Assembly: GCF_000814005.1 (NCBI RefSeq)
Contig: NZ_JWLK01000001.1
Location: forward strand, 1-64,000
Direction: 5' to 3'
Length of the DNA: 64,000 nucleotides
From: Ruegeria sp. ANG-S4
GTDB taxonomy: Bacteria > Pseudomonadota > Alphaproteobacteria > Rhodobacterales > Rhodobacteraceae
Under the pieces are notes generated by a model. That model was not told the origin of the DNA, ran no database searches, and saw only the letters and a program-made list of their open reading frames with translations. Position 1 is the stretch's first letter; every line of letters starts with the position of its first letter. Of this stretch, positions 1-64,000 are shown one piece after another. The position numbers and the translations under genes were made by a program.

Positions 1-21
1 CTCTCCCCGCAACCAAAATCC

Positions 22-184
22 AAACAGCCCGTTCGATCTACAAACAATCCACCGGACTGTTTGCTTAACGATCAAACCTCGTCAGGCTCATTACCTGATG
101 GTCACAGGCTCAAATCATCCCCACGTAAACAAAATCACAAAAACGCCCAAGTCAGCCCGTCAAATCTACAAACGATCCCGCGGA
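22..184. repeat. Imperfect direct repeat beyond the sulfotransferase 3' end
   Basis: Two copies of about 33 bases (about 22-55 and 150-184) share a core reading ATCTACAAAC-ATCC preceded by CAGCCCGT and followed by C-GG. The second copy abuts the stop codon of the minus-strand sulfotransferase. The left edge of the window up to 184 holds no gene that I can support. The repeat could be a duplication from a local slip or a remnant of a 3' end. Confidence 0.45.
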
Positions 185-1003
185 TCAATCGCCCAGCTTT
201 GCGTGTACCTCGTCCAGGTCGATCTCTCCGATCGGCATCTTGTTGGAAGGGTTTTCAAAGTCGTATTTGAAAAGCTCGAAATCCTGTTTGTAGATTTCAT
301 AAACCAAGTGCATTGAAAGATCGTCGAAATAGTCTTCTACCGGATGCGCCCGTTTCGGCCCATGCCCTTCGGATTCGTTGAAGCGTGGAATTTGGGACAG
401 CGTCACGGGATGCTTTGTCTCGAGACTGTCCAGAACACCCTGCATGCCGTCGTTGAACTTTTCGGTCCAGAAAATACGGTCATAGCGACCGCCATTGACG
501 ATCAGGGTCGAAACATGCCCGGACATTGCGGACCAGTGAATATCCGGGTCCATTGGCCGGCGCCAGCGGATCGTATCGCGCGCAAACAACAGGAATCGTC
601 GAAAGCTGGCGATCTGGTCGAACTCGCCCTTGCCGTCGTTGCCGCCAACCTCGATCCCGTAGTTGTAGACCAATGTCGGAACAAGGTTGCCGCGATAGCG
701 TTTTCCATTCCGTTGAATGCCGCAAATCTTGTCGAAAAACGAACTGAGGATACGCGTATAGGGATTGCGGACACAGGTGAAAGTGTATGAGGCGTGCGAC
801 TGAACATTCGCCGAGATTTCGCCCTTGCTTTGATCAAAGGCCCATTTGTGCATTCCATTGGTGGCGTCATGAATGTCGCCATCAAAAAAAGCGCCGTGAT
901 CAGAATAGTACATGATCTGGCCAATGGTGGAGCAGGCGCATTTCGGAACGACACGATACACCATGCTTTGGCTCTCGGTCATCCATGTACCAGGAAAACC
1001 CAT
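185..1003 (-). CDS. Sulfotransferase family protein (Sulfotransfer_2-like)
   Basis: A 272-residue protein that probably moves a sulfuryl group from PAPS to a carbohydrate or other acceptor. Near residues 17-26 the PKCACST segment matches the 5'-phosphosulfate loop of membrane-associated carbohydrate sulfotransferases (PKxxxxS/T). Around residue 78 the CVRNPYTRILSSF segment matches the 3'-phosphate motif (RxPxxRxxS). There is no signal peptide, so action is cytosolic or at the membrane face. ATG at 1003 is preceded by a good GGAGGT at a 9-base distance. It is divergent from a Branch-type glycosyltransferase, which fits a joint role in decorating a surface glycan or glycolipid. The acceptor cannot be told from sequence. 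Confidence 0.8.
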   Translation of the reverse strand: MGFPGTWMTESQSMVYRVVPKCACSTIGQIMYYSDHGAFFDGDIHDATNGMHKWAFDQSKGEISANVQSHASYTFTCVRNPYTRILSSFFDKICGIQRNGKRYRGNLVPTLVYNYGIEVGGNDGKGEFDQIASFRRFLLFARDTIRWRRPMDPDIHWSAMSGHVSTLIVNGGRYDRIFWTEKFNDGMQGVLDSLETKHPVTLSQIPRFNESEGHGPKRAHPVEDYFDDLSMHLVYEIYKQDFELFKYDFENPSNKMPIGEIDLDEVHAKLGD

Positions 1004-1146
1004 TTACAACACCTCCTACGCTGGTTTCGCTCCATCCCGACACCCCAGCGTTTGAAATCAAAGAACCAAAAATATTCTGTTTATTCAATCGTTCATCCTC
1101 AGTATCACGGATGCAAACGGGCAGAAACGGGAATTAGGGACCAGAT

Positions 1147-2724
1147 ATGGCAAGGATTGCCTTTATCCTATTGTGTCACAAAGACCCCGACGCCATCATC
1201 GCCCAGGCGCAGCAACTGACGGCTGCCGGCGATTGCATGGCAATCCATTTCGATGCCCGGGCACATTCCGAAGACTACGCGCGTATTCAGCAAGCTCTGG
1301 CCGACAATCCTAACGTGACCTTTGCCGCGAAACGGATCAAATGCGGCTGGGGAGAATGGTCCTTGGTGCAGGCGACGCTGCACGCGCTAGATGCCGCGAC
1401 CGAGGCGTTTCCGCGCGCGACTCATTTCTACATGCTGTCCGGCGACTGCATGGCCATAAAGACCGCCGAATACGCTCATCACTTCCTGGATGAAAACGAC
1501 GTCGATTTCATCGAAAGCCATGATTTCTTTGAAAGCGACTGGATCAAAACCGGGATGAAGGAAGACCGTTTGATCTATCGGCATTACTTCAATGAACGCA
1601 CTCAGGCCAGTCGGTTTTACACAAGTTACGAGGTTCAAAAGAAGCTTCGCCTGACCCGAGAGATTCCACATGACATACAGGTCATGATCGGCAGCCAATG
1701 GTGGTGCCTGCGCCGGCGGACGGTCGAATTGATACAGGTCTTCCTGCGCGAACGGCGCGATGTGATCCGGTTTTTTTCGACCACATGGATCCCGGATGAG
1801 ACATTCTTTCAAACGCTCGTGCGTCATCTTATCCGGAAGGAAGAGATTGAAAGCCGTACCCTGACCTTTCTGATGTTTTCGGATTATGGGATGCCGGTCA
1901 CGTTCTACAACGACCATTACGATATGTTGCTGGGACAGGACTATCTGTTTGCCCGAAAAATCAGCCCCGAAGCGCATGAGTTGAAGAAACGGCTGGGGCA
2001 CCTCTATGCCAGCGAGGGGGTGGTCTTTCACATTTCGAATGAGGGGCGCAATCTGCATCGGTTCCTAACCGGTCGCGGGCGCGTCGGAAGGCGATTTGCA
2101 CAACGGTTTTGGGAAGCATCAAACACCCTTGGACCGGACCGCGACCTTCTGCTGATAACCTGCAAAAAATGGCATGTCGCCAAGCGGTTGGTGGACCAGA
2201 TCGTGTCGGAAACCCAGCTGCCATGTATCGAGTATCTGTTCAATGAAGAGGACACGCGATTCCCCGACTTGGGCGGCATCGAAACAACTCTTTTGAAGCG
2301 CTCGCGCCATCGTCGCGCGATTGTCGGGATGCTTTATGACGAGTTCGGGTCTGACAAGCTGGTGCTATGCATCGATCCCGGCAGCACCGATATCATTCGC
2401 GATTTTCAGGCCGATCAGGTTCGCCTGCGGGTATTGGATATCGAATGCCGCTATTCCGACGCGTATCTGGCCGGGCACGCACAGCGAGTCGGCCTAGTCG
2501 GCCAAAACAGTCCATCAGAGTCGGTGGACCGATTGCTGCCGACGCTGCGCAGCGAGATTGCGCATGAATCCGAACTGATAAGGACGGCCGCGGGCGAAGG
2601 TTATTATCGTATTCGAGAAACGGCAGACAGGACCCAGAACGCGGCAGAGTTGGCTCGGTTTCTGTCTGTCTCGTTACAAAAGGCTGCGGACATTCTGCAG
2701 CTTGATTACCTGTTCACGGACTGA
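1147..2724 (+). CDS. Branch-type (core-2/I) glycosyltransferase with DUF5928-like C-terminal domain
   Basis: A 525-residue two-part protein. Residues 1 to about 290 look like the Branch (GT14, beta-1,6-N-acetylglucosaminyltransferase-like) family: N-terminal AFILLCHKDPDAI, then FHFDAR, RIKCGWGEWSLVQATL, FYMLSGDCMAIK and IGSQWWCLRR, and WIPDETFFQTL near residue 218. The region from about 300 to the end (starting near LLLITCKKWHVAKRLV) is what I know as DUF5928, common in Rhodobacteraceae and without assigned function. There is no signal peptide or TM segment, so it is probably cytoplasmic and modifies a surface polysaccharide or lipid precursor. The start is ATG 1147; the upstream region has only a weak AGGGA. 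The divergent sulfotransferase suggests a shared glycan pathway. Confidence 0.75.
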   Translation: MARIAFILLCHKDPDAIIAQAQQLTAAGDCMAIHFDARAHSEDYARIQQALADNPNVTFAAKRIKCGWGEWSLVQATLHALDAATEAFPRATHFYMLSGDCMAIKTAEYAHHFLDENDVDFIESHDFFESDWIKTGMKEDRLIYRHYFNERTQASRFYTSYEVQKKLRLTREIPHDIQVMIGSQWWCLRRRTVELIQVFLRERRDVIRFFSTTWIPDETFFQTLVRHLIRKEEIESRTLTFLMFSDYGMPVTFYNDHYDMLLGQDYLFARKISPEAHELKKRLGHLYASEGVVFHISNEGRNLHRFLTGRGRVGRRFAQRFWEASNTLGPDRDLLLITCKKWHVAKRLVDQIVSETQLPCIEYLFNEEDTRFPDLGGIETTLLKRSRHRRAIVGMLYDEFGSDKLVLCIDPGSTDIIRDFQADQVRLRVLDIECRYSDAYLAGHAQRVGLVGQNSPSESVDRLLPTLRSEIAHESELIRTAAGEGYYRIRETADRTQNAAELARFLSVSLQKAADILQLDYLFTD

Positions 2725-2730
2725 CCTTTA

Positions 2731-4242
2731 TCAGATGTCAAATTTCACACCTTGCGCCAGCGGCAGCGCGTCTGAGTAGTTCACGGTATTGGTCTGGCGG
2801 CGCATATAGGATTTCCACGCGTCAGAGCCGCTTTCGCGCCCTCCGCCGGTTTCTTTTTCGCCACCAAAAGCACCACCGATTTCTGCGCCTGAGGGGCCGA
2901 TGTTGACGTTGGCGATTCCGCAATCGGACCCTGCTGCGGCCAGGAATTGTTCGGCCTCGCGCATGTTCAAAGTGAAAACGCACGAAGACAGTCCCTGCGG
3001 AACATCATTCTGGATCTGGATCGCCTGGTCAAAGTCATCATAACCCATCACATACAAGATTGGCGCGAAGGTCTCGGCCTTGACCGTGCCGGTTTGACCC
3101 GGCATCTCGACAATCGCGGGCTGCATGTAAACACCTTCCGGTACGCCTTCGGTCACCCGCGTTCCGCCAAAGACGACCCCTCCTTCGGCCTCGGCCGCTT
3201 GCAAGGCAGTCGTCATCGCTGCGCCTGCCGCTTCGTCAACCAGAGGTCCGACCAAAGTTCCTTCGGCCAAAGGGTTTCCGATTGGCAGACCGGCATAGGC
3301 TTTCTTCAATCGAGTGACCAGTTCGTCTTTGATCGAAGTGTGTACGATCAGACGCCGCAGCGTGGTGCACCGCTGGCCCGCTGTGCCGACGGCTGAGAAC
3401 ACAATGGCCCGTACCGCCATTTCCAGATCGGCAGAGGCGCCCACGATCATGGCGTTGTTGCCGCCAAGTTCCAGAATACACTTGCCAAACCGTTGCGCCA
3501 CTATGGGCGCGACAGCGCGCCCCATACGCGTTGATCCTGTGGCCGAGATGACGGGTACGGCTTCGCTGGCGACCAACGCCTCTCCGATGTCGGACCCGCC
3601 GATCAGGGTTTGCAAGAGACCATCTGGGGCGTCCCCGAACCGGGCAAGCGCCCGCTCGAATACCTTCTGACACGCCATCGCCGTCAGCGGCGTCTTCTCG
3701 GACGGTTTCCAGATCACCGGGTCGCCGCACACCAGCGCCAGCGCCGCGTTCCATGACCAAACGGCAACCGGAAAGTTGAACGCCGAAATGACACCGACCG
3801 GACCCGCCGGGTGCCAGGTTTCCATCATCCTGTGACCCGGTCGTTCTGATGCGATGGTCAAACCGTAAAGCTGGCGCGACAGTCCAACGGCAAAGTCGCA
3901 GATGTCGATCATCTCTTGCACTTCGCCCAGACCTTCGGACGTGATCTTGCCTGCCTCCCAACTGACCAGAGCCCCCAGATCGTCCTTGGCGGCACGCAGC
4001 TCTTCGCACAGAAGGCGGATCAACTCGCCACGACGGGGCGCCGGAATCACACGCCATGCCTTGAACGCCTTTTGGGCGCGGTCAAAGACAGCGTCCATCT
4101 CGGTCAACGGCGTCTCATGCACTTCGGCCAGAAGGCTGCCGTCAATTGGCGATGTCACTTTAAGCGTTCCGCCTGTCAGTTCCGCCGCACGCAGGTCCAA
4201 GTTTTCAAGCGTGGTTTGCGCGGTCATTAGAATGTCTTTCAT
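2731..4242 (-). CDS. amaB: Aldehyde dehydrogenase, alpha-aminoadipate semialdehyde / piperideine-6-carboxylate type
   Basis: A 503-residue NAD(P)-dependent aldehyde dehydrogenase of the ALDH7 (antiquitin) type, which oxidises 2-aminoadipate 6-semialdehyde to 2-aminoadipate in lysine breakdown. Visible features are the cofactor-binding WKPSEKTP (Lys179), general base Glu258 in LELGGNN, the catalytic Cys292 in GQRCTTLRR, and the C-terminal NIGPSGAEIGGAFGGEKETGGGRESGSD run typical of the ALDH7 group. It lies 3 bases after the saccharopine-dehydrogenase-like gene on the same strand, so the two are co-transcribed, which supports a lysine role. The start could also be the internal ATG six codons later. 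The symbol is by similarity only. Confidence 0.85.
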   Translation of the reverse strand: MKDILMTAQTTLENLDLRAAELTGGTLKVTSPIDGSLLAEVHETPLTEMDAVFDRAQKAFKAWRVIPAPRRGELIRLLCEELRAAKDDLGALVSWEAGKITSEGLGEVQEMIDICDFAVGLSRQLYGLTIASERPGHRMMETWHPAGPVGVISAFNFPVAVWSWNAALALVCGDPVIWKPSEKTPLTAMACQKVFERALARFGDAPDGLLQTLIGGSDIGEALVASEAVPVISATGSTRMGRAVAPIVAQRFGKCILELGGNNAMIVGASADLEMAVRAIVFSAVGTAGQRCTTLRRLIVHTSIKDELVTRLKKAYAGLPIGNPLAEGTLVGPLVDEAAGAAMTTALQAAEAEGGVVFGGTRVTEGVPEGVYMQPAIVEMPGQTGTVKAETFAPILYVMGYDDFDQAIQIQNDVPQGLSSCVFTLNMREAEQFLAAAGSDCGIANVNIGPSGAEIGGAFGGEKETGGGRESGSDAWKSYMRRQTNTVNYSDALPLAQGVKFDI

Positions 4243-4245
4243 GTC

Positions 4246-5352
4246 TCAGGCTGCCTTGTTCTGTTCGGTAACGTCCCCGGCGCGATAAAGCCGGCCAAAT
4301 TCGGTGTTCAGAAAATCGGACAGGCTGACCTGTTCCTGACGAACAAACCCGCGACCCGGCAGGGCACCCTGCCGCATCAAATCGACGACGCCCAGAACCC
4401 CGGCGGCTGTCGTGACCTGTATCGCGCTCCAAACCTGGCCGCCAATCGTGCGGGCAAAGGACTTGTTGATCAGCGACCTTTCACGCAACTCGCCACCGAT
4501 TGATCCGCGTGCGGTGCAATACACCAACACAACGTCCTGATCCGTGCGTGGCAGAGCGGTTTCAAAGATCTCTTTCAAAAGATCGCGCCGCCGTTCCAGC
4601 CCGAGATCGTTCAGCAGCAGTCGAAGAATGTCACGATGCCCCGGATAGCGAATGGACCGGTACGACACCGCCTGTGCTTTACCCTCAAGTGTCTCGGGCA
4701 GCGTTCCAAGACCGCCGGACGTGTTGAAGCACTCGTATTCGACACCGTCGTGACCGATGACCTCATAATCCTCAAGCGGTGCCGTTTTGACCCGTTCGCC
4801 GTTCACGATTGCATCGCAAGGATTGCAATACTCGTTGATCAACCCATCGGTCGACCAGGTGAGGTTGTATTTCAGCGCGTTTGTCGGAAACAACGGAAGC
4901 GCACCAACTCGCATGTGCAGACTGTCGATCCGATCGAATTCCGCCGCCAGGGACGCACCGGCAATGCCGACAAATCCCGGTGCCAGCCCACATTGTGGCA
5001 TGAACGCGGTCTGGCCGCCCTTCGCCAGTTCGCGCACCGCCTCGGTGGCTGCGACATCCTCGGTCAGGTCGAAATAGTGTGCACCGGCTTTCTGTGCCGC
5101 TTCGGCAATCACCGGTGTCAGAAAAAACGGTGCTGCCGAGATCACGGCGTCGAAGCCGTTCAGGCCCTTGGACAGGGCAATGACGTCCGTGGCATCAATC
5201 TGCCGGGTCGCGACGCCCAGTGCTTTGAGGTCAGCCAGGGCGGACAGGTCGTGATCTGCCACCGTCACAGAATAATGGGCTGACGTCTTTAGCAAAGCCG
5301 CGATCATGCGACCAATCTTTCCAGCCCCAACCACACAAACATTCCAGTTCAA
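4246..5352 (-). CDS. Saccharopine dehydrogenase family protein (NADP-binding)
   Basis: A 368-residue oxidoreductase with an N-terminal Rossmann fold ([18 protein letters not shown] at residues 4-21) followed by the saccharopine dehydrogenase C-domain pattern ([26 protein letters not shown]). It probably cleaves saccharopine to glutamate and aminoadipate semialdehyde, the substrate of the downstream dehydrogenase. The open frame extends to 5445, but I chose TTG at 5352-5350. It has GGAGG six bases upstream, and the conserved fold begins only four residues in. No separate lysine-ketoglutarate reductase gene lies nearby, so the pathway would be incomplete in this locus. The palindrome upstream is a likely control site. 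Confidence 0.82.
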
Positions 5353-5435
5353 AACGTGCCTCCATTGCCTGCTACTTTCAGTATGGAAGGCGGATTGTCT
5401 GTGCGGCAGACCGTATCTTGACGAAAATGACGGTA

Positions 5436-5456
5436 TTCCCGTCAAAAAGACGGGAA
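5436..5456. promoter_or_regulatory. Operator-like inverted repeat upstream of the lysine-degradation pair
   Basis: A perfect 8-base inverted repeat, TTCCCGTC - AAAAA - GACGGGAA, lies 84 bases upstream of the TTG start of the saccharopine dehydrogenase gene. Further half-site-like copies flank it (TTGACG at 5418, ATGACGG near 5427, TTGACGGG at 5467-5474). Clustered half-sites of this kind suit an Lrp/AsnC or similar dimeric regulator. A terminator role is unlikely because the arms sit far from any stop codon and there is no T-run. Confidence 0.5.
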
Positions 5457-5526
5457 AATCGTTATATTGACGGGCCGCTGCAGATTGGCAGCGACCTAAA
5501 GGAATAGCGGAATAAAGGAGAATTAT

Positions 5527-5721
5527 ATGTCAGAAGGGGTTTGTCGCGAAACGGAGCACTCAGTGCGGCATAGCCCGGTGAAAGCAAACCAGACCCGCTC
5601 GCAACCATCCGACCTAGTGTGCGTCGGGTTGGCCAGCGCCACGCACCAGCCAACCTGCGGACTTAAACCTGACGCACGGCGCCCTTTGCCGCGCTGGTCG
5701 TCAGCTTTGCATAAGCCTTGA
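5527..5721 (+). CDS. Small ORF with strong Shine-Dalgarno; possible gene remnant
   Basis: A 64-codon frame starts at an ATG six bases after AAAGGAG (5514-5520), the best-formed ribosome site in this intergenic region. The translation matches no family I know, has mixed composition, and its last 59 bases run antisense into the 3' end of ilvD. It points away from the saccharopine dehydrogenase gene, exactly where a divergent regulator would be expected. It may be the surviving 5' end of a deleted gene, a genuine small protein, or chance. I list it because of the ribosome site, not because of coding evidence. Confidence 0.25.
5627..5655 (-). terminator. Possible hairpin after ilvD
   Basis: Arms GGTTGGC (5627-5633) and GCCAACC (5649-5655) pair over a 15-base loop, 8 bases beyond the ilvD stop codon. 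No T-run follows on the minus strand, so intrinsic termination is uncertain. Confidence 0.3.
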
Positions 5722-7495
5722 GCGCGGTCGAAACTTTCCGCTTGCGCGGTGCGACCGGTGCCCAACCCTTTTCGTCCTGCGCCTCGCGCCGTGCTGCAAG
5801 CTCTTCGTCCGAGACAGCCAAGTGAATGGTGCGGTTCGGGATATCGATTTCGATCTTGTCGCCGTTCTGGACCAAACCGATTTCGCCACCCTCAGCAGCC
5901 TCGGGCGAGACGTGCCCGATGGAAAGGCCCGACGTGCCGCCCGAGAAGCGGCCATCGGTCAGCAAAGCGCAGGCTTTGCCCAGACCTTTGGATTTGAGGT
6001 ACGAGGTCGGATACAGCATTTCCTGCATCCCCGGTCCACCGCGCGGACCTTCATAGCGGATCACGACAACATCACCTGCAATGACTTTGCCGGTCAGAAT
6101 GTCATTTACCGCCTGATCCTGACTTTCGCAGACATAGGCCGAGCCGGTGAACTTAAGAATGTTCTCATCCACACCCGCCGTTTTCACGATGCAACCATCC
6201 CGGGCGATGTTGCCGAACAGTACGGCCAGACCGCCATCCTGGCTGAATGCGTGTTCCTTGGACCGGATCACGCCGCCTTCGCGGTCGGTATCCAGCTCTT
6301 TGTAGCGGTTGGACTGGCTGAACGCCTGCGTCGTGCGCACGCCGCCCGGCGCGGCTTTGAAAAGGTCTTGCGCTGCCGGGTTGTTGGCAATCTTGATGTC
6401 CCAGTTTGCAATCGCTTCGCCCATCGTGGCCGAATGAACCGTGTTGCAATGTTCGTGGAGCAGCCCGGCGCGGCTGAGTTCGCCAAGGATCGAGAAAATC
6501 CCGCCGGCCCGATGCACGTCTTCCATATGGACGTTTTCGGTGTTGGGCGCGACCTTGCACAGACAGGGCACCTGGCGACTGAGACGATCCATGTCGGACA
6601 TGGTGAAATGCACTTCGCCTTCGTGTGCGATGGCCAGCAGATGCAGAACGGTGTTTGTTGATCCGCCCATCGCGATATCCAGGCTCATCGCATTCTCGAA
6701 CGCGTCGAATGTCGCAATCTCGCGCGGCAGAAAGCCCTTTTCGTTCAGATCGTAATGCCGCTTGGTGATCTCGACGATCCGGCGACCTGCTTCGAGAAAC
6801 AGCTGTTTGCGGTCGGCATGAGTGGCCAGTGTCGAGCCATTGCCCGGCAATGCCAGCCCCAAAGCCTCGGCCAGACAATTCATCGAGTTCGCCGTGAACA
6901 TGCCCGAGCAGGACCCGCAGGTCGGGCAGGCGTTTTCTTCGATGTGCTGGACCTGCTCGTCGGTGTAGTTTTCGTTGGCCGCGGCGACCATCGCATCCAC
7001 GAGGTCGATTTTCTTGACGTCCAGATCGGCGATGTCGATTTTTCCCGCTTCCATCGGGCCGCCCGAAACGAAGATGGCCGGAATGTTCAGCCGCATCGCG
7101 GCCATCAGCATACCCGGAGTGATTTTGTCACAATTCGAGATACAGACCATCGCATCAGCACAATGCGCGTTGACCATGTATTCGACCGAATCCGCAATCA
7201 CTTCGCGCGACGGGAGCGAATACAGCATCCCGTCATGACCCATGGCGATGCCGTCATCCACGGCGATGGTATTGAACTCTTTGGCGACGCCGCCCGCGGC
7301 TTCGACTTCGCGTGCAACCATCTGGCCCAGGTCTTTGAGGTGTACGTGGCCCGGCACAAACTGGGTGAACGAGTTGACGATTGCGATGATCGGTTTGCCG
7401 AAGTCATCGTCGCCCATACCGGTGGCGCGCCAAAGGCCGCGGGCACCGGCCATGTTGCGGCCATGGGTAGAGGTTCTGGATCGGTACATTGGCAT
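5663..7495 (-). CDS. ilvD: Dihydroxy-acid dehydratase
   Basis: A 610-residue Fe-S dehydratase, cytosolic, converting 2,3-dihydroxy-isovalerate and 2,3-dihydroxy-3-methylvalerate to the keto acids that lead to valine, leucine and isoleucine. Cluster-ligand cysteines are visible as Cys122 in [10 protein letters not shown] (with Lys124, the carbamylated metal ligand) and in CPTCGSC at 190-196. The C-terminal [20 protein letters not shown] segment carries the substrate-binding serine region. Length matches the long (E. coli-type) IlvD. It is divergent from an XRE-cupin regulator gene with two operator-like repeats between them, which suggests that this regulator controls ilvD as well as itself. 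Confidence 0.96.
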
Positions 7496-7540
7496 GATGC
7501 TGTTTCCCTTTTGCCCCGGTTGCGATAATCAGGGTGCGTG

Positions 7541-7575
7541 CGTTATAGCGTACGTATCATATGTGCGTTATAACG
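7541..7575. promoter_or_regulatory. Tandem palindromic operator between ilvD and the XRE-cupin gene
   Basis: Two copies of GCGTTATARCGTAC lie 25 bases apart: CGTTATAGCG at 7541-7550 and the perfect palindrome CGTTATAACG at 7566-7575. They sit 45 bases upstream of the ilvD start and 26 bases upstream of the regulator start. Spacing of two and a half helix turns suits two repressor dimers on opposite faces or one cooperative tetramer. Regulation of both divergent genes by the adjacent XRE-cupin protein is an inference. Confidence 0.6.
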
Positions 7576-7601
7576 TACAAGGCAAATCGCAGGGCGCGGA
7601 A

Positions 7602-8156
7602 ATGGAATCGGACGAAATCACCCTGAAACTAAAGGACGTGCGGGCGGCGTCGGGCTTGAGCCTGTCCAAAGTTGCCGATTTGACCGGTGTCAGCAAGGCC
7701 ATGTTGGGCCAAATCGAACGCGGCGAATCAAGTCCGACCATTGCGACTCTGTGGAAAATCGCCAAGGGGTTTCAGGTTCCGCTTAGCGCGTTGATCGGCA
7801 CGGACGACCTGCGCAAACCGGGCGTATTTCGCACGGTGACGTTTCCGGGCAGCATTCAGGTGAAGATCGTGTTCCCTTTTGATCCCGCGATCGGCGCTGA
7901 AACCTTCCATGTTGAACTGTCTTCGAACCAAAGCCACGAATCTCCGGCCCATGCTGCTGGCGTAACCGAAGAGGTTTTTGTGCTGAACGGCCCGCTGGAC
8001 GTATTGCAGAATGGCGAATGGGTCTCGCTTGAGGCCGGTGAGGGGCTGCGCTTTCCCGCGGATGTGCCGCATGGCTATCGCGCCGGTGCCGGAGGAGCCA
8101 CGTTCCTGAACATGCACCACTATATGCAGCCGACCGCCCTGGCCTCGGTCGGATAA
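7602..8156 (+). CDS. XRE family transcriptional regulator with cupin domain
   Basis: A 184-residue regulator. Residues about 6-62 form a helix-turn-helix of the Cro/C1 type (GLSLSKVADLTGVSKAMLGQIERGESSPTIATLWKIA). Residues about 105-178 form a cupin beta-barrel with the HAAGVTEEVFVLNGPLDV and GEGLRFPADVPHGYRA segments, which probably binds a small-molecule effector. The start is ATG 7602, where the HTH domain begins; the frame is open further upstream but that part is antisense to ilvD. Repeats upstream suggest autoregulation and control of the divergent ilvD. The effector is unknown; a branched-chain amino acid intermediate is a guess from context. Confidence 0.85.
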   Translation: MESDEITLKLKDVRAASGLSLSKVADLTGVSKAMLGQIERGESSPTIATLWKIAKGFQVPLSALIGTDDLRKPGVFRTVTFPGSIQVKIVFPFDPAIGAETFHVELSSNQSHESPAHAAGVTEEVFVLNGPLDVLQNGEWVSLEAGEGLRFPADVPHGYRAGAGGATFLNMHHYMQPTALASVG

Positions 8157-8183
8157 AGGCCTCCGGAAAAAGGATGTAGAACC

Positions 8184-8456
8184 ATGGCGGCTTTCATCAG
8201 CAGTCTTACAGTTGCGGATGCAATTGGATCATTCGGCGCGTTGCTGGTCGTTGCGGCGTATTTCGCAACTCAGATGCGAATGATGAATTCGGACGATCTG
8301 GCCTTTCCGGTGATCAACCTGCTGGGATCGGCGCTGATCGTCTATTCGCTGCTGCAAAACTTCAATCTGGCGTCGATGCTGATCGAAGGGTTCTGGATCA
8401 TCATCAGCCTGATCGGGATAATTCAGCACATCCGGCTGCGCCGCAGCCCGGAATAG
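8184..8456 (+). CDS. Small membrane protein, CBU_0592-like family
   Basis: A 90-residue protein with three hydrophobic stretches (about residues 10-29, 40-55 and 62-82) and a short basic C-terminus. The pattern AIGSFGALLVVAAYF ... INLLGSALIVYSLL ... GFWIIISLIGI is the one I know as the CBU_0592 family, of unknown function. It follows the XRE regulator by 27 bases and may be co-transcribed with it. Nothing more specific can be said. Confidence 0.7.
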   Translation: MAAFISSLTVADAIGSFGALLVVAAYFATQMRMMNSDDLAFPVINLLGSALIVYSLLQNFNLASMLIEGFWIIISLIGIIQHIRLRRSPE

Positions 8457-8523
8457 GCGCATCCAGCCTTGAACCCGTACTTTGCCGCGTATAGGGAATT
8501 CCTGCGCGTTAAAGGAGGCTTTG

Positions 8524-9378
8524 ATGCAGGACGATCCGAAAACACTCGTTTCCACCGAATGGCTTGAAACCCATATCAAGGACCCGGATCTGCGGATTTT
8601 GGACGGGTCGTGGTATCTGCCGCAGCAGGGGCGGGACGCACAGGCAGAATATGATGCAGGGCATATCCCCGGCGCGCGGTTCTTCGATATTGACGACATT
8701 TCGGACCATCGGTCTGATCTGCCGCATATGGCACCCCCGGTCGAGAAATTCATGTCGCGCCTGCGCGCGATGGGGGTGGGCGATGGCCATCAGGTCGTGG
8801 TTTACGATGGCGCCGGCCTGATGTCGGCCGCCCGGGTCTGGTGGTTGTTCCGGCTGATGGGACAAGAAAACATCGCCGTTCTGGATGGCGGCCTGCCCAA
8901 GTGGCAAGCCGAAGGGCGCGAGATTGAGGATCTGCCGCCCGTGATCCGTGATCGCCATATGACCGTGCGCGTGCAAAACCACCTGGTGCGGGATGTGACC
9001 CAAGTTTCTGCCGCCGCCAAGTTGGCGGATCACGAAATCATAGACGCGCGTTCGGCAGGGCGTTTTGCGGGGACCGAGGCCGAGCCCCGCGAAGGATTGC
9101 GCGCGGGTCGGATACCGGGGTCGCGCAACGTGCCGTTCGGAACGCTGCTGAACAAGAACGGAACGATGAAATCACCCGAAGAGTGTCGTGCCGTATTCCA
9201 GGCCGCAGGCGTCGACCTGGCGAAGCCGGCCATCACCTCATGCGGTTCGGGCGTCACGGCTGCGATCCTCAGCCTTGCACTGGAACGCATGGGCAAGAAA
9301 GACCATGCGCTTTATGACGGCTCCTGGGCTGAATGGGGTGCCTTCCCAACCCTGCCCGTCGCAACCGGAGAGACCTGA
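8524..9378 (+). CDS. sseA: 3-mercaptopyruvate sulfurtransferase
   Basis: A 284-residue tandem-rhodanese protein. The C-terminal domain holds the active cysteine Cys240 in the loop CGSGVTA, the loop that separates mercaptopyruvate sulfurtransferases from thiosulfate sulfurtransferases. It moves sulfur from 3-mercaptopyruvate to cyanide or a thiol acceptor in cysteine breakdown. ATG 8524 was chosen over the longer frame because AAAGGAGG ends five bases before it. Its stop overlaps the ATG of the aminotransferase gene by one base (TGATG). That aminotransferase could make mercaptopyruvate from cysteine, so the pair makes metabolic sense. Confidence 0.9.
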   Translation: MQDDPKTLVSTEWLETHIKDPDLRILDGSWYLPQQGRDAQAEYDAGHIPGARFFDIDDISDHRSDLPHMAPPVEKFMSRLRAMGVGDGHQVVVYDGAGLMSAARVWWLFRLMGQENIAVLDGGLPKWQAEGREIEDLPPVIRDRHMTVRVQNHLVRDVTQVSAAAKLADHEIIDARSAGRFAGTEAEPREGLRAGRIPGSRNVPFGTLLNKNGTMKSPEECRAVFQAAGVDLAKPAITSCGSGVTAAILSLALERMGKKDHALYDGSWAEWGAFPTLPVATGET

Positions 9379-10562
9379 TGTTCGAAAACCTCAAACCGCA
9401 GCCTGCCGACAAGATTTTGGCTCTGATGCAGATGTACCGCGAGGACCCGCGCGATCAGAAAATCGACCTTGGTGTCGGCGTCTATAAGAACGCCGACGGT
9501 GTGACCCCGGTCATGCGCGCGGTGAAAGCCGCCGAAAAGCGTATTCTGGAAGAACAGGAAAGCAAGGCCTACACCGGCTTGGCAGGCGACCCCGCTTTTG
9601 CCGATGCGATGATCGGCTTGGTGCTGGGCACGTCGGTTCCGCGCGACAACATCGCCGCTGTGGCCACGCCCGGTGGCACCGGCGCCTGCCGCCAGGCGTT
9701 CGAGATGATCCGGATGGCGAACCCTTCGGCCCGTGTTTTCGTGTCCAACCCGACATGGCCGAACCACCTGTCGATCCTGAACTACCTTGGCATCGAGACG
9801 GTCCAATACCGTTACTTCGACGGCGAAACCCGTGGCGTCGATTTCGGCGGCATGATCGAAGACCTGAAATCCGCCAACGCGGGCGACGTGGTATTGCTGC
9901 ATGGTTGCTGCCACAACCCGACCGGGGCCAACCTGAACATGGTTCAGTGGCAAGAGGTCGTGAATCTGATCAATGAGCGTGGCCTCGTTGCAATGATCGA
10001 CATTGCCTATCAGGGTTTTGGTGATGGGTTGGAGGAGGACGCGCAGGCAACGCGTTTGGTTGCGTCATCGGTAAAACGCTGCCTGATTGCGGCGTCCTGC
10101 TCGAAGAACTTCGGCGTCTACCGTGAGCGCACCGGGCTGCTGATGGCGATCAGTGATGACGCGGCGCAAACGGCTTTGAATCAAGCCACCTTGGCGTTTT
10201 TGAACCGCCAGAACTACTCCTTCCCGCCGGATCATGGTGCGCGGGTCGTGACCACGATCCTGAACGACGATGCGCTGCGGGCGGACTGGGCTGCTGAACT
10301 GGAAGAGGTTCGCCTGTCCATGCTGGGCCTGCGCCAACATCTGGCGGACGAGCTACAGCGCCTGAGCGGGTCCGACCGGTTCGGATTTGTTGCGCAGCAC
10401 CGCGGTATGTTCTCGCGTTTGGGTGCGGCACCGGAACTGGTCGAACAGCTTCGCAATGACCACGGTATCTACATGATCGGGGACAGCCGTCTGAACATCG
10501 CCGGGCTGAACGCGACGACGGTGCCAATTCTGGCGCAGGCAATTGTAGATGTCGGTGTCTGA
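9378..10562 (+). CDS. Aromatic/aspartate aminotransferase (class I, PLP)
   Basis: A 394-residue fold-type I aminotransferase of the TyrB/AspC subfamily. Visible are the N-terminal DLGVGVYKN, HGCCHNPTGANL (170s-180s), the substrate-pocket YQGFGDGLEEDA and the pyridoxal-phosphate lysine Lys243 in SCSKNFGVYRERTG. It exchanges amino groups between aromatic amino acids or aspartate and 2-oxoglutarate. Coupled translationally to sseA through TGATG. An intrinsic terminator follows 25 bases after the stop. Substrate preference (tyrosine/phenylalanine against aspartate or cysteine) cannot be fixed by eye. Confidence 0.9.
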   Translation: MFENLKPQPADKILALMQMYREDPRDQKIDLGVGVYKNADGVTPVMRAVKAAEKRILEEQESKAYTGLAGDPAFADAMIGLVLGTSVPRDNIAAVATPGGTGACRQAFEMIRMANPSARVFVSNPTWPNHLSILNYLGIETVQYRYFDGETRGVDFGGMIEDLKSANAGDVVLLHGCCHNPTGANLNMVQWQEVVNLINERGLVAMIDIAYQGFGDGLEEDAQATRLVASSVKRCLIAASCSKNFGVYRERTGLLMAISDDAAQTALNQATLAFLNRQNYSFPPDHGARVVTTILNDDALRADWAAELEEVRLSMLGLRQHLADELQRLSGSDRFGFVAQHRGMFSRLGAAPELVEQLRNDHGIYMIGDSRLNIAGLNATTVPILAQAIVDVGV

Positions 10563-10586
10563 ACCCTAGCTGATCGAGCTCCCAGG

Positions 10587-10612
10587 GCCGCGCGTCACCG
10601 CGCGGCTTTTTT
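10587..10612 (+). terminator. Intrinsic terminator after the aminotransferase gene
   Basis: An 8-base-pair GC stem (GCCGCGCG at 10587-10594 with CGCGCGGC at 10599-10606) with loop TCAC is followed by six T residues. Confidence 0.9.
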
Positions 10613-10711
10613 GTGCCTGCAGCCTTGGACACCATGTTTTGCCAATCTGGCCCTAAGGCTTGTCCGATACCGTTCGTAGCGTGATCGGTAAGCTACAACA
10701 GGGAAACGTGC

Positions 10712-11008
10712 ATGCGTTGGGTGGTCATTTTCAAAGACACCGAAGAAATGCTTCGGGTTCGAGCGAGACGCGATTTGCGGGACGCGCATGTGGCCTATGC
10801 GAAGGCTCATCCGGAACTGTTGATCGGCGGAGGGCTGAAACCTGATCCGGATGGCACATTTTGTGGCGCATTGTGGATCGTGGAGGCTGAGAGCAAGGCT
10901 GCTGTGATTGATTTGATCTCGAAAGACCCGTTCTACGTCCCCGAGCATCGTCGTTTCGAAATATACACATGGGGCAAGTTGCTGGAGGATCAAACAGCGA
11001 TACTTTGA
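10712..11008 (+). CDS. YciI-like protein
   Basis: A 98-residue single-domain protein of the YCII (ferredoxin-like fold) family: MRWVVIFKDTEE at the N-terminus, the conserved histidine in RDAHVAYAKAHPE with GGGLKPDPDG, then a hydrophobic strand (ALWIVEAES) and the DPFYVPE motif (DPF/Y box) near residue 71. Members are small putative enzymes or sensors, often with unknown substrates. It stands alone between two intrinsic terminators, so it is monocistronic. Confidence 0.85.
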   Translation: MRWVVIFKDTEEMLRVRARRDLRDAHVAYAKAHPELLIGGGLKPDPDGTFCGALWIVEAESKAAVIDLISKDPFYVPEHRRFEIYTWGKLLEDQTAIL

Positions 11009-11017
11009 CCGGACAAA

Positions 11018-11056
11018 GAAAAAGCCGGGCGCGTACGCCCGGCTTTTGGTTTTTTC
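11018..11056. terminator. Bidirectional terminator between the yciI-like gene and amt
   Basis: A perfect 8-pair stem GCCGGGCG (11024-11031) - CGTA - CGCCCGGC (11036-11043) with A residues on the left and TTTTGGTTTTTT on the right serves both convergent genes. Confidence 0.9.
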
Positions 11057-11065
11057 CCTCAAGCT

Positions 11066-12391
11066 TTAGCCTTTGGAGAACTCGGGATACGCTTCCATAC
11101 CCAGTTCGCCCATGTCGAGGCCATTGATCTCTTCTTCCTCGCCAACCCGCAGGCCAACAGTTGCCTTCAGGATCGAGAAGACGATGAAGCTGACCACGAA
11201 GACGAAGATGCCGATGGCAGCAAAGCCGATGATCTGGGTGACAAAGTTCGCGTCACCGTTGGTCCATGCCACGATGAATGTACCCCAGAAGCCCGCGATC
11301 AGGTGAACCGGGATGGCGCCGACGACGTCGTCGATCTTCATCTTGTCCAGCATTGGGACGGTGAAGACAACGATCACGCCACCGATTGCACCGATGATCA
11401 GCGCCTGGAACAGCGACGGAGCCAGGGGTTCAGCGGTGATCGACACCAGACCAGCCAGTGCGCCGTTGAGAACCATGGTCAGGTCGGCCTTGCCGAACAT
11501 CACCTGCGTCAGGATCAGGGCAGCAACGGCACCGGCTGCAGCGGCCATGTTGGTGTTGGCGAAGATGCGGCTGATGTCGGCGACGTCACCAATGGTGCCC
11601 ATTGCCAGCTGAGAACCACCGTTGAAGCCGAACCAACCCAGCCACAGGATGAACGTACCCAGAGTGGCAAGCGCCAGGTTCGAGCCGGGGATCGGAACAA
11701 CCTTGCCGTCCTTGTTGTACTTGCCGATACGCGGGCCAAGCACGATGGCACCAGCCAGCGCCGCAAAACCACCAGCGGCGTGGACAAGGGTCGAACCGGC
11801 AAAGTCGCTGAAGCCCATCTCGGACAACCAGCCGCCGCCCCACTGCCATGAGGCTTCGATGGGGTAAATGACGCCGGTCAGGACGATGACGAAGATGAAG
11901 AAGGGCCAAAGCTTGATACGCTCGGCCACTGTGCCCGAGACGATCGAAGCGGTCGTGGCGCAGAACATCAGCTGGAAGAAGAAGTCCGAACCAACAGAGG
12001 CATAGGACAGATCGGTTTCAACGCCGGCCAAACCAACAGGTTCCAGCGATGTGGGCGCGATCGAGCCTATGAGACCGGGAATGATCCACCCGTCACCCGG
12101 GTACATCAGGTTAAAGCCGATCAGCCAATACATGATGGCGGCGAACGAAAACAGGCCCATGTTCTTGACCAGCTGCATGGCGACGTTCTTGGAACGCACC
12201 AGTCCGGCCTCAAGCATGGCAAAGCCTGCGGCCATCCAGAATACAAGAAAGCCGCCGATCAGAAACAGCAAAGTCGTCAGGATATATTGCGTATGCTGCG
12301 CGGTTTCGCCGGCAGCGGCATCCTGCGCAAAGCCCATCTGCGGCAGCGCGACGATCGCAGCAGCAGGGATGAGAGATTTCATCAGGTTCAT
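11066..12391 (-). CDS. amtB: Ammonium transporter
   Basis: A 441-residue Amt/Mep/Rh channel in the cytoplasmic membrane. It has an N-terminal signal peptide (cleaved after GFAQ, about residue 22), as in AmtB proteins, then eleven predicted hydrophobic helices. Family marks include the ASWQWGGGWLSEMGFSDFAGSTLVHAAGG segment, with the conserved pore Asp and the first of the pore His residues, and HLIAGFWGTF with the second. It is downstream of glnK with a 33-base gap, the classic glnK-amtB pair, so GlnK probably plugs the channel when nitrogen is plentiful. Confidence 0.96.
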   Translation of the reverse strand: MNLMKSLIPAAAIVALPQMGFAQDAAAGETAQHTQYILTTLLFLIGGFLVFWMAAGFAMLEAGLVRSKNVAMQLVKNMGLFSFAAIMYWLIGFNLMYPGDGWIIPGLIGSIAPTSLEPVGLAGVETDLSYASVGSDFFFQLMFCATTASIVSGTVAERIKLWPFFIFVIVLTGVIYPIEASWQWGGGWLSEMGFSDFAGSTLVHAAGGFAALAGAIVLGPRIGKYNKDGKVVPIPGSNLALATLGTFILWLGWFGFNGGSQLAMGTIGDVADISRIFANTNMAAAAGAVAALILTQVMFGKADLTMVLNGALAGLVSITAEPLAPSLFQALIIGAIGGVIVVFTVPMLDKMKIDDVVGAIPVHLIAGFWGTFIVAWTNGDANFVTQIIGFAAIGIFVFVVSFIVFSILKATVGLRVGEEEEINGLDMGELGMEAYPEFSKG

Positions 12392-12424
12392 TGTCAGTCC
12401 TCGAATGTTTGTGAGTGTGGACGC

Positions 12425-12763
12425 TCAGAGCGCCTCTTCGTTCGTTTCCCCGGTCCGCACGCGCAGGGCCTGCTCGACATCGAGAACGAAAATCTTGCCG
12501 TCGCCGATCTTGCCGGTTTTGGCGGTGTTGGTGATCGTCTCTACGATCTGGTCGGCCATCGTGGCGGGCACCACGATCTCCAGCTTGATCTTGGGTACGA
12601 AATTCACGGCATATTCGGCACCGCGGTAAATCTCCGTGTGACCGGATTGCGAACCGAAGCCTTTGATTTCCGTCACCATCATTCCGCGCACGCCCGCTTC
12701 GGTCAGTGCTTCTCGCACCTCCTCGAGCTTGAACGGCTTGATTGTCGCAATGATAAGTTTCAC
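12425..12763 (-). CDS. glnK: Nitrogen regulatory protein P-II
   Basis: A 112-residue PII signal protein. The T-loop carries Tyr51 in the GAEYAVNFVPK context, the site uridylylated by GlnD, and the B-loop TGKIGDGKIF for ATP/2-oxoglutarate binding is intact. It reports cell nitrogen status and gates AmtB. The start is GTG at 12763-12761 behind GAGGGG; the longer open frame (to 12898) covers the promoter region. The leader contains a tandem 11-base repeat. GlnK rather than GlnB is inferred from the coupling to amtB. Confidence 0.95.
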   Translation of the reverse strand: MKLIIATIKPFKLEEVREALTEAGVRGMMVTEIKGFGSQSGHTEIYRGAEYAVNFVPKIKLEIVVPATMADQIVETITNTAKTGKIGDGKIFVLDVEQALRVRTGETNEEAL

Positions 12764-12800
12764 GTTTGTCCCCTCTACTACTCCGGACCTTGCCGGCTTT

Positions 12801-12903
12801 TTGCACCTGCAGAAAAAGAGCGTGACCAAGCGCGAGAAGGAACGTTTTTCAGGCGGATTCCCGGGTTTGAAGCGCCTAAAGTTGCACATTTTTTGCACAT
12901 TTT
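12801..12903. repeat. Tandem 11-base repeat and a related half-site upstream of glnK
   Basis: TTGCACATTTT occurs twice back to back at 12882-12892 and 12893-12903, and TTGCACC is seen again at 12801-12807, all in the same orientation. TGCACC is half of the NtrC palindrome (TGCACC-N5-GGTGCA), so these may be degenerate NtrC half-sites for glnK-amtB. I could not find a convincing sigma-54 promoter. The divergent PBP gene shares the region. Confidence 0.4.
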
Positions 12904-13022
12904 GGGTAGATTGGCTAAAAAATAGGCGGAATCAGAAGGCGAAATTCGGGAATTTCAGACCTCAACATAGGCGCAGCATCAAGGTAAGGTGACGCAAAAG
13001 TATAATCGGGCAGAGTTTGAGC

Positions 13023-15209
13023 ATGACTGAGTCCAAGCGCCGCAAACCAACATTGGTTGCAGATAAAAGGTATCCGTCGAAGGGTCGAAAACCTGCGGCG
13101 TCGAAGCGCGCGGCGAAACCTGCGGGCAAGAAATCCGCGGCCCGCAAAACGACGGCGCGTAAGACCGCGCGGCGTAAAACCCGGAAAACCGGCGGCGGAA
13201 AAGGTGGCGGTGTCTTTCGTCGCATGTTCCGCTGGGTGTTCCGCCTGATCTGGGGCCTGACGTGGCGGATGGGGGCGGTCGCGGCGCTGCTTTTGGCCTT
13301 GGCCGTCGGCGTTGTCTATTCGACGCTTCCGGATGTTGACGCGTTACTTGATGGGCGGGCACGCGGGTCCGTTACCCTGCTGGATCGCGATGGCAAGGTC
13401 TTTGCTTGGCGCGGGGACCAGTTCGGCGGCGTGATCACGGCGGACACCGTTTCTCCGCATCTGAAGCACGCGGTAATCGCAACCGAGGACAAACGATTTT
13501 ACCGTCATTTTGGCGTCAGCCCGCGCGGTATCGCCAGCGCCGTCCGCATCAACCTGAGCGAAGGACGCGGCCCCCTGTCCGGTCACGGCGGTTCGACGAT
13601 TACTCAGCAGACAGCGAAGCTGTTGTGCCTTGGCGTGCCCTATGTACCAGAAGACTGGGACTCCGAGGCGGCCTATGAAGCGGATTGTCGTCAGGGGTCT
13701 TTGTGGCGCAAGGCGAAAGAGGCGATCTATGCCATCGCGATGGAGGTCAAGTATTCCAAGGACGAGATCCTGACGATCTATCTGAACCGGGCGTTTCTGG
13801 GTGCAGGAGCCCGGGGTTTTGAGGCCGCCAGTCAGCGCTATTTCGGGATTTCCGCGGCCGAGGTCAGCCCGTCAGAAGCGGCCATGCTTGCGGGCCTGCT
13901 GGTCGCGCCCTCGCGATATGCGCCAACCAACAACCTGAAACGCTCTCAAGATCGCGCGCGACTGGTTGTGGGGCTGATGGAAACCCAAGGTTATCTTTCG
14001 TCCGCCCAAGCCAGCGAAGCCCGAAGCAGACCCGCAGAATTGTCCGAGGCTGCCGCGGCCCGCGCTGGCGGTTATTTCGCCGATTGGGTCATGGCCAGCG
14101 GGCCTGAATTCTTTACCCGCAACACCACCGAAGATGTTGTGATCCGCACCACGCTGGATCAGCGCATTCAGCAATCCGCTGAAGAGGCGCTGAAATTCAT
14201 CTTTCAGGAAAAAGTGCGCGAAGGCTCCAAGGCTCAGGCAGCAATCGTCGTGATGTCGGCTGATGGTGCCGTGCGGGGCATGGTCGGCGGACGCAAGACG
14301 CGGGTGTCCGGCGCGTTCAACCGGGCCACGCAGGCATTGCGGCAGACAGGATCATCCTTCAAGCCCTTTGTCTACGCCACCGCGCTGGAACTGGGCTATT
14401 CGCCGTTGGATACGGTCATGGATGAACCCACCTGCTGGAGCATTCCGGGATCGGGCCAGTGGTGCCCCAAAAACTATACGAACAAGTACTATGGTCGCGT
14501 GACACTTGCGGATGCACTGAAAAACTCGCTGAATATTCCGGCTGTAAAAGTCGCTGAAATTGCCGGGCTGGACAACGTACGCACAGTTGCAAGCGGTTTT
14601 GGTATCGAAAGCGACCTCGCTCAAGGTCCTGCGCTGGCGCTGGGGGCTTCTGAAAGCACCTTGATCGAAATGACTGGGGCATATGCGGGCATCCTGAACG
14701 GAGGTTCAGCCGTCGAACCCTATGGGTTGACCGAGTTGAAGTTGCTGGGCGACGACACGCCGGTAATGGTGACAACAACCGGGATCGGGGAACGGGTGAT
14801 CAACGACAAGGCGGCCAAACAGCTGACCTGGATGATGGAACGCGTGGTGTCCGAGGGCACCGGCGGGCGTGCCAAACTGCCGGGCTGGCAGGTTGCAGGT
14901 AAAACCGGAACGACCCAGGCCGCGCGGGATGCGTGGTTCATCGGGTTCACCGCAGATTACGTGGCGGGCGTCTGGATGGGCTATGACGACAACACCCCGC
15001 TGTCTGGGGTGACGGGCGGCGGTCTGCCTGCCGAGATCTGGAAAGAAACAATGCTGCGGGTGACCGACGGTATGACGCCAACGCCGCTGCCGCTGATGGC
15101 GCCGGAGCCGCCGGTTCAGGTCGCACAACCACAGCGCCAACCGCGCCGACAACAGAACGGCTTTGAGCGCGCCGTGAACAAGTTGTTGAGTGACATTTTC
15201 GGCAATTAA
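13023..15209 (+). CDS. Class A penicillin-binding protein (transglycosylase/transpeptidase)
   Basis: A bifunctional peptidoglycan synthase of about 728 residues. A very basic Lys/Arg-rich cytoplasmic tail (first ~60 residues) precedes one TM anchor (about 80-103, MGAVAALLLALAVGVVYS). The GT51 glycosyltransferase domain follows, with catalytic Glu in ATEDKRFYRHFGV and the GGSTITQQTAK motif. Then comes the transpeptidase with SSFK (nucleophile Ser), SLN in KNSLNIPAV, and KTGTT. The domain order is as in PBP1A/PBP1C-type enzymes, but the outer-membrane-activator insert is lacking. I prefer ATG 13023; a TTG two codons upstream is an alternative. It is convergent with leuB. Confidence 0.92.
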   Translation: MTESKRRKPTLVADKRYPSKGRKPAASKRAAKPAGKKSAARKTTARKTARRKTRKTGGGKGGGVFRRMFRWVFRLIWGLTWRMGAVAALLLALAVGVVYSTLPDVDALLDGRARGSVTLLDRDGKVFAWRGDQFGGVITADTVSPHLKHAVIATEDKRFYRHFGVSPRGIASAVRINLSEGRGPLSGHGGSTITQQTAKLLCLGVPYVPEDWDSEAAYEADCRQGSLWRKAKEAIYAIAMEVKYSKDEILTIYLNRAFLGAGARGFEAASQRYFGISAAEVSPSEAAMLAGLLVAPSRYAPTNNLKRSQDRARLVVGLMETQGYLSSAQASEARSRPAELSEAAAARAGGYFADWVMASGPEFFTRNTTEDVVIRTTLDQRIQQSAEEALKFIFQEKVREGSKAQAAIVVMSADGAVRGMVGGRKTRVSGAFNRATQALRQTGSSFKPFVYATALELGYSPLDTVMDEPTCWSIPGSGQWCPKNYTNKYYGRVTLADALKNSLNIPAVKVAEIAGLDNVRTVASGFGIESDLAQGPALALGASESTLIEMTGAYAGILNGGSAVEPYGLTELKLLGDDTPVMVTTTGIGERVINDKAAKQLTWMMERVVSEGTGGRAKLPGWQVAGKTGTTQAARDAWFIGFTADYVAGVWMGYDDNTPLSGVTGGGLPAEIWKETMLRVTDGMTPTPLPLMAPEPPVQVAQPQRQPRRQQNGFERAVNKLLSDIFGN

Positions 15210-15226
15210 TTGATGCCGGGAAAAGC

Positions 15227-15249
15227 GGGCGGCGTCCGTGACGCCGCCC
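15227..15249. terminator. Hairpin between PBP gene and leuB (convergent)
   Basis: A perfect 10-pair stem GGGCGGCGTC / GACGCCGCCC with a 3-base loop lies between the two convergent stops. Neither side has a clear T-run, so it may block transcription or protect 3' ends rather than act as a textbook terminator. Confidence 0.5.
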
Positions 15250-15259
15250 TAACGGCCCT

Positions 15260-16363
15260 TTAAAGGCTCGCGTCCAGCGCGGCGACGATCTTGTCGCCCA
15301 TTTCACTGGTCGAAACAGGCTCGACACCTTCTTCCGACAGCAGGTCCGCCGTACGTACACCGTCGGCCAATACCTTTTCGATTGCGGCCTCAAGGCGGTC
15401 CGCCTCTGCGCCTTGATCAAAGCTGTAGCGCAGCGCCATCGCGAAGCTGAGGATACAGGCAATCGGGTTGGCTTTGCCGTGTCCAGTGATGTCCGGTGCC
15501 GAGCCGTGCACGGGCTCATACATCGCTTTCGGGCGACCATTGGCCATCGGCGCACCCAAGCTGGCCGAGGGCAGCATGCCCAGCGATCCGGTCAGCATGG
15601 CGGCGGTATCGGACAGTATGTCGCCAAACAGGTTGTCTGTCAGGATCACATCGAACTGCTTTGGCGCGCGCACCAGCTGCATGGACCCGTTGTCGGCATA
15701 CATGTGGGTCAGTTCGACTTCGGGGTAATCCTTGGCCACGCGGTCAACGACCTCGCGCCACAGGATACCCGATTCCATCACGTTGGCCTTCTCCATCGAG
15801 CAGAGTTTCTTGTTCCGGCGCATCGCCAGCTCAAAGGCGGAACGCGCGGCCCGTTCGATCTCGGACTCGGTATAGCGCTGCGTATTGATACCGACACGCT
15901 CGTTGCCTTCCTCGAAGATGCCGCGCGGCTCACCAAAATAGACACCCGAGGTCAGTTCGCGCACGATCATGATGTCGAGCCCGGCAACAACGTCTTTTTT
16001 CAGCGACGAGAAGTCAGCCAGCGCGTCAAAGCACTGCGCCGGACGCAGATTGGAATACAGGTCCATCTCTTTGCGCAGTCGCAGCAAGCCGCGCTCGGGC
16101 TTCAGGCTGAAGTCCAGATCGTCATACTTCGGACCACCAACCGCGCCCAGCAGAACCGCATCAACCTCAAGCGCTTTCGCCATCGTCTCATCTGATAGTG
16201 GCTTGCCATGCGCGTCATACGCCGCGCCGCCGACCAGATCCTCGCTCACGTCGAATTCCAGGCCGCGATTGGCACCAAACCAATCAATGATCTTGCGCAC
16301 TTCGGTCATGACTTCGGGGCCAATTCCATCTCCGGGCAAAATGAGGAGCGAGGGTTTGGACAT
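15260..16363 (-). CDS. leuB: 3-isopropylmalate dehydrogenase
   Basis: A 367-residue NAD-dependent enzyme that oxidatively decarboxylates 3-isopropylmalate in leucine synthesis. The N-terminal [13 protein letters not shown], the substrate-binding [20 protein letters not shown], the [17 protein letters not shown] segment, the metal-binding Asp in [21 protein letters not shown] and the NAD-site [10 protein letters not shown] are all present. ATG 16363 with AGGAGATCCTTC upstream is preferred over the longer frame to 16390. It is not adjacent to leuCD but on the same strand 2.3 kb downstream. Confidence 0.96.
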
Positions 16364-16507
16364 GAAGGATCTCCTTGCGTTTCGTCGCAATGGCCCTATC
16401 GCCTGCGCCGCAGCGGGTCAATGAGACGATCACGTCAAATCAACGCGAAAGCGGCAGCCCCATTGGAAAACCTTGCTTCATGGACGGGCCCGAGGGAGAT
16501 TGACTGC

Positions 16508-17530
16508 CTATTCCACGTCCAGATCGACCCAAACCAAGCGATGACGGCTGGCCATCGCCGCAACGTCGTTCAAAGGATGATTTGGCCAATGGACACCAGA
16601 ACCCACGACGGACCAATCCGCAGAGGGCAGAACATAGTCCACTCGTCTGTCGCCAACGCCTTTCCAAGATACGGTTGTCGTCGCCCCGTTTTCGTCGCGG
16701 GGCTTGGTGTCTTGCAGCCTGGGGTCGGACAGAAGAGAGCGGATCGCAACGTTCAACCCCTCGCCTTGGGTTGGGTCCAGATTTGCATCGCCTGCAATGA
16801 TGAACCGATCTTTGGGCGCAGGGCCAAGCTCGCCGTCCATAAGCAGTTGCCAAAGCCGTATCTCATCGCGGTTTCGCAGCCCATTGCGATCCTCTGGGCC
16901 GTCGAACACCGGTGGTGTCGCGTGAAACGTCATCAGGTTCAGCCGTTCGCCCGGTAAATCAATCGGGATCATCCAATGCGCGGTCGAGGAAAGCCGCTGA
17001 ATGGAGTGCGCCTCTGCCGACGGGAACGGGGTCTCGTCAAACTTCGGCAGTTCAGCGCCGGGCAGGTCCCGCCAAAGGAGCTTTGAGTAACTGACAACGC
17101 TTTGCGTCACGATGGGATAGCGCGACAACACTGCCAGGCCATTATGACCCGTGAACCTGCCCCAACCTTGTGCGTCGGCAGGATCGTTGGTTTTCCCGTT
17201 TCCATCCAGATCAAGATGCGTTTCCATTCCGGAATTCGGTTGTTCCGAAAACCAATAGGGATAGTCCACGCCTGCTTCGCTCAGCGCTTGCACCAGGGCC
17301 GACAGGGCAAGCCCGTCCAGATCCCAGTCGATGCTTTGCAACGCGACAATGTCCGGGTTGACGGACGAAATCACATCGACGACCGCCAAGACTTGCGGAT
17401 CACCGCGCTGAATATCGCGTAACAAAAGGCCGGGACCATCGCGGCTGAGCTCGGTGTTGTATGTGGCCACACGAATCGAATCCGCCTGCGCCGCGAACGG
17501 CAGCAGCAACAACACTAACGCGCGGATCAT
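16508..17530 (-). CDS. Endonuclease/exonuclease/phosphatase family protein, exported
   Basis: A 340-residue protein with a short signal peptide (MIRALVLLLLPFAAQA) and then the EEP fold: SIRVATYNTELS at the start of the mature protein, NPDIVALQSIDWD, HNGLAVLSRYPI, FHATPPVFDGPEDRNGLRNRDEI, IIAGDANLDPTQGEG and a final SRHRLVWVDLDVE. The metal- and phosphate-binding Asn, Asp and His of the family are in place (GDANLDP, SRHRLV). It is probably a periplasmic phosphodiesterase or phosphatase with unknown substrate. ATG 17530 overlaps the stop of the upstream membrane-protein gene (ATGA), so the two are coupled. Confidence 0.85.
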   Translation of the reverse strand: MIRALVLLLLPFAAQADSIRVATYNTELSRDGPGLLLRDIQRGDPQVLAVVDVISSVNPDIVALQSIDWDLDGLALSALVQALSEAGVDYPYWFSEQPNSGMETHLDLDGNGKTNDPADAQGWGRFTGHNGLAVLSRYPIVTQSVVSYSKLLWRDLPGAELPKFDETPFPSAEAHSIQRLSSTAHWMIPIDLPGERLNLMTFHATPPVFDGPEDRNGLRNRDEIRLWQLLMDGELGPAPKDRFIIAGDANLDPTQGEGLNVAIRSLLSDPRLQDTKPRDENGATTTVSWKGVGDRRVDYVLPSADWSVVGSGVHWPNHPLNDVAAMASRHRLVWVDLDVE

Positions 17531-18357
17531 GCGGCCTGGGTTGTCTCGGATGTTGAGTAAGCGCGGCGTTTTTCGACGATCAATCCCGCAATGCGCAGCG
17601 TGGCCATCCCGCGCATGATCATACTGGCGGGCAGAAAGGCCCAAGCGCTAAGCGTCCAGATCAGGGTTTGCGGATTGCTGAGTGCGATGGGGTCAATGAC
17701 CGCCGCCAACAGCTTGATCAAGGCCGGGATCAGGAAAGGCAAAAGGACGCCGATGCAGATGTTCAAACGCCCGTCGCGCTGAAGACGCGACACGACATCT
17801 CCGCCTTTCGTCGGGTCGAACAAGGGCAAATTGGTCCATACATTGAAAGCACCGTTGCCGGTCGGCCAGCCGCGCCACTTCACCGCATAGGCGAAGCTTG
17901 CGATTGTCACCAGCGCAACGACATAGGCCACACCTGCTGCAATGCGCACCAATTCCACCAGCGGCGCCGCCGCGTCTGACGGCAGCATCAAGACCACAAG
18001 GCGCACGGGCGAATATGGGAAATCGGCAACGTTGGCGATCATCAGGCCCATCGAATAGACCAGACCGGACACCTCGGTCGGCGCATAGGCGTTCTTGCAG
18101 ATCAGGGTCAGGAACATCACCATCGACATCAAGCCGACAAAGCGCAGCCGGTTCACCGGTGGTGCGTCACGAAATTCGATCAGGCTGGGAAAGGCTGAGT
18201 TGTATTCAGAAAAGGTCAGAATGAACGCAAGGATCGCCAGAAAAACGACGATCTCTGTTCCATTTTGAGTGGATGCTGGCAGATACAGTGCAGGGGTGAG
18301 CACCAGAAGTGCCACCAATAGTCCACGTATCGCCGCCCCCGTTGTGCGTGCAATCAC
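17527..18357 (-). CDS. Hypothetical multi-pass membrane protein
   Basis: A 276-residue protein with about six hydrophobic segments (roughly 10-30, 37-50, 72-90, 100-125, 140-160 and 200-245). I do not recognise a family. A hydrophilic loop, WRGWPTGNGAFNVWTNLPLFDPTKGGDVVSRLQRDGRLN, sits between the fourth and fifth groups. It is translationally coupled by a four-base overlap to the exported EEP-family protein downstream, so the two may act together at the membrane. Nothing here indicates transport motifs. Confidence 0.6.
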   Translation of the reverse strand: MIARTTGAAIRGLLVALLVLTPALYLPASTQNGTEIVVFLAILAFILTFSEYNSAFPSLIEFRDAPPVNRLRFVGLMSMVMFLTLICKNAYAPTEVSGLVYSMGLMIANVADFPYSPVRLVVLMLPSDAAAPLVELVRIAAGVAYVVALVTIASFAYAVKWRGWPTGNGAFNVWTNLPLFDPTKGGDVVSRLQRDGRLNICIGVLLPFLIPALIKLLAAVIDPIALSNPQTLIWTLSAWAFLPASMIMRGMATLRIAGLIVEKRRAYSTSETTQAA

Positions 18358-18687
18358 TATCCGAACCCTTTTCCAAACCGGACCAGTCGATTCTTTGCCG
18401 ACTTAGTTCCAACTTGTGCCCGCCGCTCTTTTTTTGACGGATGCCTCTCGTCCATCAACAGTGGCGACATTGAACTGACTGCTCAAGCCAAGGTGCAGAA
18501 AACACTGTGTTTCGGGCAAAAAGATGGCAAAACTGGTGCGGCATTGCATCATTTCCGACGCAAATCCGACGTGTATTAAAATCAGTGCCCTACATGTTGT
18601 GGTTGCGGAGGTTTTGACCCCAAGAATGCGAACGGGGCCGCCAAGGCGACCCCGTATGGTTGAGTGTCCACAGAATCATCCCCAGGT
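18358..18687. other. 330-base intergenic region with no supported gene
   Basis: Apart from a hairpin near the leuD end, I see no convincing ORF, tRNA or repeat. It contains the promoter for the membrane-protein/EEP pair, but no clear -35/-10 pair could be assigned by eye. Confidence 0.5.
18634..18656 (-). terminator. Hairpin downstream of leuD
   Basis: On the minus strand GGGGTCGCC / GGCGGCCCC pair with one mismatch around a two-base loop, 32 bases after the leuD stop. The following bases are only moderately T-rich, so efficiency is uncertain. Confidence 0.45.
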
Positions 18688-19293
18688 TCATACCCAAGGG
18701 CGCGCCTGACCTGCGTGATTCTCGAATTTGTCGATGTGATGGTCTTTCTCCATCGTCAGGCCGATATCGTCCAATCCGTTCAACAGGCAGTGCTTGCGAT
18801 GCGGGTCGATGTCAAACTCGATTACCACGCCGTCCGAGGTGGTGATCTGCTGATCTTCCAGGTGCACAGTCATGCGCGCGTTCTCGCCCTTGTGCGCATC
18901 CTCCATCAGGATCACATGATGCTCTTCCTCGACCACGATCGGCAGGATGCCGTTCTTGAAGCAGTTGTTGAAGAAGATGTCGGCGAAGCTGGTCGAAATC
19001 ACGACCTTGATGCCGAAATCCTTGATCGCCCAGGGCGCGTGCTCGCGGGATGAGCCGCAGCCAAAGTTGTCACCCGCGACAAGAATCTCCGCCTCGCGAT
19101 AGGCGGGCTTGTTCAAAACGAAATCCTCGTTCTCCTGCCCGTCATCGTGGTAGCGCATCTCGTCGAACAGCACGACGCCAAGGCCGGACCGTTTGATCGT
19201 TTTCAGGTGCACTTTAGGGATGATCATATCTGTGTCGATATTGATCAGTGGCATTGGGGCGGCCACGCCGTGGACTTTGTCAAACTTTTCCAT
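18688..19293 (-). CDS. leuD: 3-isopropylmalate dehydratase small subunit
   Basis: A 201-residue small (swivel) subunit of isopropylmalate isomerase. The conserved [22 protein letters not shown] segment and the [20 protein letters not shown] motif, which closes over the active site, are present. It pairs with LeuC to convert 2- to 3-isopropylmalate. ATG 19293 has GGAG seven bases upstream; a GTG two codons earlier is possible. An HdeD-like gene lies between leuC and leuD, unlike the usual direct leuCD arrangement. Confidence 0.96.
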
Positions 19294-19335
19294 GTTCACA
19301 CTCCTGCGGAATAGGGCCGCGCCCGAATCCCGCGC

Positions 19336-19890
19336 TTAAGCTTCTTTCGCTTCCGTTGTTTCGTCTTTGGGTGCGTTCTTGACGAAGAACGCCATGAAGA
19401 CCAATCCGAACCCATTGAACAGCATCTCGATGCCCAGCAGGATGCCCAGCAGGCTCAGCAAGGCCGCCGGTTCTGCTGCCGCATAAGACCAGATGATACC
19501 GGCCAGTACGATCGACAAGATGCCCGAGATCAGCGTGGGCCAGAAGAACTGCGTTCCGCGCATCTGGAACGACAGGATGACCCGCGCGATGCCACCTGCC
19601 ATGAACAGGATCAGCATCACGGTCGCCAGGGTGACCGTTCCCTGCAGCGGATGATCCAGGAAGGACCAGCCCAGGAACAGCATGACGACGCCCATGATAA
19701 GTGACAGAATCTTGTTGCCCGTGCCTTCGACCGTAAAGCCGCCGACCACCTGCACTGCGCCGGCAATCAGCAGCAAAACACCCGTCACGACCGTTACGGC
19801 AACCGAAGCCGCAATGGCATTGCCCAGCGCAAAGATGCCGAACGCAATGGACAGAAGCCCCAGCAGGAGCCATTTGATCCAGTCACTCAT
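19336..19890 (-). CDS. HdeD family (DUF308) membrane protein
   Basis: A 184-residue protein with six hydrophobic helices arranged in pairs, each repeat of the type LLxGxxxxxxG typical of DUF308/HdeD. HdeD of E. coli is linked to acid resistance at high cell density; the molecular role is not known. The C-terminus is charged (FVKNAPKDETTEAKEA). It is embedded between leuC and leuD on the same strand with gaps of 37 and 42 bases, so it is probably co-transcribed with the leucine genes. Confidence 0.8.
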   Translation of the reverse strand: MSDWIKWLLLGLLSIAFGIFALGNAIAASVAVTVVTGVLLLIAGAVQVVGGFTVEGTGNKILSLIMGVVMLFLGWSFLDHPLQGTVTLATVMLILFMAGGIARVILSFQMRGTQFFWPTLISGILSIVLAGIIWSYAAAEPAALLSLLGILLGIEMLFNGFGLVFMAFFVKNAPKDETTEAKEA

Positions 19891-19927
19891 GTCTTCAATC
19901 CCTCAAATATCTAGATATGAGGGCAGC

Positions 19928-21331
19928 TTACATCAATTCGCGGACGTCTGTCAGCCGTCCTGTGATTGCCGCTGCGGCAGCCATTGCCGGGCTCAGCAGA
20001 TGGGTGCGACCACCCCGTCCCTGACGGCCTTCGAAGTTGCGGTTCGAGGTCGCGGCACAGCGTTCGCCCGGTTGCAATTGGTCCGGGTTCATCGCGAGGC
20101 ACATCGAACATCCGGCCAGACGCCATTCGAAACCGGCGTCTTTGAAGATATCGGCCAGGCCTTCTTCCTCGGCCTGCGCCCGAACCAGACCCGAGCCCGG
20201 CACGACCATGGCGCGCATACCATCCTTGATCTTCTTGCCTTTCAGGATCTCGGCCGCCGCGCGAAGATCTTCGATCCGCCCGTTGGTGCACGAACCGATA
20301 AAGACCGTATCGATCTCAACGTCGCTCAGCTTCTGACCGGCTTCCAGACCCATATACTCGATCGAACGGCGCGCCGCGTCGACCTTGCCGCCTTCGAAGT
20401 CGTTCGGATGGGGGACGGTCGCGGTAATCGGCAAAACGTCCTCGGGGCTGGTGCCCCAGGTGACAACCGGCGCGATGTCTTCGCCGCGCAGCGTGATGAC
20501 CTTGTCGAAATGCGCACCTTCATCGGTATAAAGCGTCTTCCACCAATCCATCGCGGCTTCCCACTGGGCACCTTTTGGTGCATGGGGTCGGCCTTTGACA
20601 TATTCAAATGTGGTGTCATCCGGCGCGATCAAGCCCGCGCGCGCGCCACCCTCGATCGCCATGTTGCAGACGGTCATGCGGCCCTCCATCGACAGGTTGC
20701 GGATCGCTTCGCCGCAATATTCGATGACATAGCCGGTGCCGCCTGCGGTTCCGGTCTCGCCGATCACGGCCAGCGTGATGTCCTTGGCGGTCACACCCGG
20801 CTGCAACTTACCAGTGATCTCGACTTTCATGTTTTTGGACTTCTTCTGAATCAGCGTCTGCGTGGCCAGAACGTGTTCAACTTCGGACGTGCCGATACCA
20901 TGGGCCAGCGCTCCAAAGGCCCCATGCGTGGCGGTGTGGCTGTCGCCACAAACGACGGTCATGCCGGGCAGGGTCCACCCCTGTTCCGGGCCGACGATAT
21001 GAACGATGCCTTGGCGAACATCATGCACGGGGTAGTAGTGAATGCCGAAGTCTTTGGCGTTCTTGTCCAGTGCTTCGACCTGAATGCGCGATTCCGGGTT
21101 TTCGATTCCGTGCACGCGGTCCGGCGTGGTTGGTACGTTATGGTCGGGCACGGCGATGGTCTTTTCAGGCGCACGCACATTGCGACCTGCCATGCGCAGC
21201 CCCTCAAAGGCCTGCGGGCTGGTCACTTCGTGCACCAGGTGGCGGTCGATATAGAGCAGGCAGGTGCCATCATCGGCTTCGTGCGCGACATGGGCATCCC
21301 AGATCTTGTCATAGAGTGTTTTGGGGGACAT
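19928..21331 (-). CDS. leuC: 3-isopropylmalate dehydratase large subunit
   Basis: A 467-residue aconitase-family subunit. The 4Fe-4S ligands are visible as the cysteine in [18 protein letters not shown] and the pair in the [33 protein letters not shown] segment. The N-terminal [12 protein letters not shown] and [14 protein letters not shown] are typical. It works with LeuD in leucine synthesis. ATG 21331 with GAGGAC two bases upstream was chosen; the frame is open to 21472, but that part has no family match and overlaps a different small ORF. The transcript probably begins near 21482. Confidence 0.96.
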
Positions 21332-21374
21332 CGGTCCTCTCCCGTATGTAATGAGAAATAGCTGGCGAGTTGGC

Positions 21375-21482
21375 TCAGGCCGCGGATAGGCGGGCCAGGA
21401 CCGTGCGGGCAGCCCCGTAGAACCGTTCACGCAGGCGTGCGCGATCTTCGAGGTTCTGAAGTTGGGCCACATTGAGTCTCAT
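21375..21482 (-). CDS. Candidate leaderless 35-residue leader ORF upstream of leuC
   Basis: A minus-strand ORF of 36 codons including stop begins at ATG 21482-21480 and ends 43 bases before the leuC start, in another frame. It encodes a basic, amphipathic peptide with Arg at seven positions and six Leu residues, using five different Leu codons (CTC, CTT, CTC, CTG, CTG, CTA). A promoter-like TTGATA-N17-TATCTG ends eight bases before the ATG, which puts the transcript start at or next to the A of the ATG, so the ORF would be read from a leaderless mRNA. No terminator-like hairpin lies between it and leuC, so classical attenuation is not evident. Confidence 0.4.
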
Positions 21483-21489
21483 GACGGGT

Positions 21490-21518
21490 CAGATATAGAT
21501 ACTGGCCGAGTCTATCAA
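21490..21518 (-). promoter_or_regulatory. Promoter-like sequence for leuC
   Basis: On the minus strand TTGATA (21518-21513) and TATCTG (21495-21490) are separated by 17 bases, close to the sigma-70 consensus. Predicted start of transcription is 21482-21484. Confidence 0.5.
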
Positions 21519-21658
21519 GGTCCTGAATGACCCCGCAGATGCCGCGGGGGCACAATCCTGCGAGCGATCCAGGGGCCTTCATTGAAATGTCATGGGGTGC
21601 TTGTTACCTTATATGCACCCCAGCGCCGGGGATTTGCGGCGCGTTGCAAAGGAGGACT

Positions 21659-21715
21659 ATGTCCTGTCTCTACATACTCAGGCGGGTTTGCCCGCCGATG
21701 AAGGGGCCAGCGTGA
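21659..21715 (+). CDS. 18-codon ORF coupled to rsfS
   Basis: ATG at 21659 follows AAAGGAGG at a short distance, the strongest ribosome site near rsfS. The ORF codes for an 18-residue peptide (MSCLYILRRVCPPMKGPA) and its TGA overlaps the ATG of rsfS (TGATG). The rsfS start itself has no good ribosome site. The arrangement suggests that rsfS is translated by re-initiation. Alternatively the true rsfS N-terminus starts here and a frameshift or sequence error separates the frames. Confidence 0.4.
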   Translation: MSCLYILRRVCPPMKGPA

Positions 21716-22074
21716 TGGCCCACTCTCAGTCAATCAGCGACAAGCTGCTTGAACGTATCCTTTCCTCACTTTCCGATGACAAGGCCGAAGACGTCGTGCA
21801 GATCAACCTGCAAGGCAAGTCTTCTGTAGCGGATCACATGGTGATTGCCTCGGGTCGGTCGACCCGTCAGGTCTCGGCCATGGCGGAAAAGCTGACGGAT
21901 CGCATCAAGCAGGAATTCGGTTTCACCTCGAAGGTCGAAGGCAAGGATGCCGGCGACTGGGTGTTGATCGATACGGGCGACGTGATCGTCCATATCTTCC
22001 GCCCCGAAGTGCGCGAATTCTATCAGCTGGAAAAGATGTGGCTGCCTGCGGGCGGCAGCGCCTCGGCGAACTGA
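21715..22074 (+). CDS. rsfS: Ribosomal silencing factor RsfS
   Basis: A protein of about 119 residues of the RsfS/Iojap family (DUF143). The core LLERILSSLSDDKAEDVVQINLQGKSSVADHMVIASGRSTRQVSAMAEKL is intact, as is the GDWVLIDTGDVIVHIF segment. It binds ribosomal protein uL14 and blocks subunit joining in starvation. ATG 21715 was chosen because of overlap with the upstream short ORF's stop; the frame is open back to 21592. It is followed by rlmH, a common pairing in bacteria. The start assignment is less certain than the family. Confidence 0.9.
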   Translation: MAHSQSISDKLLERILSSLSDDKAEDVVQINLQGKSSVADHMVIASGRSTRQVSAMAEKLTDRIKQEFGFTSKVEGKDAGDWVLIDTGDVIVHIFRPEVREFYQLEKMWLPAGGSASAN

Positions 22075-22118
22075 GGCGCCATCCCGGCCTGTATTGAGGG
22101 GCCGGAGGCGAGAGAGAC

Positions 22119-22589
22119 ATGCGTATCAGCATCGTTGCGGTCGGGCGATTGCGTGCCGGACCGGAGAAGACCCTGCTTGACGATTACCTGACCCGATTTG
22201 ACCGAACCGGCCGTGCGCTGGGCCTTGGCCCCGCACGTGTGATCGAGGTTGAAGACAAGAAAAACGCAGGTCAGGGGGCTGAGGCGGCGCTGCTGCGCAA
22301 AGCGCTGCCAAAGGGCGCTATTATCTGCGCGCTGGACGAGCGAGGGCGGGTGATGTCCTCGCCCGATTTTGCTGAGAAGCTAGGCAGTTGGCGCGATGCC
22401 GGGCGGCAGGACCTGGCCCTGATCATCGGCGGCGCGGACGGAATAGACCCTGATCTGCGCGCCGAGGCCGATTTTTCCATTTCCTTCGGGTCGATGGTCT
22501 GGCCTCATATGCTGGTCCGTGTGATGTTGGCTGAGCAACTTTACCGGGCCGCGACCATTCTGTCGGGCGGCCCCTACCACCGGGTCTGA
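22119..22589 (+). CDS. rlmH: 23S rRNA pseudouridine-1915 N3-methyltransferase
   Basis: A 156-residue SPOUT (trefoil-knot) methyltransferase that modifies 23S rRNA pseudouridine 1915 using S-adenosylmethionine. The N-terminal [36 protein letters not shown], the [18 protein letters not shown] knot loop and the C-terminal [22 protein letters not shown] are all typical. Follows rsfS after 44 bases and precedes the flavodoxin-like gene by one base, so the three form an operon. Confidence 0.96.
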
Positions 22590-22590
22590 C

Positions 22591-23076
22591 ATGGCGCAGC
22601 TATTAATCGTTTTTCATTCCCGCACGGGCGGGGCCCGGCAAATGGCAGAGGCCGCAGCAGAGGCCGGACGGGATGAGGCGGATGTTGTTCTGAAATTCGC
22701 TGACCAAGCCGGGCCTGACGATCTGTTGGCCGCTGATGGCTATATCTTCTGCGCACCCGAGAATCTGGCGGCGATGTCGGGTCTGATGAAAGAGTTCTTT
22801 GATCGTTGTTATTATCCGGTGCTGGGTAAGATCGAAGGCCGACCCTATGCTCAGATGGTTTGTGCGGGGTCCGACGGAGAAAACGCCGCCCGCCAAACCG
22901 CGCGCATCGCCACCGGCTGGCGTCTGAAAGAGGTGCAGCCGCCGTTGATCCTTTGTACGCACGCACAGACGCCAGAGGCGATCCTGGCAGAAAAAACCAT
23001 CCCGGAAGAACAGCTGGATCAATGCCGTGAGATCGGCGCGGCCATGGCGGCGGGTCTGAGCCTGGGAGTGTTTTGA
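22591..23076 (+). CDS. Flavodoxin-like / NADPH-dependent FMN reductase family protein
   Basis: A 161-residue protein with a flavodoxin-like fold: LLIVFHSRTGGARQMAEAAAEAG at the N-terminus (FMN phosphate loop), DGYIFCAPENLAAMSGLMKEFFDRCYY and VCAGSDGENAARQ. It is probably an FMN-binding oxidoreductase of unknown partner. Its start lies one base after the rlmH stop. It is convergent with a small periplasmic protein gene. Confidence 0.8.
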   Translation: MAQLLIVFHSRTGGARQMAEAAAEAGRDEADVVLKFADQAGPDDLLAADGYIFCAPENLAAMSGLMKEFFDRCYYPVLGKIEGRPYAQMVCAGSDGENAARQTARIATGWRLKEVQPPLILCTHAQTPEAILAEKTIPEEQLDQCREIGAAMAAGLSLGVF

Positions 23077-23079
23077 GCC

Positions 23080-23427
23080 TCAGTTCAGGTCTATGACCGT
23101 GGTGTCTTTGGCCCAACCACCGACATTGTCGCGCGGCTGAATCTGCACCTGCGTCACGCCTTCGGGTATCGCCACGCCACTCAGCGAACGGGTAAAGGGC
23201 TGCTCATCCACATGCGGATGATGCAACACGCGCAGTCCCAGTTCGTTTCCGTCCATATCCAGCACGCGCCAACCGTCGGCGTAGTCATCCCAACCGGTGT
23301 CGGGATGCCGGATCGTCACGTCAAAGCGCCACGTGTCGCCGTTTTGGCTGGCTGAAACTTTCTCGACCGTTGGCGGATCGGCCAGCGCAGGGCTGGCAAG
23401 CAGCAGGCTGAGAATCAGGTATCGCAT
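23080..23427 (-). CDS. Small exported hypothetical protein
   Basis: A 115-residue protein with a signal peptide (MRYLILSLLLASPALA). The mature part has the pattern WRFDVTIRHPDTGWDDYADGWRVLDMDGNELGLRVLHHPHVDEQPFTRSL, a beta-rich, Trp- and His-containing region that I have seen annotated as hypothetical in roseobacters. No function is known to me. ATG 23427 was chosen for the signal peptide; an ATG ten codons earlier exists. A 35-base gap separates it from the upstream DUF599 gene. Confidence 0.65.
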   Translation of the reverse strand: MRYLILSLLLASPALADPPTVEKVSASQNGDTWRFDVTIRHPDTGWDDYADGWRVLDMDGNELGLRVLHHPHVDEQPFTRSLSGVAIPEGVTQVQIQPRDNVGGWAKDTTVIDLN

Positions 23428-23462
23428 GGATCGACTGTAAGGTCTGTTGTGCGGCATTTGGT

Positions 23463-24173
23463 TCACGTCTCTGTGTTGGGTGGCCGGGTCATGAGTACCG
23501 CGCGGGAGTGTGATGCGAACTCGCGGCGGTAAAGAACGCCCAAAGTTATCAGCGAACTCAGGATGAGTGCGACAGGCCCAAGTATCCAGGCGACTGCGGC
23601 CAGTGCAAAATACGTTGCACGCAATCCCCGATTGAAGCTGCGCGCGGCGGTGACGCATATTTCAGCAGCCTGCGCCGCGCGTGGGTAGGCCTGCACGTCT
23701 TCTGGCTCGTTGGGCACGGCGGCCATCAGAACCGCGCAATAGCCGAACAAGCGATGGGCCCAGACGTATTTCAGAAACGCATTCGCCAGCAAAACGATCA
23801 CGATCAATATCTTGATCTCCCACACCAGCGCCGGGGCGCTGCCAATGGCAAGATCGTTTGCGACACCGGCCAACCGTTCGGTGTTTCCCAGCAAGGCAAG
23901 CCCGCCACCGATGGCAATCATTGTTGTCGAGGCGAAAAACGTGCTGCCCTGGCGCATGGCCGCCACGACCTGTGCATCGAACATTCGCGGTTGCCGCGTT
24001 ACCATCTCGCGCATCCAGGCCCGGCGGTAATCGTCCATCATCATCGCGACCGAAGGTTTCGTGTGCGCCGGATTCTCAATCCGCCATCCAATCCAGAGCC
24101 ATACCGTCAGCAAGAGCAGGATGGCGGCGTAGTCCAATGGTGAAAACAAAAGTGCTCGGTCGATCCACGTCAT
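23463..24173 (-). CDS. DUF599 family membrane protein
   Basis: A 236-residue protein with about four to five TM helices (DYAAILLLLTVWLWIGW, FFASTTMIAIGGGLALL, VWEIKILIVIVLLANAFLKYVWAHRLFGYCAVLM and two near the C-terminus). The SRAWM/DDYRRAWMREMVTR and FNRGLRATYFALAAVAWILGP segments match DUF599, a family of unknown function. ATG 24173 was chosen; the longer frame overlaps the glcD promoter. It is divergent from glcD. Confidence 0.8.
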   Translation of the reverse strand: MTWIDRALLFSPLDYAAILLLLTVWLWIGWRIENPAHTKPSVAMMMDDYRRAWMREMVTRQPRMFDAQVVAAMRQGSTFFASTTMIAIGGGLALLGNTERLAGVANDLAIGSAPALVWEIKILIVIVLLANAFLKYVWAHRLFGYCAVLMAAVPNEPEDVQAYPRAAQAAEICVTAARSFNRGLRATYFALAAVAWILGPVALILSSLITLGVLYRREFASHSRAVLMTRPPNTET

Positions 24174-24219
24174 GTCCGCGACAGTACGTCCAGCAATGAA
24201 AACTTGCCAGATCACAAAA

Positions 24220-24240
24220 TTGGTAATATTATTTTACCAA
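24220..24240. promoter_or_regulatory. FadR/GntR-type operator upstream of glcD
   Basis: TTGGTAA and TTACCAA form a perfect 7-base inverted repeat with a 7-base AT spacer, 15 bases upstream of the glcD start codon and next to its GGAGG. GntR regulators of the FadR subfamily (which includes GlcC and PdhR) bind TnGT-N3-ACnA-type palindromes. The position would allow repression by blocking transcription. The regulator gene itself is not in the window. Confidence 0.6.
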
Positions 24241-24255
24241 ATTGGAGGATCAGCG

Positions 24256-25692
24256 ATGGAAATGCCCCGGCCAAATCCCGATGTACTGGCGCGCAAGCAA
24301 AGCGTGATGTCTCGGTTGCTTCAGGTGTTGCCGGCAGATGCCGTCATTCATGATCCCGCCGAAACCCGGGCCTATGAATGCGACGCACTGACCGCTTACA
24401 GGTGCCCGCCCATGCTGGCGGTTCTTCCCGCCAGCACACAGGAAGTCTCGGACGTTCTACGCATTTGCCGCGAGGAAGGCGTGCCGGTCGTGCCCCGCGG
24501 ATCAGGAACCTCGTTGGCTGGCGGCGCATTGCCGACGGCCGATTGCGTGATCCTTGGCGTCGCGCGCATGACAGAGGTTCTGGAGACGGATTACGACAAT
24601 CGGTTCATCCGGGTGCAGACAGGACGCACCAATCTGAGCGTAACAGGCGCAGTCGAAGAGGAAGATTTCTTCTACGCACCCGACCCTTCGTCGCAATTGG
24701 CCTGCGCAATTGCCGGGAATATTGCGATGAACTCGGGCGGGGCGCATTGCCTGAAATACGGTGTGACGACCAACAATCTGTTGGGGGTCACGATGGTCCT
24801 GATGGACGGCACCGTGGTCGAGGTCGGTGGCGCGCATCTGGATTCCGGCGGGCTGGACCTGTTGGGTGTCATCTGCGGCTCAGAGGGGCAACTGGGTGTC
24901 GTGACCGAGGCCACATTGCGTATTCTGCGCAAACCCGAAGGCGCACGGCCCGTGTTGTTGGGGTTTGATGACACAGCTGTCGCAGGGCGCTGTGTGTCCG
25001 ACATCATCAAGTCCGGCATTTTGCCGGTGGCCATCGAGTTCATGGATGCGCTGTGCATCCAGGTTTGCGAGAACTTTGCGCATGCGGGCTATCCCGATTG
25101 CGCGGCCCTGCTGATAGTCGAGGTCGAAGGCTCGGAGGCTGAGATTGACCATCAACTGTCGAAGATCATCGAGATTGCCAAACGCCACAAGCCGGTTGAA
25201 ATCCGTGAAAGCCAATCCGCTGAAGAGAGCGCGAAAATCTGGCTGGGCCGGAAATCGGCTTTTGGCGCGATGGGTCAGGTCAACGACTATATGTGTCTGG
25301 ACGGAACGATCCCGGTCTCGTCCCTGCCAGATGTGTTGCGCCGAATTGGCGAGTTGAGCGAAGATTACGGCCTGCCCGTAGGCAACGTGTTTCATGCGGG
25401 CGACGGCAATATGCATCCGCTGATCCTGTTTGATGCAAACAAACCGGGTGACCTTGAAAAATGCGAGGCGTTTGGGGCCGATATCCTGAAGCTTTGCGTG
25501 GATGCAGGCGGTTGTCTGACCGGCGAGCATGGGGTCGGTATCGAAAAACGGGACCTGATGACCCATCAATATGCACCACAGGACCTTGAGGCGCAGATGG
25601 CGATCAAGGATGTGTTCGACCCCGATTGGTTGCTGAACCCGGCCAAGGTCTTTCCGCTGGACGTATCCGAGGCGCGACGGGCCGCTGCATGA
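24256..25692 (+). CDS. glcD: Glycolate oxidase subunit GlcD
   Basis: A 478-residue FAD-linked oxidase of the GlcD family. Residues about 50-235 are the PCMH-type FAD domain (PVVPRGSGTSLAGGALPTADC, DPSSQLACAIAGNIAMNSGGAHCLKYG); the C-terminal half carries the FAD-linked oxidase C-domain ending with CLTGEHGVGIEKRDLM and DPDWLLNPAKVFP. It is the catalytic subunit that oxidises glycolate to glyoxylate. ATG 24256 with GGAGG nine bases upstream. First gene of glcDEF; likely under the palindrome upstream. Confidence 0.94.
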   Translation: MEMPRPNPDVLARKQSVMSRLLQVLPADAVIHDPAETRAYECDALTAYRCPPMLAVLPASTQEVSDVLRICREEGVPVVPRGSGTSLAGGALPTADCVILGVARMTEVLETDYDNRFIRVQTGRTNLSVTGAVEEEDFFYAPDPSSQLACAIAGNIAMNSGGAHCLKYGVTTNNLLGVTMVLMDGTVVEVGGAHLDSGGLDLLGVICGSEGQLGVVTEATLRILRKPEGARPVLLGFDDTAVAGRCVSDIIKSGILPVAIEFMDALCIQVCENFAHAGYPDCAALLIVEVEGSEAEIDHQLSKIIEIAKRHKPVEIRESQSAEESAKIWLGRKSAFGAMGQVNDYMCLDGTIPVSSLPDVLRRIGELSEDYGLPVGNVFHAGDGNMHPLILFDANKPGDLEKCEAFGADILKLCVDAGGCLTGEHGVGIEKRDLMTHQYAPQDLEAQMAIKDVFDPDWLLNPAKVFPLDVSEARRAAA

Positions 25693-25729
25693 AGAGATGT
25701 ACCGCGTGGCATGACGCGTGGTCTTCTGT

Positions 25730-25751
25730 GAGTATTTCCAAAAAGATGAAG
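25730..25751 (+). repeat. Dispersed intergenic motif GAGTATTT...AAAGATGAAG, copy 1
   Basis: A 22-base element just upstream of glcE. A second, near-identical copy (one base shorter) is at 36857-36877, also just upstream of a start codon. I recall similar GAGTATTT-AAGATGAA sequences in many Rhodobacteraceae intergenic regions. The purine-rich end could serve as a ribosome site. Confidence 0.5.
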
Positions 25752-25755
25752 TGTT

Positions 25756-26856
25756 ATGAGACCTGAAACAGAAGCCGAGCTTGCCGAGATTGTAGTTGGG
25801 TTGAACGGGCCGGTCCGAGTTTCGGGCGGCAGTACACGGGGTGTGACTGGCCCTGAGGACGTTCTGGAAACCACAGGCCTTTCCGGGATAACGTTGTACG
25901 AGCCGGGCGCGTTGACGTTGGTAGCCAAAGCCGGAACGCCGGTTGCAGAGATCGAAGCGGCATTGGAAGCAGAGGGCCAGCAACTGGCTTTTGAGCCATC
26001 TGATTACCGCGAATTGCTCGGCACAACCGGAGAGCCCACAATAGGCGGCGTCGTTGCCGCCAACATCTCGGGACCGCGCAGGATACAGGCCGGTGCATGC
26101 CGGGACTTTCTTTTGGGCGTGCGCTATGTCGACGGCCATGGGCATGTCATCAAGAATGGTGGCCGCGTCATGAAGAATGTCACCGGCTATGATCTGGTCA
26201 AACTGATGGCCGGGTCCTGGGGCACTCTTGGTGTTCTGACCGAAGTGTCGTTGAAGGTTTTGCCAAAGCCTGAGACAAGCACAACCTTGTCCGTATCGGT
26301 GCCGGATGCCGATGTTGCCGTCCAAGTGCTGTCGAAAGCGTTGCAGTCGCCTTACGAGGTCACCGGTGCCGCCTATGATCCCCAGAAAGGGTCAGCGTAT
26401 CTGAGGCTTGAGGGGTTCGCGGGCTCGGTCAAGTACCGTAGCCGCAAATTGAAATCCGAACTGGCCCCGTTTGGCGCGCTGTCTGACCACGGCACAACCG
26501 ATGGGCTGTGGCAAGGCATTCGTGATGCGCATTCGCTTGCAGATCAAACCGGCGACGTGTGGCGGATTTCGGTCAAACCAGGCGACGCGCCAAGGGTTGC
26601 CGAAAAAGTTGGCGCAAAACAGTATGTACTGGATTGGGGCGGAGGCCTGATCTGGGCGCTGGTGCCCGAAGGCGCAGATGCGCGCGCAAATCTGGATATT
26701 TTCACGGGACATGCCACAATCGTAAGGGCGGGTACCGACACGGTTGAGGCGCTGGGCAGGTTCCAGCCGGTAAATGCGGCTCTTTCGGCTCTGTCAAACG
26801 GGATTCGGCGGCAATTCGATCCGCGCGACGTTTTTAATCCGGGACTGATGGGGTAA
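25756..26856 (+). CDS. glcE: Glycolate oxidase FAD-binding subunit GlcE
   Basis: A 366-residue FAD-binding protein with the PCMH domain at residues about 5-190 (VRVSGGSTRGVTGPEDVLETTGLSGI, TIGGVVAANISGPRRIQAGACRDFLLGVRYVDGHGHVIKNGGRVMKNVTGYDLVKLMAGSWGTLGVLTEVS). Length suits GlcE. It complexes with GlcD and GlcF for glycolate oxidation at the membrane. Follows glcD by 63 bases, a gap that holds the dispersed GAGTATTT element. Confidence 0.93.
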   Translation: MRPETEAELAEIVVGLNGPVRVSGGSTRGVTGPEDVLETTGLSGITLYEPGALTLVAKAGTPVAEIEAALEAEGQQLAFEPSDYRELLGTTGEPTIGGVVAANISGPRRIQAGACRDFLLGVRYVDGHGHVIKNGGRVMKNVTGYDLVKLMAGSWGTLGVLTEVSLKVLPKPETSTTLSVSVPDADVAVQVLSKALQSPYEVTGAAYDPQKGSAYLRLEGFAGSVKYRSRKLKSELAPFGALSDHGTTDGLWQGIRDAHSLADQTGDVWRISVKPGDAPRVAEKVGAKQYVLDWGGGLIWALVPEGADARANLDIFTGHATIVRAGTDTVEALGRFQPVNAALSALSNGIRRQFDPRDVFNPGLMG

Positions 26857-26860
26857 GCCG

Positions 26861-28183
26861 ATGCAGACGACATTTACCGACAGACAGTTGCAGGATCCGG
26901 CCATTCAGCGGTCAAATGAAATTCTGCGCAGTTGCGTGCATTGCGGGTTCTGCACCGCGACATGCCCGACCTATCAGGTGCTAGGCGATGAACTCGACAG
27001 CCCGCGCGGCCGCATCTACCTGATCAAGGATATGCTGGAAAACGAGCGTGTGCCCGACGAGAAAACCGTCAAACATATCGATCGGTGTCTGTCCTGTCTG
27101 GCTTGCATGACGACTTGTCCATCCGGCGTACACTACATGCATCTGGTTGATCACGCGCGTGAGTACATTGAACAGACATACAAACGCGCGTGGTCGGATC
27201 GTGCGCTGCGTTGGATCCTTGCGCGCATTCTGCCCTATCCAATGCGGTTCCGGTGGGCATTGATCGGTGCCAAACTGGGTCGCCCTTTTCGGCATCTGAT
27301 GCCCGATGCGCGACTGCGCGCGATGTTGGACATGGCCCCCAAGCATATCCCGCCGGTCAGTCGCAACGACGACCCGCAGAGCTTTGCTGCGACAAGCCCA
27401 CGTCGAAAGCGGGTCGCGTTGATGACGGGCTGTGCGCAAAAGGCTCTGAATACAGATATCAACGACGCAACAATCCGCCTGTTAACGCGGCTGGGGTGCG
27501 AAGTTGTCGTGGCCGAGGGCGCCGGGTGTTGTGGCGCGCTGACACATCACATGGGTAAAACGCAGGAAAGTCATGCGGCAGCCGCTGCCAACATCCGGGC
27601 CTGGGCCCGGGAAATGGATGGAAACGGACTGGACGCGATTGTTATCAATACGTCCGGTTGCGGAACGACCATCAAGGATTATGGTCACATGTTTCGCAAT
27701 GATCCGCTGGCCAACGATGCCGCGCGGGTCGCAGCGGCGGCGATGGATATCAGCGAACTGTTGGTGCAGTTGGATATCCCGCAAGGCGACGACAAAGGAT
27801 TGAACGTCGCCTATCACGCCGCGTGTTCCTTGCAACATGGGCAGCAGATCAAAACTCACCCGAAGAGCCTGTTAAAACAGGCCGGATTCACTGTGTTAGA
27901 GCCTGCTGACAGCCATTTGTGCTGCGGCTCTGCCGGAACCTACAACCTGATGCAGCCACAGATTTCGGCCAAGCTCAAACAGCGCAAGGTTCAATCGCTG
28001 GAAGCCAAGGCACCGGACGTGATTGCCGCAGGAAATATCGGATGCATGATGCAGATCGGGTCCGGAACAGACATTCCGATCGTACATACGGTCCAATTGC
28101 TGGACTGGGCCACCGGGGGGCCAAAGCCGGGTGCATTGCAGGCCGGTCGCACGCAATCGAACCCCATTCCGATCTTAAGGTAA
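26861..28183 (+). CDS. glcF: Glycolate oxidase iron-sulfur subunit GlcF
   Basis: A 440-residue protein with two 4Fe-4S motifs near the N-terminus (CVHCGFCTATCP and CLSCLACMTTCP) and two CCG domains (GCCGALTHHMG and LCCGSAGTYN). It passes electrons from GlcDE to the respiratory chain. Starts four bases after the glcE stop. glcG or malate synthase genes, which accompany glc genes in E. coli, are absent here. Confidence 0.95.
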   Translation: MQTTFTDRQLQDPAIQRSNEILRSCVHCGFCTATCPTYQVLGDELDSPRGRIYLIKDMLENERVPDEKTVKHIDRCLSCLACMTTCPSGVHYMHLVDHAREYIEQTYKRAWSDRALRWILARILPYPMRFRWALIGAKLGRPFRHLMPDARLRAMLDMAPKHIPPVSRNDDPQSFAATSPRRKRVALMTGCAQKALNTDINDATIRLLTRLGCEVVVAEGAGCCGALTHHMGKTQESHAAAAANIRAWAREMDGNGLDAIVINTSGCGTTIKDYGHMFRNDPLANDAARVAAAAMDISELLVQLDIPQGDDKGLNVAYHAACSLQHGQQIKTHPKSLLKQAGFTVLEPADSHLCCGSAGTYNLMQPQISAKLKQRKVQSLEAKAPDVIAAGNIGCMMQIGSGTDIPIVHTVQLLDWATGGPKPGALQAGRTQSNPIPILR

Positions 28184-28301
28184 CGCGCAGTGCGGCTCTG
28201 TTGCATCGACCTCCGCCAAATCCTGTGGATGCTGATCCTGCCCTATTTTCGCCCCACGGGCCAGCTATGACCGTTCTTCGAAAATTCGACCGGAGACGCG
28301 C

Positions 28302-29087
28302 GTGCGCAAATGGATCACAGCCATCGCCCTAGGGATGCTGCCACTGGCAGCTGTCGCGCAGGATTCCGGGCTCAAGAGCCTGAACACAACCGATTCAGGC
28401 CGACAATGGATGGCTGTCGGTCGTCTGAACATCGACGGGACGGGGTTTTGCACCGGGGCTTTGATTTCACCCACTCTGGTCCTGACAGCGGCGCATTGTC
28501 TTTATGACAAGGTCTCGCGCCAGCGTGTTGATCCTGCGCGGATCGAGTTTTTGGCCGGTTGGCGCTTGGGTCATGCGTCGGCATACCGCGCGGCGCGTCA
28601 AACGGTGATCCACCCGAATTACGACTTTGACGCAGGCACGACGGCGGATCGCGTGCGCCATGACATCGCCCTGATCGAACTGTGGCAACCCATCAGAAAC
28701 ACATCGGTCATTCCGTTCGAAACGGGGGACCGACCATCACAGGGTGAAGACGTTGGCGTCGTTTCCTACGCCGAGGATCGCGCCGAAGCGCCGTCTTTGC
28801 AGGAAGTCTGTTCCATCGTTGCCCGTCAATCAGGTGTGCTTGTCATGTCCTGTAATGTCGATTTCGGCGCATCCGGTGCGCCGGTCTTTTCATTCGCATA
28901 TGAACGGCCGCGCATTGTCTCGGTCGTGGCGGCAAAGGCTGAGATGGGCGGCAGCCGCGTGGCTTTGGGCACAGCATTGGAGGAGTCTCTGGAGCTGCTT
29001 CATGCGGAACTGGCCGAGGGGCGCGGACATGCGTCCTCATCCAGAGATATTGGTAAGAATATTGGTGCGAGGTTTCTGAAACCATGA
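28302..29087 (+). CDS. Trypsin-like serine protease, exported (copy 1)
   Basis: A 261-residue S1-family protease with a signal peptide (MRKWITAIALGMLPLAAVAQ). The triad is His65 in LTAAHC, Asp121 in RHDIALIEL and Ser191 in FGASGAP. The Asp that normally precedes the Ser in trypsin (GDSGG) is Ala here, so trypsin-style zymogen activation is unlikely; glutamyl-endopeptidase-like members share this change. No PDZ domain. Periplasmic or secreted. Its stop overlaps the start of the second copy by four bases (ATGA), so the pair is co-expressed. Confidence 0.85.
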   Translation: MRKWITAIALGMLPLAAVAQDSGLKSLNTTDSGRQWMAVGRLNIDGTGFCTGALISPTLVLTAAHCLYDKVSRQRVDPARIEFLAGWRLGHASAYRAARQTVIHPNYDFDAGTTADRVRHDIALIELWQPIRNTSVIPFETGDRPSQGEDVGVVSYAEDRAEAPSLQEVCSIVARQSGVLVMSCNVDFGASGAPVFSFAYERPRIVSVVAAKAEMGGSRVALGTALEESLELLHAELAEGRGHASSSRDIGKNIGARFLKP

Positions 29088-29902
29088 TGCGGAATTTGTT
29101 TAAATTATCGGTTTGTTTGGCTTTTCTTTGCACGGCGGCGCAGGCTCAACTCAGCAACCAGCGCCGTTTGACCGACCGCGATGACCTTTATGGATGGGAG
29201 GCCATCGGGCGCCTGGATATCGGGGATCAAGGGTTTTGCACCGGAACACTGATCGCGCGGGATTTGGTGCTGACTGCGGCCCATTGCGCGTTGGACAAGG
29301 CCACCGGAAAGCACTATCCGCCCGGAAAGGTAACTTTTCGGGCCGGACTGAGCGACGGAGAGTCCCTTGCCGACCGCAAGGTTATTCAGATCGCGTCTCA
29401 TCCGGATTTCGTGGCCAACGCACCGGTTTCCGCGCCGCGCGTTCGGGTCGATGTCGCGCTGATGCGCCTGGAAGAGCCGATACCTTATTCAATTGCCGAT
29501 CCCTTTGCCCTGTACAACGGTCGGGTTTCGGGCAGCGAGATCAGTGTTGCCTCTTATGGCCGGGGACGGGCCGATGCAATCACGCGTCAGCGGTCCTGTC
29601 GTATCCTGCAGCGCGGTCAGGGTTTGATCAGCTTCGACTGCGATGTGACCTTTGGGTCCTCTGGATCGGCCATCCTGGCGAAGAAAGGCCCGCGCTGGCA
29701 GATCTTTTCCGTTGTGTCCGCCGGGGTTTCGGATGGTCGCAGAACAATCGGATATGGTATGGAATTGCCTGAGATCGTGTCAGAACTCAAAGCAATCCTG
29801 CATCGGGACGCGCCAAGGCCAACGGCGACAATACGGCGGCTGCAGCCCGGCACGGACAGGTCCAGTTCGGGCGCCAAATTCATCAGCGCCGGCGGGTCTT
29901 GA
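29084..29902 (+). CDS. Trypsin-like serine protease, exported (copy 2)
   Basis: A 272-residue protein similar in plan to its upstream neighbour: signal peptide (about residues 1-21), His67 in LTAAHC, Asp123 in RVDVALMRL, Ser193 in FGSSGSA. Again the Asp before the catalytic Ser is replaced, here by Ser. The shared WEAIGRL/WMAVGRL and GFCTGTLI/GFCTGALI starts suggest an old tandem duplication. The C-terminal ~30 residues are basic and Ser-rich (RPTATIRRLQPGTDRSSSG) and not part of the fold. Substrate unknown. Confidence 0.85.
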   Translation: MMRNLFKLSVCLAFLCTAAQAQLSNQRRLTDRDDLYGWEAIGRLDIGDQGFCTGTLIARDLVLTAAHCALDKATGKHYPPGKVTFRAGLSDGESLADRKVIQIASHPDFVANAPVSAPRVRVDVALMRLEEPIPYSIADPFALYNGRVSGSEISVASYGRGRADAITRQRSCRILQRGQGLISFDCDVTFGSSGSAILAKKGPRWQIFSVVSAGVSDGRRTIGYGMELPEIVSELKAILHRDAPRPTATIRRLQPGTDRSSSGAKFISAGGS

Positions 29903-29924
29903 ACTCCAGCCAACTGCTACCCAT
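29898..29924 (+). promoter_or_regulatory. Sigma-32 (RpoH)-like promoter for the Hsp20 gene
   Basis: CTTGAA at 29898-29903 and ACCCAT at 29919-29924 with a 15-base spacer resemble the heat-shock promoter CTTGAA-N13-15-CCCCAT. It overlaps the end of the protease gene and predicts a transcript start near 29932, right before the first hairpin of the leader. Confidence 0.6.
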
Positions 29925-29934
29925 GTCAACTGTA

Positions 29935-30018
29935 TCGGGTCGCCGCGAGCGGGGCCCGACACACTCCACCGCCCGTCCGAACGGAGGGCAAATTTGTAGA
30001 TCGCTCTGACATGAGGAT
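29935..30018 (+). promoter_or_regulatory. ROSE-like RNA thermometer in the Hsp20 leader
   Basis: Three successive hairpins: TCGGG/CCCGA (29935-29959, with inner CCGC-GA-GCGG), GCCC/GGGC with inner CCG/CGG (29971-29989), and AUC-G-CUC paired with GAGGAU (30000-30018). The last one sequesters the Shine-Dalgarno GAGGA and contains UCGCU with a bulged G, which is the hallmark UYGCU of ROSE elements. ROSE elements control small heat-shock genes in alpha- and gammaproteobacteria by melting at high temperature. Pairing was worked out by eye only. Confidence 0.65.
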
Positions 30019-30025
30019 ACGACAC

Positions 30026-30493
30026 ATGCGAACATTTGACTTTGCACCGCTGCATCGCGCGACCATTGGCTTTGACCAAATCGCCGACATGATGGACCGG
30101 GTTCTGACCAACGATGGTGCCCAGCCCACCTATCCACCGTACAACATTGAAAAAACAGATGCCGACACCTATCGGATTTCGGTTGCTGTTGCTGGTTTTT
30201 CTGACGCCGACCTGTCGGTCGAAGTAAAGGAAAACGCGCTGATCGTTGCCGGCAAAAAAGCGACTGAGGACAAGGACCGCAGCTATCTGCATCGCGGTAT
30301 TGCCACGCGCGCGTTCGAGCGTCGTTTTGCCCTGGCTGATCACGTTCGCGTCACCGGCGCGAGCCATGAAAACGGCATGCTGAACATCGACCTGAAACGT
30401 GAAGTCCCCGAGGCGCTGAAGCCGCGCCGGATCGAGATTGCCTCGGCCAATGCTATCGAAAAAGACGTGGTTGACGCCAAGGCCGTAAACTAA
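30026..30493 (+). CDS. Hsp20 family small heat-shock protein
   Basis: A 155-residue IbpA-like chaperone that holds unfolding proteins. The alpha-crystallin domain spans about residues 33-125 (YNIEKTDADTYRISVAVAGFSDADLSVEVKENALIVAGKK ... YLHRGIATRAFERRFALADHV ... GMLNIDLKREVPE). ATG 30026 was chosen because the ATG at 30011 lies inside the thermometer loop, whereas GAGGA at 30013-30017 is eight bases before 30026. The sigma-32-like promoter and ROSE-like leader predict heat control at two levels. Confidence 0.92.
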   Translation: MRTFDFAPLHRATIGFDQIADMMDRVLTNDGAQPTYPPYNIEKTDADTYRISVAVAGFSDADLSVEVKENALIVAGKKATEDKDRSYLHRGIATRAFERRFALADHVRVTGASHENGMLNIDLKREVPEALKPRRIEIASANAIEKDVVDAKAVN

Positions 30494-30512
30494 GGCAATT
30501 GGTCACCACGAC

Positions 30513-30541
30513 GCGATAATCGTTCCTCTCTGGATTATCGC
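30513..30541. repeat. Perfect 9-base inverted repeat after the Hsp20 gene
   Basis: GCGATAATC (30513-30521) and GATTATCGC (30533-30541) pair around an 11-base loop. There is no T-run after it; a second hairpin follows at once. It may stabilise the 3' end or mark a regulator site. Confidence 0.6.
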
Positions 30542-30546
30542 ACCAT

Positions 30547-30578
30547 ACGCCCCGCGATCCTCCAGACGCGGGGCGTTT
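30547..30578. terminator. Terminator hairpin between Hsp20 and the TetR gene
   Basis: A perfect 10-pair stem ACGCCCCGCG / CGCGGGGCGT with a 10-base loop, followed by TT-CGCGTTTTG. It lies between two convergent genes. Confidence 0.7.
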
Positions 30579-30625
30579 CGCGTTTTGCGTCCGTTTCAGA
30601 TGCCACCGGTTGAGACACTTCTGTA

Positions 30626-31207
30626 TCAGAGTGTTGGCAAGTACCGATCCAACAGCGCATCGACCAGGCCATCCTGCAGGTGGTTTCCGGTGGGTTGATC
30701 CACCCTCAGTATGTCCTTGAGAATGACGAGTTGCTCCATCCCTGTTGTCATGGACAGTCGGTGCGCCAAGTCTTCGATATCTGCCGGTCTCATGGATGAA
30801 CGCACAGGTTCGAGTGCTTCGGCGAATGCCGCGACCCTTCTGCCGCCTCTCATGCTTGTTGTTCCGGCTTCCAGCGAAGCCTTGAGCGACTCGGCCAGGA
30901 ATTGGCGGAAGAAAGCCTCGTGATCGCGCGAGAAATCCAGATAGTAACGCGCTATCGCATGAACCCTTAGCCGGACGTCGTCTATGCCTTCCAGCAATTC
31001 AGATGTGGGCGTGACGTCAAGGTCCAATGTGGCGTCGAGTGCAAGGACGGTTGGGTCGGAGAAGTAGCGATACACCGTCGCACGGCTGGTTTTTGCACGC
31101 TCGGCCACCTGCGCAAGCGTAACTTCTTTGCCTTCCGACATGAGGTCACGCGTTGCTGACAACAGCGCTTCGCGGGTGCGGTTTTTTTGATTCGTGCGGG
31201 GCGCCAA
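30626..31207 (-). CDS. TetR family transcriptional regulator
   Basis: A regulator of about 193 residues. The N-terminal domain has the TetR helix-turn-helix (TLAQVAERAKTSRATVYRYFSDPTVL, residues about 26-52); the rest is a helical ligand-binding region without known specificity. The frame extends to 31435 and over the divergent cupin gene; I propose TTG at 31207 with AAGG seven bases upstream, since family homology starts soon after. It is divergent from the cupin gene, which it probably represses. A small inverted repeat TCTC-ATAAA-GAGA lies in the gap (about 31233-31246). Confidence 0.82.
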   Translation of the reverse strand: MAPRTNQKNRTREALLSATRDLMSEGKEVTLAQVAERAKTSRATVYRYFSDPTVLALDATLDLDVTPTSELLEGIDDVRLRVHAIARYYLDFSRDHEAFFRQFLAESLKASLEAGTTSMRGGRRVAAFAEALEPVRSSMRPADIEDLAHRLSMTTGMEQLVILKDILRVDQPTGNHLQDGLVDALLDRYLPTL

Positions 31208-31294
31208 TTCACTGCCTTTTTGTGATACACTTGTCTCATAAAGAGATTTCTGTATTATAAAGATGTGTTCTTTTGAGTAAAGGGAGTCAGGAAA

Positions 31295-31771
31295 ATGGCC
31301 CAACCGCGCCCTCGAATTTATCATCTTCTCGGGAACTTGTTGACCTTCCACGCTTTTCCAGCTGAAACCGGCGACCGGTATACGATCGTTGAAATCAAAA
31401 CGGCACCCGGGGCGGGCGCGCCCCCAAACCACCACGCTGGTGAAGACGAGAGCTTTTTCGTGCTTGATGGCGAGTTTGAGTTCTTTGTCGGGGGAGAGAC
31501 GGTTTCAGCCAAAACAGGCGAATTTGTCAAAATACCGGATGGTGCGGTTCACGCGTTCACCTGCACAGGAGATCAGCCCGGTCGGTTGCTGTGCATTAAT
31601 TCACCGGGCGCGATGCACGATACATTTTTTACTGAAGCGGGCCAAGCAATGCCCGATGGAACAACAGAAATTCCCGTCCCGGATGGACCACCGGATATTC
31701 CTGCGATCATGGCGGTTGCGGACAAGGCCGGAATGACAATTCTGGCGCCAGCTGACGCCACTGCAGATTGA
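31295..31771 (+). CDS. Cupin domain protein
   Basis: A 158-residue single cupin. Metal-binding histidines and glutamate are seen in the first motif (APPNHHAGEDESFFVLDGEFEFF: HH and E) and the second motif has GEFVKIPDGAVHAFTC with the final His. It probably binds a metal and may be a small dioxygenase or isomerase; substrate unknown. GGAGTCAGGA precedes the ATG. Divergent from a TetR regulator. Confidence 0.8.
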   Translation: MAQPRPRIYHLLGNLLTFHAFPAETGDRYTIVEIKTAPGAGAPPNHHAGEDESFFVLDGEFEFFVGGETVSAKTGEFVKIPDGAVHAFTCTGDQPGRLLCINSPGAMHDTFFTEAGQAMPDGTTEIPVPDGPPDIPAIMAVADKAGMTILAPADATAD

Positions 31772-31839
31772 AGTGGATCTTCAGCGGCGACGCTGCGCCC
31801 AGACTGTTTTGGTTGCTATTGCTACGGCCGGTATTCGCG

Positions 31840-31875
31840 AAAAAGCCCCGCGCGTTTCCGCGCGAGGCCTTTTTC
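31840..31875. terminator. Bidirectional terminator between cupin and phytase-like genes
   Basis: AAAAAGCCCCGCGCG - TTTC - CGCGCGAGGCCTTTTT forms a GC stem flanked by A and T runs, so it serves both convergent genes. Confidence 0.9.
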
Positions 31876-31889
31876 TGTGTGAATTGATC

Positions 31890-34073
31890 TCAGTTGCCGG
31901 CCGTTACCGACCCGATAGACCAGAACATCGTCTCGCCCGAGGCATCGTCGACACCGTCATTGTCGGTCATCACAAAAGCCTCGCCCGAGGGCAGGATCGC
32001 CAGGCCTTCGATCTTGTCCAGAACATATCCGCCGGTCGATGTCAGGTCGGGCAGCAAGTCACGGACTTCTTCTTTGCTGACCACGGGCAGCGTGCCGCCC
32101 AGCGGAGCCGGGGACATTTCTGACAGCGGGATGCGATAGACCTTTTTGGTCACAGCGCGATGGTCGTGTTGATTGTCGCGTTCGATGACATAGACATGAT
32201 CGCCGAAGGCCACAATCTCGGACAGTCCCACCCAGCCTGTTTCGGGCTGCGCTTTGGGATAGTGAACCGCGCCCCATTCCTCTGTCTCCAGATTATAGGC
32301 GACGAGTTTGACATGATTATCAGGGTCGTCCTTCCACTCGCGCTGAACGGCCATCCACAGGGTGTCGCCAACTTTGGTGATGCCCTCAAAGCCAAACCGC
32401 TTTTCGACGGCCATCAATTCCGGCGGCAGGCCGATTTCGCCGCTGTTGGTCTTGATCAGACCTTCCGCGTTGACGTGATAGATCGCATGGGGAATGACCC
32501 GATCGGTCCGGCCTTCCGAGGCGACATAGAAACCACCCTCACCGTCCAGCGTGATGCCTTCCAGATCCAGTTTCTGCGCCGGTTGGCCATTTGCCCGGTG
32601 AATGCGGATCACGTCGACAATTCGGGCAGGCTGCTGGCTTGGGTCGATCTTGAAAATCGAAGGCTGGAAGCCGTAAAAGCTGTCATTGACCGCATAGATC
32701 ATGCCGTCTTGGTCAGCCACCAGACCGGACAGGGCACCCCATCCGATCAGCTCATCGGCACCTGCCGAGGTCAAATGCGGATAAGCGGCGGGCGCGTCTT
32801 GGTATTCGAAGATCATGACATGCGCGCGCGGGCCACCATCTTCGATCAGGTCCTTTTCGTTGGCCGAGATCAGCAAGTTGCGTTCCGGGATCGCGACATA
32901 GCCTTCCGGGCCAACGCCCGAGGGCAGCAACTGTTTCAGAACCGGGTTCGCCGGATCGGTGGCGTCATAGACACCCACGACCGACGCACGCTCGGCCCCC
33001 ACGAAGATCATAGGCGTGCCGCCAAAGGTGGCCGCAGTCACGCTTTCCGGCTCAACGCCCTTGGCGTCAGAGCGTTTGTCGGGGTAGTGGCCGATCTGGA
33101 TGATCGCCTTTTCGAATTCGGTGCCGTTCTCGTAAACGACCGTGCCGTCCTTGTTGAAGATCGTCCAACCGCGCGAACCGCCATTGTAATCGCCTTCGTT
33201 GGCGGTGGCGAAGTGGTTCTCGTCGATCCATTTCACCGCATCCGGCTCGCGCAGGCGGCCCGGCTGGCTTTCGGTGAAGATCAGTGCGCCGCGTTCGTCG
33301 GTGGCGTCGATGCCTTCCAGATCAACTGCACCTGCCGAGAAATGGCTGACCACGTTGCCATCCTTATCAACAACAGCGATGTGGTTGTTTTCCTGTAAGG
33401 TAACGACGGTTTCACCCAAAGCGTTGATGTCGACGAACTCAGGCTCGGGATCGGTCGGTGCGACTTCCGCCAGACCGGTCAGTGTGGCCATTTTCATACC
33501 CGCGCAATCCAACGCGCCGTCTTTCAGCGGCACCAGAGCCAGCGACCCGGCAGGCAATTGCGGGATGATGCCGTCGTTGAGGTCTTCGTCCCGTTCGTTC
33601 TCGATCGCCACGGCGACAAAGCTGCCATCGAGGGCAACCGCGACGCTGTCGGGCTGACCACCCAGATCACAGGCGCCTGTCTCTGACTTGCCCGCGATAT
33701 CGACCGAGATCAGCTTGCCCGACGGAGCGGTATAGCTTTCGGATGTGTTCACCCCAACAAAAGCCGTCGTGCCGACGATTCCAACTGCCGTCGGCTCACC
33801 ACCCACTTCCATCGCGCCCAGCGGGGAAGGGTTTGTAGGGTCTGTGATATCGACCATACCGATCATGCCCAGCGGGCTGTCAGTATAGACCAGCGTCATG
33901 CCGTCCGCCGTCGCCGCGATAATCTCGGGCGAAGTTTCGCGGGTCGTATCAGCCCCCTCGGCCATGTTCTTGACCACAGGGAAGGACGCAATTCGGTTGA
34001 AATTCATCTCTGCCACGGCCTGACCGGCAGTCAGGGCAAGGGCAGATGTCAGGCAGACAAAGCGCAATGACAT
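31890..34073 (-). CDS. Exported esterase-like/phytase-like beta-propeller protein
   Basis: A 727-residue secreted protein with a signal peptide (MSLRFVCLTSALALTAGQAVA). The N-terminal ~400 residues contain beta-propeller repeats (VDITDPTNPSPLGAMEVGGEPTAVGIVG, VGVYDATDPANPVLKQLLPSGVGPEG). The C-terminal ~320 residues match the esterase-like activity of phytase family (LDLEGITLDGEGGFYVASEGRTDRVIPHAIYHVNAEGL, FGFEGITKVGDTLWMAVQREWKDDPDNHVKL, GLAILPSGEAFVMTDNDGVDDASGETMF). It is probably periplasmic or outer-membrane associated and may act on phosphate esters; the activity is unproven. ATG 34073 has GAGAGGA upstream; a longer frame to 34181 is less likely. Confidence 0.82.
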   Translation of the reverse strand: MSLRFVCLTSALALTAGQAVAEMNFNRIASFPVVKNMAEGADTTRETSPEIIAATADGMTLVYTDSPLGMIGMVDITDPTNPSPLGAMEVGGEPTAVGIVGTTAFVGVNTSESYTAPSGKLISVDIAGKSETGACDLGGQPDSVAVALDGSFVAVAIENERDEDLNDGIIPQLPAGSLALVPLKDGALDCAGMKMATLTGLAEVAPTDPEPEFVDINALGETVVTLQENNHIAVVDKDGNVVSHFSAGAVDLEGIDATDERGALIFTESQPGRLREPDAVKWIDENHFATANEGDYNGGSRGWTIFNKDGTVVYENGTEFEKAIIQIGHYPDKRSDAKGVEPESVTAATFGGTPMIFVGAERASVVGVYDATDPANPVLKQLLPSGVGPEGYVAIPERNLLISANEKDLIEDGGPRAHVMIFEYQDAPAAYPHLTSAGADELIGWGALSGLVADQDGMIYAVNDSFYGFQPSIFKIDPSQQPARIVDVIRIHRANGQPAQKLDLEGITLDGEGGFYVASEGRTDRVIPHAIYHVNAEGLIKTNSGEIGLPPELMAVEKRFGFEGITKVGDTLWMAVQREWKDDPDNHVKLVAYNLETEEWGAVHYPKAQPETGWVGLSEIVAFGDHVYVIERDNQHDHRAVTKKVYRIPLSEMSPAPLGGTLPVVSKEEVRDLLPDLTSTGGYVLDKIEGLAILPSGEAFVMTDNDGVDDASGETMFWSIGSVTAGN

Positions 34074-34343
34074 CGTTTGGTATCCTCTCTCGCTTGGATG
34101 CGGGTGGGATGACCGGGGTTTGTTTCGGGACTGTGACGGTTTTGATTCAGTTTGATGACAACATGGACCAGAGCGTTGCATCGGTGTCGTTTAACGCTGC
34201 TTGCAATCATCCCAGAGTTGTCGCACCTATCTTTTCCCGTTTGAATTTGCCAATCTTTGCGGGATTTTAGCGTCCTGAGGGATGTAAATAGGCGTAACAT
34301 TACCTATCTTATTGGGTAGATAAGAAAAACAGGGATAGCACAG

Positions 34344-35423
34344 ATGTCGAACCAGCAATTTGAAGCGTTGATTCAAGAGACCCAGCAGAAAGTGCGCGAA
34401 AGCCAGTCGCAGATCGAAGGGCTTACCTCGCGCATCGAAGCGGCCCGCGCCAAGATCGGCACCGCCGAGGCCGATATCGACATCGAAAACGCCACGCTTG
34501 AGGATGTGCATGCCCATACCGAGGTGATGAATGCCAACATTGCCGAGCTGATCATGGGGCTGGACGATGTCACCAGCGCCTTTTCCAAAGATTTCGACGA
34601 AATGCGCTCGAAAACCGGATGGGAATCGTTTGTGGGCATCTTCTCGAAAGGCAAATCCGAGTCGATGCGGCAGGAACGCATGCGCACAGCCAATATCGAC
34701 GACAAGCTGCAGGATCTGATTGCCAAATCCGACGTGATCGTGAAGCTGCTGGAAGGGCAGCTCTCTGTACTGGAAGAACAGCGCGTGAAGGTCGAAGAAA
34801 ACCTGACCGTCACGCTGGACGACCGTGAGGCCACCGTAGCCGAGCTGGAATCCCTGCGTACCGAAATTCAGGGCATGGACCCGACGATTATCACGTTGGA
34901 AAACAAGATCAGCGTCGAACAGGACGCCGCCGCGCGCACCCAGTTGGAAACCGAACTGGCCGAGCTGAATAAGCAGTACAACGCCAAGGTTCAGGAAGAG
35001 CAGGTCAAGCTGGCCAAGTCGCAAACGCTCGAACGCTATATCGAAAAGGGCAAGACCTGGGTCGATTCACTGCAAAACCAGGCAGCGACGCAGATGGTGC
35101 TGATCAACAAGCTGCGGACAGACACCCAGCAGCGCGTGGTGCTGTATGACGCCCTGACCAAATCGCTGAAAACCGCGCAGCAGCAGGACGTGGCCCACCG
35201 CATCAACGAGATCGGTGTGCAAACGGATCAAGAGGCGCAAACCGCCATGGCCGCCATCGGCACAGCGACCAACCAGAAAATGGCTGACATGCTTGAGGCG
35301 CATGAGGACCACATGGTCTTTGCCCGCGACGTGCTGGAGAAAAAGGCCAAGGCGGATGAACGCTTTGCCCGCCGGTTCGCCTCAATTGTCGAGAAGCATG
35401 ATAAGAATTTGTATGGCGGATGA
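34344..35423 (+). CDS. Coiled-coil protein, TelA-like
   Basis: A 359-residue, almost wholly helical protein with long heptad-like stretches (residues about 5-60, 105-270). The region about 150-320 (TLENKISVEQDAAARTQLETELAELNKQYNAKVQEEQVKLAKSQTLERYIEKGKTWVDSLQNQAATQMVLINKL) resembles the TelA/KlaA toxic-anion-resistance family in pattern, but I cannot confirm it. No signal or TM segment. First gene of the cluster to 42107; overlaps the next gene by four bases. It may form a filament or platform for the AAA+ ATPase. Confidence 0.55.
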   Translation: MSNQQFEALIQETQQKVRESQSQIEGLTSRIEAARAKIGTAEADIDIENATLEDVHAHTEVMNANIAELIMGLDDVTSAFSKDFDEMRSKTGWESFVGIFSKGKSESMRQERMRTANIDDKLQDLIAKSDVIVKLLEGQLSVLEEQRVKVEENLTVTLDDREATVAELESLRTEIQGMDPTIITLENKISVEQDAAARTQLETELAELNKQYNAKVQEEQVKLAKSQTLERYIEKGKTWVDSLQNQAATQMVLINKLRTDTQQRVVLYDALTKSLKTAQQQDVAHRINEIGVQTDQEAQTAMAAIGTATNQKMADMLEAHEDHMVFARDVLEKKAKADERFARRFASIVEKHDKNLYGG

Positions 35424-35701
35424 AGTGGTTTAGCCAAAAAGATGTACGGCTGCTCAGGGTTGGCCTCGTTCTCGTAGTTTGGCCTATCCCGATTTTTGGT
35501 CTGCTTGCTGTACTGAACGAATTAAGTGCAGAAGGTGGGGCCTACAAACTGTTGGGCTTCATCGCACTTTATGTCGGGCCGGGTAGCGTAGTCTTCGGGC
35601 TTATCACCTTCGCCCTATATCTGATTTCAGAAGTTTTTCTTCTGCCTTGGCGGATTAGTCACTGTCGAGGAACTGGTTATAGAAATTCCCAGAATGACTG
35701 A
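35420..35701 (+). CDS. Small two-TM membrane protein, AT-rich insert
   Basis: A 93-residue protein with hydrophobic segments at about residues 10-31 and 41-75 and a hydrophilic C-terminus. Codon use is visibly more AT-rich than neighbours (for example tta, cga and agt-rich stretches). It overlaps the upstream stop by four bases and the downstream start by eight, so it is fully built into the operon. No family recognised. It could be an accessory membrane partner or a recent insertion. Confidence 0.5.
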   Translation: MKWFSQKDVRLLRVGLVLVVWPIPIFGLLAVLNELSAEGGAYKLLGFIALYVGPGSVVFGLITFALYLISEVFLLPWRISHCRGTGYRNSQND

Positions 35702-36812
35702 CCCCACCCAAGACCATGTCGGCCTGACCGACACCTTCGCCTCGCGCCGCTATTTCCGCAAATTCGAGGTGATCACCGTCCACCTCCTGCGCGTGGCCGC
35801 GACGATGGAGGCGGAGGGCGCGATCAGCAAGCAAGAGGTGCGGATCGTGTCGCGGTATCTCTCGGGGCTGCTCTACACCTTCCGCGCGCTGAGCATGAAA
35901 TATCTGTTGGTCGGGCGCGATACGGGGCGGTTCTTTGGCAGTCTCGCCATGGACAAGCGCGACAGCGGATTTCCGGTGGCGGCCGAGTTGCTGACCATGG
36001 CCAATGACGCGCAGCAGGCGCAGGTGCATCTGGCGAACATGCCCTCGGAAGACGACCTGAAAACCGAGATGGTACGGACAATCATTGGCGATCAGGACAT
36101 CCCCACCAAACTGCAATTCGCGCTGTCCCAAAGGCTCTATTACGAGGAATTGCTGAAGGGTCAGCTGTTCTGGTCGCGCAACGATCCTGAATGCCACTGG
36201 ATCGGGAATGAGGGCGAGCGGCGCAAATTCATGATCCACTGGGCGGTTTATGACAGCCAGATCAACCTGCCGGTCATCTACCTGATGCAGTTGGAGGATA
36301 GCGGCAAGACGGCGTTGCCAAAGGATCAGCGCCGATGGCCAGAGGTTCAGGCCCATCTGATGGCGCAGGCTTTGGGCGGATTGAAGCTGGTGACAATTGC
36401 CAAAGGCTTTGATCAGGATTTCGATGATCTGCATCCCAAGCATATGCGCCGCATCCATGTGGGGCCGATGTATTCCTCGGCCTATACCGAGCAATCTGGC
36501 CCTCTGCGGCAGGTACTGGAGAATGCGCAGGCACCGGAAGGTCAGGACTGGGCCTTGGCCTGGACGACGGAAGAGCTGGAGAGCGAACATGTGATCGAGG
36601 AACGCGCGGGCTGGTTTTCGACGGTCGAGCGTGAGGTTTTTGCCTTGGATCCGTTCGGTGGGCAGGGGGCGGAGACCGGAGCAACGCGCACCCAACGGTC
36701 GATCATCCTGCCCCAGCGTCCGTTTCAGGTGTTGGCCGAGCGCAACCCGCCGGGGTTTGCCGATGTGCGCAAGTTTGTGGTCAGCAAGACGGGGCAAGTG
36801 TTGCGGTATTAG
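35694..36812 (+). CDS. Conserved hypothetical protein of the AAA/DUF6638 cluster
   Basis: A 372-residue soluble protein that I do not recognise. The N-terminal ~130 residues are helical (RRYFRKFEVITVHLLRVAATMEAEGAISKQEVRIVSRYLSGLLYTFRALSM); the rest is mixed, with a region of repeated Trp (WSRNDPECHWIGNEGERRKFMIHWAVYD) and the C-terminal RSIILPQRPFQVLAERNPPGFADVRKFVVSKTG. No metal-binding or catalytic motif is clear. Its place between the TelA-like and AAA+ genes on the same strand suggests a joint role. Confidence 0.55.
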   Translation: MTDPTQDHVGLTDTFASRRYFRKFEVITVHLLRVAATMEAEGAISKQEVRIVSRYLSGLLYTFRALSMKYLLVGRDTGRFFGSLAMDKRDSGFPVAAELLTMANDAQQAQVHLANMPSEDDLKTEMVRTIIGDQDIPTKLQFALSQRLYYEELLKGQLFWSRNDPECHWIGNEGERRKFMIHWAVYDSQINLPVIYLMQLEDSGKTALPKDQRRWPEVQAHLMAQALGGLKLVTIAKGFDQDFDDLHPKHMRRIHVGPMYSSAYTEQSGPLRQVLENAQAPEGQDWALAWTTEELESEHVIEERAGWFSTVEREVFALDPFGGQGAETGATRTQRSIILPQRPFQVLAERNPPGFADVRKFVVSKTGQVLRY

Positions 36813-36856
36813 TTTCGCCTTCCCTAACGGACGCTTTCAGGGTTCAGACGGGACGA

Positions 36857-36877
36857 GAGTATTTAGAAAAGATGAAG
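36857..36877 (+). repeat. Dispersed intergenic motif GAGTATTT...AAAGATGAAG, copy 2
   Basis: A 21-base element matching the copy at 25730-25751, here 16 bases before the AAA+ ATPase start. The purine-rich end may aid ribosome binding. Confidence 0.5.
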
Positions 36878-36892
36878 CAAGGGCGGTTTTAG

Positions 36893-38821
36893 ATGAGTTT
36901 GACGTCAGATCAGATGGAATTGCGAGAAGCGGATATTCGTAAGCATTATCCGGCGGCGACCGCCTTGCTGAACGGGTTTGAACATGCGCCGCGGATTGCG
37001 AAGGCGGTTGAAGCAGCGGTCGAACGCTCGCCGGGGGTATCAACCGGGCGGCGGTTTCGGTCGACGACTCCGGGGCTGGTGACACGGCGCACCGCCCGTG
37101 CCGACGGCGTTCATCTGGTCGAGCGGATCGAAGCCGCGGACGATGGCGATGCACTGGTCTCGCCGTCTCAAGCCACCACGCAACAGGCGATCCGGAGGGC
37201 GATTGCCATCGCTTTGGCCGTGGCAGAAGCCTACGCGGAGCAGACCCCACTGGCCGATCTGAAACGCGCCAATTTGGCCGGGGATTTGCCTGCTGCGCGC
37301 AAAGCTGAGTTCTCAGAATTGCTGACGGCTGAGGCGCTGATTACCTTGCACAGTTTCGGCAATGCGTTGGCCTATCTGATGTCGTCGCATCTGGGTGAAA
37401 CCACCGTTGATATTGGTGAGATCGAAGAGGTCCTGACCGACAATGGCCAGCTTGCCCTGCATGGTGCGCTGTGGGAGCTGGACCAAACGTTCGCCAAGCA
37501 CGCGGCAGAAGACGCGCACCTGATCGCAGCGGCCAGTGCCTATGCTGAACAACTGATGGATAAGGCCGCATTGCGCGCCCAGTCGGCGAACCATTTGGCG
37601 CCATTCCAGAATGCGGCTTGGCATATTGAAGCTGACGATCTGACGATACGGGGGTTTGAGCCGGCCTCAAGGGCCAAATCCACCACCCTGACCATGACGT
37701 TCAAGAAGCCGAACGAGGTGGTCGGCAACCATATCGCCAAATATCAGGCGATGAAGCTGGCCAAGATGTTGATGGCCTATGACTTTGACCGCCGCCTGAA
37801 CCCCTTTGCGGAACTTGGTGGGTTCATCTTTACCTTCATGGGCGACGGCAAGCCGGGCACCGGCAAGACCACCCTGATCCAGATGATGGCCGGGCTGATC
37901 AATGATTATTGCCAGAACGCGGGCTACCCGTTCCGTTATCAGAACCTGAGCACCGACAATATTGACAGCTATCAGGGCAAATCCGGCCAGAACGCCAAGG
38001 CGTTTATCAACACGATCATTGACCCCTCGGTCATCGGCTTTGGCACCATTGACGATATCGACCAACTGGCGGGCAAGCGCGGTGACCGGCAGTCCTCAGC
38101 CGGGCAGCTGGAAATCACTGCTGTTCTGATGGAGAGCTTTGCCGGTGCCAACACCGTCGTGCGCGGCAACTGCACCTTTGGCATGTTCTCGAACTACCCC
38201 GAGAATGTGGACGACGCCCTTCGCCAGCGTGCGGGAGCGCGGTTTCTGGTGGACGGCCCGCAGACGTGCGAGGATTACATTGACATCCTGCACCTGCTGA
38301 TGGGCCGCAACCACGACATCCCGCTGGGTGAACACGAAGCCTATGCCGCGCAAGAGATCAAGAAAGCCGTCGCCGCCAGTTTCGAAAGCCATTCCCGCCC
38401 GCATGAGGACGCTCTGCTGCAGGTCTATGACCGGGTGTCCGGCGAGATCGGCCAGATGGACACGATCGCCAAGCTGGGTACCTACCTCAAGGCGATCCAA
38501 GCCGCAGATGAGAGCTTCACCGGTCGCGCGATCAAGAACATCACCGACGCGGTCAAGGTTCGCGCGATGGATTTCGAGTTGCCCGACGAGTGGATGGAAA
38601 ACCCCGACCTGTTCCTGTTCCGCGACTACGACACCAAGAAGGCCATGATCCAGGACCTGCGCCAGCCGATCACGGTGGACATGGTGGTGCAAGAGATCAA
38701 CCGCTACGCCGACAGCGAGTTCCGCTATGCCGACAAGAGCGACGAGGTCGCCATCGAGAACGCCGTCCGCGAGATGGGCCGGATGGAAGAGGCCAAGCGG
38801 CGGTATCTGGAGGGGAAGTAG
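36893..38821 (+). CDS. AAA+ family ATPase
   Basis: A 642-residue protein. Residues 1-290 are mainly helical and have no family match; residues about 305-480 are a AAA+ core with Walker A GDGKPGTGKT (317-326), Walker B GFGTIDDID (382-390) and a sensor-1/arginine-finger segment SNYPENVDDALRQRAGAR (433-450). The C-terminal ~150 residues are again helical (lid-like) and end with a charged tail. No protease or nuclease domain. A hexameric remodelling ATPase acting on the coiled-coil or membrane partners of the cluster is the most natural inference. Start ATG at 36893 with a weak ribosome site. Confidence 0.8.
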   Translation: MSLTSDQMELREADIRKHYPAATALLNGFEHAPRIAKAVEAAVERSPGVSTGRRFRSTTPGLVTRRTARADGVHLVERIEAADDGDALVSPSQATTQQAIRRAIAIALAVAEAYAEQTPLADLKRANLAGDLPAARKAEFSELLTAEALITLHSFGNALAYLMSSHLGETTVDIGEIEEVLTDNGQLALHGALWELDQTFAKHAAEDAHLIAAASAYAEQLMDKAALRAQSANHLAPFQNAAWHIEADDLTIRGFEPASRAKSTTLTMTFKKPNEVVGNHIAKYQAMKLAKMLMAYDFDRRLNPFAELGGFIFTFMGDGKPGTGKTTLIQMMAGLINDYCQNAGYPFRYQNLSTDNIDSYQGKSGQNAKAFINTIIDPSVIGFGTIDDIDQLAGKRGDRQSSAGQLEITAVLMESFAGANTVVRGNCTFGMFSNYPENVDDALRQRAGARFLVDGPQTCEDYIDILHLLMGRNHDIPLGEHEAYAAQEIKKAVAASFESHSRPHEDALLQVYDRVSGEIGQMDTIAKLGTYLKAIQAADESFTGRAIKNITDAVKVRAMDFELPDEWMENPDLFLFRDYDTKKAMIQDLRQPITVDMVVQEINRYADSEFRYADKSDEVAIENAVREMGRMEEAKRRYLEGK

Positions 38822-38827
38822 AAGCAA

Positions 38828-39850
38828 GTGCTAACGGACGTATTTTTTGTCAGATACGAAGAAACCCCGCTATTCAGGAGCTTCCTTAGGCGGGAAAAAC
38901 GAGCTCTTCATCAGTGCTTTACTGTCCTCGAAGAATTCCACCCCTATTGGGGCGAAACTGACGATGCTCAAAAAGCGAGTGGCAAGTTTTGGGAAGAGAT
39001 CCACAAAAGGCTAGCAAATGAACTCGGTGTTCGTTGGCTGTCTGACGCATGGTACGAAACCCACGTTGGACTAGGGGAGTACAGGCGCAAAGAACATAGA
39101 AAGAGAGCGTTTATCGAAATCTGCCGAAACTGGTATAATAATCACGCACTTCAAAGTGCCGATATTGATGAGTTTCTGAAAGAACGGCTTAGCCTTATCG
39201 AAGTCGGGTTACGCATAAAGTACGATAGAGCGGATTCTTGCAGAAAGTCTCTAGAAGCTAGCAGGCCTTCAAGTTCTTTGCTGGCTAAGGCATATAAGAA
39301 AACGGTCGACGAATACGAAACCGCGTCGGCAGAAATAAACGAGAGATTTCGCTCGGCAAGGTTTCCGCTCAACTATCACAATGGTTTTTTCCAGATTGAA
39401 GCTGATCTTTTGGTTTCAAATGAAATCGAGCAACCTTTTTGGAGCCTTGTATCCGAACCTGTTTGGCAAAACGTGGACCTCGACATGAAGGAAGCGGTTG
39501 ACCAACGCGACAATGGTGGCAAAGACCCAGCACTTTTTGCGGCAAAAGCGCTCGAAAGTACGGTTAAAATAATATCTGACAAACTCGGTGTTACGCACGG
39601 CGGCGAGAAGGGAGCGCATAACTACATCGATAACCTTTCGAAGAAATCAGTAGTTTTCTTGGGTGATTGGGAAAAGGAACTGTTGAAGGCCTACTTTACT
39701 AAGGTGCGCAACCAATTGGGTCACGGCCCCGGAAGTGAACCCATGCCACAGCTTTCGCCAGATCAGACTTCATGGGCAATTGAAAATGCTATGTCATGGA
39801 TAAAGTTGCTCATTCTCAAGTTTGAAACTCAAAAGGCGAAGGCCCCATGA
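38828..39850 (+). CDS. HEPN-motif protein resembling abortive-infection (AbiJ-like) proteins
   Basis: A 340-residue protein with a GTG start six bases after the AAA+ stop. The C-terminal ~110 residues (KALESTVKIISDKLGVTHGGEKGAHNYIDNL ... FTKVRNQLGHGPGSEPMPQLSPDQTSWAIENAMSWI) resemble the C-terminal HEPN-like part of abortive-infection proteins, with R294-X4-H299 (RNQLGH), the HEPN ribonuclease signature. The gene is clearly more AT-rich than its neighbours and overlaps the next start by four bases (ATGA). It looks like a horizontally acquired defence gene that settled between two conserved genes. The family assignment is tentative; the R-X4-H motif is read directly. Confidence 0.6.
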   Translation: MLTDVFFVRYEETPLFRSFLRREKRALHQCFTVLEEFHPYWGETDDAQKASGKFWEEIHKRLANELGVRWLSDAWYETHVGLGEYRRKEHRKRAFIEICRNWYNNHALQSADIDEFLKERLSLIEVGLRIKYDRADSCRKSLEASRPSSSLLAKAYKKTVDEYETASAEINERFRSARFPLNYHNGFFQIEADLLVSNEIEQPFWSLVSEPVWQNVDLDMKEAVDQRDNGGKDPALFAAKALESTVKIISDKLGVTHGGEKGAHNYIDNLSKKSVVFLGDWEKELLKAYFTKVRNQLGHGPGSEPMPQLSPDQTSWAIENAMSWIKLLILKFETQKAKAP

Positions 39851-41184
39851 TTCGCCTCATCGAAAAAGGCCTGATGTTTGGCAACCTCGTCCACATCTCC
39901 AGCCCGGCCTTAGTCGAGCGGTATAACCGCGCGCTGCAGCACCTGGCGGGCAAGACCACGGCGCTGACGGATTTCCATGTCGATATCTCGGGCTATTCGC
40001 CCGAGGTGGGGATTGAGCTGGAGGACGAGCTTTACCTCAATCCCAACGGCGTGAACCGGCAGTTCATCCTGCTGACGACCGAGCAGAAACGCGCGCCTTT
40101 GCTGAACGTCAAATTCTCGACCTCGCGCGATATCCTGCGTGAATTCATCGAGATGAACGAGGCGCAGTTGTTTGCCCTGACCGCCACCGATGCGGTGGCC
40201 GGAGAGCTGGTGAACTCGGTCATCAAACTCACCACGCCGCGCGATCTGTTCAATATCAAGACGATCGAGATTGAGGCCGATACCGCCGGTGGCACTCTGC
40301 GCAAGTCTGAACAGCTCGCGGGCATGGTCGAGCGGTTCAAAACCGAAGAGGATGCGTGGTTCGACGATGTGTTGATCGCCCGGATGATCGAAACGGCGAA
40401 AGAAACCGGCGACGTCACGCGCAACCCGGTTCGCCTGCGCCACACGGCGTTCGAGCAGCGCAATTTCTGGACGTCGCATTTCGGGGGTCTCTACCTGTTT
40501 CCGGATGTGGACCATCCGGCGGCGATCTGCATGGCGGACAGACCCCACGATCTGCCGGTCGATTTTGTTTTTGATCTCGGCCAGCGCAACCAGATCGCAA
40601 AATTCCTTGGCCTGAACGGGCTGGTCGAGACCATCATCGAAGCGCGCGGCGTGGATTCTGCGGGCATCCTGCAACAAAAGATGGATTTCCTGACCATCGC
40701 GGCCGCAGCGGAATCCGATATCGACCTGACCGGTCTTGACCGCCGTGACATGCGGCGGCTGGCGCGCAATCACGCGGACCAATTGCCCGAGGCGTATCAC
40801 GGTTTGGCGCAACTGCTGCGCTGGGCAACGGATGGCGGGCCTTGGCCGCGCATCACCTCGGACCATCCGGCGTATTTCTACACGCTGCGTGCGACCGACA
40901 CGCCGAACCGCGATCTGGTCAATATGTTGTTGACCGAACTGGCCCCGCTGGACCCGCGCCAGATGTTCATCTGCAATAAAGAGCTGTTCTATCGCACCTA
41001 TGCGACCTGGCCCGAGGCCAAGAAGGCGTATGTTGCCGACTTCCTTGCGCGCGAGTATCAGGTGGACAAGGCCGGTGCCCGCGCCGCGCTGTTTGGACAT
41101 GAGCCGGATATGAGCGGCGAGGATCGGGTCAGCGATGCGGTGATCGCGCGGGTTGGTCCTTGGGGTTCGGTCAGGAGGGATTGA
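39847..41184 (+). CDS. DUF6638-type conserved hypothetical protein
   Basis: A 445-residue soluble protein whose N-terminus (MIRLIEKGLMFGNLVHISSP) and HVDISGYSPEVGIELEDELYLNPNG region I remember as the DUF6638 family of Rhodobacteraceae. Function is unknown. It contains mixed alpha/beta sequence, no TM segments and no clear active-site motif. Start overlaps the HEPN gene by four bases; in genomes lacking that insert it would follow the AAA+ gene. Its stop precedes the next ATG by one base. Confidence 0.7.
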   Translation: MIRLIEKGLMFGNLVHISSPALVERYNRALQHLAGKTTALTDFHVDISGYSPEVGIELEDELYLNPNGVNRQFILLTTEQKRAPLLNVKFSTSRDILREFIEMNEAQLFALTATDAVAGELVNSVIKLTTPRDLFNIKTIEIEADTAGGTLRKSEQLAGMVERFKTEEDAWFDDVLIARMIETAKETGDVTRNPVRLRHTAFEQRNFWTSHFGGLYLFPDVDHPAAICMADRPHDLPVDFVFDLGQRNQIAKFLGLNGLVETIIEARGVDSAGILQQKMDFLTIAAAAESDIDLTGLDRRDMRRLARNHADQLPEAYHGLAQLLRWATDGGPWPRITSDHPAYFYTLRATDTPNRDLVNMLLTELAPLDPRQMFICNKELFYRTYATWPEAKKAYVADFLAREYQVDKAGARAALFGHEPDMSGEDRVSDAVIARVGPWGSVRRD

Positions 41185-41185
41185 G

Positions 41186-41452
41186 ATGTTCGGAGCGATG
41201 CGCCTGTTTCTGATCCTGCTGGTTCTGCAGACGGTTGCCTACTTTGTGTTGTCCATCTATTCGCGCGGGGTTCGCCGCCGAAAGCTCGAGACCTGGTGGG
41301 ATGAAAAGGGCAAGAAGGGAAACAAAGAGGCTTTTGTCGAACGTGGGCTGCACGTCTATGACAACTCATTCCGGCGCAGACTGATCCTGGGTGTTTACGT
41401 TGTACCTTGGGTGGCGATTGGTGCGCTGATCTATATTGTGAACTACATGTGA
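41186..41452 (+). CDS. Small two-TM membrane protein
   Basis: An 88-residue protein with a TM helix at each end (about residues 5-22 and 66-86) and a basic middle part (GVRRRKLETWWDEKGKKGNKEAFVERGLHVYDNSFRRR). AGGAGGG seven bases before the ATG. I know it only as a roseobacter hypothetical protein. Ten bases separate it from the DUF1523 gene, so the two are co-translated and may form a membrane complex. Confidence 0.65.
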   Translation: MFGAMRLFLILLVLQTVAYFVLSIYSRGVRRRKLETWWDEKGKKGNKEAFVERGLHVYDNSFRRRLILGVYVVPWVAIGALIYIVNYM

Positions 41453-41462
41453 GGGTTAAGGC

Positions 41463-42107
41463 ATGGCCTATGTGAAATGGGCGTTCATCATCATCTTTTG
41501 GGGCACGATTGCCACAATCCTGCAGTATTCGCTGCCGCAACATGATGTGGTGCGGATCGTCAACACCTATGAAGAACGGCAGGACCTGAATGACTGGACG
41601 CGGATTTTCTGGTCCGAGCCGGAAGACCAGTCTGCCAGCCTGTCCAATCGCGATGTTCAGTTCATTCAGGCGGTCCGCGCCAACGGTAAGCCCATTGTCT
41701 ACCGGAACGAAGATACCGGCTGGGGCTGGCCCCCCTATTTCAAGTTCGACACGGCCAATTTGTATACCGAGGCAAATGACGCGAAATCGACCAAGGAGAA
41801 CCCTGATTGGGTGGTGGTGACCCACTATGGGTGGCGGAACGAGTTCATGTCGATTTTCCCCAACGCGATTTTCATCCGGCATGTGGAAGGCCCCGACACC
41901 CGCATTATTCCCTGGTTCAACATCATTTTCCTGACCGTGTTTGCCGCTGTTGTCTGGGCGCTTTGGGTGCGCTGGCGTCGGTTTCGGCAGCGCCGGATTG
42001 ATCCGATGTTGGAAAGCGTCGAAGACGGCATTTACGCGGCGGGCGACGCCATTGAAGAAAAGCGTGGCAGTTTCCGACGCTGGCTCGATAGCTGGAAGTC
42101 GAAGTAG
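41463..42107 (+). CDS. DUF1523 family membrane protein
   Basis: A 214-residue protein with an N-terminal TM (AYVKWAFIIIFWGTIATILQY), a likely periplasmic domain (about residues 25-145: HDVVRIVNTYEERQDLNDWTRIFW, DTGWGWPPYFKFDTANL, WVVVTHYGWRNEFMSIFPNA), a second TM (about 150-170) and a basic cytoplasmic tail. This is the DUF1523 pattern; function unknown. Last gene of the cluster; convergent with flgI. Confidence 0.8.
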   Translation: MAYVKWAFIIIFWGTIATILQYSLPQHDVVRIVNTYEERQDLNDWTRIFWSEPEDQSASLSNRDVQFIQAVRANGKPIVYRNEDTGWGWPPYFKFDTANLYTEANDAKSTKENPDWVVVTHYGWRNEFMSIFPNAIFIRHVEGPDTRIIPWFNIIFLTVFAAVVWALWVRWRRFRQRRIDPMLESVEDGIYAAGDAIEEKRGSFRRWLDSWKSK

Positions 42108-42150
42108 CGGGGTTGGGGGCGGCGTGAATACCCGTCTTTGATGCCAACAC

Positions 42151-43245
42151 CTACCGCACGACAAACTCGGCATGCAGGGCGCCGGCTGCCTTGATGGTTT
42201 TCAATATGTCGATCATGTCGCGCGGAGACACGCCTAGGGCGTTCAAGCCTGCGACGACTTCTGACAGTGTGGCCGCTTCGGGCAGTTCGGCGAGGCCGGT
42301 GCCTTCTTCCTCTTCTATTCCGGCGACCGTTCTGGGGACTACTACGGTTTCGCCGCGTGCAAAAGGATTGGGCTGCACCACGATTGGGGCCTCTTCGACG
42401 GTCAGGGTCAGGTTGCCTTGCGAGACAGCGACTCGTGATATCCGGACGTCCTGCCCCATCACGATGGTGCCTGATCTTTGGTCCACAACCACCCGCGCCT
42501 TGGTTTCCGGCTGTACAAGAATGTTTTCGATGCGGCCAATGGCATGCGCCGTCGAAACCGACCGTGTGGCGGCGACGTTCAACTCGACTGTGCCGGAATC
42601 CCGCATGATCGCGACCGCCTGATTGAATTCGGTGTTGATCGCCGATTCGATGCGGCCCGCGGTTGTAAAATCGGGTTCACGAAGAGCCAGACGCAACTGT
42701 GTCAGCGCCGAAAGTTCAAAGTCGATTTCCCGTTCGACCCGCGCCCCCGCTGGTATGACGCCCGACGTTGGCACGCCGGTCACGACCGAGGCGGCCTCTC
42801 CTTCTGCCACCGCACCGCCCGCCAGGACTGTCCCTTGAGCGACTGCATAGATCTGACCATCCGCTGCATTCAGCGGTGTCATGATCAGAGTTCCGCCCAG
42901 CAGGCTTTTGCTGTCGCCGATTGCGGAAACCGTGATGTCGATTTGACTGCCCACACGTGAAAACGGCGGCAGGCTGGCTGTGACCAGTACGGCAGCGACG
43001 TTCTTCGGGCGAAAATCCTCTCCCGTGACGTTCACGCCCAGGCGTTCAAGAATATTCGACATGATTTCTTCGGTGAATGGCGAGTTTCGCAATCCATCAC
43101 CTGTGCCATTCAGCCCAACGACAAGGCCGTAGCCCACCAAATCGTTGCCGCGTACGCCATCAAAATCCACCAGATCTTTCAGGCGAATTGCCCCCGCTCT
43201 GGTCAATCCGGGCAGCAGGATAAGGAGGAGTGCAAGCAGCTTCAT
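42151..43245 (-). CDS. flgI: Flagellar P-ring protein FlgI
   Basis: A 364-residue periplasmic P-ring subunit of the flagellar basal body, with a signal peptide (MKLLALLLILLPGLTRA). Family marks include IRLKDLVDFDGVRGNDLVGYGLVVGLNGTGD and the C-terminal ATLSEVVAGLNALGVSPRDMIDILKTIKAAGALHAEFVV. The ATG overlaps the flgL stop (TGATG); a GTG one codon earlier is possible. Last gene of the flgE/K/L/I run, convergent with the DUF1523 gene. Confidence 0.96.
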   Translation of the reverse strand: MKLLALLLILLPGLTRAGAIRLKDLVDFDGVRGNDLVGYGLVVGLNGTGDGLRNSPFTEEIMSNILERLGVNVTGEDFRPKNVAAVLVTASLPPFSRVGSQIDITVSAIGDSKSLLGGTLIMTPLNAADGQIYAVAQGTVLAGGAVAEGEAASVVTGVPTSGVIPAGARVEREIDFELSALTQLRLALREPDFTTAGRIESAINTEFNQAVAIMRDSGTVELNVAATRSVSTAHAIGRIENILVQPETKARVVVDQRSGTIVMGQDVRISRVAVSQGNLTLTVEEAPIVVQPNPFARGETVVVPRTVAGIEEEEGTGLAELPEAATLSEVVAGLNALGVSPRDMIDILKTIKAAGALHAEFVVR

Positions 43246-44249
43246 CACAGGAAATTCACCAACGATAAGGACGAGTTGCGAACCGTTACGGAATAAAGGC
43301 TTTCCAATTGAAACTGAACGGCATTCAATTGCGTTGCCGTTTCGGTCGGATCGGCCGCGATCAGGTTGTTCCGGCTGATTTCCAGGCTGGTCCGCGCAGC
43401 GGCATCGCGGGTTGTGGCCTGTTCAATGCGGGCTTCGGCTGCGCCGACCTTGGCCCTGAGCGCAACAATATCGCTGTCGTTATTCGCCAAATCCAACCCG
43501 AGCTGCCCAAACAATGCGGTTCTGGCACCGGGTTCGAGGCTCAATGCCGTGTCCGACGCAAGAGCAGCCACCGCGACATCGCGCAATGCGGCCCGAAACT
43601 CTGGATCGTTTGCCTTTATCGGGACGTCGATCCGTTCGTTTTCTGAGATTTGCATTGGGGACAAGTCGGTATCAGACCCTTGATAGATCACAGCATCAAA
43701 CCCAGCGGGGTCGTTGAACCAGTCCTCGGCAGCCTGGCGGATGTCGATGATTGTGGTCAATCCCGTAAGCTCTGTCGCTAGCGCGCTGAGCAACGTTTCC
43801 GACGAAGGCAGCGGCGAGACATCCGTGGCGGTACCCGAAAAAAGACTTCGGCCGCCCGCGCGGGTGTTCAGGGCCGAAATCATCGTATCAAGCTCGTTGC
43901 GCGCCAGTTCCGAGGCATGCTCGTGGGTTGTGGTCTGATTTGCCGTCGCAAAGGACAACAAAGACGCCGACACTTCGCTGATGGACTCGTTAAACGTGCC
44001 CAAACTCAACTGCATCGCGTCTGTAAACAACCGCGCCTCGGATGTGGCTATCCGGAACGCGTCCAACCTTTCGAGGTTCCGTTCAAGATCCAGCAATTGC
44101 GAATAGTCACCGCCCAACCGTTGGGCGACGTTCTTGACCTTCCCGGATGACAGTTCATAGGTCAGGGTATCAAGCTGATTTCTTATGTCTGCACTGCGCG
44201 TGCGCAAGGTCATGTTGCGGGCCAGATCGCCAATGGAATTCAGTGTCAT
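43245..44249 (-). CDS. flgL: Flagellar hook-associated protein FlgL
   Basis: A 334-residue flagellin-like junction protein between hook and filament. The N-terminal MTLNSIGDLARNMTLRTRSADIRNQLDTLTYELSSGKVKN and the C-terminal helix (LEISRNNLIAADPTETATQLNAVQFQLESLYSVT) are the coiled ends characteristic of FlgL/flagellins. The frame is open much further upstream but that part lies antisense to flgK coding or in another frame of it. The ATG at 44249 lies two bases after the flgK stop. Confidence 0.9.
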   Translation of the reverse strand: MTLNSIGDLARNMTLRTRSADIRNQLDTLTYELSSGKVKNVAQRLGGDYSQLLDLERNLERLDAFRIATSEARLFTDAMQLSLGTFNESISEVSASLLSFATANQTTTHEHASELARNELDTMISALNTRAGGRSLFSGTATDVSPLPSSETLLSALATELTGLTTIIDIRQAAEDWFNDPAGFDAVIYQGSDTDLSPMQISENERIDVPIKANDPEFRAALRDVAVAALASDTALSLEPGARTALFGQLGLDLANNDSDIVALRAKVGAAEARIEQATTRDAAARTSLEISRNNLIAADPTETATQLNAVQFQLESLYSVTVRNSSLSLVNFL

Positions 44250-44251
44250 AA

Positions 44252-45703
44252 TCACAACCTCAGCAGTGTTTCCATCAATTCGTCGACAACCGAGATGACA
44301 CGGGCATTTGCCGCGTAGACGTTTTGAATCTGCATCATGTTTTGCAGTTCGGTGTCGGTGTCGACGCCTTGTTCGGCTTCGATCCGCGCCATCTCGGATT
44401 GTGCATTGCGCGCAAAGATGCGGCGCGTCTCGGCGCTGTGAGCGTCTGCACCGGCGCTGGACATCAACGCCTCGGTGACTTCCGCCGCCCGCATGTCGCT
44501 GGTGCCAAACACGGTCGACGCCATCGGGCGAGCGGTGTCCAATATCGCACCAAACGCTTGCAATTGCGCTGCGTTTCCGGGGTCGCCCGGAGCGGCCGCC
44601 CCTAATCCCCCGCGCAAGCGCCAACTGGCGCCGCCGGCGTCGGGGTCAACCGTTGAATTCAGACTGATCCGCGCCGCCAGACCAACCTCAGCCAACGCGT
44701 CAAAGCGGTTCCCGTCGTCGGTAAATAGCCCGGGGTCAGTCGGGACGGCAGTCGGATCGAGACCTGGCGTTTCGAATCGTTCAATCAGATCACGGGCCAC
44801 GGCATCCAGTTGAACCTGCGCCTCAACCGCAAGATTATCGCGGATCTCAAATTGAGCGGCCAGCGCGCCGTCGCGAATCTGTGCAGTGCCGCCTTGCGTG
44901 CGAACGGGGTTTCCGTTCATTTCAAGGCCGGACAGCAAGCCGTTTGCCACGGTCATACGAGGTTGGGTATCGCCGGTGGTCGTAAAGCTGAATTGAGCCG
45001 CCGACCCTTCCAGCAGAATCAACCCGCCTTCTGCGTAGAGCGAAACGCGATCGTTTTCGCGGGCAACGACGTTCACCGGTATAAGTTCGTTGACGCGATC
45101 AATCAGCACCTGCCGCTGGTCCAGAAAGGCGCCGATGTCCCCACCGCCGTTTCGTATTGCAGGAAGCTTGCCGTTCAGGTCTTCGATATCCTGAAGGGTC
45201 TGGTTAAGCGTCTCTACATACGATCCAATTTTTCGGTCGGCGTCCGACCGCACCTGTCGCAGGTTTTCCGACGCCGTGTTCAACCCGTCTGACAATGCCC
45301 GCGCGCTGCTTGCCGCCTGATCCAACCGTTCTGCCGAATCGGGCAGGCTGGATGCAGTTATCAGGCTGTTCTCAAAATCCGAGAGCCGGGCAGCCAGGGA
45401 TGTGGCCTCGCCGGGTGGCCCGACAAATCGCTCAAACTGTGAATAGAACTCTGCAATGGCCGTCCGCTGCGCAAATTCCGCATCAGTTGCACGGCGGTTC
45501 GCTGTCAAAACCGGATCTTGATGCCGAGTGATTCCTGCGATCCGAACGCCATTGCCCGATATCTGGCTTGTGGTCAGTTCCAGCGACCGACGGGCAAAGC
45601 CGGGCGTCAACGCGTTGGCGATATTGCCGGACACAACGGCGGCCCCGCGGCTGGCCGCGGTCAGGCCACCCAAGGCATTGTTCAAAGCGGTCGACATGTT
45701 CAT
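44252..45703 (-). CDS. flgK: Flagellar hook-associated protein FlgK
   Basis: A 483-residue hook-filament junction protein. N-terminal MSTALNNALGGLTAASRGAAVVSGNIANALTPGFARRSLELT and C-terminal DTELQNMMQIQNVYAANARVISVVDELMETLLRL are the typical axial-protein ends. The start is ATG 45703; an ATG two codons downstream is possible. It is in the minus-strand run motB-flgE-flgK-flgL-flgI. Confidence 0.94.
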   Translation of the reverse strand: MNMSTALNNALGGLTAASRGAAVVSGNIANALTPGFARRSLELTTSQISGNGVRIAGITRHQDPVLTANRRATDAEFAQRTAIAEFYSQFERFVGPPGEATSLAARLSDFENSLITASSLPDSAERLDQAASSARALSDGLNTASENLRQVRSDADRKIGSYVETLNQTLQDIEDLNGKLPAIRNGGGDIGAFLDQRQVLIDRVNELIPVNVVARENDRVSLYAEGGLILLEGSAAQFSFTTTGDTQPRMTVANGLLSGLEMNGNPVRTQGGTAQIRDGALAAQFEIRDNLAVEAQVQLDAVARDLIERFETPGLDPTAVPTDPGLFTDDGNRFDALAEVGLAARISLNSTVDPDAGGASWRLRGGLGAAAPGDPGNAAQLQAFGAILDTARPMASTVFGTSDMRAAEVTEALMSSAGADAHSAETRRIFARNAQSEMARIEAEQGVDTDTELQNMMQIQNVYAANARVISVVDELMETLLRL

Positions 45704-45735
45704 GAGACAGGTCCCTTCCCGTGGTCAGTCCCGGA

Positions 45736-47031
45736 TCAGCGTTTGATGTTCGTGGTTTCCTGCAGCATTTCATCAACGGTCTGAATGACCTTGGCGCTGG
45801 AGGAATAGGCGCGTTGTGTCTGGATCATCGAGGTCAATTCGGTGGCCACATCCGTGGTCGACTCCTCGCGTGCGAATGAAACGAGATCACCGGTTGGTCC
45901 TTCGCCCGCGTTCCAAAGAAAGAACGTGCCGCTTTCCCGGGATGGCGCGTAGGTTTGACTGTCCAAGGCTGTCAGCCCATTCGGATTAGGGACGTCCACC
46001 AATGGGATTTGGAACATTCGACGACTGACGCCGGTGTCGTAGAACGCATAAACGTACCCGTTTTCGTCAACCTGCACACTGGTCATTGTGCCAACGGCGG
46101 AGCCATCCCGCGTGATCGAAACTGGGGCGAACGTGTCCGACAATTGGGTGATACCGTCTGCATCGCCAATTTGGCCGATGTTGATCTCCATCGGGCCGCC
46201 GGCCACGTTCACAACGAAGCTGCCGGTTGCAGGGTCATAGGGACCACCTGAAATGGTTGTGACACTGGCCAGTGTTCCGCCGGCGGTGCGGCTGTCTGTA
46301 AATGTCAAAGTGTATTCGCCAATGACCGCGCCGCCGGATGCGGAATCGCGCAACGTCAAAGTCCATTCATTGCTGGATCCGGCGGCGGGAACCGTCGGCA
46401 CAAGTTCGATGTCAACGCTTTCGGACTTACCAAGATTGTCGAAGTATTCGACGGAAAGAGGTTGCGTGTCTCCGGGGGCGCCCGCGTCGGTCGCGGTGGC
46501 GGGCAGGTTCATGCGCAGGTTCATCTCTGTTGTCGGTGCGCCGGACAATTGGTTGACGCTCAATTGAATGGGCTCCAAAGCCGCAGGTGTATCACGCGGA
46601 ACGCTGGGAATCGTTCCGTCGGGCGCGGCTCGCCAGCCAAGCAGGACGAGGCCGGATTTCGTGACAAGATACCCCTCATCATTGGTGCGGAACGAACCGG
46701 TTGTCGTCAGCAGCATCTCATTCGAGCCCGCAGCGATCTGAGAACTTGGGCGCACCGGCAGCATGCCGCGCCCCCGCACGGCAAGGTCGGTCGAGTTGTC
46801 CGTTGTGACCAGCGGTCCCCTCTGATCAATAAGACGCTGGCTGGTGGTTCTGACGCCGCCGGCAGAGTAGCTGCCGCCTTGGCCTGAGGTGACCATCGAA
46901 TGAAAGTCCGTCTCAACGCGCTTGTAGCCGAAAGTCGAGGCATTCGAGATATTGTCGGAAATGGTCGCCAACTTGCTGGCATTGGCTTTCAATGCTGCCA
47001 CACCGGCATTCAGCGAGGAGGAAATGGTCAT
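45736..47031 (-). CDS. flgE: Flagellar hook protein FlgE
   Basis: A 431-residue hook subunit. N-terminal MTISSSLNAGVAALKANASKLATISDNISNASTFGYKRVETDF and the C-terminal ELTSMIQTQRAYSSSAKVIQTVDEMLQE are the rod-hook ends; the centre carries the variable hook domain with many Thr/Gly repeats. ATG 47031 was preferred to the upstream extension. A CtrA-like box lies about 55-70 bases upstream. Confidence 0.94.
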   Translation of the reverse strand: MTISSSLNAGVAALKANASKLATISDNISNASTFGYKRVETDFHSMVTSGQGGSYSAGGVRTTSQRLIDQRGPLVTTDNSTDLAVRGRGMLPVRPSSQIAAGSNEMLLTTTGSFRTNDEGYLVTKSGLVLLGWRAAPDGTIPSVPRDTPAALEPIQLSVNQLSGAPTTEMNLRMNLPATATDAGAPGDTQPLSVEYFDNLGKSESVDIELVPTVPAAGSSNEWTLTLRDSASGGAVIGEYTLTFTDSRTAGGTLASVTTISGGPYDPATGSFVVNVAGGPMEINIGQIGDADGITQLSDTFAPVSITRDGSAVGTMTSVQVDENGYVYAFYDTGVSRRMFQIPLVDVPNPNGLTALDSQTYAPSRESGTFFLWNAGEGPTGDLVSFAREESTTDVATELTSMIQTQRAYSSSAKVIQTVDEMLQETTNIKR

Positions 47032-47085
47032 CGGCACGCCCTTCTGTTGCGTCTGTCGTTGAAGCAACAGGTAACGCACACCCCC

Positions 47086-47100
47086 TTAACAGCGCGCTAA
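47086..47100. promoter_or_regulatory. CtrA-like box upstream of flgE
   Basis: TTAA-N7-CTAA at 47086-47100 (TTAG-N7-TTAA on the minus strand), a one-mismatch match to the CtrA site TTAA-N7-TTAA. Confidence 0.4.
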
Positions 47101-47127
47101 CAGATAAAATGCGCCCTATCCTTGAGG

Positions 47128-47967
47128 TCAGGGCCTACGCAGAAATATGATCTCGATTCGGTTGTTGCGCACGGCCATGGGGTTGTCGTCGGTAAGATTT
47201 CGGTCGGCGTGGCCTGTGACGCGTTCAAGCCGCTCGGGGTCAACTCCGTTGTTCTGCAACAGTCGACGAACGATCTGGGCCCTGGATGTCGACAGATCCC
47301 AGACCGGGTTTTGGGCGAGAACCAGTGGGGCCGATCGCACATGACCTTCAACCGCGATCGAATTGGTCACAAGGTCAGATGACCGGGCCACCAAAAGCGC
47401 AAGTGCCCGCATCATGTCGGTTGGCTTGTCGGTTTCGGGCTCGAACAAAGCTTGCGATTCGGTGTCGAACAGTTCGACAACCAGCCCTTCGTCCGTGACG
47501 CGCGTGACGATGTGCTGCAATTGCTTGCGCGAGACCATGCTTTCGCCCGTACGCCCCAGCAATTGGGCTTCGAGCGTCGAAAAATCCTCGAACGCGCCTT
47601 TTCCCCCGCCTTGCGCATCGACGCCGGTAGAGCCGCGCGCCTGTTTCGCTTCGGTCGGGTTGCGATTGCTGGCACCGGAGCCATCCATCACCAAGGTCTT
47701 TTCCGAAAACATGTTATCACCGCCAAAGGCGCCGTCACCGCCGCCGGACACCGGGTTCACCGGGATCGTGGGCGAGAAGTAATCCGCCAAACCTTTGCGT
47801 TGCTTTTCAGTCGTTGCGTTTAGCAGCCACATCAACATGAAGAAGGCCATCATGGCCGTGACAAAGTCGGCATATGCGACTTTCCATGCGCCGCCATGGT
47901 GGCCACCGCCGCCGGACACGCGCTTCTTCTTGATGATGATTGGCACCGCATTTGATTGCGCACCCAT
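47128..47967 (-). CDS. motB: Flagellar motor protein MotB
   Basis: A 279-residue stator subunit. One TM helix (WKVAYADFVTAMMAFFMLMWLL) with the proton-binding Asp34 right at its start, followed by a plug/linker and an OmpA-like peptidoglycan-binding domain (VEGHVRSAPLVLAQNPVWDLSTSRAQIVRRLLQNNGVDPERLERVTGHADRNLTDDNP). It couples proton flow to rotation together with MotA, whose gene is not in the window. ATG 47967 has AAGGTGG five bases upstream; GTG at 47985 is the alternative. Confidence 0.94.
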   Translation of the reverse strand: MGAQSNAVPIIIKKKRVSGGGGHHGGAWKVAYADFVTAMMAFFMLMWLLNATTEKQRKGLADYFSPTIPVNPVSGGGDGAFGGDNMFSEKTLVMDGSGASNRNPTEAKQARGSTGVDAQGGGKGAFEDFSTLEAQLLGRTGESMVSRKQLQHIVTRVTDEGLVVELFDTESQALFEPETDKPTDMMRALALLVARSSDLVTNSIAVEGHVRSAPLVLAQNPVWDLSTSRAQIVRRLLQNNGVDPERLERVTGHADRNLTDDNPMAVRNNRIEIIFLRRP

Positions 47968-48012
47968 CTCCACCACCTTTTTCACCCAATGACCGGGGTA
48001 GCAGCGCCAGTC

Positions 48013-48027
48013 TTAAGGTGGCCTTAA
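48013..48027. promoter_or_regulatory. CtrA box between motB and fliI
   Basis: A perfect TTAA-N7-TTAA at 48013-48027, embedded in a larger palindrome (CTTAAGG-TGG-CCTTAA). It lies 46 bases upstream of the motB ATG, a good place to drive motB and the downstream hook genes. CtrA control of flagella is established in alphaproteobacteria; binding here is inferred. Confidence 0.6.
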
Positions 48028-48055
48028 TACATAAAAATTTCAGGAAATGACCGGT

Positions 48056-49393
48056 CTACCTTGGACCCCCGACAGTGGCACGCCGTAGAATCAACGACAG
48101 GCGATTAAAGCTGTTTTCGATACCTTCCGGGTCGGATAAAGCAAAAAACCTGTCCAGTTCCTCGTGGACCCGTACCGCCTGATCCAGCAGCGGGTCCGCG
48201 CCTTCGGAATAAAGGCCTGCCTTGATCATGACCTCGGACTGCTCGTAACTGCCGACCAGCTTGCGCGTTTCTGAAATCATACGATTTTCATCATCGCTGG
48301 CGGCGCCGGGCAGACTGCGCGACACCGAGCGGCTGAGGTCTATGGCAGGGAACCTTCCACGCTCTGCAATTTCTCGGCTGAGAACGATATGCCCGTCCAG
48401 CACGCCGCGCAGAATGTCGGCTATCGGCTCGTCCATGTCCGAACCGGCGACCAGAACGCTGAAAACTGCCGTGATGTCGCCTTGATCCAAATCGCCGGGT
48501 CCCGCCCGTTCACAAAGATTGGCGATCAGGGGTGTGACCGACGGTGGGAACCCGCGCAGGGTCGGCGCCTCTCCCATTGCGACGGCAATCTCGCGGTGCG
48601 CCTCGGCGAACCGTGTTACTGAATCCGCCAGAAACAGCACGTTCAGGCCTTGGTCGCGCAGATATTCGGCCACAGACATAGCTGACCAGGCGCAACGCCG
48701 TCGGGCCAAAGCCGATTGATCCGACGTGGCAGCAACAACAACCGCACGCTTCATCCCTTCAGTTCCGAGTGTTGTGGCGACAAACTCGTTCACCTCGCGC
48801 CCGCGTTCGCCAATCAAAGCGACCACAACCGCGTCGGCGTTCATTGCGCGCGCCAGTGTTGCCAGCAGCGTCGATTTGCCGACGCCGGACCCTGCAAACA
48901 GACCAACGCGTTGTCCGCGCACGATGGGAAGCACCGTGTTCAACATCGCCAGCCCGGTTGCCAGCCGACCACCCAGTGGTTTGCGACTGACAGCTGGGGG
49001 CGGGGCCTGCATTATGTCGCGTTCCTGTAGACCGCCCAGCAGAGGTTTGCCGTCCAAAGGATTGCCGAACGGATCCACGACGCGTCCCAGCCAATACATA
49101 CCGGGTGTAAACGCGCGCGAATCCTCCAGAACGACGTCATCGCCGAGGCTGACACCATCTGACGTTGCGCCCGGCAGCATATGGATTTGATCCGTGTCGA
49201 CATGCAGCACCTCGCCCAGCAGAACCGGGCCAAAGCGGCGCTGCAGGGTCAGATGATCGCCGATTCGGGCGGTGTCGCTAAGACCGCCGACCATGACCAC
49301 CCCGTTTGCAACACCAGTGACCTTACCCACATGGCGCTGGGCTGACAGCCGATCGAACTCATGTTTCAGAAGCATCGGGTCCAGTTCGGTCAT
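48056..49393 (-). CDS. fliI: Flagellar export ATPase FliI
   Basis: A 445-residue type III export ATPase, related to F1-beta. Walker A GSGVGKST at 168-175, and ALIGERGREVNEF (F1-like), ADSVTRFAEAHREIAVAMGEAP and SLPGAASDDENRMISETRKLVGSYEQSEVMIKAGLYSEG are all present. It helps unfold and export rod, hook and filament subunits. ATG 49393 was chosen; the frame upstream is antisense to flgB. It is divergent from flgB. Confidence 0.95.
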   Translation of the reverse strand: MTELDPMLLKHEFDRLSAQRHVGKVTGVANGVVMVGGLSDTARIGDHLTLQRRFGPVLLGEVLHVDTDQIHMLPGATSDGVSLGDDVVLEDSRAFTPGMYWLGRVVDPFGNPLDGKPLLGGLQERDIMQAPPPAVSRKPLGGRLATGLAMLNTVLPIVRGQRVGLFAGSGVGKSTLLATLARAMNADAVVVALIGERGREVNEFVATTLGTEGMKRAVVVAATSDQSALARRRCAWSAMSVAEYLRDQGLNVLFLADSVTRFAEAHREIAVAMGEAPTLRGFPPSVTPLIANLCERAGPGDLDQGDITAVFSVLVAGSDMDEPIADILRGVLDGHIVLSREIAERGRFPAIDLSRSVSRSLPGAASDDENRMISETRKLVGSYEQSEVMIKAGLYSEGADPLLDQAVRVHEELDRFFALSDPEGIENSFNRLSLILRRATVGGPR

Positions 49394-49443
49394 TGCGGCG
49401 TCTCCAACTTGTGCGTCGAAAACGGTTTCTAAACGAATCGGGG

Positions 49444-49458
49444 TTAAGCCTTGATTGA
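49444..49458. promoter_or_regulatory. CtrA-like box between fliI and flgB
   Basis: TTAA-N7-TTGA at 49444-49458, one mismatch from TTAA-N7-TTAA, in the 88-base region between divergent flagellar genes. Confidence 0.35.
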
Positions 49459-49481
49459 AATTGATCGAGGGAGAAACCCCG

Positions 49482-49871
49482 ATGTTCTCTGATTTGAACG
49501 TCTTTAAGACAGCGTACGCAATGGCAACCCATGCCGGGCAACGGCAGGCGGTCATCGCGCGCAACATGGCAAATGCCGATACACCGGGATACCAGGCCCG
49601 CGATATTCAGACCTTTCAGACCGCTTTCGAAAACACTGGTCCGCGCACTCGGATGGTTGCGACGCGCCCAGCGCATATTCAGAGTGCCGAAGCCGGGGAT
49701 CAGCCATGGACCGAACGGACGTCGCGCGCGGTGGGCGATCCAAACGGTAACGGTGTTTCGCTGGAAGAAGAGATGCTGAAAGCCGTGGAGGTCAAGCGCC
49801 AACATGATCGCGCACTGGCGATCTATCGCTCTTCCATTGGCATCCTGCGAACCAGTCTCGGCAAGGCATAA
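49482..49871 (+). CDS. flgB: Flagellar basal-body rod protein FlgB
   Basis: A 129-residue proximal rod protein (MFSDLNVFKTAYAMATHAGQRQAVIARNMANADTPGYQARDIQTF), with the C-terminal EEEMLKAVEVKRQHDRALAIYRSSIGILRTSLGK. ATG 49482 with GAGGGAG nine bases upstream; nine extra codons of open frame precede it. First gene of the plus-strand run flgB-flgC-fliE-fliQ-flgFGAH. Confidence 0.93.
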   Translation: MFSDLNVFKTAYAMATHAGQRQAVIARNMANADTPGYQARDIQTFQTAFENTGPRTRMVATRPAHIQSAEAGDQPWTERTSRAVGDPNGNGVSLEEEMLKAVEVKRQHDRALAIYRSSIGILRTSLGKA

Positions 49872-49882
49872 GGGGCAAACGC

Positions 49883-50269
49883 ATGAGTGATTTTTCCCAT
49901 TCCTTAAGCGCCTCGGCCAGTGCGCTGCGGGCGCAGGCTGTGCGGTTGCGGCACGTGTCCGAGAATATCTCAAACGCGGACACGCCTGGCTACCGACGCA
50001 AAACAGTGCCTTTTGAAACCGTCGAAAACGCGGGTCGGGATGTCGTACAGGCCGGACGTGTCAAACTCGACCGCCGCGCCTTGAGCAGGATTTACGACCC
50101 CGGACATCCCTTGGCGGACGAGACTGGGCACTATCGCGGGTCAAACGTCGATCTGATGATCGAAATCGCCGACGCGCGCGAGGCGCAACGCAGCTATGAG
50201 GCCAACCTGAAGATGTTCGACCAGACACGACAGATGTCGTCGTCGCTAATGGATTTACTTCGCAAATAA
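49883..50269 (+). CDS. flgC: Flagellar basal-body rod protein FlgC
   Basis: A 128-residue rod protein: LSASASALRAQAVRLRHVSENISNADTPGYRRKTVPFE, and the C-terminal SNVDLMIEIADAREAQRSYEANLKMFDQTRQMSSSLMDLL. Eleven bases separate it from flgB. Confidence 0.94.
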   Translation: MSDFSHSLSASASALRAQAVRLRHVSENISNADTPGYRRKTVPFETVENAGRDVVQAGRVKLDRRALSRIYDPGHPLADETGHYRGSNVDLMIEIADAREAQRSYEANLKMFDQTRQMSSSLMDLLRK

Positions 50270-50280
50270 GGACACCCAGA

Positions 50281-50571
50281 ATGGATATCCGATCCCTGAC
50301 CGCCGCACAGAACTATGCAGGTGCACGCCCGGCCACGCAGGCCGACCCCGATCACGCAGGTCTTGCACAAGGACTGCAATCCAGTTTTCGCGACTTTGCA
50401 GCAACGCTGAAACACAGCGAGCATGTGGCGCAATCTGCAATGGTCGGACAGGCCGACCCGCATGCGCTTGTCCAAGCCCTGGCCCAAACAGAGTTGGCAG
50501 TCGAAACAGCGGTGATCGTTCGCAACAAAGTCGTTGAAGCCTATCAGGAAATCCTGCGGATGCCGGTCTGA
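50281..50571 (+). CDS. fliE: Flagellar hook-basal body complex protein FliE
   Basis: A 96-residue protein linking the MS ring and rod. The C-terminal LAQTELAVETAVIVRNKVVEAYQEILRMPV is the conserved FliE end. Lies 11 bases after flgC and four bases before fliQ. Confidence 0.92.
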   Translation: MDIRSLTAAQNYAGARPATQADPDHAGLAQGLQSSFRDFAATLKHSEHVAQSAMVGQADPHALVQALAQTELAVETAVIVRNKVVEAYQEILRMPV

Positions 50572-50575
50572 TACC

Positions 50576-50848
50576 ATGCTGAGCGAGGGTTTGTTCTATG
50601 ACATCGTGCGTCAATCGCTCTGGGTCGCGGTCATCACATCGGTGCCGATTTTGGCGGTTGCGCTGATCTCGGGACTGGCCGTTGGCTTGTTTCAGGCTTT
50701 GACCTCGGTGCAGGAGATGACGCTGACCTTCGTTCCCAAACTGATCGCCATCGTCGTCGTTTACTGGATCTCGATGGGGTTCATGACCCAGACGCTGGTC
50801 ACTTTCTTTACCGGAACGCTTGTTCCGCTGATCGCAGGAGGTCGTTGA
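50576..50848 (+). CDS. fliQ: Flagellar export apparatus protein FliQ
   Basis: A 90-residue membrane protein with two TM helices (LWVAVITSVPILAVALISGLAVGLFQALTSVQEMTLTFVPKLIAIVVVYW), part of the export gate with FliP and FliR. ATG at 50576 follows fliE directly; its stop overlaps the flgF ATG (TGATG). fliP is not present in the window. Confidence 0.94.
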   Translation: MLSEGLFYDIVRQSLWVAVITSVPILAVALISGLAVGLFQALTSVQEMTLTFVPKLIAIVVVYWISMGFMTQTLVTFFTGTLVPLIAGGR

Positions 50849-51558
50849 TGGACACTGCCTATGTCACCCTATCCCGGCAATCCGGTTTGATGAACGAGAT
50901 GCGATTGGTTGCGAACAATATCGCCAACGCGAACACGACGGGATACCGCCAGCAAGGTCTGGTTTTCTCCGAGTTCATTCACGACGCGCGCGACGCGCGG
51001 TCCCTGTCCATGAGCCGGGCCGAGGTGCGCAATACGGCGCTGCACCAAGGCGTGCTGACCGAGACCGGAGGTCAGTTCGACTTTGCCATCGAAGGCGATG
51101 GGTTTTTTCTGATCGAATCGCCGGACGGCAATCGCCTGACCCGAGCGGGCAGTTTTTCACCCAACGCCGATGGCGATTTGGTGACGCCGGACGGATTCCG
51201 GGTTTTGGACAGCAATGGTGCGCCGGTCTTTGTTCCGCCCGATGCCGCAACAATTGATGTTGGCGGGGACGGAACGCTGAGCGTGGACGGGCAATTGCTT
51301 GGGCAAATTGGCGTCTTTCGCGTCGATGATCCTCAGAACCTGGAGCGGGAAGGCAGCACACTGTTCCGACCGGCCGGAGTTACTGAACCGGTCGAGAATC
51401 CGGTCGTCCTGCACCGGTTTCTGGAAGGTTCGAACGTCAACGCCATCGAACAGGTAACGCGTCTGGTTGAAATTCAACGCGCGTACGAGCTGGGGCAGAG
51501 CTTTCTGGATTCGGAAGACGAGCGTGTTCGAAGTGCGCTCAAAGCCTTGATGCGCTGA
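50848..51558 (+). CDS. flgF: Flagellar basal-body rod protein FlgF
   Basis: A 236-residue rod protein of the alphaproteobacterial FlgF type (MDTAYVTLSRQSGLMNEMRLVANNIANANTTGYRQQG). The central FSPNADGDLVTPDGFRVLD and C-terminal NAIEQVTRLVEIQRAYELGQSFLDSEDERVRSAL are typical. ATG is coupled to the fliQ stop. Confidence 0.94.
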   Translation: MDTAYVTLSRQSGLMNEMRLVANNIANANTTGYRQQGLVFSEFIHDARDARSLSMSRAEVRNTALHQGVLTETGGQFDFAIEGDGFFLIESPDGNRLTRAGSFSPNADGDLVTPDGFRVLDSNGAPVFVPPDAATIDVGGDGTLSVDGQLLGQIGVFRVDDPQNLEREGSTLFRPAGVTEPVENPVVLHRFLEGSNVNAIEQVTRLVEIQRAYELGQSFLDSEDERVRSALKALMR

Positions 51559-51578
51559 ACAGAGCAAGGAGAAACGAA

Positions 51579-52364
51579 ATGCGTGCACTCAAGATTGCGG
51601 CCACCGGTATGACGGCGCAGCAGATGCGGGTCGAGACGATCTCGAACAACCTCGCGAACATGAACACCACAGGCTACAACGCGCGCCGCGCCGAGTTTGC
51701 GGATTTGCATTATCAACAGATGGCGCGCGCGGGCACGGTGAATGCCTCCGACGGCACTGTGCTGCCCACAGGCGTTCAACTGGGGCTGGGGGTGCGTCCA
51801 TCGGCAGTTACCGTGCAGCTGGAGCAGGGTGCATTGTCCCAAACCGGTGGCAATCTTGACGTGGCCATCGAAGGGCGCGGATACCTGGAAGTGACCCTGC
51901 CCAACGGTCAGTCCGCGTTTACGCGAGACGGAAGCCTGAAACGATCGGCTGAAGGGCTCATCGTGACTTCGGACGGGTTCGCCGTGGCGCCCGAAATCAC
52001 GATCCCGGATGACGCCAGATCCATCTCGATCAATGCGGATGGCGAGGTCTATGCCTATTTCGACAACACCCCGGAGGGTCAGCTTTTGGGCGAGTTCACG
52101 CTGGCCAGTTTCTCCAACGCCAAAGGGTTGGAGGCGATCGGGAGCAACCTGTTCAAGGAGACCGAAGCCTCCGGCGCGCCAGTGGTCGGCGAGCCAGGTG
52201 AAGATGGCCTGGGGACCTTGCGACAGGGCTATCTGGAAGACAGCTCGGTCGACGCTGTGCGTGAAGTCACGGAATTGATCGAGGCGCAGCGCGGGTATGA
52301 AATGAACGCCAAGGTCATCTCGGCTGTTGACCAGATGATGGGCGCGACGACGCAGGTTCGGTGA
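51579..52364 (+). CDS. flgG: Flagellar distal rod protein FlgG
   Basis: A 261-residue distal rod subunit (MRALKIAATGMTAQQMRVETISNNLANMNTTGYNARRAEFADLHYQQM). C-terminal YLEDSSVDAVREVTELIEAQRGYEMNAKVISAVDQMM. The usual FlgG length. Its stop overlaps the flgA ATG. Confidence 0.96.
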   Translation: MRALKIAATGMTAQQMRVETISNNLANMNTTGYNARRAEFADLHYQQMARAGTVNASDGTVLPTGVQLGLGVRPSAVTVQLEQGALSQTGGNLDVAIEGRGYLEVTLPNGQSAFTRDGSLKRSAEGLIVTSDGFAVAPEITIPDDARSISINADGEVYAYFDNTPEGQLLGEFTLASFSNAKGLEAIGSNLFKETEASGAPVVGEPGEDGLGTLRQGYLEDSSVDAVREVTELIEAQRGYEMNAKVISAVDQMMGATTQVR

Positions 52365-52777
52365 TGCGCGTATTGCTCATAGTGTTGGCCTTCTGGCCTC
52401 TGGCGGCTGTGGCTGAAATCATAGTGCCGACCCGTACGATCAGCGCCAAAGAGGTCATCGTCGCCGAAGACCTTGAGATCAAGGCATCGAACATGGCAGG
52501 CGCGGTTACAAGCGCTGCCGCCCTGATAGGGCAGGAGGCTCGGGTCGCGTTGTATCCCGGCCGACCAATTCGGCAAACCGATGTTGGCCCGCCTGCAATC
52601 GTCGATCGCAACGATCTGGTGACGCTGGTTTTTGGCCGTACGTTTCTATTGATCACGACTGAAGGCCGCGCTTTAGGTCGCGGCGCTGTGGGTGAACGCA
52701 TTCGCGTCATGAACCTGTCGTCGCGTACAACGGTGTCCGGCGTAGTCCGTCCGGACGGAACAATTGAGGTGAATTGA
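52364..52777 (+). CDS. flgA: Flagellar P-ring assembly chaperone FlgA
   Basis: A 137-residue periplasmic protein with a signal peptide (MRVLLIVLAFWPLAAVA) and a SAF-type domain (ARVALYPGRPIRQTDVGPPAIVDRNDLVTLVF, RVMNLSSRTTVSGVVRPDGTIEV). It chaperones FlgI through the periplasm. This is the short form without the extra N-terminal part seen in enterics. Coupled to flgG (TGATG) and to flgH. Confidence 0.92.
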   Translation: MRVLLIVLAFWPLAAVAEIIVPTRTISAKEVIVAEDLEIKASNMAGAVTSAAALIGQEARVALYPGRPIRQTDVGPPAIVDRNDLVTLVFGRTFLLITTEGRALGRGAVGERIRVMNLSSRTTVSGVVRPDGTIEVN

Positions 52778-53508
52778 TGTCGCGCTTAACCAAACCCCTT
52801 CTGATGGTTGCACTGACCGTTGCGGCCTGTGGTCGGTTGGATCACTTGGGCAAACCACCAAGCCTGACGCCAACAAACGAGTCCCCGGAACACGTGGCAA
52901 TGCTATGGCCCGGGCTTCCGCTGCACACTCAGCCGCAAAGAACGGTTGACCAGTCATCACTGTGGAGCGGGGGGCAGCATTCCTTGTTGGGAGATCAGAG
53001 GGCCATGAAGAAGGGTGATATCCTGACGGTCGTGATCGAACTTGACGAAAAGGCAGAGATTTCCAACGACACCAACCGCTCGCGTGCGGGCAAAGAAAGC
53101 CTGGCCGTGCCGGGCCTGTTGGGTTTCCCTCAACGTGCGACGCGAAACTGGCCCGAGGGTGCCTCGTTGGATGAGGTTGTCGAGATTGACTCGTCTTCGT
53201 CCTCCAAAGGCAAAGGGGCCGTCAAGCGGAAGGAGAAGTTGACTTTGCGTGTCGCGGCGACGGTGGTGGACGTTCTGCCCAACGGGGTTTTGTCGATTTC
53301 GGGCACGCAAGAGCTGCGGGTGAATTTTGAACTGCGCGAACTGTTGGTCTCGGGCTACGTTCGCCCCGAGGACATCTCGCGCCAGAACGAGATCACGTAT
53401 GACAAGATCGCGTCGGCGCGCGTTTCCTACGGTGGTCGCGGACAAATTACTGACGTCCAGCAGCCGCGATACGGTCAGCAAGTCCTAGATACGCTTTTGC
53501 CGTTCTGA
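52777..53508 (+). CDS. flgH: Flagellar L-ring lipoprotein FlgH
   Basis: A 243-residue outer-membrane lipoprotein with lipobox VAAC near residue 19 and the family block SLWSGGQHSLLGDQRAMKKGDILTVVIELDEKAEISNDTNRSR. The C-terminal FELRELLVSGYVRPEDISRQNEITYDKIASARVSYGGRGQITDVQQPRYG is conserved. ATG overlaps the flgA stop; a TTG one codon earlier is possible. Confidence 0.95.
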   Translation: MSRLTKPLLMVALTVAACGRLDHLGKPPSLTPTNESPEHVAMLWPGLPLHTQPQRTVDQSSLWSGGQHSLLGDQRAMKKGDILTVVIELDEKAEISNDTNRSRAGKESLAVPGLLGFPQRATRNWPEGASLDEVVEIDSSSSSKGKGAVKRKEKLTLRVAATVVDVLPNGVLSISGTQELRVNFELRELLVSGYVRPEDISRQNEITYDKIASARVSYGGRGQITDVQQPRYGQQVLDTLLPF

Positions 53509-53517
53509 GGTGCCAAA

Positions 53518-54024
53518 GTGATCAGAATGCTGCTGCCGATTGTCTTTTTGCTTGTTGGTTTGGCTGGAGGTATTGGGGCCAGCCTTTTGCTGACACCGTC
53601 CACCGAAAGTACGGAACAAACGAAAGCTGAGGCCGAAACTGAATACGTCCAGGACAGCAAGTCGAAGACATCAAAAGAGGCCAAGAACAAAGGTTCCGAC
53701 GCGTACGAATACCTCAAACTGACAAAGCAATTCGTGGTTCCCGTTGTCGCAGACGACGAGATTACGGCGTTGGTGACAATGTCCCTGAGCCTGGAAACCA
53801 ATCCGGGGATTACAGAAGTGTTTTATGACATGGAACCCAAACTGCGGGATGGGTTCCTGCAAGTGCTGTTCGATCACGCGAACACCGGTGGGTTCGATGG
53901 CGCGTTTACGACCTCGGATAACCTTTTGACGCTGCGCAGGTCCCTGTTGGAAGTCGCTCGCAAAGAGCTGGGCCAAGATGTCTCAGCCGTATTGATCATG
54001 AGCGTCAGCCGGCAAGATACATGA
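53518..54024 (+). CDS. fliL: Flagellar basal body-associated FliL-like protein
   Basis: A 168-residue protein with one N-terminal TM helix (IVFLLVGLAGGIGASLLL), a charged linker (TESTEQTKAEAETEYVQDSKSKTSKEAKNK) and a periplasmic domain (KQFVVPVVADDEITALVTMSLSLETNPGITEVFYDMEPKLRDGFLQVLFDHANTGGF). FliL supports stator function. GTG start at 53518 behind GAGGTG. Convergent with the FliJ-position gene; the last plus-strand gene of the flagellar block. Confidence 0.82.
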   Translation: MIRMLLPIVFLLVGLAGGIGASLLLTPSTESTEQTKAEAETEYVQDSKSKTSKEAKNKGSDAYEYLKLTKQFVVPVVADDEITALVTMSLSLETNPGITEVFYDMEPKLRDGFLQVLFDHANTGGFDGAFTTSDNLLTLRRSLLEVARKELGQDVSAVLIMSVSRQDT

Positions 54025-54042
54025 CGAGGCTTGTTTCGCAGC

Positions 54043-54411
54043 CTACTCGGCCCGTCGCCGCGCCTGGTTCAGCAATTGTGCCTTCAATTCCCCGACCGCC
54101 TGCTTTCGGCCGAAAGCTGTACGAAGGTCTTTCATCGCGTCCATTTTTTGTGCGCGCAGCCTTGCAAGTTCCAAGTTCAGTTGGCGCCGCGTGGTCGATT
54201 CCCATCGGTGCCACAAGACATCCGTTCCGGTAACGCGGTACCCTTCCGATTCAGAGCTGTCTGTTCGCGCCTCGGCAAGCTGATTGTCCAATCGGGCCAA
54301 TTGCTGCAGGATCCGTGCCTCCGCTTGCAACAGGGGGCGAAGCCGCTGATTTTCTTTTTGAAAGATAGCTTCAGATACGGCGGATAAATCAGAAATTTGT
54401 GCGGGCTTCAT
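54043..54411 (-). CDS. FliJ-position coiled-coil protein
   Basis: A 122-residue, highly charged helical protein without TM or signal (FQKENQRLRPLLQAEARILQQLARLDNQLAEAR, ESTTRRQLNLELARLRAQKMDAMKDLRTAFGRKQAVGEL). Its size and coiled-coil character suit a FliJ/FlaF-like export chaperone, but the sequence does not let me name it. The ATG overlaps the flhB stop (ATGA), so it belongs to the flhA-fliR-flhB operon. Confidence 0.55.
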   Translation of the reverse strand: MKPAQISDLSAVSEAIFQKENQRLRPLLQAEARILQQLARLDNQLAEARTDSSESEGYRVTGTDVLWHRWESTTRRQLNLELARLRAQKMDAMKDLRTAFGRKQAVGELKAQLLNQARRRAE

Positions 54412-55496
54412 CGAATTTGCCCCTTGGCGCGTTTTCGCATGGCCTCGGCAAATCGTATTGCAGCAGCGACTGGGTGGTAGTGTTCCTGGGCAATCTCTTG
54501 CCCGACTTTTACCGTTGCATGGATTGCGCGGGCCGTGGGCGGGTCGGAATGGATCGGAACCGCGGCGTCGGTCGCTGCAGAGCGGATCGCGGCTGCCACC
54601 TCATCCACACCCTTGGCCACGCAGACCGGAGCGGACCCCGCGGCCCGCGACCATTTCAAGGCAACCGCATAGTGCGTTGGATTGACGATGACCACGTCTG
54701 CTTTGGGCACGTCGGCCATCATCTGATTGGTGGCAATGTCCTGCGCTCTTTGCCGGCGGTGCTGTTTGACGTGCGGGTCGCCTTCGGCATCCTTGGTTTC
54801 GTCCTCCAACTCCTTGCGCGACATGCGGTTCTTGCGGATGTGTTCAGCGTGCTGCCACAGAAAATCGACCACCCCGATCGCCAGGGCGACCATGACGACG
54901 ATGGATAGAAACCGGACCAGCAGGTTCATCATCAACTGGACTGATGCCCGCGCAGGGGCGGCGCTGGCGGCCAGTATCTCATCCAAATTCACGTGCAGAA
55001 ACACCGCCAGGCAAGTGCTGTAGATCACCAGTTTGACAAAGCTTTTGGCGAACTCGAACAAACCGCCGCGCCCGAATTTGTTTTTGGCATTGGAAACCAG
55101 GGAAACTCGAGACAACTTGGGTCGCAGCTTGTCAGGCGCAAAAACAAGCGCGCGCTGGGCAATCAGGTTGAGCAAAACCGCTGCAGCGGGCAACAAGAAC
55201 AGCATCGCAACCGGCGCGATGCCGGACTTTAGCAAACCGGCAACCGGGGCCGTCGCCGGGCCAGCCGTGATCAGGTCGGCAATCTGATCCGGTTGATCGA
55301 TCAAGACGACCAACGCTGTGCCGAGATGGTCTGCGACATACTGGCCCGTGGTCAACATTGCGATCAGCAGGCCGATGTATGCGGATACAACAGACAGATC
55401 GTTGGACTTGGCAACCTCACCTTTTTCCCGAGCCTTTTGGAGCTTTTGTGGCGTCGGCTCGTAGGACTTGTCGCTGTCGTCGCTCTGCCCGCTCAT
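54408..55496 (-). CDS. flhB: Flagellar export switch protein FlhB
   Basis: A 362-residue membrane protein with an N-terminal DKSYEPTPQKLQKAREKGEVAKSNDL, four TM helices and a cytoplasmic domain with the self-cleavage site in VIVNPTHYAVALKW (NPTH). It switches export from hook to filament substrates. Starts overlap fliR by four bases. Confidence 0.96.
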   Translation of the reverse strand: MSGQSDDSDKSYEPTPQKLQKAREKGEVAKSNDLSVVSAYIGLLIAMLTTGQYVADHLGTALVVLIDQPDQIADLITAGPATAPVAGLLKSGIAPVAMLFLLPAAAVLLNLIAQRALVFAPDKLRPKLSRVSLVSNAKNKFGRGGLFEFAKSFVKLVIYSTCLAVFLHVNLDEILAASAAPARASVQLMMNLLVRFLSIVVMVALAIGVVDFLWQHAEHIRKNRMSRKELEDETKDAEGDPHVKQHRRQRAQDIATNQMMADVPKADVVIVNPTHYAVALKWSRAAGSAPVCVAKGVDEVAAAIRSAATDAAVPIHSDPPTARAIHATVKVGQEIAQEHYHPVAAAIRFAEAMRKRAKGQIR

Positions 55497-56266
55497 GGCT
55501 GGTTGCCAAGCGGATCATGCAGGAATGCGAACAACGCGTCTGACCAAACCCCTTGGATCAGCGGCGCGCCTGCAAAAAGCAGAAACAAGCCCGCGAATGT
55601 GATCGCGGGCGCCCCGACAAAGGCGACCATCAGCTGGGGCATCGCCCGGTTGATCACGCCCAACGCCAGATTGTAGACCAACGAGGCAATGACAAAAGGT
55701 GTCGCCAGCGCGAAAGCCAACCCGAAACTGCGCGAGACCTGAGCAACGCCCCACTGCGACAGATCCGGGGCCGACAGCGGGGTATTCACAGGAAACAGAG
55801 TGTAGCTCTGGATCATGAATTGGGCCGCGCGGACATGCAGCCCAAGTAGAACCGCAAGCGTCAAACTGGCCAGGGTCAGAAAAAAACCCATCGCCGGGAC
55901 AGGCTCGATAGCGGCCCCTCCCAAAATCTGTGACAGAGAGGTGGCCTGCGCGGCAATCGACCCTGCCGTTTGGATCGCCAACACAAAAAGCCGCAACCCG
56001 ATCCCGAGTGCCAGCCCGATCAGAACTTCGGTCCAAACAAGCACCGTCAGGTCCAATAACCCGGACCCTGCCGGGAACTCGGGAATGGCGGGTGAGACGA
56101 TCAAGGTGAACGCGACGGCTATTCCCAACTTCATTCGTACCGGGATGCTGCGTTCGCCAAATGCAGGCAGCAGCGAAACCAGAGCCGAAACGCGCAGGAA
56201 CACGGCAAAGACATGCCACAGGTTGTCCCCAAATGAGGACAGAACGTCAGGCGGCAAGGCGATCAT
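55493..56266 (-). CDS. fliR: Flagellar export apparatus protein FliR
   Basis: A 257-residue membrane protein with about six TM helices (LWHVFAVFLRVSALVSLLPAFGERSIPVRMKLGIAVAFTLIV at the N-terminus and ALGVINRAMPQLMVAFVGAPAITFAGLFLLFAG near the C-terminus). Export-gate partner of FliP and FliQ. Overlaps flhA and flhB by four bases each. Confidence 0.94.
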   Translation of the reverse strand: MIALPPDVLSSFGDNLWHVFAVFLRVSALVSLLPAFGERSIPVRMKLGIAVAFTLIVSPAIPEFPAGSGLLDLTVLVWTEVLIGLALGIGLRLFVLAIQTAGSIAAQATSLSQILGGAAIEPVPAMGFFLTLASLTLAVLLGLHVRAAQFMIQSYTLFPVNTPLSAPDLSQWGVAQVSRSFGLAFALATPFVIASLVYNLALGVINRAMPQLMVAFVGAPAITFAGLFLLFAGAPLIQGVWSDALFAFLHDPLGNQP

Positions 56267-58350
56267 GCGGGCACGGTTCCAACAAGGGCTGGACGGGCTT
56301 CGAGACCGATCTCCTCGAACGAAAACACCGGGTTCGCGATCCCGCGCGCCTGCATGATTGTGCGCAGCAGTCGACGGCGGCGTGTCGAGGTCACAAGTGC
56401 GGGGAACAAACCATGCTCAGTCGTTTTTGAGACGGTTTGGGTCACGCCATCCGCCAGTTTGTTGAACAGATTGGGTGGCAATGCCACATCTGGCCCCGCC
56501 CCCGGCGCGTCGATCTGATAGCTTGCAAAGGTGTCTTCCCACTCGGGGGCCAGTTGGATCAGCGGGATTGAACCGTCCTCGCGTTTCATATCTGCAACCA
56601 GTTGAAACCCAAGCTGTTGGCGAACAAACTCGCAGATACCTTCGGGCTGCGTCGTGGTCAGGCGCGCCTCGGCAATGCTCTCCAGGATCAAAGCCATATT
56701 GCGAATAGAAACGCGCTCGTCCAAAAGCAGCCGCAGAACCGAATGCAGTGTGTCCATCGGCACCTTGTCGGGGATAAGGTCATCCAGCAGTTTTCGGTTA
56801 GCTTCCGCGCGAACCGGGTCGCTGAGGCGCGTCATCTCCGACAACAAACGCCGCAAGGACTTGAGCGTCAAAAGGCGCGGGAAGTTCTGCTTGATGATTT
56901 CCAGCAGATGCGTCGCAAGAATTTCGGGCGGTGTAACGATGGTGGCACCGCTAAGGGCCGCAGTCTCTTGATCCTTTGGAAGAATCCAGCGGGCGGGGGC
57001 ACCGTAAACCGGTTCGGTTACGTCGGTGCCGTCCGGCAAAAGATCTGCGCCGTCCTGAACGAGCGCCAGCACCAGATCCGAATTCAGCACCCCGCGTGCC
57101 TGTTCGACGCCGTGCACCTTGATTACATAGGTTCCGGTCGGCAGATCCGCCCGGTCGGTCAGGCGAATTTCGGGCAGGATCAGGCCGAAACTGGACGCGA
57201 CATAGGTCCGCATGTTGGCAATACGCGCATCCAGGCCCGTGCCGGGATTCAGAACCATGCTGACAAGATCCGCGGCAAACTCCAGATGCAGGTCGTCGAG
57301 GTCGAGAATATCGCCGATGGCCTGCGAAACCGGGGCCTCGGGTCCGACGGGCTGAGGTTGGGACGCCTCGGCTAGGGCTGATTGGGACTTGAAAACGGTA
57401 TAAGCTGCAAACCCCAATACGCCTGCTCCGAGGATGAAGGGCAGGAACGGAAGGCCGGGAACCAACGCGAATAGCACCATCAATACGGCGACGGTTCCCA
57501 GGGCGGCCGGATGCCGCCCCAGCTGAGAAAAAATCGCGTTGTCCGTGGCGCCTTGTGTGCCACCGCGGGCCAGCAACAGGGCGGACGCGATGGATATGAT
57601 CACCGCAGGTATCTGCGATACCAGCCCATCGCCAACAGTGAGTATTGCGTAGGTTTCAAAAGCGGCAGCAACCGGCATTCCGTGGACGATCACGCCCATT
57701 ACCAGACCCATGACAAGGTTCAACAACGTGATAAGCAGGCCAGCAATAGCGTCACCCTTGACGAACTTCGATGCGCCATCGAGCGAGCCGAAAAACGTTG
57801 TCTCCTGCTGCTCTCTCTCACGTCTTTCTTTGGCTTGCTGGTGGTCGATAGCCCCGGCGGACATGTCACTGTCGATGGCCAATTGCTTGCCCGGCATTCC
57901 GTCCAATGCAAAACGCGCACCCACTTCCGCCATGCGGGCCGCGCCTTTGGTGATGACCATGAAATTCACGATCAGCAGCACACCAAAAACCACGAGCCCC
58001 AGAAATATGCTGCCGCTCATGACGAATTGTGCGAACCCCTCGATCACATCGCCTGCAGCGTTTGTGCCGGTGTGCCCCTGACCGATGATCAGCTTTGTCG
58101 ATGAAACGTTCAGCGACAGCCTCAGCATGAGCGATGCCAGAAGAATCGTGGGGAAGGATGAGAAATCCAGCGGACGCTCGATGAAAAGTGTGAGCGTGAA
58201 GATCAGGATTGCCAATGCGAAGGATGCGGCCAATCCGACATCCAAGACCCAGGCCGGCATTGGAAGGATCATCATGACAATCACCGTCATGAGTGCCAAG
58301 GCCAGTAGGACAGTCGGAGAGAACAGGGCGCGAATGTCGATCCGAGGCAT
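56263..58350 (-). CDS. flhA: Flagellar export protein FlhA
   Basis: A 695-residue protein with about eight N-terminal TM helices ([74 protein letters not shown]) and a large cytoplasmic domain (residues about 330-695). The conserved [30 protein letters not shown] stretch (here MAEVGARF...) is intact. It is the export-gate core. Nine bases separate it from the upstream lytic transglycosylase gene. Confidence 0.97.
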   Translation of the reverse strand: [695 protein letters not shown]

Positions 58351-58359
58351 GGCTTTCCC

Positions 58360-59031
58360 CTAGTTGAACGCGATAAATGCCACATCGGCGTCGGATGCGG
58401 GCATCAAGGACCCCAGAACGCCTGGTCGTTCGTCGCCGTGCGCGCGCGGGATCAGAGGTCCGTTTGCGCTGGCGAAGGGATTAACCGGTCTGTCTTGGTT
58501 TGGTTCACCGAGGTCCGCCAGTACGGCCTGAAACCGTTCTTGATAAGCGTGCGCCAGGTCCGGTGTCCGCGAGTGATAGGCGCCTGCCGCGGCTTGCCAC
58601 GAGCCAAGCTCAGCGTGCAGTTTTCTCAGAAAACCTGCTGCATAACGGGCATTTTCATCCGGGTCGAACATGGCATCAATCGACCGGAAGGCTTTGCCAT
58701 GCCACCGGTAGTTGATCTGGAAGCATCCAATGTCGAAACTGCGACGGCCCGCCTTGAAGATATTGAAAACATAGGATTTCGCCTCACGCTCGGTGGCAAA
58801 CCAATACCCTTGCCCTTCAACGTTGATGGTCCATGGCCAGGGCTCGATCCGTCCTTTGTGGCGGCGACCGGTTTCCACCCGTGAAATCGCCTTCAGCACA
58901 TTAATTGGAACGTCTTCGCTTTGCGCGGCTCGCTGGGCCGCCCGGTCGCATGCGTTCGTGAAACCAGCCATGGCTTCGGTCGCAAGTACAGATGCGAAAA
59001 TGAGGAAAACTGCAATTGTCGGTTGGGGCAT
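58360..59031 (-). CDS. Lytic transglycosylase SLT domain protein
   Basis: A 223-residue exported protein (signal peptide MPQPTIAVFLIFASVLATEAMA) with an SLT fold: the catalytic Glu in NVLKAISRVETGR (about residue 51), SFDIGCFQINYRWHGKAF and the ARYAAGFLRKLHAELGSWQAAAGAYHS motif. It cuts peptidoglycan and could open the wall for the flagellar rod, replacing the muramidase domain of FlgJ, which is not in the window. It heads the flhA-fliR-flhB operon. Confidence 0.85.
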   Translation of the reverse strand: MPQPTIAVFLIFASVLATEAMAGFTNACDRAAQRAAQSEDVPINVLKAISRVETGRRHKGRIEPWPWTINVEGQGYWFATEREAKSYVFNIFKAGRRSFDIGCFQINYRWHGKAFRSIDAMFDPDENARYAAGFLRKLHAELGSWQAAAGAYHSRTPDLAHAYQERFQAVLADLGEPNQDRPVNPFASANGPLIPRAHGDERPGVLGSLMPASDADVAFIAFN

Positions 59032-59104
59032 TCTGCCTGTTCGCGATTCTGTTCGATCGCGGGCACGCTAGCAGGTTGCAAGTTTACAGAGCGTTATCGA
59101 CTAT

Positions 59105-59533
59105 TCAATTTCGATCAATTCGCCGGCCGAAAACCACACTGGTATTGGTTCGCAAAACGCCGGGAACCTTCGCCAGCTCGTCCACCAGAATATCCAGATC
59201 CTCTATCCTTGGCGCTTCGGCGGACAACAGCAGATCGAACTCGCCATTGATCGAGAGGCAGAGTTTGACTTCGGGATACGCTTCCAGGCGTTTGATGATG
59301 CGGGTCGTTTCCTTTTGCTGGACCTCCAGCAAAACTATGACCTGAACCTTGGGCGCGTCTTCTGCGTGATGCAGGATGACAGAATAACCGGTAATGACAC
59401 CGCGTTCCTGCATTCGATTGATGCGTTCGTGGACCGTTGTGCGCGCCACGCCCAGTTTCGCGGCAATGCGCGAGGTCGAATCCCGGGCATTGTGTTGAAG
59501 GGCGGCGATAATGCGACGGTCAAGCTGGTCCAT
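59105..59533 (-). CDS. Lrp/AsnC family transcriptional regulator
   Basis: A 142-residue regulator. N-terminal HTH (LDRRIIAALQHNARDSTSRIAAKLGVARTTVHERINRMQERGVITGY) and a C-terminal RAM ligand domain (VQVIVLLEVQQKETTRIIKRLEAYPEVKLCLSINGEFDLLLSAEAP). Ligand is probably an amino acid. It follows the MFS gene by 35 bases on the same strand, so it may be co-transcribed with it. Confidence 0.9.
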   Translation of the reverse strand: MDQLDRRIIAALQHNARDSTSRIAAKLGVARTTVHERINRMQERGVITGYSVILHHAEDAPKVQVIVLLEVQQKETTRIIKRLEAYPEVKLCLSINGEFDLLLSAEAPRIEDLDILVDELAKVPGVLRTNTSVVFGRRIDRN

Positions 59534-59568
59534 GGTTCTATTGGTCTAGTGCAGAAGGCGACCCAATC

Positions 59569-60792
59569 TCAAGTCGTGTCGGTCTGGACGACCGCCTGGC
59601 CTTCACGCGGCCATAACACAAAGGCCAGACCAAGGCCGAAAACAGCCGCAGTCGCCATATAGGACAAGGCCGCTGTTGCACCGAGCCGTGTCATCAGCCA
59701 ACCAGCCAGCGGATAGAGAAACAGCCAGCACGCATGAGACAGCGTGAACTGCGCGGCAAACACCGCCGGGCGATCCTCGGGCCGTGCCGAGCGGGTCAGC
59801 AATCGCCCGGATGGGGTCAGGGTCGCTGAATAGCCAAAACCGACGCAGGCCCAGAAGCAGGTCAAAAGACCCAGCGACAAAGGGGCAAATCCCGACAATA
59901 TGGCCAGAATCGCCATGGCTGATGTGCCCATAAAGGCCCCGCTCAGCATGACCGTTCGGTCCGCAAAACGGTTCAGAATTGACGGTAACAGAAACGCGGC
60001 GACCATTGATCCGCCACCAAATCCGCCCAACGCAATCGCAACCGCATTCTCAGGAAGGCCGAGGTCCGCGCGGACGATGACCACAGTGTTTACGATGACC
60101 ATCGAGCTGAGCGCAGCGGCATTCCAACTCAGAGCCAGCAGCCCGCGCAGGCGTGGGGTTCTCAGATAGATTCTGATGCCACGAGTCGTGCGATCATAGA
60201 TGCCGCGGCGACCAGATGGTTTTGGAGAGGGCAAAACCACCGAAACAACCAGCAACGCTGACGCCATGAAGCCAAGGCTTGTGCCCCAAAACAGGGTGTC
60301 GAAAGTTATGAAGGTCAGCAATAGCGCCGCCAGCATCGGGCTGAGCAGGCTTTCCATGTCAACGGCGAGGCGCGACAAGGACAGGGCGTTCGTATAGTCT
60401 TTTTCGTCGGTCAGAACGTCCGGGATTGTCGCCTGAAAGGCAGGGGTAAACCCGGCCGAGGCGGATTGAAGGACGAAAATCAGCACGTAGACCTGCCAAA
60501 CTTCGGTGACGAAAGGCAGGCCGATGGCGACAGTTGCGCGAACAAGATCCAGAACCACCAGCATCCTGCGGCGATCAACCTGCTCGGCGAATGCCGCGGC
60601 CAAAGGCGCAACGACGACATAGGCCACCATCTTGATGGTCAGTGCCGCACCCAAGACCAACCCGGCCTCGTCCCCGGCCAGATCGTAGGCCAGTAGGCCA
60701 AGCGCGATTGTCGCCAAACCGGTTCCGGTCAGCGCGACGATCTGCGCTGCGAACAGATGACGGTAGACCCGGTTTCGAAGGACACCCAGCAT
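59569..60792 (-). CDS. MFS transporter, probable metal exporter
   Basis: A 407-residue major facilitator with 12 TM helices (MLGVLRNRVYRHLFAAQIVALTGTGLATIALGLLAYDLAG; FAEQVDRRRMLVVLDLVRA as the loop 2-3 motif). It resembles NreB/NrsD-type efflux proteins in plan. It sits three bases after a CsoR/InrS-type metal sensor, which fits the Synechocystis InrS-NrsD nickel export pair. The cargo is unproven. Confidence 0.78.
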   Translation of the reverse strand: MLGVLRNRVYRHLFAAQIVALTGTGLATIALGLLAYDLAGDEAGLVLGAALTIKMVAYVVVAPLAAAFAEQVDRRRMLVVLDLVRATVAIGLPFVTEVWQVYVLIFVLQSASAGFTPAFQATIPDVLTDEKDYTNALSLSRLAVDMESLLSPMLAALLLTFITFDTLFWGTSLGFMASALLVVSVVLPSPKPSGRRGIYDRTTRGIRIYLRTPRLRGLLALSWNAAALSSMVIVNTVVIVRADLGLPENAVAIALGGFGGGSMVAAFLLPSILNRFADRTVMLSGAFMGTSAMAILAILSGFAPLSLGLLTCFWACVGFGYSATLTPSGRLLTRSARPEDRPAVFAAQFTLSHACWLFLYPLAGWLMTRLGATAALSYMATAAVFGLGLAFVLWPREGQAVVQTDTT

Positions 60793-60795
60793 TTT

Positions 60796-61059
60796 CTAGA
60801 GGTACTTGGTTATGGTTTTGAAGTCTTCGACATTGGACTGTGCGCTGTTCTGATCCGCGGATAGGCAATGGTCGATGTGATCGTGGATCAGAACCCGTTT
60901 TGCGTTGGTGATCGCCTTTTCCACGGCAAACAATTGCTGCGCAATATCTGCGCAGGGGGCGTGGTCATCCATCATGGCAATTACCTTGGCAAGATGCCCG
61001 TGCGCCCGCTTCAGCCGCGCCTTTATGTCGGGGTGGGATTCGTGCATGTGATTGGACAT
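60796..61059 (-). CDS. CsoR/InrS/RcnR-family metal-sensing repressor
   Basis: An 87-residue helical repressor (DUF156). The metal ligands fit Cys36, His61 and Cys65, the CsoR/InrS C-H-C set, with an extra His64 and an N-terminal His cluster (His4, His6, His9), as in InrS. RcnR would have His at the last site. So copper or nickel sensing is more likely than the RcnR type. It is divergent from rnd and has a C-tract operator just upstream of its start. Confidence 0.85.
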   Translation of the reverse strand: MSNHMHESHPDIKARLKRAHGHLAKVIAMMDDHAPCADIAQQLFAVEKAITNAKRVLIHDHIDHCLSADQNSAQSNVEDFKTITKYL

Positions 61060-61063
61060 GATG

Positions 61064-61088
61064 TATCCCTATCCCCCCCATGAGGATA
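61064..61088. promoter_or_regulatory. C-tract operator of the CsoR/InrS-type repressor
   Basis: TATCC (61064-61068) and GGATA (61084-61088) flank a run of seven C residues (61073-61079), five bases upstream of the repressor's start codon. CsoR/RcnR-family repressors bind inverted AT-rich arms with a G/C tract in the centre. Confidence 0.6.
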
Positions 61089-61192
61089 AAGTCAACACAT
61101 CGACCCCGTACATTGGGCTCTCGAACCGAGAGCGTTGAGTTTGCCTGACAAACCTCCTATCTCGGGGACGATACGAGACAAAGGAACACCGC

Positions 61193-61807
61193 GTGGCGAA
61201 CCACTTGTACAAAAACGACCTGCCGGATGGGTTGGACCTGGGCCCCGTTGTGGCCATTGATTGCGAAACAATGGGCCTGAACCCCCATCGCGACCGCCTG
61301 TGCGTAATCCAAATGTCAGGTGGCGACGGCAACAGCCATATCATTCAGGTCGAACAGGGCCAGACAGAGGCCCCGAACCTGTGCGCTATGCTGGAAAACC
61401 CGGACATTCTGAAACTGTTCCATTTCGGGCGGTTCGATATTGCAGCCATGTACCATACATTTGGCGCACTGGCCGCACCTGTGTACTGCACCAAGATCGC
61501 CAGCCGCCTTGTGCGCACCTACACGGATCGCCACGGGTTGAAAAACCTGTGTCAGGAGCTGATCGGCGTCGATATCTCAAAACAACAGCAGATGAGCGAC
61601 TGGGGCGCGGAAACGCTGACCGAGGCACAACTGGAGTATGCCGCGTCAGACGTTCTTTATCTGCACCAGTTGCGCGACGCGTTGGATGGCCGTTTGTTGC
61701 GCGAAGGGCGGACCGAGATGGCCCAGGCCTGTTTTGATTTTCTGCCGATGCGTGCGAAACTCGATCTCGCAGGCTGGCCCGAAACGGATATCTTTGCGCA
61801 CTCATGA
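61193..61807 (+). CDS. rnd: Ribonuclease D-like 3'-5' exonuclease
   Basis: A 204-residue DEDD exonuclease domain: VVAIDCETMGLNPHRDRLCVIQ (DxE), FHFGRFDIAAM and YAASDVLYLHQLRD (YxxxD). It lacks the HRDC domains of E. coli RNase D, so it is the short alphaproteobacterial form, acting on tRNA 3' ends or other RNA. The start is GTG 61193. Its stop overlaps the kdsD ATG (ATGA). Confidence 0.88.
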   Translation: MANHLYKNDLPDGLDLGPVVAIDCETMGLNPHRDRLCVIQMSGGDGNSHIIQVEQGQTEAPNLCAMLENPDILKLFHFGRFDIAAMYHTFGALAAPVYCTKIASRLVRTYTDRHGLKNLCQELIGVDISKQQQMSDWGAETLTEAQLEYAASDVLYLHQLRDALDGRLLREGRTEMAQACFDFLPMRAKLDLAGWPETDIFAHS

Positions 61808-62772
61808 CCGATAACGAGTCCTTTCTTGAAACCGCGCGACAGGTCGTGACGGACGAGGCACGGGCGTTGGACGTTCTGTCAGAAGGTCTGAATGATGACT
61901 TCGCCGAAGCGGTGCAGTTGATTCTGAACGCCACGGGTCGGATCATTGTCAGCGGCATCGGCAAGTCAGGCCATATCGGGCACAAGATTGCAGCAACTCT
62001 GGCCAGCACAGGTACGCCAGCCTATTTCGTCCACCCCGCCGAGGCCAGCCACGGCGATTTGGGTATGGTGTCGAAAGGTGATGTGGTTCTTGCAATTTCG
62101 AACTCGGGCGAGGCGCCGGAGTTGGCAAACCTTCTGACATTTACCCGGCGCTTTGGTATTCCGTTGATCGGACTTTCCAGCAAACCGGAAAGCACGTTGA
62201 TGAAGCAAGCGGATGTGCACCTTCTGATCCCGTCTTTGGGCGAGGCCTGCGGCTTTGGCATGGTCCCCTCAATTTCGACGACGCTGACGCTGGCGATGGG
62301 GGACGCGCTGGCCATCGCCCTGATGAAATACAGGGATTTCCGGCCCGAACACTTTCGTGATTTCCATCCGGGCGGCAAACTGGGTGCGCAGCTGAGCAAG
62401 GTCAGCGACCTGATGCATACGGATACGCCGATTGTCGCCTCGGGCACAGCGATGAGCGAAGCACTGCTTGTGATGAGCCAAAAGGGCTTTGGCGTTGTCG
62501 GCGTTGTCGATGCGGACAGCCGCCTTCTTGGGATTGTGACAGACGGGGACCTGCGGCGACATATGAAAGGTCTGCTGGAACTGACCGTCGATGAGGTCAT
62601 GACGGCGAACCCACGCACCATCGGGCCGGATGAACTGGCCGAAAGTGCGGTGGCGTTGATGACGATGCAAAAGCCCAAGATCACCTGTCTGTTTGTTGTC
62701 GACCCGCAAACCGAAGGCCGCGCACAAGGCATCCTGCACATTCATGACTGTTTGCGTGTCGGGCTGGGCTAA
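61804..62772 (+). CDS. kdsD: Arabinose-5-phosphate isomerase
   Basis: A 322-residue SIS-domain isomerase with two C-terminal CBS domains. SIS: RIIVSGIGKSGHIGHKIAATLASTGTPAYFVHPAEASHGDLGM; CBS pair from about residue 200 (LMHTDTPIVASGTAMSEALLVMSQKGFGVVGVVD). It converts ribulose-5-phosphate to arabinose-5-phosphate for Kdo of lipopolysaccharide. Next to lptCAB, which transport lipopolysaccharide. Confidence 0.93.
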   Translation: MTDNESFLETARQVVTDEARALDVLSEGLNDDFAEAVQLILNATGRIIVSGIGKSGHIGHKIAATLASTGTPAYFVHPAEASHGDLGMVSKGDVVLAISNSGEAPELANLLTFTRRFGIPLIGLSSKPESTLMKQADVHLLIPSLGEACGFGMVPSISTTLTLAMGDALAIALMKYRDFRPEHFRDFHPGGKLGAQLSKVSDLMHTDTPIVASGTAMSEALLVMSQKGFGVVGVVDADSRLLGIVTDGDLRRHMKGLLELTVDEVMTANPRTIGPDELAESAVALMTMQKPKITCLFVVDPQTEGRAQGILHIHDCLRVGLG

Positions 62773-62780
62773 GGAGGCTT

Positions 62781-63383
62781 GTGGTGGATCGCTATTCCCA
62801 AATGGTACAGTTCTTCAAAGTGCTGTTGCCGTTGGCGGCGATCTTTCTGTTGGCGACCGTTTTCCTGCTGTCGCGCAGTATCGAAACCAACGGAACCGGG
62901 CCTTTCAGTGACGACGCCATCGACCAACGGATGTCGGACCAGGTGGTCACCTTGCCGGACTACAAGGGCGTGACGCGCAAAGGCGAAGAAGTTCGGATCG
63001 AAGCGCGCCAAGCCAGACAGGGCCAACCCGGCGACGATCCGACCGCGTCCGAAATTCATGGGCAATATGACCTGAGCAACGGGCGCGAGATAACGATGGT
63101 GTCCAACGAAGGCACGATCCGCCCCGACAAGGGCACAGCCACTTTTGTGGGTGACGTCGTGATTACCACAGCGGATGGTATCCAGGTGACCACTGACCTG
63201 TTGAACACATCACTGGACGAAATTCGCGGGAATACGCCGGGACAGGTTGATGGAACCGGCCCGATCGGTGACTTTACGGCAGGGCGCATGACGTTTGGAA
63301 CGGAAAAAAAGGACGGACCTGTCCATATTCTTTTTACAGATGGCGTGAAGCTGATATACGAGCCACAAAAAGCCGAAAGATAA
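62781..63383 (+). CDS. lptC: LPS export protein LptC
   Basis: A 200-residue bitopic protein with one TM helix (FKVLLPLAAIFLLATVFLLS, about residues 11-30) and a periplasmic beta-jellyroll (QYDLSNGREITMVSNEGTIRPDKGTATFVGDVVITTADGIQVTTDLLNTSLDEIRG). It hands lipopolysaccharide from LptB2FG to LptA. GTG start (62781 or 62784) behind AAGGAGG. Confidence 0.9.
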   Translation: MVDRYSQMVQFFKVLLPLAAIFLLATVFLLSRSIETNGTGPFSDDAIDQRMSDQVVTLPDYKGVTRKGEEVRIEARQARQGQPGDDPTASEIHGQYDLSNGREITMVSNEGTIRPDKGTATFVGDVVITTADGIQVTTDLLNTSLDEIRGNTPGQVDGTGPIGDFTAGRMTFGTEKKDGPVHILFTDGVKLIYEPQKAER

Positions 63384-63386
63384 CCT

Positions 63387-63878
63387 GTGTTTGATTTACG
63401 CGTAGTCTCTGTTTCCCTTGTCGTGACGTTAGGTGGTTTGCCGGCGTGGGCACAGGAGGCACAGGTCGCTTTCGGATCTCCGAACGCAGACCCGACCTTA
63501 CCGGTCGAGGTTACGTCCGAAACGCTGAATGTGAATCAGGAAAACGGGTCGGCAGAGTTTCTGGGAAACGTTATCGTCATTCAGGGCGAAATGCGCCTGA
63601 CCGCCGAACGCGTTCTGGTCATCTACAACGAAGCGCAATCCGCCATCGAACGGATGGAAGCCACGGAAAATGTGGTTCTTGTCAGCCCGCCGGACGCGGC
63701 TGAAGGGGATTGGGCGGAATACACCATCGACTCAGGCGTGATCGAAATGAAGGGCAACGTGCTGCTGACGCAGGGGCCAAGTGTCATCAGCGGCGACGAG
63801 ATGATTGCAAATCTGAACACAGGGCTGGCCACGATGACGGGCCGGGTCAAAACCATCCTGCAGCCGAGTGGAAACTGA
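63387..63878 (+). CDS. lptA: LPS transport periplasmic protein LptA
   Basis: A 163-residue periplasmic jellyroll protein with a signal peptide (up to VTLGGLPAWAQ). ETLNVNQENGSAEFLGNVIVIQGEMRLTAERVLVIYNE and GVIEMKGNVLLTQGPSVISGDEMIANLNTG are the OstA repeats. It bridges inner and outer membranes for lipopolysaccharide. GTG start at 63387; TGA overlaps the lptB ATG. Confidence 0.92.
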   Translation: MFDLRVVSVSLVVTLGGLPAWAQEAQVAFGSPNADPTLPVEVTSETLNVNQENGSAEFLGNVIVIQGEMRLTAERVLVIYNEAQSAIERMEATENVVLVSPPDAAEGDWAEYTIDSGVIEMKGNVLLTQGPSVISGDEMIANLNTGLATMTGRVKTILQPSGN

Positions 63879-64000
63879 TGAACAGCCCTAAGTTGTCCGT
63901 TGCCGAGGGCTCTTCCGGTCTGAAGATCGAAAAGCTGCGCAAGTCTTATCGAAAAAAGACGGTGATCCGGGATGTGTCCATGACACTGAACCGGTCCGAA
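63878..64000 (+). CDS. lptB: LPS export ABC transporter ATP-binding protein LptB (partial, runs off the edge)
   Basis: The first 41 codons: a ~14-residue N-terminal extension, then LKIEKLRKSYRKKTVIRDVSMTLNRSE, the start of an ABC ATPase before its Walker A. Together with lptC and lptA upstream this identifies LptB. The rest lies outside the window. Confidence 0.85.
   Translation, partial: MNSPKLSVAEGSSGLKIEKLRKSYRKKTVIRDVSMTLNRSE

Follow-up and report, generated by a model that had tools for sequence, protein, structure and literature searches.

What does a compact run of eight same-strand genes in Ruegeria sp. ANG-S4 do, and do the eight belong together? The genes lie at 34344-42107 of the window, by which we mean the whole 64,000-nucleotide stretch that was analyzed, and their open reading frames, overlapping or closely spaced as the initial annotation had described them, were confirmed (Table 1). 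All eight genes are real, but they do not form one unit: six (A, C, D, F, G, and H) make up a core, and B and E fill two slots within it, B sharing 4 nt with the end of A and 8 nt with the start of C, and E sharing 4 nt with F. The hint that two AT-rich genes might lie outside the core proved right for E and B when the loci of relatives were compared, and the broader proposal of a linked, conserved, and uncharacterized module with an ATPase, a coiled-coil partner, and membrane proteins holds once B and E are set apart.

Table 1. Genes, motifs, and cassette slots of the operon (positions in the window)
Feature	Position	Strand	Description
Gene A	34344..35423	+	core coiled-coil protein, 359 aa
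Gene B	35420..35701	+	slot-1 cassette, 93 aa, membrane protein by hydropathy prediction
Slot 1, A-C gap	35424..35693	+	interval -1 to 783 bp (99 loci)
Gene C	35694..36812	+	core, unknown family, 372 aa
Gene D	36893..38821	+	core AAA+ ATPase, 642 aa
Walker A of D	37841..37873	+	residues 317-327, GDGKPGTGKTT
Walker B of D	38036..38062	+	residues 382-390, GFGTIDDID
Arg-finger region of D	38222..38230	+	R444-R446, invariant in aligned rows
Slot 2, D-F gap	38822..39846	+	interval 11 to 2388 bp (99 loci)
Gene E	38828..39850	+	slot-2 cassette, 340 aa, AbiJ_NTD4 (PF18863) + Abi_C (PF14355)
HEPN-type R-x4-H motif of E	39707..39724	+	RNQLGH, residues 294-299
Gene F	39847..41184	+	core DUF6638 protein, 445 aa
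Gene G	41153..41452	+	core small membrane protein, ≤99 aa; true start may lie further 3'
Gene H	41463..42107	+	core DUF1523 membrane protein, 214 aa

The order A, C, D, F, G, H was constant across the Rhodobacteraceae sampled, and F was found in 111 of 247 genera. Cores were also present in rhizobia, on Vibrio megaplasmids, and on one phage contig. Both slots were empty in 6 of 99 loci, and the loci of Vibrio and of genome G247 were likewise free of cassettes; as the core exists without cassettes, it has a role that is independent of them. The interval from F to H, by comparison, gathered no genes, measuring 275-351 bp in the Rhodobacteraceae loci with the exception of locus L137.

The two slots are hypervariable. 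Among 40 deduplicated loci of close relatives, whose D proteins are 89-96% identical to that of the window, we counted 24 sets in slot 1 (the empty one included), 27 in slot 2, and 40 distinct combinations. The repertoires are nevertheless kept apart, as none of 38 multi-member cassette families spanned both slots, against a mean of 26.7 and a minimum of 18 in 2000 shuffles. In searches of 54 genomes of the genus, the family of B had 9 matches (2 weak), all 9 in slot 1, and family 0 had 11, all in slot 2, so that these two tested membrane-protein families were confined to their own slots; of the 11 matches to family 1, 9 lay in slot 2 and the other 2, both weak, lay outside it. Hydropathy predicted a transmembrane segment in 74 of 80 slot-1 and 96 of 133 slot-2 open reading frames, and the mean G+C of the cassettes lay 8.4 (slot 1) and 7.1 (slot 2) points under that of the core. 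About 105 of 112 cassette clusters had no Pfam family, names at E ≤ 0.001 seeming to fall on 7 representatives, and PADLOC gave names at E ≤ 1e-4 to about 4 of 112 (Mrr, DUF2971, HNH-like, and a DrmA-like HATPase), a raw count. The contents of slot 2 include Mrr (PADLOC mREase_IV, PDC-S02), DUF2971 (PDC-S31), HNH-like, weak HEPN, and AbiJ proteins.

Cassette E belongs to the last of these, a fact that had gone unnoticed in the initial annotation: it matches AbiJ_NTD4 (PF18863, 8.4e-9, 36.5 bits against a cut-off of 34), has a precomputed PF14355 assignment, and carries the HEPN-type motif. It is thus a member of the AbiJ-type abortive-infection proteins that combine PF18863 with PF14355, but the likeness ends with this cassette, as the core is unrelated to AbiJ systems. 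Its G+C of about 0.45-0.49, against about 0.57 in the surroundings, suggests that E was imported. E was found in 1 of the 54 genus genomes searched, its own, and a protein 88% identical to it occurs in a Ruegeria arenilitoris.

The silent sites of the flanking core genes suggest how such cassettes may move. Toward slot 1, four-fold-site identity climbs from 0.52 to 0.79 in A and beyond it drops from 0.78 to 0.59 along C; toward slot 2, it climbs from 0.50 to 0.81 in D and then drops from 0.90 to 0.44 along F. The neighboring genes gave 0.381 (flgI, 31 loci) and 0.603 (upstream gene, 13 loci), the latter also being high, at 0.82, in its first block. A second silent-site analysis agreed, and the slot-side peaks were about 0.8-0.9; the slot-1 peak was weak outside the genus. 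The peaking of silent-site identity at the slots suggests that cassettes are exchanged by recombination. Of 108 loci tested for repeats of the 3' end of D, 5 (4 distinct) carried such repeats within slot 2, at lengths of 40-138 bp. The flanks of locus pairs with a common cassette family were not clearly closer than those of other pairs, and single transfers are therefore untraced.

Among the core proteins, D was confirmed as a member of the AAA+ ATPase family by its PF00004 domain (1.4e-11, 45.4 bits against a cut-off of 21.2), and its Walker A, Walker B, and Arg-finger segments were found where they had been placed. In an alignment of 23 rows, most Walker A residues are invariant, as are R444-R446, the probable Arg-finger region by analogy with the family. 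In Walker B, D has aspartate where a catalytic glutamate is usual: all 23 rows show the Asp-Asp pair (D387 D388), and none has the canonical Asp-Glu. Sequences of classical AAA ATPases (proteasome Rpt, Cdc48/VCP, PCH2/TRIP13, and katanin) match the ATPase domain of D, the best at 2.8e-5, but D differs from them in its Asp-Asp Walker B and in about 300 N-terminal residues that lie outside the matches. Profile matches likewise bore out the assignments of F to DUF6638 (PF20343, 4e-227) and of H to DUF1523 (PF07509, 1.6e-71). The AlphaFold model of A is all-helical (mean pLDDT 68); that of C (mean pLDDT 86) had no Foldseek match at E ≤ 0.001. Searches of the eight proteins with PADLOC-DB 2.0.0 found no signature gene of a catalogued system and no model that identified the core: C and F had no match, and the best matches were weak, of A to a coiled-coil protein (8.7e-4) and of D to the generic TRIP13 model (7.8e-6), the weak matches overall being of the coiled-coil and TRIP13/IetA kinds. 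A CBASS system with TRIP13 (Cap6) was considered and rejected, nucleotidyltransferase and HORMA domains being absent from all eight proteins.

The best reading of these data is, in our view, a putative conflict system made of a chassis and cartridges. We tentatively propose, with confidence somewhat short of even, that the conserved AAA+ operon with its two cassette slots encodes an inner-membrane conflict machine, probably directed against phages, and that the slot proteins are its exchangeable effectors. In this scheme the coiled coil A would form the core together with the membrane proteins G and H; the ATPase D would drive it, and C and F would serve as adaptors. On sensing an invader or an insult to the envelope, the core would release or remodel the slot protein, which would then harm the cell or the invader, the small membrane proteins possibly by depolarization and the Mrr and HEPN types through cleavage of nucleic acid. 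Cassettes could be swapped across species by homologous recombination between conserved flanks, which would allow the effector set to outpace the core. The initial annotation had left the choice between membrane stress and defense open, and the slots lean it toward conflict or defense; that defense-type domains are a small minority of the cassettes lowers the odds of a conflict machine.

The same scarcity fits the main alternative, in which the core is a machine for maintaining the envelope or its membrane proteins and the gaps are permissive, well-expressed landing sites that collect passenger genes, some of them defensive, by recombination, much as defense hotspots do. We regard this as a serious possibility, if clearly below an even chance. 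The core survives without cassettes, recombination alone could explain the fidelity of cassettes to their slots, and some slot-2 genes are generic and present elsewhere, such as AbiJ and Mrr (outside the module we found at least 6 Mrr relatives and two of the slot-2 family 1). In rhizobia, moreover, DUF559-type genes occupy slot 2, and one record has an IS there. Passive landing sites accord less well with the confinement of the two tested membrane families, with a slot 1 filled almost wholly by predicted membrane proteins, or with an F-H interval that gathers nothing in the same operon.

Alternatively, the slot proteins could be swappable immunity proteins against the membrane-acting or nuclease toxins of competitors, with the ATPase core serving to extract or refold the toxin's target. 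The small, orphan membrane proteins of the slots and their high turnover fit such a system, and two or more open reading frames are stacked in slot 1 in 9 of 99 loci and in slot 2 in 29 of 99. One slot-1 family is DUF4279 (1.8e-10), a domain found in polymorphic-toxin immunity loci. The nuclease and HEPN-type proteins of slot 2, however, resemble toxins rather than antidotes, and we consider this explanation unlikely. The TelA-type tellurite or toxic-anion stress module of the initial annotation is highly improbable and already largely refuted by profile tests, since A resembles TelA in its length, its helices, and a short stretch (WESFVGIF, 22 columns) but has no match to PF05816 at E ≤ 10, the family is absent from the best 25 of 29 families for 41 A proteins (E ≤ 0.1), and a true TelA, to which the A profile aligns with an hhalign probability of 0.7%, is encoded elsewhere in the genome beside a membrane-protein gene (contig C1:826951-827943, E 3e-108), which leaves the tellurite link unsupported.

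Returning to the conflict system that we favor, two known arrangements invite comparison. The core defense hotspots cDHS1/2 of Pseudomonas aeruginosa are described as having conserved flanks, contents that vary highly among close relatives, and defense genes inside, with exchange proposed to occur via recombination in the flanks (PMC10250203). Conserved flanks and content differing among close relatives were found at both slots, and some defense-like genes occur among the cassettes. Unlike those hotspots, the slots are parts of a single compact operon; most contain just one small gene, whose start and stop overlap the core genes, and each keeps its own repertoire, mostly of families with no known domains. 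Zorya is described as a modular anti-phage system with a common core and a distinct effector (PMC11890865). The two would share a membrane-associated core with an effector module and a nuclease effector, but none of the eight proteins matched ZorAB, the core here is AAA+/DUF6638/coiled coil, and the putative effectors, for the most part membrane proteins, are spread over two slots.

The operon appears undescribed in the literature searched, where we found no paper on DUF6638 and, judging by titles, DUF1523 only in four phage or pathogen papers. That it represents a new class of immune machine, an AAA+/coiled-coil/DUF6638/DUF1523 membrane chassis with two docking positions, private libraries of orphan effectors, diversifying selection acting on recombination swaps, and capture of the chassis by a jumbo phage, is a bolder claim, one we put clearly below an even chance. 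If the proposed conflict machine is real, the AAA+ chassis would join the known immune systems with exchangeable effectors, and reading the two gaps of a widespread, uncharacterized operon would be enough to collect unknown membrane effectors by the dozen.

The operon resolved into a core of six genes (A, a coiled-coil protein; C; D, a AAA+ ATPase; F, a DUF6638 protein; and the membrane proteins G and H, the latter of DUF1523 type) and two variable slots, slot 1 between A and C and slot 2 between D and F, held in the window by B and E. That this core carries two slots with separate repertoires of ORFs (cassettes) and a recombination-like signature is well supported. The initial annotation had likened A to TelA; the real TelA of the genome lies elsewhere (G000 C1:826951-827943, locus L169), separate from the ATPase operon and next to a membrane protein that is presumably XpaC-like.

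Genes of the operon in the window, with the results of the Pfam scan
Gene	Position	Strand	Assignment
A	34344-35423	same strand as B-H	ORF; no Pfam family over cut-off
B	35420-35701	same strand as A-H	ORF; no Pfam family over cut-off
C	35694-36812	same strand as A-H	ORF; no Pfam family over cut-off
D	36893-38821	same strand as A-H	Pfam AAA, 1.4e-11
E	38828-39850	same strand as A-H	Pfam AbiJ_NTD4, 8.4e-9
F	39847-41184	same strand as A-H	Pfam DUF6638, 4e-227
G	41153-41452	same strand as A-H	ORF; no Pfam family over cut-off
H	41463-42107	same strand as A-G	Pfam DUF1523, 1.6e-71

The window belongs to a Ruegeria-like genus. Of 36 loci fetched from this genus, 35 carried A, C, D and F in order at 85-98% protein identity. 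B-like genes were present at five of the 36 and E-like genes at none, the two gaps being occupied by other genes. At the 36th locus (L050) the core was gone and a 5' piece of A was joined to a 3' piece of F, a deletion indicating that the module is dispensable in that genome (G024). G and H each fell into two sets within the genus (H at 77-93% or 61-69% identity to the window copy), immediately downstream of a uniform F (85-90% identity). We then considered 99 distinct loci with A, C, D and F, drawn from the best 80 of 561 loci of the named survey, the genus loci and a few others. ORFs of 55 aa or more occupied slot 1 in 71 and slot 2 in 92 of them, and the C-D gap in 10; the D-F gap ranged from 11 to 2388 bp. 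The F-H interval measured 275-351 bp in the Rhodobacteraceae loci compared, L137 (131 bp) excepted. Among 40 close relatives, slot 1 was filled in 39 and slot 2 in all, giving 40 different combinations. Three loci from named genomes (L097, L098 and L112) had D, two of them also A and C, with F absent within the fetched 7 kb downstream; they are possibly decaying or rearranged modules.

The 223 cassette ORFs formed 112 clusters, 38 of them with more than one member. No multi-member family spanned two slots (mean 26.7 and minimum 18 in 2000 shufflings of the labels), a fidelity that flank recombination by itself would partly produce. Hydropathy predicted a membrane segment in 74 of 80 slot-1 and 96 of 133 slot-2 ORFs, and where a slot held a single ORF, this overlapped the next core gene in 43 of 62 cases for slot 1 and in 41 of 63 for slot 2. 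In all six cassette families tested, conservation was highest at the second and lowest at the third codon position, and in all but one (family 9) four-fold-site identity was below protein identity, as expected of real genes. B had 10 relatives, itself included, in a set of 5.8 billion proteins, and both source-named ones were from Ruegeria. E had 1168, among them one in the named R. arenilitoris (88% identical) and one in slot 2 of another genus (L074; 55%), and was present in one of 54 genus genomes.

Whole-genome searches of these 54 genomes placed the family of B in nine (two weak matches), every time in slot 1, and all 11 matches of cassette family 0 in slot 2. Family 1 also gave 11 matches, nine in slot 2 and two weak ones elsewhere adjoining parE-like genes. 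Of the 12 Mrr matches, four were in slot 2, six (four of these weak) on contigs other than that of the module, and two unplaced. The two small membrane families tested, that of B and family 0, thus look dedicated to the operon, and the nuclease type generic.

Four-fold-degenerate-site identity, computed in blocks along genes among the 40 close relatives, rose toward both slots. It climbed from 0.52 to 0.79 along A (last block 0.74) and stood at 0.79 in C beside slot 1, dropping to 0.55-0.61 away; it climbed from 0.51 to 0.81 along D (first block 0.67, short last block 0.64) and stood at 0.89 in F beside slot 2, dropping to 0.43 away. Values were 0.38-0.55 in H, 0.381 overall in the control flgI (0.32-0.43 along the gene; 31 loci) and 0.603 in a control upstream gene (first block 0.82; 13 loci). 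Small groups outside the genus (Tateyamaria, Sulfitobacter-type and Shimia) again showed the slot-2 peak, with slot 1 weak. Five of 108 loci, four of them distinct, contained a 40-138 bp copy of the D 3' end within slot 2. We read the silent-site pattern as suggesting frequent exchange in the slot flanks, possibly under diversifying selection, a combination known for polymorphic loci; constraint on mRNA or codons is a possible alternative source of such peaks. Flanks of locus pairs with a common cassette family were not clearly closer than those of other pairs, which counts against a simple exchange.

DUF6638 scored over cut-off in 36 of 61 genomes, all 36 lying within the 37 that share the genus of the window, and was found in 112 of 248 genomes (111 of 247 genera) of a family sample and 6 of 289 of a class sample (one below cut-off); the D profile matched 27 of 398 in a phylum sample (one weak). 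In S. meliloti the order is thymidine kinase-A-C-D-[DUF559 gene, IS]-F-DUF2333. DUF559-type genes recur in the rhizobial D-F gap (L164, L168, L199-L201, L203, L204 and L206), by profile match in L164 and by eye in the others. On the R. leguminosarum plasmid pSK03 (L211, 7794-10148) the rhizobial site lacks C, D and F but retains DUF2333 and an A-like gene (27%), a remnant that hints at a separate sub-unit made of A and the terminal membrane protein. Four Vibrio records (882-938 kb) matched A and D; the two examined closely had A-C-D-F without cassettes, and in these very large 'plasmids' (L166 and L167; 882 and 925 kb) an mfd gene follows the core. A slice of a 359-kb IMG/VR contig (L156, 3834-10220), probably of a jumbo phage, carried the A-C-D-F core at 34-48% identity to the window, near a DnaQ-like phage polymerase-exonuclease subunit (2.7e-46), an Rz-like spanin (1.2e-4) and an ORF that resembles SmpB.

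In sequence, the ATPase domain of D is similar to proteasome Rpt, Cdc48, PCH2 and katanin, with Asp-Asp for Asp-Glu in Walker B of all 23 aligned D proteins. AAA rings of such families pull on or remodel protein partners. A is all-helical, and with the membrane proteins G and H it makes the inner membrane the likely site of action. C gave a confident predicted model (pLDDT 86, pTM 0.86), for which a search for structural relatives found none significant. All 112 cassette clusters were scanned for domains, each through a single representative. Pfam matches (E<=0.001) were to Mrr, DUF4279, AbiJ_NTD4, a thioredoxin-like domain, DUF2971, DUF998 and HATPase, fitting seven proteins by our own reading of a tally that lists families, not members; roughly 105 clusters had no Pfam match. 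PADLOC matches (E<=1e-4) fit four: Mrr-type (mREase_IV, PDC-S02), DUF2971-type (PDC-S31), HNH-like mREase_IV and a DrmA-like HATPase protein. Defence-type cassettes are therefore a small minority, fewer than hand-picked scans had suggested, and this shortage slightly lowered our confidence in a conflict function and raised that in a maintenance operon whose gaps serve as landing sites for passenger genes, the main rival, which we consider somewhat less likely. Slot turnover at the pace of an arms race, and interchangeable parts, among them membrane proteins together with some proteins of nuclease or HEPN type, argue for conflict or defence, which we tentatively favor as the best single reading: the core would drive exchangeable, probably anti-phage effectors, supplied by the slot proteins.
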